From positions 1 to 34,950 of the forward strand of contig JAJCYI010000211.1 in assembly GCA_029263015.1 (NCBI GenBank): DNA of 34,950 nucleotides, in the 5' to 3' direction. The notes beneath the pieces were generated by a model, which had not been told where the DNA came from, did no database searches, and worked only from the letters and a program-made list of their open reading frames with translations. This stretch comes from Saprospiraceae bacterium (GTDB lineage: Bacteria; Bacteroidota; Bacteroidia; Chitinophagales; Saprospiraceae). Each line of letters starts with the position of its first letter. Position 1 is the stretch's first letter. Shown here piece by piece: positions 1 to 34,950 of this stretch. The translations under genes were made by a program, and so were the position numbers.

Positions 1-1901
1 TGGCGAACACAGAAACTACAACCGAAGACACCCGCATGCCCCTGACTTCCGCCGATGTACTCGGCGGGCGGATGGAGCAGTTGCGAGAATTGTTCCCGGA
101 AGCGTTTGTCGAAGGGGCGGTTGATTTTGACCGGCTGCGGAATGCCTTGGGCGACTTTGTTGGCGAAGGGCGGGAGCGGTACGGGCTTTCTTGGGCGGGG
201 AAGGCCGATGCGATTCGGGCGATTCAGGCTCCGAGCGTCGGGACGCTTGTGCCCTGCCCGGAGGAGTCGGTCAATTTTGATACGACTGAGAATCTGTTCA
301 TCGAAGGCGACAATCTTGAAGTTCTCAAGCTCTTGCAGAAGAGCTACTACGGCAAAGTGAAAATGATTTACATCGACCCGCCGTACAACACGGGCAACGA
401 GTTCATTTACCCGGACAACTTTCGAGAAGGGCTTGATGAGTATCTGAAATACTCTGGTCAGGTCGGCGAAGAGGGCGTCCGCATGTCGACGAATGCCGAA
501 ACGTCAGGTCGATACCATTCCAAGTGGCTCGACATGATGTATCCAAGATTGTTCTTGGCTAGGAATCTACTCAAGCAAGATGGCATCATCTTCGTTTCCA
601 TCGACGACCATGAAGTTCACAATCTCCGCTTGTTAATGAACGAGGTTTTCGGAGAAGAAAACTTTGTCGCATCTGTAATATGGCAAAAGGTGTTTTCTCC
701 AAAAAATACGGCCCGCTACTTTTCAGAGGACCATGATTATGTCCTTGCGTATGCACGAGACAAAGACGCATGGGCACCTGCTCTCCTGCCACGTTCCAAA
801 GAAGCAGAATCTCGTTACTCTAATCCAGACAATGACCCACGCGGGCCTTGGACATCCAGCGACCTTTCGGCAAGAAATTATTATGCTGCGGGCACTTACC
901 CAGTCACAACTCGTACGGGGCGTGTGATTACTGGCCCAGCAGCGGGTCGGTATTGGTCGGTGGCCGAAGACAAGTTCAGCAAGCTTGATGACGATGACCG
1001 CATTTGGTGGGGTGAAGATGGCGACAATATGCCTCGTCTAAAGCGATTCCTAACTGATGTTAAGGAAGGAGTTGTGCCACAGACGTTGTGGAAATACGAG
1101 GATGTTGGTCATACGCAAGAAGCCAAGAAAGAGTTGGTGAAGTACACCGCCTTCACGGAGACCGAGAACGTCCTTAACTCTGTGAAGCCAACTCGCCTCA
1201 TTCAGCGAATGCTTCAAGTCGCCACGCGACCGGCAGACAACGACATCGTCCTCGACTTTTTTGCTGGTAGTGCCGTAACAGGCCACGCTGTTATGAAGCA
1301 GAATCTGGCTGACGAGGGTAATCGACGTTTCGTTCTCGTCCAGCTACCTGAACCACTCCCCAAACCCGAACAAGGCTTGAACACAATTTACGACATGGGA
1401 GCAGCACGACTGCGAAATGTCACTAATGAAATCACTACAGATGAGAATGGCAAACTTGAAGGTGTCACCTCAACAGAACTATTGCCGTTGTTAGGCTTTC
1501 GCAAATTGAAGCTCACAGAAAGCAATTTCAAGATTTGGGACGGCAGCGAGGAGCCAACCCCCGAAGCATTGCAGGAACAACTCCAACTCTTCGCCGACCA
1601 CGTCCTGCCCGACCGTTCGGAACAAGACATCCTCTACGAGCTAATGCTCAAGGCAGGACTCTCGCTCACGGCCTCCATCGAGGAGAAGACGGTCGCCGAC
1701 CAGAAGGTCTACTCGATTGCCGAGGGGCTGTTGTTCATTTGCCTAGCCAACCCCATCACACAAGAGTGCCTTCGCGGCATGGCCGAACTGGAGCCGCAGC
1801 GAGTCATTTGCCTCGACGCAGCCTTCGGCGGCAACGACCAACTAAAAACCAACACCGTCCTAGAAATGAAATCCCACGGTATCGAATTCCGGACTGTGTA
1901 A
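1..1901 (+). CDS. mod: Type III restriction-modification methyltransferase (Mod), 5' end cut by one base
   Basis: Mod is the DNA adenine-N6 methyltransferase and specificity subunit of a type III restriction-modification system; it acts with Res. Counting from the ATG at 36, the catalytic motif DPPYNTG is near residue 114 and the SAM-binding FAGSAVTGH motif near residue 408, which is the beta-class order (catalytic motif first). Length (about 620-635 aa) is normal for Mod. The frame is open to base 1 and reads ANTETTTEDTR before the ATG at 36. Base 1 onward is 'tggcg', so the real start is probably an ATG whose A lies just outside the window. The variable middle (residues about 190-390) is where target recognition should lie. 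It heads an operon with two unknown genes and res. Family call is firm; exact start is inferred. Confidence 0.95.
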   Translation, partial: ANTETTTEDTRMPLTSADVLGGRMEQLRELFPEAFVEGAVDFDRLRNALGDFVGEGRERYGLSWAGKADAIRAIQAPSVGTLVPCPEESVNFDTTENLFIEGDNLEVLKLLQKSYYGKVKMIYIDPPYNTGNEFIYPDNFREGLDEYLKYSGQVGEEGVRMSTNAETSGRYHSKWLDMMYPRLFLARNLLKQDGIIFVSIDDHEVHNLRLLMNEVFGEENFVASVIWQKVFSPKNTARYFSEDHDYVLAYARDKDAWAPALLPRSKEAESRYSNPDNDPRGPWTSSDLSARNYYAAGTYPVTTRTGRVITGPAAGRYWSVAEDKFSKLDDDDRIWWGEDGDNMPRLKRFLTDVKEGVVPQTLWKYEDVGHTQEAKKELVKYTAFTETENVLNSVKPTRLIQRMLQVATRPADNDIVLDFFAGSAVTGHAVMKQNLADEGNRRFVLVQLPEPLPKPEQGLNTIYDMGAARLRNVTNEITTDENGKLEGVTSTELLPLLGFRKLKLTESNFKIWDGSEEPTPEALQEQLQLFADHVLPDRSEQDILYELMLKAGLSLTASIEEKTVADQKVYSIAEGLLFICLANPITQECLRGMAELEPQRVICLDAAFGGNDQLKTNTVLEMKSHGIEFRTV

Positions 1902-2040
1902 GGAGCAAAGATTATCAAGACAACACCAAACGTGTTGTAAATAACGCGAACCGCCGTGACGACTTGCCTGTTATTGGATATCCGCCTCAACCGGCATGCA
2001 CACCATACCATCACACAACACTGGAAAGAGAGGACTAAGT

Positions 2041-3237
2041 ATGAGTGAACAGAATACCATCCGGCCTCTAGGTCATAATCTACTGGTGCAAAAACTCGAA
2101 CGCGAGCAAAAGGCGGGGCAAATAGTTCTACCTCAAGATACTTGCAGCTTTGAGCGTGCCATCGTTCTTGAGGTGTCGAGAGAGTTGTTTCCTGACACGC
2201 CTTACAATCAGCAGCCGGTCCGTGTGGGCGATATAGTCTTGTATGTGAAAAACGCCGACCAAGTGGTAGCGATTGGGGGGAACGATTATTTCGTTCCATT
2301 AGCTGCCGTCTCGGCTGTCGAATCAGAGAAGTGTATTCCTGAAGATGTCCTTGGAGCTGAGTCGTTCTTCAAGGTACGAGAATGGCCCGAGTTCGTGCCA
2401 AGAGGAAGCGAGGGCATTTGGCAGAAATGGGAGAACTTTAAGGAATTCAGCTTCGACATCGGATTCATGGAGCCATTTGCGTCTCTTGACCCGTTCCGAG
2501 AATCGATTTATGAGAGTTGTGCCAATGTCATTGGCCCATATGTTACTGAAATAATGGACCCGTTTGAGCTCAAACGGGCCGCTGCCAACGAGGAGAGTTC
2601 TGGACCGGATGAGCCTATAACCGTCATCGAATGCGACCATGACGTCTTCGACGGCGTAATGTACCTCTCTGAGAAAGATAAACGCTTTGGATTCAGGAAA
2701 CAGCGGACGACACTCGAAGCCTTGGTTAAAAGTGTTCCGGTATGGATGAAGGCTGTGCATTCGATTCTACGCAGTTCACCTTTCGTCTCCTTAGTGCGTC
2801 CCGACTACTCACGGATATTATTTGCACGCTTTGGGTTCAAGCAAGTCATCCATCTTGAAAGCGAAGGTTCGGACAAAGACAAAATCCAAAACTCACAGCT
2901 CATGGGGCATTTTATGAGATTTGGCCTTGACGACAACTCTCCGCTGTCACCAACCATCGCGAAGCTAGGGTGTGAGTCGATTGGCAGGTCCGATGTGAAA
3001 TTCTCTTTTCAAAGGAAAATCGGAAACACACCCTACACCATTTGGTTTACAGCAAAAGCTCCACTGAATGAGGGGGCACGTTTCATTGAAATAGAGTGGG
3101 ACATTCAAGACATCCGCCCGGAAAACATTCTCGATAAAGATTATGGCGAGGTTCTGGATAATTTCCTTCGACTTACCGTCTGCAGCGAGTTTTACTCCAC
3201 ATGGTTCAAAAACATCAATTGCCATTCACTCATCTAA
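2041..3237 (+). CDS. GroES-like domain fused to a ~300-residue unknown domain
   Basis: Start chosen at 2041 because GAGAGG sits 8-13 bases upstream; an earlier in-frame ATG at 1996 has no ribosome site. Residues about 5-100 look like a co-chaperonin (Cpn10/GroES) fold: IRPLGHNLLVQKLE at the N-terminus, a GQIVLP segment, VRVGDIVLYVKNAD, then GGNDYFVPLAAVSAVES, in the order expected for GroES. The remaining ~300 residues are unrecognised. They include an acidic hinge (EESSGPDEP) and a C-terminal beta-rich part ending in FIEIEWDIQDI and an aromatic tail. No membrane segment or catalytic motif is visible. It lies between mod and res, 10 bases before the next gene, so it is probably co-transcribed with the restriction system. 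Whether the GroES-like part binds a chaperonin is unknown. Confidence 0.8.
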   Translation: MSEQNTIRPLGHNLLVQKLEREQKAGQIVLPQDTCSFERAIVLEVSRELFPDTPYNQQPVRVGDIVLYVKNADQVVAIGGNDYFVPLAAVSAVESEKCIPEDVLGAESFFKVREWPEFVPRGSEGIWQKWENFKEFSFDIGFMEPFASLDPFRESIYESCANVIGPYVTEIMDPFELKRAAANEESSGPDEPITVIECDHDVFDGVMYLSEKDKRFGFRKQRTTLEALVKSVPVWMKAVHSILRSSPFVSLVRPDYSRILFARFGFKQVIHLESEGSDKDKIQNSQLMGHFMRFGLDDNSPLSPTIAKLGCESIGRSDVKFSFQRKIGNTPYTIWFTAKAPLNEGARFIEIEWDIQDIRPENILDKDYGEVLDNFLRLTVCSEFYSTWFKNINCHSLI

Positions 3238-3247
3238 GGAGTCTTTA

Positions 3248-3964
3248 ATGTCAAATGAAATCACACTTTATCTACCTCCACCACCACCTTCTATTCGCCC
3301 ATCACTACAAGGAGCAGCAAGCCAGATCAAGTTTCTCTCCGGATTTGTAACAACGTACGTAGCTAGGCAGGCGAAGAAAAGAGATGCTGATATTCAAAAG
3401 TTTGCCTCCGATGTAATTGAGACGATTAATGACCAATGTCGGAAAGTCAAGGAACTTGACGAAGCAGTTCACAACAAGGTTGATGATGAGCACTTCTGGA
3501 GCGATGAGTTCTTCGACCGCTTCAGAGCGACCACAGAACATCATGCCAGCTCGCCGGATGAGAAAAAGAGAAAGTACCTGATTGACTTCGTGTTTCGGTA
3601 TGCACTTGAGAAGCGTCCCGACGTTATCCTGGAGAGGATATTCTGGCGTTACGTGTCGGGAATAACAGGAACGCATCTTGTCATATTGGACGAACTCTAC
3701 GCCAAACAGGCTGAATTGAACACGGCGGACCTTTCAGTGCTTCGGACATCACCGGGAAGGCCAGAACTTGTGTCGCTGAAGCAACTTTCACATTCAGTGT
3801 GCGAAGATGATATCCTGCTCCAATGCTTGCTAGCTGATTTGAAGCGGGATGGATTAGTTGAGCAAATCGCCGGTCCGGTCAATCATGAGGATTCCAGCAA
3901 CCGTGTTTTGCTTCAGCCACCGGGGCACAGCCTCATGCGATTCATATTTGGCGATTGGGAATAG
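3248..3964 (+). CDS. Unknown protein embedded in type III RM operon
   Basis: Start at 3248 is supported by AAGGAG 5-10 bases upstream, overlapping the end of the preceding gene; a longer in-frame extension from 3143 would overlap that gene. The 238-residue product begins with a proline-rich stretch (LPPPPPSIRP). It then has a helical region rich in charged residues, including a SSPDEKKRKYLIDFVFRYAL segment and a hydrophobic helix around TGTHLVILDELYAKQ. The C-terminus (LLADLKRDGLVEQ, then NRVLLQPPGHSLMRFIF) resembles a winged-helix tail. I do not recognise the family. A specialised partner of the restriction system, or an unrelated cargo gene between mod and res, are both possible. Confidence 0.75.
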   Translation: MSNEITLYLPPPPPSIRPSLQGAASQIKFLSGFVTTYVARQAKKRDADIQKFASDVIETINDQCRKVKELDEAVHNKVDDEHFWSDEFFDRFRATTEHHASSPDEKKRKYLIDFVFRYALEKRPDVILERIFWRYVSGITGTHLVILDELYAKQAELNTADLSVLRTSPGRPELVSLKQLSHSVCEDDILLQCLLADLKRDGLVEQIAGPVNHEDSSNRVLLQPPGHSLMRFIFGDWE

Positions 3965-3988
3965 AGAGATGTACATAGGCCCCTGCAT

Positions 3989-6619
3989 ATGAAAATTCAA
4001 TTCGACAGCAATCAGGAATACCAACTCGACGCCATCCAGGCGGTCGTCGATGTATTTGACGGCCAGCCGTTGGCTCAGGGCGAATACGAGATTCGCTTTG
4101 ACGCAGTGGGTGGCGACTTACTGACCGACTTAGGCGTCGGTAACAACGTGGTCCTCGACGAGAGCCGCATTGTCCAAAATATCCAAGCCATCCAGCAGCA
4201 GAACGACATCAAGCCTCCGGTCGAAGACCTTTCTCAGGGAATGAACTTCTCGGTCGAGATGGAAACCGGCACCGGTAAAACGTACGTCTACTTACGCAGC
4301 ATCTATGAATTGAACAAGGCGTATGGCCTCAAGAAGTTCGTCATCGTCGTACCGAGCGTCGCCATACGCGAAGGCGTGCTCAAGAACATCGAGTTGACTG
4401 AAGAGCACTTCCGAGCCATCTATGGCAACGTGCCCATCGACTATTGGGTCTACGACTCGAAACAAGTGTCGCGACTACGAGGATACGCCAACTCGAATCA
4501 AGTGCAAATTCTGATTATGAACATTGACGCCTTCAACAAGGACCTCAATGTGATTCACCAGGAGAACGACAAACTATCGGGCCGCAAGCCCGTTGAGTTC
4601 TTACAGGCAACCAACCCCATCGTCATTGTCGACGAACCACAAAACATGGAGAGTGAGCAGGCCAAAGCGGCCATCGATAACCTAAACCCACTCTGCACGT
4701 TCCGTTATTCGGCGACGCATCGGAACGTCTACAACCTGCTGTACCGGCTCGACCCGGTACGGGCCTACGACCTGAAGCTGGTGAAACGCATCGAAGTCGA
4801 CGCGATTCTCGACGAGCCCGACTTCAACAAGCCCTACATCCAGGTGAAGTCGGTCAAGGCGACCAAAGCGAAGATTACCGCCAAACTCGTCATCGACGTG
4901 GACACGAACGACGGGCCGAAGCGGAAGACAATCTCGGTCAGCAAGAACGGTACCGACCTATTCGACAAGTCCAACGAGCGGGCTGCCTACGAAGGCTACC
5001 TCGTTAATGAGATTGACGCTGGCAACGAGTACATCGCTTTCGGCAATGGCGTGACTCTCTACGCTGGCCAGACGCATGGAGGCCACTCCGATGACGTGAT
5101 GAAAGCCCAGATACGCGAGACGGTGAAGGAACACTTCGAGAAGGAGTTGCGAATTCAACGCACGCAGCCCGACGGCAAGAAGATGAAGGTGCTGTCGCTG
5201 TTCTTCATCGACCGTGTTGCCAATTACTTCCCTGAAGATGGCAAGATTCGCCAGTGGTTTGTGGAAGCCTACGAAGCGATTGCCAGCAAGTCGCAGTATC
5301 AGATGCTCAATTCTTTGCCGGTCGACCAGGTGCATAACGGCTATTTCGCGGTGACAAACACCGGCCAGGCAAAGGACAGTCGTGGTGAAGGGAAGACGAA
5401 AGCCGACGAGGAGGCTTACGAACTTATCATGCGAGACAAGGAGCGGTTGCTCGACCGTGATGAGCCGCTCCGCTTTATTTTCAGCCACTCCGCACTTCGC
5501 GAGGGATGGGATAATCCGAACGTGTTTCAGATTTGCACGCTCAACGAAACGAAATCCGAAATGAAGAAGCGGCAGGAGATTGGCCGTGGACTCCGATTAC
5601 CTGTTCGCGAGGACGGAACGCGGAGCTTCGACCCGCACATTAACCGGCTTACTGTTATTGCTAACGAAAACTACGACGACTTCGCCCGCAAGCTTCAGAC
5701 TGAAATTGAAGAGGAATGTGGCGTCGAATTTGAAGGACGCATTGCCAACAAGCGAGAACGCCGCCAGGCGATGCTTGTTCCCGGCTGGCGAATGAACGGC
5801 GACTTCCAAGAGTTATGGAACCGCATTCAACACAGGACGCGATACTCGGTCGCCTATGAGACCGCCGACCTTGTCGCCAAGGCATCCAACGAAGTCGGCA
5901 AGATGCCCGAAATCAAGAAGCCCAAGCTCGTCGCCCTGAAGTCGCGGATAAAGATTACCGACGAAGGCGTCACCGGCGAATTGCTGGCCGCCAGGCAGAT
6001 GGAGATGGAAGAGACGCAGCAGCAAACCATTCCCGACCTGCTGAGCTACTTGCAGCGAGAAACGGAACTGACGCGAAGTACGCTCGTCCAGATTCTCATT
6101 GAATCGGGTCGGCTTGGTGACGTGGCGACCAATCCGCAGCAGTTTCTCGACCAAGCTGTCTCCGGGGTGCGACGTACGCTTCACCAAATGATTGTCGACG
6201 GCATCAAGTACGAGAAGGTGAACGGCCAGGTCTACGAGATGCTCCTGTTTCAAGAGAAGGAAATCGAGGGCTACGCTAGCCGGATGGTCGACGTGGAGAA
6301 CGGGCTTTACGACTGTGTCGAAATTGAGTCGGAGGTCGAGCGAGAGTTCGCCGAGGCGATGACGAGCCGCCAGGACATCAAGCTGCTCATCAAGCTGCCC
6401 GATTGGTTCAAGGTGGAAACACCCATCGGCACTTACAACCCCGACTGGGCCATCGTCAAACAGGAGGACGAGAAGCTGTATCTCGTTCGTGAAACCAAGA
6501 GCACGAAGGAACAGCAGAAACTACGCCAAAGTGAGTGGGACAAGATTCGCTGCGGAAAAGCTCATTTCGATGCCCTTGACGTGGACTTCGACCACGTGAC
6601 CAGTGCCAGCGAAGTCTAG
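3989..6619 (+). CDS. res: Type III restriction enzyme helicase/endonuclease subunit (Res)
   Basis: Res translocates on DNA and cleaves unmethylated targets in complex with Mod. The superfamily 2 ATPase motifs are clear: Walker A ETGTGKT near residue 92, a DEPQ box near 215 followed by the type III signature FRYSATHRN, and motif VI QEIGRGLRLP near 529. A C-terminal PD-(D/E)XK nuclease is visible as YNPDWAIV near 815 with RETK near 835. At 876 aa it is in the normal size range for Res. The start ATG at 3989 has only a weak upstream purine stretch. It is the fourth gene of the RM operon, 24 bases after the previous stop. All motifs look intact, so the enzyme is likely active. Confidence 0.95.
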   Translation: MKIQFDSNQEYQLDAIQAVVDVFDGQPLAQGEYEIRFDAVGGDLLTDLGVGNNVVLDESRIVQNIQAIQQQNDIKPPVEDLSQGMNFSVEMETGTGKTYVYLRSIYELNKAYGLKKFVIVVPSVAIREGVLKNIELTEEHFRAIYGNVPIDYWVYDSKQVSRLRGYANSNQVQILIMNIDAFNKDLNVIHQENDKLSGRKPVEFLQATNPIVIVDEPQNMESEQAKAAIDNLNPLCTFRYSATHRNVYNLLYRLDPVRAYDLKLVKRIEVDAILDEPDFNKPYIQVKSVKATKAKITAKLVIDVDTNDGPKRKTISVSKNGTDLFDKSNERAAYEGYLVNEIDAGNEYIAFGNGVTLYAGQTHGGHSDDVMKAQIRETVKEHFEKELRIQRTQPDGKKMKVLSLFFIDRVANYFPEDGKIRQWFVEAYEAIASKSQYQMLNSLPVDQVHNGYFAVTNTGQAKDSRGEGKTKADEEAYELIMRDKERLLDRDEPLRFIFSHSALREGWDNPNVFQICTLNETKSEMKKRQEIGRGLRLPVREDGTRSFDPHINRLTVIANENYDDFARKLQTEIEEECGVEFEGRIANKRERRQAMLVPGWRMNGDFQELWNRIQHRTRYSVAYETADLVAKASNEVGKMPEIKKPKLVALKSRIKITDEGVTGELLAARQMEMEETQQQTIPDLLSYLQRETELTRSTLVQILIESGRLGDVATNPQQFLDQAVSGVRRTLHQMIVDGIKYEKVNGQVYEMLLFQEKEIEGYASRMVDVENGLYDCVEIESEVEREFAEAMTSRQDIKLLIKLPDWFKVETPIGTYNPDWAIVKQEDEKLYLVRETKSTKEQQKLRQSEWDKIRCGKAHFDALDVDFDHVTSASEV

Positions 6620-6641
6620 CAACTCGGCAAAGGTAAAACGC

Positions 6642-7214
6642 ATGTCAGAAAACGCCTCCAACCCGAATCTTATCACCGCCGAAATGCTTGCCGAGCAGTT
6701 GAAAGAGCTATCTCAACTGAGGGACGAGTTTGAGCAAACCAAACAAACGTGCGTCGGCGGGGATGACCCGGTGAGCGAAGAGGAATTCACCTCTTGGCTG
6801 GGAAGCTTCGGACACTTGCTGCTGACCGAGGATGAATCAAACAACTTCCCTCGGTACCAACGATGCATGGAGGCGTTCGGAAGATATGGTTTGTTGGCAA
6901 ACCACATTCAGCACTTGCCGCTGCTAAGCCCCAATCCGACCGTCACCGAACTGGCCAATATATTCCCATCGCTCCGCAATGCTCCCGGCCTCGACCCGTT
7001 CGACGAGCTTCGCTTCGAGAAATGGATGAAGGAGGAAGCGTCTTTGCAGGCTAGGCACGCCGCGAGACTCGTCCTGTCCGTTTGGGAAAACATGCCCCAG
7101 GCCTTCAGCATCACGGAAGCGTTTCGCGACTGGGATGACGAGCACCGCGAAGCGTACGTTGCCTGGTTCCAGCGACCCCTCATGCCGCAGCGTGAGTTGT
7201 GGGGGAAGCTGTAG
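6642..7214 (+). CDS. Unknown protein downstream of res
   Basis: Start at 6642 chosen because a purine-rich AAAGG lies upstream and the N-terminus (MSENASNPNLITAEML) is natural; the frame is also open from 6603, overlapping res. The 190-residue product is acidic and mostly helical. It has a possible coiled coil at residues about 10-35 (EQLKELSQLRDEFEQTK) and a conserved-looking SWLGSFGHLLL segment. No signal peptide, membrane segment or catalytic motif was found and I do not recognise the family. It follows res by 22 bases in the same direction and is probably the last gene of the RM operon. Confidence 0.7.
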   Translation: MSENASNPNLITAEMLAEQLKELSQLRDEFEQTKQTCVGGDDPVSEEEFTSWLGSFGHLLLTEDESNNFPRYQRCMEAFGRYGLLANHIQHLPLLSPNPTVTELANIFPSLRNAPGLDPFDELRFEKWMKEEASLQARHAARLVLSVWENMPQAFSITEAFRDWDDEHREAYVAWFQRPLMPQRELWGKL

Positions 7215-7460
7215 CAACACCTGCTTCGATGAATCGCTTCTTGAATTCGTGCAGCACGCGGCTCCTTCGCCTGCAATTCGAGTCGTCCGAGGAATACGTA
7301 GGTTCGGATTAGCATTGAAGGGATAAGATGCATCGGTCATTCGAACTCTCGCGACGACGGCCAACAAATGTGGTGCTTCTCACTCTGGAAAAGCCTGGTA
7401 TTGAGCCGTGGTTCTCGGACCTGTATCGATAACTTTTTTGTTTTCAGGTTCACTTTTTTA
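7215..7460. other. Gene-poor gap after RM operon
   Basis: No supported gene. Short open frames exist, for example a 34-codon frame from the ATG at 7328 ending at TAA 7432, with no ribosome site or family resemblance. No strong terminator hairpin was found after the 7214 stop. The stretch ends in an AT-rich segment leading into the promoter at 7461. Confidence 0.5.
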
Positions 7461-7489
7461 TTGACAATATAGGGCAAATGACCTATAGT
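7461..7489 (+). promoter_or_regulatory. Near-consensus sigma-70 promoter
   Basis: TTGACA at 7461-7466, a 17-base spacer, and TATAGT at 7484-7489. It sits in an AT-rich segment and points at the gene starting at 7544, giving a leader of roughly 45-50 bases. Confidence 0.75.
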
Positions 7490-7543
7490 AAAACCATAGA
7501 CAGAGTTCGATGGTCGGACTCATTTTTAATGACACGGAGGAAC

Positions 7544-7885
7544 ATGAAACGGACAATCACTAAGACAATAACAACACTGAATAGAAAGCTCTTCACCGCC
7601 GTTGCACAGTTGTTGGTGAGCCGGGACACTGAAGCATTGCAATCGGCACGCAGGCACGCAGGCTTGTTTTGTTGTCTCATGGTTGTTGACTTGGAATTTG
7701 CACCGGTGGAATATCAGTGTTGCGTAGCGGAACTCACTGATGACCTGTATTGTTGCATCGCTAAGACCCTGGGCGACCGGCTTCGCAACAGCACGTTTGC
7801 TAGGTTGTTATTTGCTTATGCCGATATGAATGGAATTGCAAAAGATCTTTTTGAAGAGGCAATCGCGGCTATCAGAGCATGTTAG
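7544..7885 (+). CDS. Small unknown protein
   Basis: Start at 7544 is supported by CGGAGG five bases upstream; the frame is open from 7478, but that start would lie inside the promoter. The 113-residue product begins with a basic, Thr-rich N-terminus (MKRTITKTITTLNRK), followed by a helical region with several cysteines (LFCCLMVVDLEF, YQCCVAEL, LYCCIAK). I do not recognise it. It is first in a short run of three genes driven by the promoter at 7461. Confidence 0.6.
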   Translation: MKRTITKTITTLNRKLFTAVAQLLVSRDTEALQSARRHAGLFCCLMVVDLEFAPVEYQCCVAELTDDLYCCIAKTLGDRLRNSTFARLLFAYADMNGIAKDLFEEAIAAIRAC

Positions 7886-7922
7886 AGCGGGCGAGACGAC
7901 GAATAAGCCAGCATGGGGGAAC

Positions 7923-8261
7923 ATGGAACAGAATGAACGACGATGTAACGGATGGACGAATTATGAGACTTGGGCAACGGCCTTGTGGCTCGACAATGAG
8001 CAAGCAACGCAAGACTACTGGCGAGAGCGTGCCCGCGAGTGCCGAGAGGAGGCCCCGGCGTCCAGTCAAGTCGAAGAAAGTATTTGGACCATTGACCAGG
8101 CCGCTCGCTTCACACTTGCCGACGCCTTGAAGGAGGAGGTCTCCGAGGGAACGCCCGTGACCGCAGAGGCTTCGCTCTATGCCGACCTGTTAGAAGCTGC
8201 CCTCCAGCAGGTCAACTGGCACGAGATAGCCGAGCATTACTTGACTGACCTGGACGACTAA
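7923..8261 (+). CDS. Small WTNYETW-motif protein (DUF7249-like)
   Basis: Start at 7923 follows a GGGGGAAC ribosome site. The 112-residue product carries the signature GWTNYETWATALWLDNEQ near its N-terminus, which I know from small phage and plasmid proteins of unknown role, followed by a helical, acidic region with several Trp residues. Three bases separate its stop from the next gene, so the two are translationally linked. The family name is from memory; function is unknown. Confidence 0.75.
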   Translation: MEQNERRCNGWTNYETWATALWLDNEQATQDYWRERARECREEAPASSQVEESIWTIDQAARFTLADALKEEVSEGTPVTAEASLYADLLEAALQQVNWHEIAEHYLTDLDD

Positions 8262-8264
8262 ACC

Positions 8265-8507
8265 ATGAAGAAATCAAAGAGACGCAGCGGCGAGGCAGGA
8301 TGCCTCGCCGCTGCCATTAGAAATGCAGCCGGGCGGAGTGGACTGAGCGTTTATCGAATCGCCAAAGATGCTGGGGTCGACCAGTCGACCCTCAATAAAT
8401 TCCTCAATGGCGACCGAGATAATCTCCGCCTCGACGTAGCCGACCGGCTATTCCGCTTTTTTGGGCTGCGAGTCGTCTCCCAAACTGGCAAATCGAGAAA
8501 ACCGTAG
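8265..8507 (+). CDS. XRE-family helix-turn-helix regulator, small
   Basis: An 80-residue protein with a helix-turn-helix in the order expected for Cro/C1/XRE proteins: LSVYRIAKDAGVDQSTLNKF (recognition helix VDQSTLNKFLNG), then DNLRLDVADRLFRFFGL. It probably binds DNA as a dimer and may control its own operon, but no operator is evident. The start follows the preceding stop by three bases. The first 16 codons contain a perfect 11-bp palindrome, annotated separately. A terminator follows at 8578. Confidence 0.85.
   Translation: MKKSKRRSGEAGCLAAAIRNAAGRSGLSVYRIAKDAGVDQSTLNKFLNGDRDNLRLDVADRLFRFFGLRVVSQTGKSRKP
8287..8311. repeat. Perfect 11-bp hairpin inside the XRE coding sequence
   Basis: Two 11-base arms (8287-8297 and 8301-8311) around a GGA loop. 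The core GAGGCAGGATGCCTC (8292-8306) recurs exactly at 8523-8537 downstream of the gene. It could hinder translation or be an inserted palindromic element that stayed in frame. Confidence 0.8.
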
Positions 8508-8577
8508 ACGACTCGCTGCCCCGAGGCAGGATGCCTCCCAGTAAATTGCCGCGAAGCGACCACTCCCAGCCAATCGC

Positions 8578-8606
8578 ACCGCTGACAAGCAGCGGTTCGT
8601 TTTTTT
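8578..8606 (+). terminator. Intrinsic terminator of the 7544-8507 operon
   Basis: A 7-bp stem (ACCGCTG/CAGCGGT, loop ACAAG) followed by TCG and a run of T. It lies 70 bases after the XRE stop codon. Confidence 0.75.
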
Positions 8607-8651
8607 GATTCTTGCTGGCCAGAGGCCAGCATTTTTATTGCCCTTCGGGCG

Positions 8652-8695
8652 GCTCAAAAAAAGGGGGCCTCCAGCCCGGCCCCCTTTTTTTGAGC
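8652..8695. terminator. Bidirectional intrinsic terminator, 18-bp stem
   Basis: Perfect inverted repeat, with arms made of GCTC, seven A, then GGGGGCC on one side and the complement on the other, around an 8-base loop. The A and T tracts flank the G/C core, so it can terminate transcription from either direction, between the XRE operon and the minus-strand flagellin gene. Confidence 0.8.
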
Positions 8696-9163
8696 ACGAT
8701 ATGCAGAGCATATCTAATAAGGAAAATTGTCTTCTCAGAATACTCTTCATATGCTTCGAGCATTCTGAGAAGACAATTTATCCGGGCTTCCAGCACCTTG
8801 TGCTGGAAATGAGCTGACTCTCGTCAGCTCACCGTGTCGGCAGCCGCTCCAAGCGGTCGGCAAGAGCCACGCCAGCGAAGCTGTCATGCCCCTTGCTATT
8901 CGACCGCGTCGCGGCTGCCGCACGGCCCAGAGGTCCCTGTCAGGGAGGCAAAGGTGACGGCTGCGCCGTCCCATTTTCTCTCTCTCCCTGCCAGGGGAAA
9001 TCTCACACCCGATGCACCACGGTGGAGGTGCAGCTCGATTTTCCATCCTGCGACTAAGTGCCGCAGCGTCTAACCCGTTCGCAAACATTGAGCGAAACAA
9101 TTGTTATTCGGATGGCAGTGCGAGTGTCACATAGTGTGAACGGCTGTTACTAAGAAGTAGCAG

Positions 9164-11008
9164 CTACCCAAGCAACTGCAATGCCAAAGCGGGCTGTTGA
9201 TTAGCTTGCGCAAGGATTGAGCTTGCCGCCTGCTGCAAAATATTAAGTCTGGTTAAATTCGCAGCTTCTGATGCAATATCAGCATCCCGAATTCTTGATT
9301 CTGCAGCTTTGAAGTTTTCACTGGCGACAGTCAGCACATTTGTTGCCACCTCAATTCTTGCTTGATTTGCTCCGATTTCTCCTCGTTGAGCAGCGAGTTG
9401 TTCGCGTTTGCGCTTAAAGATTGGTAGGGCCTGGCGGGCGTCGGCTAGGGTTTTGAGAGAGAATTCTAGGAGTGGAGCAACACCTTCTATACTGGATCCT
9501 AGTAGTACCGACGTGTTGTTAGTAGTGACACTCCCTGTTACCAGGTCCAAGACTCCGTCTCCATCAAAATCGCCCGTTGCAATTGAGAAAGGGGTGGCGT
9601 CGACACTATACGTCACAGCAACTCCGAACCCACCGCTTCCATTCCCTAGCAGAACTGAAGTCTCTGCAGCTAAATCAGCTGTTGCCAAGTCCAGGCTTCC
9701 ATCTCCATTAAAATCGCCAATTGCAACTGCGACAGGAGTTACTCCGACAGAGTAGACGCCAGCTAAAGCAAAACCACCGCTTCCATCCCCTCGTAGCACT
9801 GATGTGGTGTTATCACCGGCCTCAGCTACTGCTAGGTCTAAGATTCCGTCTCCATCAATATCGTCTAATGCAACTGAGTAAGGATCTGTGCCAACACCAT
9901 ACGCGACCGCTGCCCCGAACCCACCGTTTCCAGTACCTTGTAACACTGAGATGGTGTCGTCGTCATAGTCAGCGGTTACTAGATCCAAGATTCCATCTCC
10001 ATTAACATCGCCCGTAGCAATTGATTTAATATTTGCCGCCACAGAAAAAATGGTAGCAGCACCAAACCCACCGCTTCCATCAGCTAGCAGCACGGAGAGC
10101 TCAGTAGCAAATACTACTAGGTCGTCAAACCCGTCTCCATTGAAATCTCCTGTTCTAATTCTACGAGGAAAACTATTTCCGACATCATAACGAGTAGCTG
10201 CTCCAAACCCACCACTTCCATCACCGATAAGAATCGACGTATCGCCAAGCTGATCTGCCGTGGCTAAGTCTAGAAAACCGTCTCCATTAAAATCGCCCGT
10301 TGCAACTTCGTAAGTATTTACCCCCGCGGCCGTATACGCTGTAGCAGCACCAAAACCACCGCTTCCAGTAGCTAGTAGTACTGATACGGTATCAGGACCT
10401 ACATCAGCTGTTGCCAGATCCGAGAGCCCATCGCCATTAAAATCACCTGTAATTACTGCCCAGGGAGACGTTCCCACATCGTAAGGGCTGTAACCGTCAA
10501 ACTCCCCAGTACCAATCGCCCCCCCAACAGAGGTCTGAAGTATCGCATCATCACCAACCCCAGCTTGAAGCGACACAATGGGATTTTCCCCGGTTAAAAG
10601 TTTTTGACCATTAAATTCCGTTACCTTAGAAATCCTAAAGAATTCATCTTTAAGTGCTTGCGCTTCACCGTCCAATGCCTTTCTCTGCTGGCCACTATAA
10701 ACCCCATTTGCAGATTGCACGGCAAGTTCTTCAAGGCGAATTACAATTGATGAAAGATTTTCAATTGCAGCATCAGCAATTACTAGAAGCGAGAGGCCAT
10801 CACCAAGATTTCTTACTCCTTGGTTAAGAATACGAGAATCAGCTTTTAAGGAATCAGCAATAGCAAGCCCAGCTGCATCATCCGATGCACGGTTAATCCG
10901 CTGCCCAGAACTTAGGCGCTCAAAGACTGTCCCCAGCTCATCTGAAGTCTTTGTTAATTGTCGCTGCCCGCGAAGGCTAGCTATGTTGCTTCCAAGCGTA
11001 ATACTCAT
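9164..11008 (-). CDS. Flagellin with a seven-repeat FG-GAP (beta-propeller) insertion
   Basis: Start at 11008 (MSITLGSNIASLRGQRQL) is preceded by AGGA; an upstream in-frame extension lacks flagellin character. Of 614 residues, about 1-160 are a flagellin N-terminal D0/D1 region (VFERLSSGQRINRASDDAAG is diagnostic). The last ~90 residues are the matching C-terminal D1/D0 region (RDADIASEAANLTRLNILQQ). Where flagellins normally carry D2/D3 there are seven repeats of GDFNGDGxxDLxTAD...SVLLGxGSGGFGxA, i.e. FG-GAP/VCBS calcium-binding blades. Seven such blades are what an integrin-alpha-like propeller needs. The product should be exported by the flagellar type III system and polymerise, with the propeller on the filament surface. 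No other flagellar gene is in the window. Confidence 0.92.
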   Translation of the reverse strand: MSITLGSNIASLRGQRQLTKTSDELGTVFERLSSGQRINRASDDAAGLAIADSLKADSRILNQGVRNLGDGLSLLVIADAAIENLSSIVIRLEELAVQSANGVYSGQQRKALDGEAQALKDEFFRISKVTEFNGQKLLTGENPIVSLQAGVGDDAILQTSVGGAIGTGEFDGYSPYDVGTSPWAVITGDFNGDGLSDLATADVGPDTVSVLLATGSGGFGAATAYTAAGVNTYEVATGDFNGDGFLDLATADQLGDTSILIGDGSGGFGAATRYDVGNSFPRRIRTGDFNGDGFDDLVVFATELSVLLADGSGGFGAATIFSVAANIKSIATGDVNGDGILDLVTADYDDDTISVLQGTGNGGFGAAVAYGVGTDPYSVALDDIDGDGILDLAVAEAGDNTTSVLRGDGSGGFALAGVYSVGVTPVAVAIGDFNGDGSLDLATADLAAETSVLLGNGSGGFGVAVTYSVDATPFSIATGDFDGDGVLDLVTGSVTTNNTSVLLGSSIEGVAPLLEFSLKTLADARQALPIFKRKREQLAAQRGEIGANQARIEVATNVLTVASENFKAAESRIRDADIASEAANLTRLNILQQAASSILAQANQQPALALQLLG

Positions 11009-11240
11009 ATCAAGTCCTGCATGCCGCTCCCAAACCGAGAGCAAACGCATGCAATATCGGACTCGCGATAAGCGCAGTAATTCTGTATGAAAATCCAGAT
11101 TCCGTTGCAAAGTAAAGAGCTTACTTCGCCATTTTAGAAGGCACTCTTAGTCCCTTCTTATCGAAATTAAGTGCCAAACGCTTCACAGTAGGCCTCTCTT
11201 TAGTTCACGACTTTTTAGCTTCTCGTGAAGCAAGACGACT

Positions 11241-11282
11241 GACGGCAATGTGCCACCAAAGTGACGGCACATTGCCGTCACT
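11241..11282. promoter_or_regulatory. GACGGCA palindrome cluster, site A (candidate parS/operator)
   Basis: Contains GACGGCAATGTGCC and a full inverted repeat GTGACGGCA-CAT-TGCCGTCAC. It overlaps the last codons of the ribbon-helix-helix gene. The same palindrome recurs on the other side of the parA operon (12262-12303 and 12381-12436), suggesting binding by the RHH protein. Confidence 0.65.
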
Positions 11283-11559
11283 TTAGCCTTGCAAGTTTCT
11301 CCTCGATTGCTTCCGCAATCCACTGATTGGCTGAGATATTTCCGCTTCGAGCGTCTGCTTTTTCTCTGACCTTATCAAGAATCTCTGTATCGATACGTAG
11401 GGTGAACTTGGATTGGTCTCGACGATTCTTTTTGGGACGCCTGCTCCCCGACTCTTCAACTAGAGTCTTGAGCTTAAGGACGTCAACATTGTGTCGTGAC
11501 GTGGTTTTTGCTCGTGGTTTTTGCTCGTGAGGTAGCTTAGCAATAGAAGATTTTCTCAT
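11278..11559 (-). CDS. Ribbon-helix-helix partner of ParA (ParG/CopG-like)
   Basis: A 93-residue basic protein. The N-terminal half is disordered and Lys/Arg-rich (residues 1-48). The C-terminal half is a ribbon-helix-helix: beta strand SKFTLRIDTEI, helix LDKVREKADARSG, then NISANQWIAEAIEEKLARL. That layout is typical of the centromere-binding partner of type Ib ParA systems, where the flexible N-terminus stimulates the ATPase and the RHH dimer binds the centromere and operator. Its ATG overlaps the ParA stop (TAATG), so the two are translationally coupled. Palindromes at 11241, 12262 and 12381 are the likely binding sites. Confidence 0.8.
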   Translation of the reverse strand: MRKSSIAKLPHEQKPRAKTTSRHNVDVLKLKTLVEESGSRRPKKNRRDQSKFTLRIDTEILDKVREKADARSGNISANQWIAEAIEEKLARLK

Positions 11560-12239
11560 TACTCGTTCCCTGCCATTTTGAGTTGCTCAAAGTGCTCTCC
11601 GAAGGCGAGTTCATATAGTGGATACATCTCACTAGCCGCCTTTTGGTCGCGAAACCTTCCCGACAACTCGACAATTGAAAGGCCGTTGCCGCTTGCTCGT
11701 CCGAAAGCCTTTCGCGATACGATTGGATGCGGATAGTAGCGAACATTTTTGATATCGGACGCAAAGTCAGCCGCTTCCTCGTTATCTTTCCCGACAGCAT
11801 CAGCCTGATTTAGAATGGCGTAGGCTTTTAGATTGCGATTAGCCGGACGTATCAGGTGAACTATTTTTGATGCTTTGGCCAATTCCCAAACGTCAAAGGA
11901 TTGGGGACGAAATGGGAGAATCGCAATATCTGCAACACCTAGGGCGTACTTATGAGCGTCTGTATCTCGTCCCCCGGCGTCAATCACAACATCATCATAC
12001 TTGTCCCGAAGCTCAGGCATTTGGTCTGCAACTTCTGCCTCTATCAACCGTATGCAGGCGTACCCTGCTCCCCCTGGACACTCCGAATTCCTCAAAGACG
12101 TGAACTTTGCACTAGACCCCTGCTCATCTGCATCGATTAGCAACACGTCTCTCCCCGCCAGAGACCGCATGATTGCAAGGTTTATTGCGAGAGTTGTTTT
12201 CCCTGTGCCGCCCTTAGTTCCTCCGATACTCACGATCAT
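11559..12239 (-). CDS. parA: ParA-family partition ATPase
   Basis: A 226-residue P-loop ATPase of the ParA/MinD class. The deviant Walker A GGTKGGTGKTT is at residues about 6-16, with LLIDADEQGS and a Walker B-like DDVVIDAGGRD following; the ILNQADAV segment fits the usual later motif. It lacks an N-terminal DNA-binding extension, which places it with small type Ib plasmid ParAs. Such proteins segregate low-copy plasmids together with a centromere-binding protein. The ATG at 12239 has GGGA eight bases upstream; a TTG at 12245 is a possible alternative start. Operators upstream suggest autoregulation by the RHH partner. Confidence 0.9.
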   Translation of the reverse strand: MIVSIGGTKGGTGKTTLAINLAIMRSLAGRDVLLIDADEQGSSAKFTSLRNSECPGGAGYACIRLIEAEVADQMPELRDKYDDVVIDAGGRDTDAHKYALGVADIAILPFRPQSFDVWELAKASKIVHLIRPANRNLKAYAILNQADAVGKDNEEAADFASDIKNVRYYPHPIVSRKAFGRASGNGLSIVELSGRFRDQKAASEMYPLYELAFGEHFEQLKMAGNE

Positions 12240-12261
12240 AATCAAGTCCCTTTACTTTTTA

Positions 12262-12303
12262 TGACGGCACATTGCCGCCATAGTGACGGCATTATGCCGT
12301 CAC
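12262..12303. promoter_or_regulatory. GACGGCA palindrome cluster, site B
   Basis: TGACGGCACATTGCCGCC followed by GTGACGGCATTATGCCGTCAC, immediately upstream of parA on its promoter side. It matches the sites at 11241-11282 and 12381-12436. Confidence 0.65.
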
Positions 12304-12380
12304 GCAATCTCAGTCTGCGGCATGCTGTGGCATGTGGCTAGGTACTTTCTTTCTGTGAGACAAACAGCATACGGAACGAG

Positions 12381-12436
12381 GGTGACGGCAATGTGCCGTC
12401 AGTCTGCCGTCAATGCGACGGCAGAGTGCCGTCACC
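12381..12436. promoter_or_regulatory. GACGGCA palindrome cluster, site C
   Basis: Contains GGTGACGGCAATGTGCCGTC, then a single TGCCGTC half-site, then GCGACGGCAGAGTGCCGTCAC. Together with sites A and B it makes at least five palindromes of one family around the parA operon; a candidate centromere. Confidence 0.6.
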
Positions 12437-12551
12437 TATGTAATGTGAACAACTTTACCTATAGACAGAATACGCGATAGCGGTGAGTCTAGATGCGTTT
12501 AAACCGCTCATGGGAGGCGTGTGCGTATCGAGTAAGCACGAACTGCAGGCA

Positions 12552-12576
12552 CAAAAAAACCGCCAAGTGGGGCGGT
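12552..12576 (-). terminator. Minus-strand intrinsic terminator upstream of rep; possible end of a counter-transcript
   Basis: A 6-bp stem (ACCGCC/GGCGGT, 12559-12564 and 12571-12576) with seven A at 12553-12559, which read as a U-run on the minus strand. No minus-strand gene lies just upstream of it. A second stem-loop (TAGACT-GAA / TTC-A-AGTCTA, 12586-12613) precedes it in the minus direction. A short antisense RNA in the rep leader would fit. No convincing promoter for it was found. Confidence 0.6.
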
Positions 12577-12702
12577 GATTTTGGATAGACTGAACCTCAA
12601 CAATTCAAGTCTATTTGAGTTTCCCCCCATACGTCAATTGGCAAACTGCAAAGGCAGTGCAGGTGAGGTACGTCGCGTTTCTACAAACGATAGGGGAGAG
12701 AG

Positions 12703-13482
12703 ATGCGCATTTGCAGAGAATTTGAAGGTGGTTACGCCAGAACACAGGCAGCCGATGCAATACTTGCGGCAAAGAAAAATAGCTGCATAGGAAAGAAGGA
12801 ACTACGTTTGTTTTTCGCGGAACTTGAACGCGAGGAATCAGGAAAGAGAGTAGGGGTCGATTTCATTCTAAACGGTGAGCGTCCCAAACGCCGCATGACC
12901 AAGGGAGAGCAAGAGCAGGCCCAGAAACGCCTGTATTTGGCTCTAGACGATTGTAAATCTGAGCCACCGCTCACCACCAAGATACCCAGAAAATTTGCAA
13001 GAGCAGCCGCTAAGGGCCTCCTGGATGCCTCTGAGATGATAGCCGCTCTGTTTTACTTCAGATGGAGAAAGCCGCAGCGGCGCCGCCGCAAACTCGTTAA
13101 GAGGGGCGAGCGTTACGCCTCCTTTACCTACGAGCAAGCCCGTGCTGTGACGGGTTTAGCCAGGAGCACGCTTTGCAAAGCTTTTCAGTGTTTACGCCGT
13201 CTTAAGGTCGTTGCCGTGTCTTGGCGTCCGATGGAGCAGCTAAAACGTTTTGGAATGCTCTTTGTTGATGGAGAAGCGTTGAACCTTTACTGCAAAAAAC
13301 GCGAACGCTATAGGGGGAGCAATCCGTACAAGCGCCTGCAAAAAACAAGAACGCAGTCTGCACAAAACGCGAACGCTAATAGATCAACTCTACCTAATAA
13401 CTCTTTAAAAGCTTTTCCAGGGAAAAGGGAGACCCTAAGCGAGACGCTTTCTCGGATTCGAGGCAGGTTTGCAACAGCTTGA
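12703..13482 (+). CDS. Putative replication initiator / winged-helix DNA-binding protein
   Basis: A 259-residue, strongly basic protein with a good ribosome site (GGGGAG just before the ATG). A winged-helix segment is suggested by SFTYEQARAVTGLARSTLCKAF..LRRLKVVAVS (residues about 140-175), the helix-turn-helix-wing pattern seen in plasmid Rep proteins. The C-terminal ~50 residues are Arg/Lys/Asn-rich and look disordered. I do not recognise a family. The Rep call rests on context: it lies next to a parA operon, 140 bases upstream of three iterons, with a possible counter-transcript terminator in its leader. An alternative is a transcriptional regulator. Confidence 0.5.
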   Translation: MRICREFEGGYARTQAADAILAAKKNSCIGKKELRLFFAELEREESGKRVGVDFILNGERPKRRMTKGEQEQAQKRLYLALDDCKSEPPLTTKIPRKFARAAAKGLLDASEMIAALFYFRWRKPQRRRRKLVKRGERYASFTYEQARAVTGLARSTLCKAFQCLRRLKVVAVSWRPMEQLKRFGMLFVDGEALNLYCKKRERYRGSNPYKRLQKTRTQSAQNANANRSTLPNNSLKAFPGKRETLSETLSRIRGRFATA

Positions 13483-13621
13483 CCAAGTCTTTTAAGGCAA
13501 AGACGCTCTTCAAAACAATTTTTTACCTAACTGCTTCAGGCGGCACGTCACCCCTTTGCCAAATCCAGACCAAGACCTTTTCTTTTCTTGGATTTCCCTT
13601 TTAAGATTTCCGTTTATTAGC

Positions 13622-13677
13622 GTTGACCTTTTGTGTAGGGGGGTGTTGACCTTTTCTTCGAGGGGCGTTGACCTTTT
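13622..13677. repeat. Three iterons with GTTGACCTTTT core
   Basis: GTTGACCTTTT at 13622, 13645 and 13667 (periods 23 and 22 bp), with partly conserved G-rich spacers. Tandem repeats one or two helical turns apart, downstream of a Rep-like gene, are the hallmark of an iteron-type plasmid origin. The core GTTGACC is the complement of the GGTCAAC heptamer clustered around the neighbouring integrase. Confidence 0.65.
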
Positions 13678-13890
13678 CTCGCATGCCAAAGTTGCTACCT
13701 GTAATTTCAGGATCTTACTGACGTTCTTCCGTTGAATCTCCAATGAACTCATAGCCCTAGCTCCACTATGTAAGAACAGAGAGACGCGTTCTTCCATACA
13801 ATCCCGAAGGGGGACAACCACTTACCTGCTCCTTTCGGACAGGCTCTTTATCTTGCCCTATAAAATCACCACCTACTCACTTCGCTTTCT

Positions 13891-14190
13891 ATGCAAAGAG
13901 CCAGCATACAAGCGGCCCACAAAAAGGGGCTCACTTGGCTGGAAAAACAAGGTTACCCAATGTCACTACGTGCCGCTTCGCTACATTGGGCCTTGCCAAG
14001 TGGTACTGCGTACCCCCTGGACCCCCGCTAAGGTCGCCACACTTGCCATGAAGCTTGGGCTATTGCCGATAAGAAAACAGCTTCGGTTCCAATCGAAAAG
14101 CGGCTTAATGTCGCAAGGGGACAGCGTGTTGTTTTTGATGAGGACCTTGTAAGACTCTATCAAGTGACCAGGCACTTACAGGCGGTATGA
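13891..14190 (+). pseudogene. Possible interrupted small gene with in-frame TAA
   Basis: One frame reads MQRASIQAAHKKGLTWLEK... to LDPR, meets TAA at 14029-14031, and continues to a TGA at 14188-14190 through a second protein-like part (CHEAWAIADKKTASVPIEKR...FDEDLVRLYQVTRHLQAV). The two halves have similar composition, as if one gene of about 100 codons had gained a stop. No ribosome site was found and the family is not recognised. The rest of 13483-14419 holds the iterons and no gene I can support. Confidence 0.3.
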
Positions 14191-14387
14191 CTACTAACCC
14201 CCCGAAACACGGACTAAATCAGCAAGGGGTATGATTGGTCCTCTCCGGTATGACCACTTTCCTCACTCCTTCCAGTTAGTTATCTGCCTGCGTATGCAGG
14301 CCTTACTCTTGCCTTCTTTTCTAATCATTATTGCTTTGCTCGCCATCGGAAAGATTTGTCACTTTCACAAAGCCTTTTCTGCTCTCT

Positions 14388-14418
14388 GGTCAACGCTGGG
14401 TCAACAAACGTGTTGACC
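14388..14418. repeat. GGTCAAC direct plus inverted repeats at the 3' side of the integrase gene
   Basis: GGTCAAC at 14388-14394 and 14399-14405, with GTTGACC at 14412-14418 completing a 7-bp inverted repeat around a 6-base spacer, just beyond the integrase stop codon. Possible recombinase arm sites, attachment-site structure or replication-protein sites. Confidence 0.5.
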
Positions 14419-14419
14419 A

Positions 14420-15598
14420 TTAAGCCGCTACTTCTTTGGGCAAACAAAGACCCAGGATGAAGTTTTCGACCCGCTGAAATCCTTCTCGCTCCCACTCCTC
14501 TGTGCTGTGTCCATAGACTCGAACAGTAATTCTTTTGTCGTGAGCATGGCCGACCATGGCTTGCACCACCTGGACTGAAACTCCAGCTTGAAAGGCGTAG
14601 GTGATGAACGTATGCCTGAGCGTATGCATCGAAAATTCATTCGAAATGGACATAAAAGGAGTGTCTGCTGGAAGCCCCCGGCTGACCATTTCAGCCTGAT
14701 ACATGATGCGTCGAACCCAGGTCACAGGGCGTGCAGTGGATGGGTTTTCAAACACGTATTCTGCCCCGGCACGACCCACTTCTTTTCGCCTCTTGAGGAT
14801 TGAAAGCACGTAATCAGATAGGTAGACCCGTCGCTTTTTATTTCCCTTTCCAACAAAGGTCCACCTGCGGCCCTTGAGGCTGATATCTTCCCAGCGTGTG
14901 TGCTTTGCCGCGGTGCGTCTTGCACCAGTAAAGAGAGCAAACAGAATCAAATCTGAGAAAACGTCTTGGCTTTTTTCAAGCGTAGAGATGAACCCCCCGA
15001 GCTCATCTGGCTCAATAAATCTTTCCCGCCTGGGTATGTTGTATGTGCGGATTTGCTTTACGGGAGACCTCCCTGACCAGCCCCGCCTGATTGCAAAATT
15101 GTAGGTAGCTCGAAGGAGTTTAATCGTGTTGTTCGCCGCTCCGGTGCCCACCGTCTTTTTGATTTTGGCCTGAAGATCTATGACCATACCTGGGCTTATT
15201 TGCTGAAGGCGAAGCGTCTCAACTGCACTGAGATTTCGAAAGCAACGCTCAAAGAGTTTGACTGTCGCCAGGCGGCAGTTTCTGTCCAGCATATCCTCTC
15301 GGTACTTCTGCCAGGCGACCTCAAGTGTCTCCTTTCTGAGCGGGTCAACCTGGTCGACGGTAAGCCTTCGCTCTGTGGCCAGCTCCCGTGCCTCTTCGAG
15401 CCCTAGAGTTGGGAATTCCCCCAGGCGAACCCGCCTTCCTTTTAGCCCAATCAGATAAAAGGCTTTGTAGCCAGTTTGACTGACTCTAAACTCAAGACCT
15501 GGGCATTTAGCGTCATAGAAGCTTGCTCTTTTCTTCTTCTCTGAGTGAAGCTTCCATAGTCTTCCTTCGGTGAAGGCAAATTTGTTGTTTCTACCCAT
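14420..15598 (-). CDS. Tyrosine recombinase / phage-type integrase (first)
   Basis: A 392-residue site-specific recombinase with an excellent ribosome site (GGAGGA). The N-terminal ~75 residues resemble the P4-type arm-binding domain (YDAKCPGLEFRVSQTGYKAFYLIG). A SAM-like core-binding domain follows (residues about 85-190). The catalytic domain has Arg in FTGARRTAAKHTRW, Lys around GKGNKKRRVYL, HTLRH in MHTLRHTFITYA, GH in MVGHAHDKR, and the nucleophile Tyr in VRVYGHST. It is therefore complete. It is not next to a tRNA, and GGTCAAC repeats flank it on both sides. It could integrate or resolve the plasmid-like core. Confidence 0.93.
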   Translation of the reverse strand: MGRNNKFAFTEGRLWKLHSEKKKRASFYDAKCPGLEFRVSQTGYKAFYLIGLKGRRVRLGEFPTLGLEEARELATERRLTVDQVDPLRKETLEVAWQKYREDMLDRNCRLATVKLFERCFRNLSAVETLRLQQISPGMVIDLQAKIKKTVGTGAANNTIKLLRATYNFAIRRGWSGRSPVKQIRTYNIPRRERFIEPDELGGFISTLEKSQDVFSDLILFALFTGARRTAAKHTRWEDISLKGRRWTFVGKGNKKRRVYLSDYVLSILKRRKEVGRAGAEYVFENPSTARPVTWVRRIMYQAEMVSRGLPADTPFMSISNEFSMHTLRHTFITYAFQAGVSVQVVQAMVGHAHDKRITVRVYGHSTEEWEREGFQRVENFILGLCLPKEVAA

Positions 15599-15632
15599 GT
15601 TCCTCCTTGCTTGTTCGCTCTGTTGGCTGCCG

Positions 15633-15680
15633 GGTCAACGATTTGGTCACTTTTTCAGACCGGGTCAACTAGGGGTCAAC
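15633..15680. repeat. Three GGTCAAC heptamers upstream of the integrase gene
   Basis: GGTCAAC at 15633, 15663 and 15674, the last two 11 bp apart (one helical turn), in the promoter region of the minus-strand integrase. The same heptamer also occurs at 14388, 14399, 14412 (inverted), 15343, and as GTTGACC in the iterons. Confidence 0.55.
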
Positions 15681-15787
15681 GAATCCCACTTTTTTGGGCC
15701 TGATTCCCAATTCTGCGGTTTTCTAAGCCCCCGCCACAATGGAATAAAAGAACCACACCTGATGCACCAGGGTGCGGACATTCACTT

Positions 15788-15926
15788 GTCTACAAATTTC
15801 TCTAAATCGCTCTAAATCGCTGTGTATTACGGTGTCTACATGTCCACAACGTGTCCACAAGAACCTACTGCCTGCTTCACAGACTATAAAAAACCAATAG
15901 AATAGGCCTTGTCCACATGTCCACAA
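15788..15926. other. Repeat-rich leader of the mobilisation genes; candidate oriT
   Basis: Six copies of GTC(C/T)ACA at 15788, 15834, 15842, 15853, 15911 and 15919, plus a tandem 10-bp repeat TCTAAATCGC at 15801-15820. The segment lies immediately before a small accessory gene and a relaxase gene, where origins of transfer usually sit. No nic site can be named from sequence alone. Confidence 0.45.
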
Positions 15927-15939
15927 GCTGGTGAGTCTC

Positions 15940-16281
15940 ATGGCCAAAAGTAATCTGAAGGGTGTGCTCATCAACTTCCGATTCCTCGACCAACACTACG
16001 AGCTGAATTACCCGCAGCGACTCGAAGAACAGGCCGAGAATCAGGGCCTGAAGCTCAACGACTACGCCCGCCAGCAACTCATCCGTTCTCTAGAAGACGA
16101 CCGCCTCGACCACCTCACGGCCCTCGTCGAGCAGCTGCACAACAAAATTCGCACGCTGGAACAGACAACCGACCAGCTTCGCCAGAACCAACTGAAAGGC
16201 ATGATGGCCGTACTTATTCAGGTCTGCGATTTTAGTCCAGACCAGGCTCAGAGGCTCCTTCGCGGTGAACCACCAGTCTAA
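15940..16281 (+). CDS. Small mobilisation accessory protein (candidate)
   Basis: A 113-residue protein. An N-terminal strand-like part (LKGVLINFRFLDQHYEL) precedes a helical region (KLNDYARQQLIRSLE) reminiscent of a ribbon-helix-helix helix pair. A coiled coil follows (residues about 60-90, VEQLHNKIRTLEQTTDQLRQNQ). Small DNA-binding proteins directly upstream of relaxase genes commonly help the relaxase load at oriT; that role is inferred from position. The start could also be GTG at 15931. Fourteen bases separate it from the relaxase gene. Confidence 0.6.
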   Translation: MAKSNLKGVLINFRFLDQHYELNYPQRLEEQAENQGLKLNDYARQQLIRSLEDDRLDHLTALVEQLHNKIRTLEQTTDQLRQNQLKGMMAVLIQVCDFSPDQAQRLLRGEPPV

Positions 16282-16295
16282 TCCCAGTCTGAACC

Positions 16296-19200
16296 ATGCT
16301 TTCTATCAACCTTATCAAGCTGGCGAATGAAGACTACTACTTAGACTTGCTCGACTACTATCTCGGTCAAGGTAAAAGACCGACCTGGATTGGAGGCCTA
16401 GCAGAGATATTTCAACTCAAGGGTCAGACCATTGAACGCGAGCATTTCAAACGCCTGCTTCGCGGCCAACATCCCTGGGCTAACCAGACCGATTCCGACG
16501 ACCCCGACCCGCCTCCCGCTCCCTTGGTCCAGAACGCTGGCCTTCCAAACCGTCAGGCTGCTTGGGACCTCACATTTTCCGCCCCTAAAAGCCTCAGTGT
16601 CATCTGGGCATCGGCCACTCCGGAGATGGCGAAAACGATTGAAGGCAACCAGATGTTGGCCGTAGAAAAAACATTTGCCTTCATTGAAGAACACCTTGCC
16701 TACTGCCGTGTCGGGAAAGGCGGAACAGAAATCGTTCCCGCCAAAATTATCGCTGCAAGTATTCAAGACTATTTGAGTCGGGCTGGTGACCCGCAGCTCC
16801 ACGTCCACAACCCAACGATAAATCTGGGCTACTGCCCAGACGGCAAATTTCGCTCCATCCTGAGCAGGCCCTTTTTCAAAAACAAAATTATGCTGGGGGC
16901 TATGGAGCGAGCTTGGGAAGCACACCTGAACTATCAAGCATTCGGATTCCAAACAAAGAGAGTCGGCAACTGCTATGAAATCAAAGGAGTCCCCAAGGAC
17001 ATTATAGACTTCCGCTCTACCCGACGGAAACAACTCCTGGCTCACATGGCCAAGACCGGAACCTCCGGGGCCAAAGCCGCCGAGAAAGCTGCCCTGGCAA
17101 CCCGTTCTTCCAAAAAAAACTTGCCGCCACTTAGCGTACTCAAGGAAAAGTGGCCCGAAGAACACGAGCGACTCTTTGGTTTCAACGCTCAAGCCATCGA
17201 AGCTCTTCGCCACGGAGTGAAAGACACCAAACATTTCATTCCCGAGGTACTCGCTACTGCCATTAAAAATATGGTTGCTAACCAGCACCACTTCAACGCT
17301 CACGATTTTCTCCGTGAAGCCCTCTTCGAGGCTGCTGCTTACGCTGTATCTCCCCACGACCTTTTTCCCGCAGTTCAAGATTTCCTCTCCCAGTCTGCCG
17401 ACATCATTCCAATTCCAGCTCTCTATGGAGAACAACGCTACACAACAACCACCATCCTGGAACAGGAACTGGCCCTGCTCAATTACGCTCGTGCCATGTA
17501 CGCAACAGAAGGAGCCGTCTTAAAAGACAAGGTTGTAGATAAGGCCATCGCTACCGCTCAAGAAGAGGCTCAAGCAAAAGGCTGGTCAATTTCCGATGAG
17601 CAGCTCTCCGCCATTCGACATCTCACTCAAGACAAACACTCCATTCGTATTCTCCAGGGATACGCGGGAGTCGGTAAAACAACCGCTACCCTTCGACCAA
17701 CCGTCAAGGCCTTCCAGGCTGCTGGTTACAAAGTTATCGGTGCAGCTTATACCGCTGGTGCCGCACGGGAACTTTCCGAAGCAACTGGTGTCACGTGCTC
17801 CACCCTGCATAAACTTCTCGGCGATTATGAAACCAAGTTTATCGACTCGGCCAAGAGATTCGCCAAACACAACCTTCGCAATTTGGGCCGTGCCGCTAAA
17901 AAGAAAAAGACTTACTACTACAAAGGAAAACCCAAACCGGTCAAGTTTGACTCCAAGACGGTGGTTCTAGTAGATGAAGCGGGAATGGCTGGCTGTCGCC
18001 AGACACAACTTTTACTGGGACGACTGGTCCGAGCAGGAGCCACCCTCCTTTTCACTGGCGACTACGCCCAGATTGGTGCCATCGAAGGCACGTCGCCTCT
18101 CTTTTCGCTCAGCCAACGCATGCCTCATGCCGTTATTACTGATATCAAACGCCAAGCAGAACAATGGGCCAGAGATGCAGCGAAAGAGTGGGCAAATGGC
18201 AATGTGGCTGCCGCACTCAAGTTCTATGACGACCGAAAGCTTCTCCATTCGTCCGAGGACGACGAATTGGCCATGCAAGCCCTCTTTGACCAATGGAAAC
18301 GCCACTCGCTTCATACTCCCGAAAACTCTCGCATTATCACCTGCACCAACGACCAAGCCCACGACTTAAACCTGATGGCCCAACAGACACGACTCGCAGA
18401 AGCCCCAGCTTCCGGTCTCCGCTCCATCAACCGTTCACTTTCCATCGAAGATACGGATGAAGATGGAACCTACACCAGCCAGGTCTACGTCGGTGACCGC
18501 GTCTTGTTCAAAGAAAACAACACAAGGCTCGGCATCAATAACGGCGATGTGGGTACGGTTGTTGCCTTCGATGGGGGCCACATTGTTGTCGACCTTGACC
18601 ATGACGAGAGAGTCTCCATCCCTGTCATGGGGAAAAAGGCATACAAACGTGTCCGACTCGGTTACGCCTCAACCACGAATGCCGTTCAAGGTAAAACCTT
18701 TCCTCTCGTCTATACGCTGCTGACCGGTTCCATGATGGATTTGCCCATCTCCTATGTTCAAGGCACACGCAGCGTTAAAGACACCTATTTTTTCACCTCA
18801 AAGCGATACTACGACCAGCTCCAAGAACTCGAAGAATCCCCACTGATTGCTCAATTGCGAAGACAACCAGACCGCTCTCTGGCAGCGGACTTATTCACCA
18901 CTCCTCACGCTGCCGACGAGGACCCTCTTGAGGTTCTCGAAAAGGTTCTCGAAGACTGGAAAGACAACCAAGCCAGCGGCTCGACACTTATCGTCACCGC
19001 CACCCAGGAGGAAGCGGACTACCTTAATGAGCAGTGCTACAAAATCGCAATGGCCAAGGCACAAGTGGATTGGGAAAAGAAACAGTCACTCGAACGTGAG
19101 GAATCGCCCGCCCCCACGGACCAAGGCAAAACCTCTCCGCTCTCAGACTCCATTCCGACTCTTAACATTCATGGCAAAACCTTATTTACAGGTCAGCGTG

Positions 19201-20366
19201 TACACTACCCGAAAGGTTCTTTCTTTTTGGATGGAACTGGAATTCTGCCTGGGGCCACCGGTACTATTACCAACATCGACCTCTACCACAAAAGGTACGA
19301 GGTCCTACTAGATGGCCGTGACGAAATAAAGACCATCCAGGCCGACAGCTCACCAGAAACTGAAAACTATTACGCCCTCTCGTACATGCTCGCCAAACAG
19401 GCTCGCCACCGACGCGACCTAGAACATGCCATGCTCGTCAATCCTCAGAATTTTGAGACTGGGCACCAACCAACCTCTAGAACCACTCCTGACCCGGCAA
19501 AGCAGGATACTCCAAAAACTGGTCTCCAAAATAATTCAGACCAAAACCCTTTCAAACATCTCGATAAGGTTCTCCAAGACTGGGACCCCTTTCAAGGCAC
19601 CGAGCCTACCCTTATCGTCACCTCCACAGAAGAGGAAGACGAGTATCTAAACGACCAGTGCTATAAAATAGCGATGGCCAGGGCAGCCGTTGACTGGGAC
19701 GACAAAAAGAAACTCGCAGCCAAACAACATGCCCGGAGTAAAGAAGTCGTCGACCTCCTGCCCGCAGGCCCTCTGCCTACTCTTAGCATTCGCGGCAAGA
19801 CTCTCTTTCTAGGTCAACGCGTACGGTTTCCGGACGTTCCTATTAAACTTGATAGGGCCACAATTCTATCTGGAGATTCTGGGACAATCACTGCCATCAA
19901 TCTCGACCTCCACACCTACGAAGTCCAAATCGACGGCAGCGAAAAGACAATAACCATTGACGTCGATGACTCGATAGAAATTAAAAACAATTACGCACTT
20001 TGGTACATGCTTGCTAACCGTATTCGTCATGAACGTGAACTAGAACATGCCAGGAACATCAATTCGCCTCGTCCAAGCACTGCACCCGCTCCTGATTTAT
20101 TCCAATGGAATCCTGCTCAACCACCATCGCCCACACTTTTCACGGACTATAGTCAAACCGGATTCAGTGGACTCTCTTCGTTTTCTTCTGCCAACACCCA
20201 TATCTATCAACAAACCGACTCCATGCACCAACATGCGGCTGCCTGGCACCAACAAGTCCAGCAGGCCAACCAAACTACCCACTGGTCCCAGCAGCAGGCC
20301 CAATACCTACAGGAATTCGGCCACTCGCACCAACAGACAACTTCTACCCACGAGCATCGGCTCTAG
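16296..20366 (+). CDS. TrwC/TraI-type conjugative relaxase with SF1 helicase domain and duplicated C-terminal module
   Basis: This enzyme nicks oriT, remains bound to the 5' end and unwinds the strand for transfer. Paired tyrosines (YY at residues 14-15 and 21-22) lie near the N-terminus as in MOBF relaxases. The metal-binding histidines are in GDPQLHVHNPTINLGY near residue 167. The helicase part has Walker A GYAGVGKTT near 455, VLVDEAGM near 557 and a GYASTTNAVQGKT motif near 789. Two copies of a ~175-residue module follow (about 876-1050 and 1085-1256), each containing LNxQCYKIAMA, a GKTLFxGQRV segment and YALxYMLA. The last ~70 residues are Gln/His-rich and probably disordered. The next gene starts two bases after the stop. 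Confidence 0.93.
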   Translation: MLSINLIKLANEDYYLDLLDYYLGQGKRPTWIGGLAEIFQLKGQTIEREHFKRLLRGQHPWANQTDSDDPDPPPAPLVQNAGLPNRQAAWDLTFSAPKSLSVIWASATPEMAKTIEGNQMLAVEKTFAFIEEHLAYCRVGKGGTEIVPAKIIAASIQDYLSRAGDPQLHVHNPTINLGYCPDGKFRSILSRPFFKNKIMLGAMERAWEAHLNYQAFGFQTKRVGNCYEIKGVPKDIIDFRSTRRKQLLAHMAKTGTSGAKAAEKAALATRSSKKNLPPLSVLKEKWPEEHERLFGFNAQAIEALRHGVKDTKHFIPEVLATAIKNMVANQHHFNAHDFLREALFEAAAYAVSPHDLFPAVQDFLSQSADIIPIPALYGEQRYTTTTILEQELALLNYARAMYATEGAVLKDKVVDKAIATAQEEAQAKGWSISDEQLSAIRHLTQDKHSIRILQGYAGVGKTTATLRPTVKAFQAAGYKVIGAAYTAGAARELSEATGVTCSTLHKLLGDYETKFIDSAKRFAKHNLRNLGRAAKKKKTYYYKGKPKPVKFDSKTVVLVDEAGMAGCRQTQLLLGRLVRAGATLLFTGDYAQIGAIEGTSPLFSLSQRMPHAVITDIKRQAEQWARDAAKEWANGNVAAALKFYDDRKLLHSSEDDELAMQALFDQWKRHSLHTPENSRIITCTNDQAHDLNLMAQQTRLAEAPASGLRSINRSLSIEDTDEDGTYTSQVYVGDRVLFKENNTRLGINNGDVGTVVAFDGGHIVVDLDHDERVSIPVMGKKAYKRVRLGYASTTNAVQGKTFPLVYTLLTGSMMDLPISYVQGTRSVKDTYFFTSKRYYDQLQELEESPLIAQLRRQPDRSLAADLFTTPHAADEDPLEVLEKVLEDWKDNQASGSTLIVTATQEEADYLNEQCYKIAMAKAQVDWEKKQSLEREESPAPTDQGKTSPLSDSIPTLNIHGKTLFTGQRVHYPKGSFFLDGTGILPGATGTITNIDLYHKRYEVLLDGRDEIKTIQADSSPETENYYALSYMLAKQARHRRDLEHAMLVNPQNFETGHQPTSRTTPDPAKQDTPKTGLQNNSDQNPFKHLDKVLQDWDPFQGTEPTLIVTSTEEEDEYLNDQCYKIAMARAAVDWDDKKKLAAKQHARSKEVVDLLPAGPLPTLSIRGKTLFLGQRVRFPDVPIKLDRATILSGDSGTITAINLDLHTYEVQIDGSEKTITIDVDDSIEIKNNYALWYMLANRIRHERELEHARNINSPRPSTAPAPDLFQWNPAQPPSPTLFTDYSQTGFSGLSSFSSANTHIYQQTDSMHQHAAAWHQQVQQANQTTHWSQQQAQYLQEFGHSHQQTTSTHEHRL

Positions 20367-20368
20367 CC

Positions 20369-22774
20369 ATGGCCATAAGAAAAAACGAAGACGTACCCCA
20401 CTGGTCGGTCGATAACCTACCCAACTGGTCGGTCGATAATCGTCCAACCAGGGACAAAGACTTCGTCCTATGCGACCCGGCCATTTGGAGCTATTTAGGA
20501 GTTGAGGGAGCCACTGCTAACAATATTGCCAGAGGGTATACCCAGTGGTGGAAACACCATTTCCACATAAAAGGAGCGTTGCTTCCCGATTCTCTTGCCA
20601 TTCGCTGTGCAAGGGACCATAGAAAACGTACGTGGAAATCGATTGCCGAGTCTAAAGTTGGGGCAGGCTTCATCTTCTTTTACAATGCAGTGTTGTTTGA
20701 GGACGACGGATTGTTTAACCACTGGGAAATTGTCAATCTTGATGGCTCAGCTTCTCGGCCCAGACGATTGCCCAGTGGCCAACCCATTCCGGATTCTCAG
20801 ATATTTGTGAATCCATTTGAATTTCTGATGTCGAAGCCGGTAAACGGTTACTACGATTCAGGAGAAAATGTGCTAACCGAGAGAGATTGGCACAATCTTG
20901 CTCTCATTATTGCTAGCGGACTCGCAGCACAAAACAGATTTAACGATGAGTACTTGCCGTCGATAGGCCTCTATCGCACGGAACTGCCCGATGGGGCTAT
21001 TTACAAGAGCGGGTCGCGTTTGGCTGACCCAAGATGTTTGAATTTTGTCTACTGTCAAAACCCACTACGAACCGTGCGTTGGGGCCAATTGCTTTACGAC
21101 ACGAAAACGGTATTCGACTCCCATTTCTTTGTGGCCGGTAATACACGCACCGGGAAGACCACGATTCTCAAGCTCTTTTTTCAGAGCCTTGCCAAACCCT
21201 TGCTCGACCGTGGTCGCAGGGACACCCGGTTTGTCTTCTATGATGCAAAACCGGACTTACTTCCTTACCTGACTCACCCGGCTGACGCACTTGCTGTCAT
21301 ACCAACGGCCCCCGAATGGAGACCAGAATTACTTCTCCATCTCCTTAATCCCTTTGACCAGCGGTCTACTGCGTGGAATATCGCCAAGGACGCTCCCAAT
21401 CGGGACAAGGCCCGCGAAATTGCTGATGTCCTGTTTCCTGAACCCAAGGACTCCAGCGACGAATTCTTTAGCCCCGCTGCTCAAACCGTCACGGCTGCCG
21501 TGATGGATGCCCTCAACCGTATGGCACCCGACAATTGGACACTCTACGACCTCATCGCCGCACTGCTACCTGAGAACATCGAGGCCGTACTCTCATCCAA
21601 CCAATACGGCAAGCAAATGTACGAAACGTACTTCAAGAGCCGCGTTGCTTCTTCTGACGATTTAGTAAAGACCCTCGCAAACAAGACCGACCGATTGCTT
21701 CCCGCAGCCTGGGCATGGACCCACGCACGAGAGAGTCTGAGCCTTACCGAATGGGCCAATTCGCAGACCTGTTCTATCGTCCTGGTCAACGATGAAGTCA
21801 GGGACAAAGCCATGAATGAAGTCAATCGCATTCTGCTAAATCTGTTGTGTAAGCAGCTGCTCACGGTCCGTAATCCACCTGCTCGTACCTTCCTCTATCT
21901 GGACGAAGTCGAGCATCTGGGTAAAATCGAGACGCTCAAAAAAATCGGACAGAAAGGGGCCAGCCGGGGTGTCAACATGGTCTTGAGTCTCCATGACCTC
22001 GATACTCTCGCAAGTGTCTACAAAAAAGAAACCGAAGGAATACTGAGTAATTGTACTTTCAAGGCGTTTCTCTCTCTCAACGGTCGAGCCACCGCCGAAT
22101 TGGCTTCTTTTGCACTAGGAAAACAAGACGTTGTCATTGAACAATTATCTTCTCAAAGTGGCAGCACCTCAGGGGAGTCGAGCCGAGATGATGGAGCGAC
22201 GAGCACCGAATCTGAACAAACCGGCAAATCGAATACCCGCTTGCACATCAAACGCAGACTGGTCTCCCCCCACGAGATTACGCATCTTCCCCTACCGACG
22301 GCTACCGAAGCGATTACTGGTTATTTCATGGCCCCCAGCCAAGAGCCCTACAAAGACTCAATTCCTCTAGCCAACATCACTTGCAGCGATATGCAGGAAT
22401 GGGCTGCTAGACATGACAAGGAAAATGGCTTCTACGCTCTGTGGCCGAAAGACCCAATCGTCCGCGACGAAGCTCCGCTACCCAAAGAAAAACTCAACCC
22501 GCCTGATGACACGTTCGCAACCTTGTATGCATTGGGTTTTACCAAACCTGGTTACCCTCCAGTATTGTCTCCATCAACGGATACAAATCTGGACGAACCA
22601 GAGCCTGACGAACCAGACATCTCGGACGAACCAGAGACCGACCCAAGCACCGAATCCCAGCAACTTCCCACCCCCCAACCGCCTACGGCACCACCCAAGA
22701 AAAAACACAACCTCGACGACTACATCTGGGATGACGAGCTGGAAGCGTTTCGCCTCAAGACCGACGAAGACTAA
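20369..22774 (+). CDS. VirD4/TraD-like coupling ATPase
   Basis: An 801-residue ATPase that would link the relaxosome to a transfer channel. Walker A is GNTRTGKTTILKLFF (near residue 255) and Walker B is RTFLYLDEVEHLGKIE (near 510), followed by GQKGASRGVNMVLSLHDLD, the usual TraD/VirD4 order. The N-terminus repeats WSVDN twice from a 24-bp DNA direct repeat (20401 and 20425). I see no transmembrane helices, so it resembles soluble TcpA/TraD variants. The C-terminal ~80 residues are acidic and proline-rich. It follows the relaxase gene by two bases. No type IV secretion genes are in the window. Confidence 0.88.
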   Translation: MAIRKNEDVPHWSVDNLPNWSVDNRPTRDKDFVLCDPAIWSYLGVEGATANNIARGYTQWWKHHFHIKGALLPDSLAIRCARDHRKRTWKSIAESKVGAGFIFFYNAVLFEDDGLFNHWEIVNLDGSASRPRRLPSGQPIPDSQIFVNPFEFLMSKPVNGYYDSGENVLTERDWHNLALIIASGLAAQNRFNDEYLPSIGLYRTELPDGAIYKSGSRLADPRCLNFVYCQNPLRTVRWGQLLYDTKTVFDSHFFVAGNTRTGKTTILKLFFQSLAKPLLDRGRRDTRFVFYDAKPDLLPYLTHPADALAVIPTAPEWRPELLLHLLNPFDQRSTAWNIAKDAPNRDKAREIADVLFPEPKDSSDEFFSPAAQTVTAAVMDALNRMAPDNWTLYDLIAALLPENIEAVLSSNQYGKQMYETYFKSRVASSDDLVKTLANKTDRLLPAAWAWTHARESLSLTEWANSQTCSIVLVNDEVRDKAMNEVNRILLNLLCKQLLTVRNPPARTFLYLDEVEHLGKIETLKKIGQKGASRGVNMVLSLHDLDTLASVYKKETEGILSNCTFKAFLSLNGRATAELASFALGKQDVVIEQLSSQSGSTSGESSRDDGATSTESEQTGKSNTRLHIKRRLVSPHEITHLPLPTATEAITGYFMAPSQEPYKDSIPLANITCSDMQEWAARHDKENGFYALWPKDPIVRDEAPLPKEKLNPPDDTFATLYALGFTKPGYPPVLSPSTDTNLDEPEPDEPDISDEPETDPSTESQQLPTPQPPTAPPKKKHNLDDYIWDDELEAFRLKTDED

Positions 22775-22784
22775 ATGAAAAAAA

Positions 22785-22835
22785 GGAGCCGCCCGGCTCC
22801 GAATCGGCAAGCAGCCGCTTGAGCCGGGCGTTTTC
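22785..22835 (+). terminator. Terminator after the mobilisation operon
   Basis: A 7-bp hairpin GGAGCCG/CGGCTCC (22785-22800) and a longer 9-bp inverted repeat GCCCGGCTC (22791-22799) / GAGCCGGGC (22821-22829), followed by GTTTTCTTTTC. Confidence 0.55.
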
Positions 22836-22919
22836 TTTTCCCAAGGCCTTTTGACGCTTTGCCTGAACGGTCCTCAAACCGCCGTACTCTTTACGCCAGC
22901 GATAGTACGTCAGCAACCT
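22803..22919 (-). pseudogene. IS3-family OrfA remnant
   Basis: Read on the minus strand this encodes LLTYYRWRKEYGGL, then QAKRQKALGKENARLKRLLAD. This is the C-terminal helix-turn-helix and leucine-zipper part of IS3-family OrfA proteins. No start codon, N-terminal half or OrfB is present, so it is a fragment. Its end merges with the terminator palindrome at 22785-22800. Confidence 0.8.
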
Positions 22920-22937
22920 TAAAAGCAATCTATTGCC

Positions 22938-23393
22938 TCACAGCATCGCAAACTCTTCCACAAAACCAATCACCACGACCGGCTTGCCGTTTTCTTCGCG
23001 GCGTTCGATGCGTAACGGTTTGATGCACTCGGTGCCCCAATCGTCTTCGGTCGGCAAAAAGCACTGAAAATTTGCCTCGTCCCGTTTCACTTGTTGGGCT
23101 CGCTGCAACGCATAGGCCGCTAGCCAAAGCACATCGTTGCCCCGTCCGACGACCGTCTGCCACGCCTTGGCCAAGGGAGAGATTCGCACAATCGTCTTCC
23201 AAAGCCGAGCCGTCACCGCTACTTTCACTTGGTAGCGATTCGTGCCGTAGCCCATTTCATGTTGCACCCAGCTCGTCACGTCCAGCAACAGGCCACTCGC
23301 CAGTGCTTCTGCGAACGAATACTCGCTCACGTATTCTCCAAAACTGTTCTCGGATAGGTCGAGTGCCGTGTTGTCGTACTTATTGATGGTCAT
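22938..23393 (-). CDS. DUF6573-like protein (copy 1)
   Basis: Start at 23393 follows GGAGGAAGCAACC; longer in-frame starts lack such a site. The 151-residue product has the pattern ALASGLLLDVTSWVQHE...VKVAVTARLWKTIV, then a Trp-rich helix (DVLWLAAYALQRA) and a beta-strand tail (IKPLRIERREENGKPVVVIGF). I associate it with DUF6573, common on plasmids and ICEs, function unknown. Two further proteins with the same VDV...VPLxxxRLW pattern lie next to it on the other strand. Confidence 0.75.
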   Translation of the reverse strand: MTINKYDNTALDLSENSFGEYVSEYSFAEALASGLLLDVTSWVQHEMGYGTNRYQVKVAVTARLWKTIVRISPLAKAWQTVVGRGNDVLWLAAYALQRAQQVKRDEANFQCFLPTEDDWGTECIKPLRIERREENGKPVVVIGFVEEFAML

Positions 23394-23592
23394 GGTTGCT
23401 TCCTCCATTGATAAACCGCCCGTCGGAACGGACGTGGGCGTTTTGCCGCTTTCCCGCTGGCCGACAGGCCGGGTGCGGCAAAACTCACGCGGTTGACTCA
23501 TTGGGAGGGCTTATTGATGGAGGTAGCGACCTGGCCAAGTCACGCCTCGTTGGCCCGAGTGCATAACAGGGGGAAACGCGAGGAGGATAGCG

Positions 23593-24387
23593 ATGGGTAG
23601 CAAGGGGCAGCGAGAGATTTGGGAGCGAGTCGAGCAGGCACGCAGTGAACAGCGGCTGGTGGATTTGAACGACGAGGCTCGCCGGGCCGGATTGCCATGC
23701 CGCTGTGAAATCGGCGTGCCTTTGTGGAACAGTCTGTTTTGGGAATATCCGTCGGCTGGTAAGCAAGATGTTCTCGACATCGGCGAACTGCTCCACATAC
23801 TGCACGACCGACTGAAGAGCAATGTCCTACCGGGACAAACGAACTTCTACATCCGTCCTCCAAGACCGACGTGGTGGATGCAGAAGCGATACTTTCTGAA
23901 TCTAACGGTCCGTTATCGGGGCGACCAGGTCGAATCGGTTCTCATCATGCCCCAATTCGACACTCTCGGGAGTCTCTTTCCGCTGGTGCCGCAGGCGTTG
24001 CCCGCCTCGATGCTGGCCAGACTGATGCAGACCGTGCGTCGGTTCCTGCCATTCTGCTATCGGACTGAGCTGACATTGATTCGCTCGCTCAACGCGACGC
24101 TCTACGAATTGCTCCGCACCAATCCGCTCTTTGACCAAGTCGACAGATACCTCGACCGATTGCGTCCGTCCTTAGGCCCCAAGGAGTTCTCTCGGGATGA
24201 GTACCGAGAGGTGACGCTTCGCAGTCTGCTCACGCAGTTGGAATTGATGGCTGCCGTGGCTGACAAGCTGGATCTGGAGATTAGGTTGCCGGTCAGCGGC
24301 CTGTTGCAGTTGATGGCCAGTTACGTCGGCTTTGTGCCTGTCCGTAAGAATGGGGCTCTACTTGCTGACAAACGGCCCTTTCATTGA
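23593..24387 (+). CDS. DUF6573-like N-terminus, unknown C-terminal extension (copy 2)
   Basis: A 264-residue protein with a strong ribosome site (AGGAGG, six bases upstream). The N-terminal ~120 residues follow the DUF6573 pattern (QRLVDLNDEARRAGLP..IGVPLWNSLFW, then LLHILHDRL and RYFLNLTVRYRGDQVESVLIMPQ). The remainder is helical and unrecognised, with a leucine-rich end. Its stop overlaps a TTG codon of the next frame (TTGA), suggesting coupling. It aligns by eye with copy 3 over most of its length, so the two are tandem paralogues. Function unknown. Confidence 0.7.
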   Translation: MGSKGQREIWERVEQARSEQRLVDLNDEARRAGLPCRCEIGVPLWNSLFWEYPSAGKQDVLDIGELLHILHDRLKSNVLPGQTNFYIRPPRPTWWMQKRYFLNLTVRYRGDQVESVLIMPQFDTLGSLFPLVPQALPASMLARLMQTVRRFLPFCYRTELTLIRSLNATLYELLRTNPLFDQVDRYLDRLRPSLGPKEFSRDEYREVTLRSLLTQLELMAAVADKLDLEIRLPVSGLLQLMASYVGFVPVRKNGALLADKRPFH

Positions 24388-24428
24388 GAGGAAACGGTCT
24401 GTTTCGCTCGCAAGTCGAGGCGATTTAC

Positions 24429-25508
24429 ATGGGGAGGAATGTGCGAAGCACGCGAGGCGACCGCTACGCCGAAAAGATAAGACGCAAGGCACTCCGTCGA
24501 GGGCTCTTGGTCGACGTAAGCCGTGAAGCGGTTCAGGCGGGACTAGCCGTGCCGCTGGCCATCTCTCGCCGTTTGTGGACGAGCCTGGTGCAGCCCTTTC
24601 CGTCGGCCCGTCCGTGCGACTGCCTGCCGCTGCTGGACCTTATCCACTGGATTGCCGACGAAGTTCTCCAGCAGACGCCTCGCGGGGGGCGAGTCTTGTT
24701 TGCCACGCCTAGCGTGAAAACGTATTGGATGCGTGAGTTGTTTTGTGTTCGCATCCAGCGAATCTGTCGTGGTGACAAAGTTGCCTCGGTGGTCTTGCTG
24801 GCGTATGACGAACCCTACATCCGGCTGCTGCAAGGTTCCTCGCCCTCGTTACCCGCCACGTTGTTGGTTCGCCTGGCTCTCTCGGTTAGGAACCTCGGAC
24901 CGGTTTCTCGTGCTTGTGACGCCGCGTCGCTCGACATTATGCTCGCGACGGTCAACCGACTGCTCGGTCAGAGTCCCGTACAAAGTGAGGTGAAGCACTA
25001 TGTTGAACGGTGGGCGGCAGGCGTGCCGTCTTCCTTCACGCCTGAGGAGTATCGCTCGGTGCTGCTGCGTACGCTGGCCGAATTGGTGTCGCTGGCCGCC
25101 GTTTCGACGGCTGACCCACCGACCGCCTTGCTGGTCGAATCGCTTCAGCGGCGGCAGCAGACGCTCGCGTCCAGGCTGTCGGATTTGAGCGTGCTGGTCG
25201 AATCGCTGTTGCGACTGGCGGCGACCCTCCGGTCGCCGCCGGGACCCGTGCCGCCCAATCCTTTTCGACCCTTGCTCTCTGCCTACGTTGCCATGCATCG
25301 ACAATTAGAAGGTGGCTGGACGCTGATTGCCTCCGAGGTCTTGGCCTCGGTGAAATTGCAGATGAGTTTAATGGAGAGTTTGGCAAGCGACCGGGAGGCA
25401 GAGACGTTGGCGGTCTTGAAAGCCGAGTTTCAGCGGTTGGAGGGCAAACCGCGAGCAGAGCCAATGGTCAACCTGGCTCGGTCCACCGGCAAAGTTCTCT
25501 GGCAGTGA
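24429..25508 (+). CDS. DUF6573-like N-terminus, long helical C-terminus (copy 3)
   Basis: ATG at 24429 chosen for the GAGG eight bases upstream; a TTG at 24384 overlapping the previous stop is a possible alternative. The 359-residue product repeats the family pattern (RGLLVDVSREAVQAGLAVPLAISRRLWTSLV, then LLDLIHWIADEVL and VRIQRICRGDKVASVVLLAYDEP). It continues as a mostly helical protein with a probable coiled coil (SLQRRQQTLASRLSDLSVLVESLLRL). Copy 2 and copy 3 share the same domain order and likely arose by duplication. Function unknown. Confidence 0.7.
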   Translation: MGRNVRSTRGDRYAEKIRRKALRRGLLVDVSREAVQAGLAVPLAISRRLWTSLVQPFPSARPCDCLPLLDLIHWIADEVLQQTPRGGRVLFATPSVKTYWMRELFCVRIQRICRGDKVASVVLLAYDEPYIRLLQGSSPSLPATLLVRLALSVRNLGPVSRACDAASLDIMLATVNRLLGQSPVQSEVKHYVERWAAGVPSSFTPEEYRSVLLRTLAELVSLAAVSTADPPTALLVESLQRRQQTLASRLSDLSVLVESLLRLAATLRSPPGPVPPNPFRPLLSAYVAMHRQLEGGWTLIASEVLASVKLQMSLMESLASDREAETLAVLKAEFQRLEGKPRAEPMVNLARSTGKVLWQ

Positions 25509-25593
25509 AGGAATGGTCCACGGCTGGCTGGCCGGATAAAACCGCGAAAACGCTACAAAACGAGTCTTCTCGGCCTCTCTGCGGGCAAGATTG

Positions 25594-25645
25594 TTCGTGT
25601 TTTACGAATAATCCCCTTGCTAGTTCGTGTTTTGCGAACTATTAT
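25594..25645 (+). promoter_or_regulatory. higBA promoter with two inverted-repeat operators
   Basis: Two similar operators 30 bp apart: TTCGT-N5-ACGAA (25594-25608) and AGTTCG-N7-CGAACT (25622-25640), both with a GTGTTTT centre. A promoter TTGCTA (25617) - 17 - TATTAT (25640-25645) contains the second operator in its spacer, so HigA binding would block it. HigB starts at 25680. Confidence 0.7.
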
Positions 25646-25679
25646 TGAGTGGTAAGCCGATAATTGAAGGGAGTCGCCG

Positions 25680-26072
25680 GTGCGGGTCATTTCAAGGTCT
25701 CGATTGGTCCAGTATTGGGAGTCGCCCGACTGCGAGGACTCCGAGGGGCCGCTCCGGGCGTGGTACACGCATGTGAGCAACAAGTCGGTCGATTGGAAGA
25801 ATTGGACCGATATCAAAGCAGAGTTTGCATCGGCCAGCCATGTCGGCAATTGCGTTGTATTCAATATCGGTGGAAACAAATACCGACTTATTGTTCGTGT
25901 CCTATTCCCGAGCCACAAGGTGTTTATCCTCAAGGTGATGACTCACAAAGAGTACGATGACGGCAAGTGGAAAGACGAGTGCGGCTGCCACGAGCCGCCG
26001 CCAGAGAAGGCCGAGTCGACAAGAAAGAAAGCCGTGCGAAAGAAGGCACGTCGGAAAAGAAAAGGAAGGTAA
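25680..26072 (+). CDS. higB: HigB-family mRNA interferase toxin
   Basis: A 130-residue toxin of the RelE/HigB superfamily that would cleave ribosome-bound mRNA. The body is typical of HigB (MRVISRSRL, LRAWYTHVSNKSVDWKNWTDIKAEF, FNIGGNKYRLIVRVLFPSHKVFILKVMTHKEYD). The GTG start has GAAGGGAG upstream. The C-terminus carries an unusual Lys/Arg-rich tail of ~30 residues (KKAVRKKARRKRKGR) beyond the normal fold, plus CGCH, which may bind RNA. Five bases separate it from higA, in the toxin-first order normal for HigBA. Confidence 0.92.
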   Translation: MRVISRSRLVQYWESPDCEDSEGPLRAWYTHVSNKSVDWKNWTDIKAEFASASHVGNCVVFNIGGNKYRLIVRVLFPSHKVFILKVMTHKEYDDGKWKDECGCHEPPPEKAESTRKKAVRKKARRKRKGR

Positions 26073-26076
26073 AAGC

Positions 26077-26508
26077 ATGGCCACGATTAACTCGTTTCGA
26101 CTGAAGGGAAAGGTTCAGGACTCGTACCTGGAGTGCATTCAGGCCTTTCCGCTCACCACCATTTCCTCCGATGACCATTTGGCGGCTGCCGGTGAGGTGA
26201 TGGACGGATTGCTTGCCCGAGGGAAACTTGACCGGGGCCAACAATCGTACCTTGATGCCTTGAGTGACTTGGTCGCTTCGTATGAGGACGAGCACTTTCC
26301 GATTGAGCCTGCCTCGGATGCCGAGATGCTTCGGCATCTGCTCGACGCCAAGGGCGTCTCGCAGGCCCAGTTGCATCGAGAGACGGGTATCTCGAAATCG
26401 TCGATATCGGAAGTCCTATCGGAGAAGAAGCCGCTAAGCCGACCGATGATGCGGAAGTTGGCCGATTATTTTCATATCGATATCAGCGTTCTGGCGGCGA
26501 ATATCTAG
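26077..26508 (+). CDS. higA: HigA-type antitoxin, XRE domain
   Basis: A 143-residue antitoxin. The N-terminal ~80 residues are helical and match HigA proteins that neutralise HigB (FPLTTISSDDHLAAAGEVMDGLL). A C-terminal XRE helix-turn-helix follows (MLRHLLDAKGVSQAQLHRETGISKSSISEVLSEKKPLSRPMMRKLADYF). It should repress the operon through the two operators upstream. Ribosome site GGAAGGT precedes the ATG. Confidence 0.92.
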   Translation: MATINSFRLKGKVQDSYLECIQAFPLTTISSDDHLAAAGEVMDGLLARGKLDRGQQSYLDALSDLVASYEDEHFPIEPASDAEMLRHLLDAKGVSQAQLHRETGISKSSISEVLSEKKPLSRPMMRKLADYFHIDISVLAANI

Positions 26509-26675
26509 CGTCTCACGCTTGCCTTGATGACGAGGACCTGCGGGACTCACAGACGACAAAAGCAGGGAAAGCGGGTGTACCCGCCGCCCATTCGCCATCG
26601 GTCCCAAGGGCAAGCGAGGACCAACGGCGACCGGGCGGCGGAAGCAGAAGTTTTTCATTCCGTTGGCATGGATTC

Positions 26676-27173
26676 TCAAGCCGCTTTTCGCATCTCGGGC
26701 GGCTTCTCCATCGCGACAATGTCGTGGGAAATGCTAAGCACTTCCTGCACGTCACGTTGGACCAGCTTCCAATTGTAAACCGGGAGCACTTCGCCGCTGC
26801 TGACGACCGAGAAAATACCGAGCAGGTAGGCGACGCCCCGTTCGAGCTTGACTGCTTGGCGGGCAATCTCCGGCTGCCGTCGAGACAGGCTGCCGAAGCT
26901 TTCGTCGATGTCGCGGATAGAGCGGATGTCTTCGACGACCAGTTCCAAGAGACCGGTCTGCTCGGCCAACATCGAGACGGCCCGTTCCCGGTCGACGCTC
27001 AGGAGGCCATCGAGCCGGTCGAGCATCTCCGCTACCTCTTTGGCTCGCCGCACCAAGCGTTCGCGTTGTTCTTGGTTGCGAAGCTCGCTGGCCTTCCCGG
27101 CAAACTCTCCGCTGAAGAGGTCGGTATCCTCACTTTCCTTTTGTTTGTTTGGCATTGCGATTAGTTGTCCCAT
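26676..27173 (-). CDS. Unknown coiled-coil protein
   Basis: ATG at 27173 preferred (GGAGGG four to nine bases upstream); an ATG at 27185 overlaps the stop of the upstream gene (TAATG). The 165-residue product is charged and helical, with long coiled-coil-prone stretches (ASELRNQEQRERLVRRAKEVAEMLDRLDGL and the following DRERAVSMLAEQ). No catalytic motif or membrane segment is visible, and I do not recognise it. Translational coupling to the preceding basic-protein gene suggests the two act together. Confidence 0.65.
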   Translation of the reverse strand: MGQLIAMPNKQKESEDTDLFSGEFAGKASELRNQEQRERLVRRAKEVAEMLDRLDGLLSVDRERAVSMLAEQTGLLELVVEDIRSIRDIDESFGSLSRRQPEIARQAVKLERGVAYLLGIFSVVSSGEVLPVYNWKLVQRDVQEVLSISHDIVAMEKPPEMRKAA

Positions 27174-27184
27174 TGTTCCCTCCA

Positions 27185-27892
27185 TTAGGCTGCTAGTCGA
27201 TAAATATCAGATTCAAATGGCTCGAACGGCTTGACCGCCTTCCGTTTTACGCGGATGCACTGGTGCGGTACGAGTGGCAGACCGGCCATCTTGCGTGCCC
27301 GATTCACGGCACGCAGGACCGCGAACATTTGTCGCGTCACACCGCCGTAGGGCTCGAACGGCGAGCGATTGAATTCGCGTTCCATTCGTTCGGTCGACCG
27401 GCTCGCGGTTGCCTGCTGCAAGAAATGGCCCTTCAGTTCTCTGTACGCACGGCGACCGATTCGTACCGATGCTTTGCCGTTGTGACCAATCGAATAACCA
27501 CCAAAGCGAATCGGCGTTTCGCGGACATCCACGTATTGGCAAAGACGGCTGATGCCATCGCCCTCGAACTGTTCGTGCTCTTGAAAGAATCGGTGATAGC
27601 CGGTCGAGGCCAACAGAACCCAGAAGTTGCCGAAGCGAAGATACTGGACGTTCGCCAGCGGACGACCGTTTGGCCCGGTCCTCTTGGTTCGCCGATACCG
27701 CGACCACTTACTATGGGCCACGTCGAATTTTTCGAGAATTCTCCGGTCGTGCTCTTGCGTGGAAAGTCGCCCAGGAACTTGGCCGCTCACATAGAAGAAG
27801 TAGCGGCGAGCGACGTAGCCGACGGCCAATTGCTGAACAAAACCTTCCAGCGACGTGGCTTCCCACTTGTAGTTTGAATCTTTTTGCTTCAT
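27185..27892 (-). CDS. Basic, aromatic-rich protein of unknown function next to the hairpin array
   Basis: The convincing part starts at MKQKDSNYKW (27892); the frame is open to 28204, but that upstream part looks non-coding and overlaps hairpins. Of 235 residues, salient segments are GYVARRYFFYVSGQVPG, HSKWSRYRRTKRTG, NVQYLRFGNFWVLLASTGYHRFFQEH, IRFGGYSIG and RSPFEPYGGVTRQMFAVLRAVNRARKMAG. The protein is Arg/Lys-rich without a known catalytic motif, which fits nucleic-acid binding. From memory, similar hypothetical proteins occur in planctomycetes; I cannot confirm this. Ribosome site is weak (GGGA directly before the ATG). The ~1.4 kb hairpin array lies directly upstream on the same transcript strand. 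Confidence 0.65.
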   Translation of the reverse strand: MKQKDSNYKWEATSLEGFVQQLAVGYVARRYFFYVSGQVPGRLSTQEHDRRILEKFDVAHSKWSRYRRTKRTGPNGRPLANVQYLRFGNFWVLLASTGYHRFFQEHEQFEGDGISRLCQYVDVRETPIRFGGYSIGHNGKASVRIGRRAYRELKGHFLQQATASRSTERMEREFNRSPFEPYGGVTRQMFAVLRAVNRARKMAGLPLVPHQCIRVKRKAVKPFEPFESDIYRLAA

Positions 27893-28039
27893 TCCCGACA
27901 CCCACGATGCCATCACGGCATTTGGCTTGTTATGGGCGTTGGCCGAAAGATGTTGCACAAGAAGTGCCAGCCGCGTGAATCGTTGCGAGCAATGAGTCGG
28001 TATCACTCGCAGCGTGTATGTTCTTAGTTGGAAGTAGCC

Positions 28040-29440
28040 CAGTAAGAAGAAGTAGCGGCTGGTACAGCCGACGATAATTGTGGAAGAAAACTGAAGCGGA
28101 TGATTTGTTTGAGGCACAAACCATCCGAAAAGCCCGCTAACCTTGGAAACAAAAACAGTTGAGAGCCACTTCCCTGGGGAAGTCGCCCGAATCACTGCCT
28201 CCAATTGGTAGCCGTGTCGCTACAACCGCGTCACGCTCGTCAGCGACCAGGCTGAAGAGCGTGACACTCTGCTTGAGCTTTCACCCAAGGAAGTAGCGGT
28301 TGACCATACAAAGATGGCCAACCGCCGCGACTTTCTTGGACAGGCATAAAGCCCGTCGCCACTTTCGTCGTTGCTTGTGCCGGGTGGCACATCGGTGGTT
28401 ACCAGCCACCTGGAGCAAACGAGTCCGCACTGCCTTGCACGGAAGATTGCTGATGCAATCTCGAAGGGCCTTCGCCCTTCACATCGCCGAGACGTTTCGT
28501 CTCGCTTTCTACTTGTGGCACACTCCCACTCTTGTGGATTTCAAACACCTGGTTGACTTGACCAGGCACCGGGAGCTAATCCCCGGTCCCGCAAGAGCTT
28601 CCCTCTTTAGCCGTAGACATCGACTGTCAGTTGACGTTGGTAAGCAGCCCGAGGCTGCGACTTCTCGTGAGTACGTGCCCGCCGCCAAGCGGGTCGCAGT
28701 TTCCGGCGACTCCTTTGAGTCGCCGATTTCCCCTTGCGAACATACAAGCTCAGGGTATCCCTTCACGAAAAGTTGTCCCGATTCGGCACCGTCTCCTCAC
28801 AATCTAACGAGCAAGCCCTTACGGGCCTTTCATGGTTGAGCTATTCCCCGCCTGGTTTCCCAGGACGCCGAAGCTTGTCATCGCTCCGATACCGTGTGTC
28901 TCCACACGGCAAGTCCCCACGCTCGCAACGTTGCACCGTCCGCCAATGGCGGATTCAGGCCCCGTCGACAGGATTTTCACCTGTTTGCCTACGACGGCCT
29001 TCTGCGACTCGCATCGCACAAGGTTTTTCAGAGTCGCCCACGTTTCAATGTTTTGTTGGCGTTTTCTGTATCGGATAGAACTGTGAGATTACTCTGGTCG
29101 TGCGTTGCTTCGAGACAAAGAAAGCAACAACGCTCAGGATTAGTTCACAGAGCCTCCGTCGTTCCGGACAAGCCACTCTCATGGCATCCGGCTCTACGGA
29201 CAGGCAGCGTAAGAAAAAGCAAATTTCTTCCCTTAGCGTGGTTGGTTAGACCACGTTTACCGGGAGCTACCTCCTATCCAAGAAGTCGCTCTGCAAGCTG
29301 TTGCAGTTGGCGACGGTTTTCTTATGGAGCTGGCCACAACACATGTGACACAATCAGCAAAGATAAGTCACACGCACAGGTCATCCGCCATAACAGGCGA
29401 AACATTCAGTCAGGGGTGACATCGCTGCCCGGCAGACGTT
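28040..29440 (-). other. Hairpin array / candidate long structured RNA (array 2)
   Basis: About 1.4 kb without a credible gene holds roughly two dozen stem-loops with arms of 5-9 bp and loops of 3-8 bases, separated by 2-20 bases. Examples: 28056-28070, 28230-28265 (9 bp, 1x1 mismatch, 5 bp, 6-base loop), 28296-28325 (7 bp, 1x1 mismatch, 4 bp, 6-base loop), 28377-28390, 28445-28460, 28463-28480, 28488-28504, 28548-28566, 28569-28586, 28644-28658, 28678-28693, 28704-28725 (9 bp), 28851-28864, 28892-28909, 28939-28953, 28968-28984, 29164-29191, 29237-29255 and 29285-29314. Stem sequences are all different. On the minus strand three tetraloops are GNRA (GTAA, GAAA, GAGA). Strand is inferred from this and from the downstream minus-strand genes. 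Confidence 0.7.
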
Positions 29441-29499
29441 CTTGAGGAAGTTTGGCTACCGGTGGCGATGTTTTTCCCATTCATCATGGAGATATGTCT

Positions 29500-29856
29500 A
29501 TGTCACAGTTACCCTGCAAACGATTCTGGGAAGGCCCGGTGGGAATTATGTTGAAACCGCAAAAGCAACACAGCGGTGAATATTTTTGGACATTTTCCTT
29601 CACGCGAGCGTTCAAACGAAAGGGCAAGGAGTCCTGGGAGTACACCGGTTTCTTTGGGCATAAGCACGCTGCCGCTTTGGGCACCGTGATGAGCCGGGCG
29701 ATGCAGTTCATGGAGCAAAACGCTCCCGACCAGTTCACCGAAAAGTGGATGGCCGAGAAGTTGGCCGACAAAGCCGATGAATCTGCCCGCCAAGACGACA
29801 AGCAAATCGCCGACGGAGTCGGCAGCCTGGCCGAGGCTAGTATGCCGTCTGCTTAG
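29500..29856 (+). CDS. Small unknown protein upstream of the DUF932 gene
   Basis: ATG at 29500 is eight bases after GGAG; an ATG at 29494 is too close to it. The 118-residue product has an N-terminal aromatic part with a likely beta-sheet (GIMLKPQKQHSGEYFWTFSFTRAFKRKGKESWEYTGFFG) and a helical, charged C-terminus (KWMAEKLADKADESARQDDKQI). The beta part is reminiscent of small single-strand-DNA-associated plasmid proteins, but I cannot assign it. It starts a same-strand run with the genes at 30026 and 31115. Confidence 0.65.
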   Translation: MSQLPCKRFWEGPVGIMLKPQKQHSGEYFWTFSFTRAFKRKGKESWEYTGFFGHKHAAALGTVMSRAMQFMEQNAPDQFTEKWMAEKLADKADESARQDDKQIADGVGSLAEASMPSA

Positions 29857-30025
29857 TCAGCAGTCGCGGCCTAAGCCGATTCGTTCTTTTTCAATTCGTG
29901 TCGAGTAGACGACAACCCTCTGCCGGTCGTTTCACGGGCGATTCGCTCGTGACGCGAGCCGGTGGTGCATGAGGCTCAAGCGATGGTTTTTTATCCACGC
30001 ACTCTTTCCTATAGAGGAGACTCAA

Positions 30026-31057
30026 ATGGTGAATTTGACGAAAGCGAGTCGAGAGTTGTTTCGCAGAACTCCCGACGAGCGGTTTAGTTCGTTCGACTCG
30101 CTCCTGGCCCATTGCCAAGAGCGAAAAGAACGGTCGACCGAGTTTTGGCAGGTTTCGCAGAACCTTTGCATCGGGCAGACGGCCAACGGCCTGCGGATGC
30201 AACTGGAAGATGCGGAAAATGTCAGTTTGTCGCTCAGCGACTGGAGCTTTAGCCAGCTCTGCAAGTTGTGCGGCGTCCACAAGGAGACCGTCAACAAGCT
30301 CTCTTCCGAGACGGCATCGCGTGTCTTTCGAGACACGATGCCCCACTCCCGGAAGCCGCTGCAAGTGTACGCCGCAGCCGATACCGCCTTGGCGGTGCAT
30401 AGCTCGACGTACTCGCGTCTGTTTGACGCGGAAGTTCTCGAAGCGGTCCGCGAGGCCGCCCCCGATTTTACGCCCCCGCCCACGGGTTTGGGCGGAGCCA
30501 CGGGACTCTATGCCGGTGAACAAGATATGTTCGCCTTTGGCATCGACCCGAATGGCTGGGTAGAAATCGAGGGCGAGAACTTTGCTCCCGGCTTCTTTGT
30601 TTGGAACTCGGAAGTTGGCCGACGCAGTGTCGGCGTTCAGACGTTTTGGTATCAGGAAATCTGCCAGAACCATATCGTCTGGGACGCTATCGAAGTGGTC
30701 GAGCTAAAGCGACGCCACGTCGGCAACGTTCAGGAAGCCCTGGACGATGTTCGGTTGGCGATTGCCCAACTGGTGAAGAAACGTGACGAACGTCGCGACT
30801 CCTTTGCCAGCGGCATCAAGACCGCGATGGCAACTCCCTTCGGCAATGATGCCGAAGAAGTCCGCAAGACGCTCGCCAAGCATGGCGTTAGCTCCCGTTT
30901 GGCGGAGCAAGTCGTGCAAGTGGCCGAGCAAAAAGCATCGTTCTCGGTGTTTGGCATTGTGGACGCATTGACGCGGATTGCCGGTCGTTATGAAAACGCC
31001 GGTGACCGACTTGTTCTGGACCAGAAAGCGGCGTCGCTCTTGAGCCTCGCCGCCTAG
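30026..31057 (+). CDS. DUF932-family plasmid/phage protein
   Basis: A 343-residue protein with ribosome site GAGGAGA before the ATG. It shows the pattern I associate with DUF932 (phage/plasmid-like TIGR03299 relatives): an N-terminal LSDWSFSQLCKLCGVHKETVNKL segment, a central LYAGEQDMFAFGIDPN..GFFVWNSEVGRRSVGVQTFWYQEICQNHIVW block, then a long helical C-terminus (HVGNVQEALDDVRLAIAQLVKKRDERR). Such genes sit on plasmids and phages. Role unknown; DNA maintenance is often suspected. No catalytic residues can be named. Confidence 0.8.
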   Translation: MVNLTKASRELFRRTPDERFSSFDSLLAHCQERKERSTEFWQVSQNLCIGQTANGLRMQLEDAENVSLSLSDWSFSQLCKLCGVHKETVNKLSSETASRVFRDTMPHSRKPLQVYAAADTALAVHSSTYSRLFDAEVLEAVREAAPDFTPPPTGLGGATGLYAGEQDMFAFGIDPNGWVEIEGENFAPGFFVWNSEVGRRSVGVQTFWYQEICQNHIVWDAIEVVELKRRHVGNVQEALDDVRLAIAQLVKKRDERRDSFASGIKTAMATPFGNDAEEVRKTLAKHGVSSRLAEQVVQVAEQKASFSVFGIVDALTRIAGRYENAGDRLVLDQKAASLLSLAA

Positions 31058-31114
31058 GTCCTTGTTATTTGTTCCCTGTTATGTTGCTCACCGAGCAAGA
31101 AAGGAGATGTCACG

Positions 31115-31348
31115 ATGGCCGAAAACAATCGACCCGTGCATCAAGTCCGTATCGGACGCATTAAAGCCGCCGTTTTTGAGAATGGCGACAACGCTCCTCG
31201 CAAAGTCCAATTCACCGCCCTCTACAAGGACGGAGATGAGTGGCGAGGTTCTGCGAGTTTTTCTCGCGAAGACTTACCGCTGCTTGCCAAAGTTGCGGAC
31301 CAAGTCCACTCGTACTTGTACGAGCAGAATGGTTCTGCTGGCCAGTGA
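31115..31348 (+). CDS. Small unknown protein after the DUF932 gene
   Basis: A 77-residue protein with ribosome site AAGGAG. It reads as one compact beta-rich domain (VRIGRIKAAVFENGDN, VQFTALYKDGDEWRGSASFSREDLPLLAKVADQVHSYLY). This pattern is common in short plasmid proteins next to replication or recombination genes; function unknown. It shares the direction of the DUF932 gene, 57 bases away. Confidence 0.7.
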   Translation: MAENNRPVHQVRIGRIKAAVFENGDNAPRKVQFTALYKDGDEWRGSASFSREDLPLLAKVADQVHSYLYEQNGSAGQ

Positions 31349-31405
31349 TGGTTTCTTGAGGCCAACTTGCACCACCGGCCTCTCAATTTCGACGCATTGA
31401 CGGAT

Positions 31406-32137
31406 TCACACGTAAGGGCTTCTCAGGTCTGCCACTACGACTACATGCTCGTCGCACAATTGTCGTACAGTGTTCTTAATTGTCGCCCTTATATCAGGCA
31501 CATGTGCCCCCTCGTAATCAAGATTGACGATGACATAAACAACCAGAAGCTCTGCCTGACCAACGAATTGCTTGAGTTGTGATTTTCCCTTATTAACACT
31601 GTCTTCCAGCTTACCGAGTAATCCATCAGGAATTATGGAGTTGCCCATGCGTACAACTGGCGGGTCTCCACGCAGCAGTTTTTGCGTGTTCTCTTCGATG
31701 TACTCAATCTCCTCGTCAGATTCAAATAACGTCTTGACTTCTATCGCCGCTACCGTGGTGCCATCGCTGAGTGCTATCCAGTCGGGCTTCATGTTGGTTG
31801 TCTCAGGTTCACAAATACACTCGTACGAGATATTTATCTCATCCAACATCTGCTTGAGACGAGCGAATCCCAAGACTTCATTGAGCAGACTGATGAGTTC
31901 GCGTCGATTGCTATTAGCACTACGTCCGATTTTCTCCTTGAAAGTATTCCATGCATCACCTGTGATTACCGCTAACTCCGACTCCAACTTAGATAAGCTC
32001 TCTCGTGCTAGTTGGTTTTGACGAAATAACAATGGAATACCGTCAAACCATCTTTCGTAGGCATTCGGAGATACACCTTGGGCAACTTCGGCTAGCTCTG
32101 CTAACCTCGGGAGGTCGATGGGATACTCGTCTCTCAT
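31406..32137 (-). CDS. PD-(D/E)XK nuclease-like protein
   Basis: ATG at 32137 is preceded by GGAA; a longer frame from 32185 lacks support. The 243-residue product has a helical N-terminal half and a C-terminal half in which MKPDWIALSDGTTVAAIEVKTLF places a D then E-V-K as in PD-(D/E)XK nucleases. A strand LLVVYVIVNLDYEG follows. This resembles restriction-type or repair nucleases, but no specificity domain is evident. It is a single gene transcribed towards the 31115 gene. The nuclease call is moderate; a degenerate nuclease fold is possible. Confidence 0.6.
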   Translation of the reverse strand: MRDEYPIDLPRLAELAEVAQGVSPNAYERWFDGIPLLFRQNQLARESLSKLESELAVITGDAWNTFKEKIGRSANSNRRELISLLNEVLGFARLKQMLDEINISYECICEPETTNMKPDWIALSDGTTVAAIEVKTLFESDEEIEYIEENTQKLLRGDPPVVRMGNSIIPDGLLGKLEDSVNKGKSQLKQFVGQAELLVVYVIVNLDYEGAHVPDIRATIKNTVRQLCDEHVVVVADLRSPYV

Positions 32138-32316
32138 TTGATTTCCTTCACAACACCTATGCCTACGGTAGAACTGAAAGCACAACTACGGTTCCAAGAA
32201 GATACCGACCGCAGGGCGGTAAATCTCACGCGAATCAACAATTTGACGGCTTCACGGGCTGAATTATGGCGATTGCTAAGTTCCGCCGAGAATCTGCCCG
32301 CAGTAGGAAACGGAGT

Positions 32317-32775
32317 TTAAGGATTTCCCAGCTCGGGTTGGTCGGCCAACCACTGGTCGAACTGGGATTCGTGCCCCAGTAGGTGAAGCACATCGCGACA
32401 CAGCTCTTGTGGCGGTGCCCCCAATTCGGCAAGGACTTTGGCGGCTCGACAATCTGAAAAACTGCAAACGGTAAGAATCAAATGCTCTGTGCCAACATAG
32501 TTATGTTCTAGCCACTTTGCCTCGAAGAGGCATCGGGTCTCGACCTCGGGCAACGTAACTTCGGAGTCAGTGCTGAATGACTTACTGGATTTCAGCACGG
32601 CTTCGGCATCGATGTTGTGCGAAGCGAGCACCGAGCCAGCCACGCCACTACCTTCACGCAACATGCCGACAAGCAGATGCACGGTGTCAACCGAGGTATC
32701 GCCCAGTTGTGCGGCTTCCGTCGTTGCCAGGTCGACGACCTTGCGAGCACGGTCTGTGAAGTTCTCGAATGCCAT
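32317..32775 (-). CDS. Stand-alone Clp N-terminal (R) domain protein
   Basis: A 152-residue protein starting MAFENFTDRARKVVDLATTEAAQLGDTSVDTVHLLVGML, which is the N-terminal repeat of ClpA/ClpB/ClpC. A second repeat follows (NYVGTEHLILTVCSFSDCRAAKVLAELGAPPQELCRDVLHLLG). There is no AAA+ ATPase, so it cannot unfold proteins itself. Single Clp N-domain proteins may act as adaptors or decoys for Clp machines. Ribosome site weak. It stands alone on the minus strand. Confidence 0.85.
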   Translation of the reverse strand: MAFENFTDRARKVVDLATTEAAQLGDTSVDTVHLLVGMLREGSGVAGSVLASHNIDAEAVLKSSKSFSTDSEVTLPEVETRCLFEAKWLEHNYVGTEHLILTVCSFSDCRAAKVLAELGAPPQELCRDVLHLLGHESQFDQWLADQPELGNP

Positions 32776-33044
32776 GAGATTTGACCCAAGTGACGAACAG
32801 GATAGGGATTTGCGGATTCTTCTAGGTCTGGCGGTCATTGTAACGTATTTCTCCGAGGCTCCTACACGGCCCGATGCCTCTGAAAACTTGACCGCACCCC
32901 TGCCTCCCGCCTAGACTAACAGTGCAGCGGCAATCACCACTGGTAGAAACATCATTGAAGGACCAGTAACAGGCGGTGGGTTTGGTCAATCCCCGTAGGT
33001 GACCATTCTTCGGAGTGGAGCAAAATGCCGTGTCACGTTGAATT

Positions 33045-33446
33045 GTGCGGTGCATCTCAACCAGAAGCACACAAGCCTTCACGGGCAGCAATTCGACTGG
33101 CTGCGGCCTACACCCTGGCCTAGTGGTCACTTGCTTGACGCAGGGTGCTTTGTGCGTCGAGACGCATCATTTGGAGGCGTCATTGACCACCTGTGTTAGT
33201 GCCGGGTGCGATAAGCATCCGGTACGCTGGTTGACGGTGGAGGAAATCCGGAAACAACAAAGAATGCGTCGTGAGACAGTCGTAGCAGCCATGCTTGCGG
33301 GCGTACTCCCGTATGAGCAACGTGGTCGGATACGATATGCCAGAGTGAGCGATGTCGAAGCATGGGAAAAGAGCCGACTTGAAAACAAGTTGAACTCAAA
33401 CCCCAGAAGAATGTTGATTCGTCCGGACCTCGCGGAGTTCACCTGA
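33045..33446 (+). CDS. Helix-turn-helix / excisionase-like protein, start uncertain
   Basis: The convincing part begins around 33200: VRWLTVEEIRKQQRMRRETVVAAMLAGVLPYEQRGRIRYARVSDVEAWEKSRL. It has the helix-turn-helix-wing layout of excisionase/MerR-type DNA-binding proteins (LTVEEI, a second helix, then a wing IRYARVSDVEAW). The frame is open from GTG at 33045, but the N-terminal ~50 codons look non-coding and no good ribosome site was found. It converges on the integrase gene at 33499, which fits a recombination directionality factor. Confidence 0.55.
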   Translation: MRCISTRSTQAFTGSNSTGCGLHPGLVVTCLTQGALCVETHHLEASLTTCVSAGCDKHPVRWLTVEEIRKQQRMRRETVVAAMLAGVLPYEQRGRIRYARVSDVEAWEKSRLENKLNSNPRRMLIRPDLAEFT

Positions 33447-33498
33447 TACCGGCTCGCCGAGTCGGGCGGCCCACCCAGGCCGTCCGGCCGGCACTTTA

Positions 33499-34773
33499 TC
33501 ACTTCTTTTCTTTGTTCTTGCCGCCACCCAAGTCGGCCCTTCCCGATTTCAAGCACTTTCGGACCCACTCGACGATGGCTCGGTCTTCCGGGGATACGGG
33601 CTTCATATAAACGTCCGCCACTTGCGAACTCGCCGAGTGTCCCAGCCAACGCTTCATTTCGCCAATGGAGCAACCAGCACGGGACCCAAATTCCGTCGCT
33701 CCTAGATGGCGAAGCGAGTAAAACCCTCCCATACTCTTGCAGTCGTCTCCTAGCTTGGCACGCAATCTCGTCCACCAAAGACAAACCGAATCGCAATTAC
33801 CATGCACGAGCGGCATACCTGTCTCCGTGACGAACAGCAGGTCGCTTTCACTTCGACTCGTTTCGCGGAGATAGTTTTGAATTGCCCGCCAGACCATGGT
33901 CGGGGTCTCGCCGTATCGCTCGATGCCCGTCTTGCCTCGCCGTAGGTCGTAGCTCTTCTTATCGAATTGCTTAACTCGAACTTGGGCAAGGTCACGCTGG
34001 CCAAAACCACAGCCAATAGCCATCCAGACCATTGCCGAACGTTGCACATCACAACTCTGTAGGACCAACTTGAGTTGAGGCAGTGTTGGGAGCTTTCGCT
34101 GCTCGGCTGGTTTTCCATGGCTTATGTCGCGTGACCCCCAGTTCCATGAGAGCAACTGGCTCCCATGCTCTACTCGCCCAGCTCGGTCGATAATTGCCTT
34201 CACTAGACGAATACGCTTATTGACCTGAGAGGAGGAGTAGTCGGCTGTCACCAACAATCGGTTGTACGCCTCAATATCTTGCATAGTAAGGTCGGCCAAC
34301 ATCATCCGACCAGTAGCCCCTTGCCCGTAGCGAGAGTTCAAGAACTTAAGAAACTCTTGAGCAAACTGGTCTCTCGAATCAAAGGTCTTGCGAGTGATAG
34401 TTCCTCTTCGGCGAACTCCGTCATCAGCTCCAACCCGCGACTCTTCGTAGTCGAGGAATCCCGATGTGATATGCACAAGGCTTCCTTCAACGAATGCTGC
34501 ACCTACGCTACGTGGCTTCGGCTTGGAGGTCGCTATTTGTTGGTCGAGCTTTCTTCGGCTTGGCTTTGGTTTTTTGGCAGGAGTCTCGCCACGGAGGTGA
34601 GCAGCAACCCACTCGTGGTACTCGGACTCCGCTTCTTCCCGGCTCACCATTCCAAACCGCCGCCGCCGTGGAGTGCCTGTTTTCAGGTCGCGGTAGGAGA
34701 CGTGCCAGCCGATATTCTGGGTTTCGGTGTACTTTAACTGCGGAATCCGTTTCTTGCGGCGGTTTGCGGACAT
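33499..34773 (-). CDS. Tyrosine recombinase / integrase (second, tRNA-proximal)
   Basis: A 424-residue integrase. The N-terminal ~95 residues are basic, with an arm-binding-like WHVSYRDLKTGTPRRRRFG. The core-binding domain lies at about 115-240. The catalytic domain has Arg in CGFGQRDLAQV, Lys in RRGKTGIERYG, a box II Arg in FYSLRHLGAT (Tyr in place of the usual His at the HxxR position), His in RWLGHSASSQ and the nucleophile Tyr in DVYMKP. It is complete apart from the His-to-Tyr change. The gene starts 129 bases from a tRNA-Arg gene, and a small HTH gene converges on it. Confidence 0.92.
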   Translation of the reverse strand: MSANRRKKRIPQLKYTETQNIGWHVSYRDLKTGTPRRRRFGMVSREEAESEYHEWVAAHLRGETPAKKPKPSRRKLDQQIATSKPKPRSVGAAFVEGSLVHITSGFLDYEESRVGADDGVRRRGTITRKTFDSRDQFAQEFLKFLNSRYGQGATGRMMLADLTMQDIEAYNRLLVTADYSSSQVNKRIRLVKAIIDRAGRVEHGSQLLSWNWGSRDISHGKPAEQRKLPTLPQLKLVLQSCDVQRSAMVWMAIGCGFGQRDLAQVRVKQFDKKSYDLRRGKTGIERYGETPTMVWRAIQNYLRETSRSESDLLFVTETGMPLVHGNCDSVCLWWTRLRAKLGDDCKSMGGFYSLRHLGATEFGSRAGCSIGEMKRWLGHSASSQVADVYMKPVSPEDRAIVEWVRKCLKSGRADLGGGKNKEKK

Positions 34774-34901
34774 TGGTAAAATGCTCCGTCGGTCTTCGGT
34801 CTGAATTTCCTGTGATGCAACCCAACGATGAAACGGGCGTCACGGGCAATTGTAGTACGAGAATCCGAAGAAATGTAGTACGAGGCATCAAAAAAGCCCT
34901 T

Positions 34902-34950
34902 GTCCCCGTAGCTCAACTGGATAGAGCGTCGGCCTCCGAAGCCGAAGGTT
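34902..34950 (+). tRNA. tRNA-Arg (anticodon CCG), cut by window end
   Basis: Acceptor 5' strand GTCCCCG (34902-34908), D-stem GCTC/GAGC, anticodon stem TCGGC/GCCGA around loop CTCCGAA, giving anticodon CCG at 34936-34938. The T arm and 3' end lie beyond the window. Likely integration target of an element, since an integrase gene is adjacent. Confidence 0.9.

Follow-up and report, generated by a model that had tools for sequence, protein, structure and literature searches.

The Locus and Its Hairpins

The window, meaning the whole 34,950-nucleotide stretch of DNA analysed here, contains a densely folded region at 28040-29440, next to a small minus-strand gene that ends at 27185. Hairpins in this region are dense and exceed chance, as evaluated with 150-base tiles against dinucleotide shuffles; the mean tile z-score was -2.0 on the plus strand and -2.7 on the minus strand for the 10 tiles inside 28040-29440, and -0.6 on both strands elsewhere. 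The core at 28350-29280 folded on the minus strand at -399 kcal/mol against a shuffled mean of -334, which is 65 kcal/mol below the mean of the dinucleotide shuffles (z -7.7), and on the plus strand with a z-score of -5.6; 0/60 shuffles were as low on either strand. The excess of hairpins asserted in a preliminary description of this DNA was thus borne out. That description had also seen no reused repeat of the REP, CRISPR or attC kind, and the direct repeats within 28000-29500 indeed occur in no more than two copies, measuring just 12-20 nt at 70-92% similarity, which rules these elements out. Rfam gave no match within 28040-29440 at curated thresholds, and an AdoCbl-II riboswitch was rejected at 20.4 bits against a threshold of 36.5. 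The same description called the stretch free of genes, which is correct only in part: a TTG-started open reading frame (ORF) reaches into its left end up to 28204, though homologues set the start of that gene near ATG 27892. A second dense run of strong hairpins was observed at 8500-9060, with tile z-scores down to -10 and a nearly perfect inverted repeat of roughly 20 bp; tiles 8551-8850 score lower per tile than the array at 28040-29440.

A Minus-Strand RNA of the Circularly Permuted Group II Class

Circularly permuted (CP) group II ribozymes were described by Roth et al. (2021, PMC8637638), in whose main text the tested members excise a small circle from themselves. The traits given there are the domain order D5-D6-D1-D2-D3-D4, the splice signals GGGCG and NU, a D5 of five pairs with an AGC triad and a UN bulge, a bulged A in D6, and a P2-D2 loop-loop pseudoknot. 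Among open-licence PMC full texts, this was the only paper with a title on the class. The minus strand of the present stretch almost certainly encodes such a ribozyme, linked to a small partner gene. Sequence comparison shows the order of the domains, the signals at the splice sites, the covariation of the structure and where the partner lies. The predicted order, read 5' to 3' on the minus strand, is P2 - D5 - D6 - 30-nt exon - D1 - D2 - D3 - split D4, and the hairpin array is taken as a CP group II RNA because D5-D6 comes first, GGGCG follows after a linker of 30 nt, and a large domain comes next. The conserved RNA spans approximately 28351-29272. Its features, listed below, were drawn partly from alignment A6, which comprises 16 of 19 strong RNA copies, the window included, and leaves out G852 (the lowest-scoring), G864 (cut by a contig end) and Calothrix copy 1 (truncated).

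29202..29272, minus strand: P2-like 5' stem domain upstream of D5 (consensus helices; named after the published model)
29196..29201, minus strand: strand directly 5' of D5, pairing with 28351-28356; proposed base of the split D4 (covariation)
29161..29194, minus strand: D5 with AGC triad, GAGA tetraloop and UU bulge (RF00029 match; covariation in 8 aligned copies)
29070..29158, minus strand: D6 with bulged branch-point A 29076, ending ...CCGAU at the 3' splice site (RF00029; covariation)
29040..29069, minus strand: predicted 30-nt RNA circle, formed from the exon that the reversed splice sites enclose (bounded by the end of D6 and by GGGCG)
28603..29039, minus strand: D1, beginning GGGCG at the 5' splice site (consensus fold with covariation; domain ends approximate)
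28528..28598, minus strand: D2, a three-way stem with a CTCTTG/CAAGAG base (consensus fold; named by position)
28358..28519, minus strand: D3 (consensus fold; named by position)
28351..28356, minus strand: strand directly 3' of D3, completing the helix proposed for the base of D4 (covariation)
27893..28350, minus strand: variable 3' extension or distal D4 region (poorly conserved columns of A6; hairpins strong but unconserved)
27185..27892, minus strand: partner protein, 235 aa, a distant AcpG homologue with a predicted reverse-transcriptase-like palm-thumb fold (start taken from homologues)

The Rfam model of group II D5/D6 (RF00029) matched 29196-29070 of the window on the minus strand with 32.2 bits (E 6e-4) under permissive settings, a score below the Rfam threshold of 40. 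It scored above the threshold for plasmid pK2D_1 (49.4 bits) and Leptolyngbya pLBX (47.6 bits) and reached it in 5/8 further loci, and gave no match up to E 5-10 for the Calothrix copies, pTT8 and pPNAP05. The CP splice signals, NU before the exon and GGGCG after it, were present at the same boundaries in 16/16 aligned copies, delimiting predicted circles of 12-142 nt (30 nt in the window, 41 nt for pK2D_1 and 21 nt for Tautonia C87), and the D6 branch A was present in all 16 rows. The D5 triad reads AGC in 11 of the 16 rows, including the window, and CGC in the other five (Tautonia C76 and four cyanobacterial rows). The triad helix of the window contains A.A and G.A mismatches, of which A.A occurs in none of the other rows and G.A in two (G691 and G828); the window copy may be impaired on account of them.

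The structure was examined by covariation. With the pairing span limited to 450, the full-length A6 consensus contained 234 pairs, of which 178 showed double changes and 108 at least 3 Watson-Crick types, as compared with 109-133, 27-36 and 5-15, respectively, in five column-shuffled controls; these counts are tilted in favour of the structure, since shuffling disrupts runs of neighbouring columns and the fold was predicted from the same alignment. Double changes affected 15/29 pairs of D5/D6 in 8 aligned copies. The P2-like domain is composed of helices 29272-29266/29208-29202, 29264-29262/29233-29231 and 29230-29226/29215-29211, in which 14 of the 15 pairs change on both sides, with just 75% of the cells paired in the outer helix. 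This P2-like stem and D2 are both present, and the loop complementarity expected for a P2-D2 pseudoknot, inspected only by eye in A6, was without confirmation.

The preliminary description, which had argued from a minus-strand reading for a large structured RNA instead of random palindromes, was right in this respect, as the covariation in homologues attests. It was wrong in recognising no known large RNA, group II introns included: the RNA derives from a group II intron by rotation of the domains, D5-D6 coming first, and its class is already published (PMC8637638). Its three minus-strand GNRA loops (GTAA at 28819, GAAA at 28856 and GAGA at 28899) are present and sit in consensus helices of D1, and the two hairpins to which it ascribed a common architecture (28230-28265 and 28296-28325) both lie outside the conserved RNA, in the variable 3' extension.

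A covariance model, R1, was built from D5-D6-exon-D1 start of 8 sequences, none from a species named in the main text of PMC8637638. It detected an RNA on pPNAP05 with 38.8 bits (E 2e-9); according to that text, this plasmid has a CP group II RNA close to its origin that yields a 32-nt circle, and the exon marked by R1 is likewise 32 nt. On pTT8, R1 gave a weak match (17.1 bits, E 2e-4) with filters off and none with default filters.

A Covarying Helix at the Proposed Base of D4

When RNAalifold was run with unlimited pairing distance, the strand just before D5 (29201-29196) paired with the strand just after D3 (28356-28351). Across the 16 sequences 90/95 cells of this helix are paired, 11 rows pairing 6/6, the window among them, and 5 of the 6 pairs are double-changed. 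Sliding the partner strand by 1-6 columns left 51 or fewer cells paired, and 2000 partner shuffles peaked at 78, never reaching 90. In pPNAP05, a corresponding helix was looked for by eye and none was seen in an obvious place. Because the covarying helix sits where the base of D4 should be, we propose from these alignments that this lineage was permuted by a cut within D4. Canonical group II introns carry their protein gene in D4 (PMC8637638, main text). Judged by position, a D4 cut beside such a gene would leave the gene following D3/D4, which is where the partner lies.

The Partner Gene Is Linked in Cis and Is Related to AcpG

The partner was found on the same strand as the RNA in 17/17 strong loci with enough contig, starting approximately 990-1680 nt after the D5 start, with the start codons partly guessed. 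Seven of these loci had been found through DNA or the partner protein itself and ten through R1. In all ten testable R1-found copies the partner was directly downstream on the same strand; these are Tautonia C76 and C77 and Symploca C207, whose genomes had at first been selected through the protein, and G802, G856, G691, G588, G893, G828 and G852 from a phylum scan. The eleventh R1 copy, G864, is cut off by the contig end. Exceptions to the linkage are the truncated second Calothrix RNA copy, which has no partner of its own, and a Bryobacteraceae locus that has a partner but in which no D5/D6 was found.

Neither BLAST nor a 4-sequence profile matched the partner to a single AcpG, and the partner was accordingly first judged not to be AcpG, a verdict overturned by deeper profiles. 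In hhalign, the partner matched Thermus AcpG (TTHC007) with 91.6% (E 8e-7) over 170 columns, and one reversed and 15 shuffled controls gave at most 0.3%. These profiles point to the partner being a distant AcpG homologue. According to the main text of PMC8637638, the AcpG gene lies at times on the same strand as the RNA, is frequently divergent or convergent and is sometimes absent. Its link to the RNA, by the same text, may not be physical; AcpG is without known relatives there, and the role of CP ribozymes is given as unknown.

Distribution of the RNA and Its Partner

A single match (E 1e-5) came from a DNA search against plasmid records: pK2D_1, a MOBF plasmid from Planctomycetes bacterium K2D in which approximately 1.7 kb at the corresponding place lack a listed gene. 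Protein relatives of the left gene (searched as 27185-28204, minus strand) adjoin similar stretches in Leptolyngbya boryana pLBX and Calothrix plasmid5, and a profile of this protein added Tautonia sociabilis and metagenome-assembled genomes (MAGs) of Hydrogenedentota, Symploca and Bryobacteraceae. The window RNA is 58-60% identical to the Hydrogenedentota and Tautonia loci over approximately 800 nt (E 4e-28 and 2e-23).

Under strict filters, R1 gave strong matches (80-136 bits) in 9 of 343 planctomycete genomes, Tautonia among them, and weak matches alone (27-40 bits) in 27 more, making 36 matched genomes in all. The partner protein was found in 8 of the same 343 genomes, all among the 9 with strong RNA. 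The genomes with weak matches were taken to hold canonical introns: five such matches (29-33 bits; four from the planctomycete scan and one from the Bryobacteraceae genome) adjoin GIIM maturase domains and have D5 after the protein, which is the canonical order, and the rest were checked only by the absence of the partner there. The phage and viral collections gave no confirmed match.

The main text of PMC8637638 makes no mention of Planctomycetes, cyanobacteria, Hydrogenedentota or Acidobacteria, and relative to that main text the copies in Planctomycetota, Cyanobacteriota and a Hydrogenedentota MAG are new. Calothrix plasmid5 (L010 2449-3033 and 4600-5980) has a second, truncated CP group II copy that is 93.5% identical over 585 nt; Tautonia sociabilis (L068, L069 and L070) has three pairs of CP RNA and partner together with two partner fragments, one of its predicted circles being 142 nt long and outside the published range. 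Two partner fragments (45-57 bits) were found in G583. Bryobacteraceae L014 contains a partner and D1-D4-like sequence, with no D5/D6 found in its 4.9 kb, and is possibly a split or trans form.

The Contig as a Probable Mobile Element

The GC content of the window is 52.5%, as compared with 38-45% in 11 sampled stretches of the source assembly (G000), which by our reading carries a Bacteroidota-type rpoB. The gene content of the contig, with flagellin and planctomycete plasmid genes, differs from that of the assembly, and a type III restriction protein of the window is 86% identical to that of pK2D_1. A planctomycete element has probably been misbinned here, with horizontal transfer as a possible alternative. 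Searches among the relatives and the phylum of the assembly returned only the window itself and a match in G027, since the assembly is apparently Bacteroidota and the contig looks foreign; the G027 match was rejected as a homologue, being 36 bases in AT-rich DNA that looks unrelated.

The window is probably an integrative mobilisable element, because it has an integrase gene adjoining a tRNA gene that is cut by the window end (33499-34950), a second integrase (14420-15598), a TrwC-type relaxase and a coupling protein. It also carries at 36-6619 a type III restriction-modification cassette common to pK2D_1, at protein identities of 61% and 86%, in which cpn10-like genes and unknown ones lie in between, and at 9164-11110 one ORF in which flagellin N and C domains flank FG-GAP repeats.

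Proposed Reaction and Alternative Readings of the RNA

By analogy with published members, the bulged D6 A29076 would use its 2'-OH to attack the downstream 5' splice site before GGGCG at 29039, and the freed end would then attack the upstream 3' splice site after ...CCGAU at 29070. The expected products are a 30-nt circle (29069-29040) and a branched, T-shaped RNA, in which a 2'-5' branch would hold D5-D6 to D1-D3, and also to the partner mRNA should the two be co-transcribed. Less surely, the partner would be a reduced relative of the reverse transcriptase (RT) of group II introns that has lost catalysis and helps the RNA fold.

A canonical group II intron of normal domain order, either lacking an ORF or degenerate, would also account for the resemblance of D5/D6 to RF00029. 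This reading is refuted by the conserved order, as D5-D6 stands at the 5' end and is followed by GGGCG and D1-D2-D3 in 16/16 copies, whereas the five weak R1 matches next to GIIM domains, taken as canonical introns, show D5 after the protein; we regard it as extremely improbable. Hardly any weight is given, either, to a structured single-stranded DNA, such as an element of a conjugation leading region, even though the element carries the TrwC-type relaxase and has relatives on MOBF plasmids: a catalytic group II D5, splice-site signals and a branch A are present, and the minus strand surpasses the plus strand against shuffles.

A different question is whether the window copy is a CP ribozyme that has decayed, being non-functional and kept in this contig by chance. 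The A.A and G.A mismatches in its D5 triad helix suggest this, as does its RF00029 score, the lowest among the window, pK2D_1 and Leptolyngbya pLBX. Such decay is nevertheless rather unlikely, because the window retains the full-length structure together with both splice signals, pairs the D4 helix 6/6 and has an open partner ORF; moreover, the main text of PMC8637638 states that the triad adenosine forms no Watson-Crick pair in this class, and G691 and G828 share the G.A mismatch.

Predicted Fold of the Partner

AlphaFold models of the window and Tautonia proteins (pLDDT 82.6 and 84.0, respectively) were built on one set of six sequences, differently ordered, so that the two share an alignment and are not independent tests. 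The order of elements in the model is strand-helix-helix-hairpin-helix-strand-hairpin-three helices, which we take to fit the palm, primer grip and thumb of an RT. In a Foldseek search of 350,542 PDB chains, the first 11 places for the window protein and the first 10 for the Tautonia protein were all group II intron RTs, G2L4 RT and retron RTs, the best matches having E 2e-3 and 3e-3 and probabilities of 0.99 and 0.97 with TM-scores below 0.5. At lower places HIV RT, viral RNA polymerases and retrons recur amid unrelated folds. A viral library gave no match at E 0.001 (best 0.029); among the 50 matches listed many are nameless, and many of the named ones are RNA polymerases or replicase polyproteins. 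A conserved partner segment, Y-L/I-R-F/Y-x-R/N-x-F-V/I-L-L, resembles by eye RT motif C without its aspartates. A Pfam RT (RVT_1) or GIIM maturase match was found in none of 18 partner members, and hhalign of the partner against 15 canonical intron proteins scored 16.2, which is within the range of 40 shuffles (top 19.7); with this sequence profile negative, the link to RTs is one of fold.

The models suggest that the partner may be a shrunken remnant of the enzyme normally carried by group II introns. It is conceivable, at somewhat less than an even chance in our estimate, that AcpG-type partners descend from group II intron RTs as dead, miniaturised proteins kept as maturases, and that the CP class arose from a D4 cut beside the gene; the arrangement D4(3')-D5-D6-exon-D1-D2-D3-D4(5')-protein would then be a simple rotation, turning a retroelement into a resident circle-making ribonucleoprotein on mobile elements. 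The partner could instead be unrelated to RTs, another RNA-binding protein with a ferredoxin-like core and helices. The latter reading, which we also hold to be plausible without being probable, agrees with the lack of support from sequence profiles, TM-scores below 0.5 and the absence of any Foldseek E below 1e-3; on the other hand, both models rank only group II and retron RTs in their first PDB places, with other palm polymerases scattered among unrelated folds at lower ranks.

Comparison with Known Systems

The present copies share with the published CP class (PMC8637638, main text) the domain order, GGGCG and NU, the UN bulge of D5, a short exon between reversed splice sites, a frequent plasmid location, a linked AcpG-type gene and the lack of an RT gene inside. 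They apparently form a separate CP lineage: with R1, a model to which eight of them contributed, they score 80-146 bits, as against 38.8 for the published pPNAP05. At every testable locus here, the partner follows the RNA directly and is encoded on its strand, and the predicted circles of 12-142 nt extend beyond the 15-86 nt of the main text. With the linkage tight and in cis in this apparently separate lineage, the permutation point placeable in D4 and a testable candidate for the structural ancestor of the partner, the questions of the rotated RNA and of AcpG become concrete experiments, and well-linked RNA-protein pairs with small predicted circles become available for circular-RNA work.

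Canonical group II introns have D5/D6 and the catalytic signals in common with these RNAs, in which the order is rotated, no RT gene is recognisable and the whole RNA is not excised. The Thermus plasmid AcpG matches the partner between profiles over the 170 columns noted above, yet has no pairwise BLAST similarity to it, and the Thermus gene is upstream and divergent of its RNA (PMC8637638, main text). The RT/maturase of group II introns resembles the partner in the predicted palm-thumb-like fold and, the permutation being allowed for, in the D4 position of the gene; it differs in size (235 aa for the partner against 418-645 in 15 proteins), in the aspartates missing from the motif C-like segment and in the absence of profile similarity. 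What is new here with respect to these systems is the tight cis linkage to an AcpG-type gene, the covarying D4 helix and the partner models that match group II and retron RTs.
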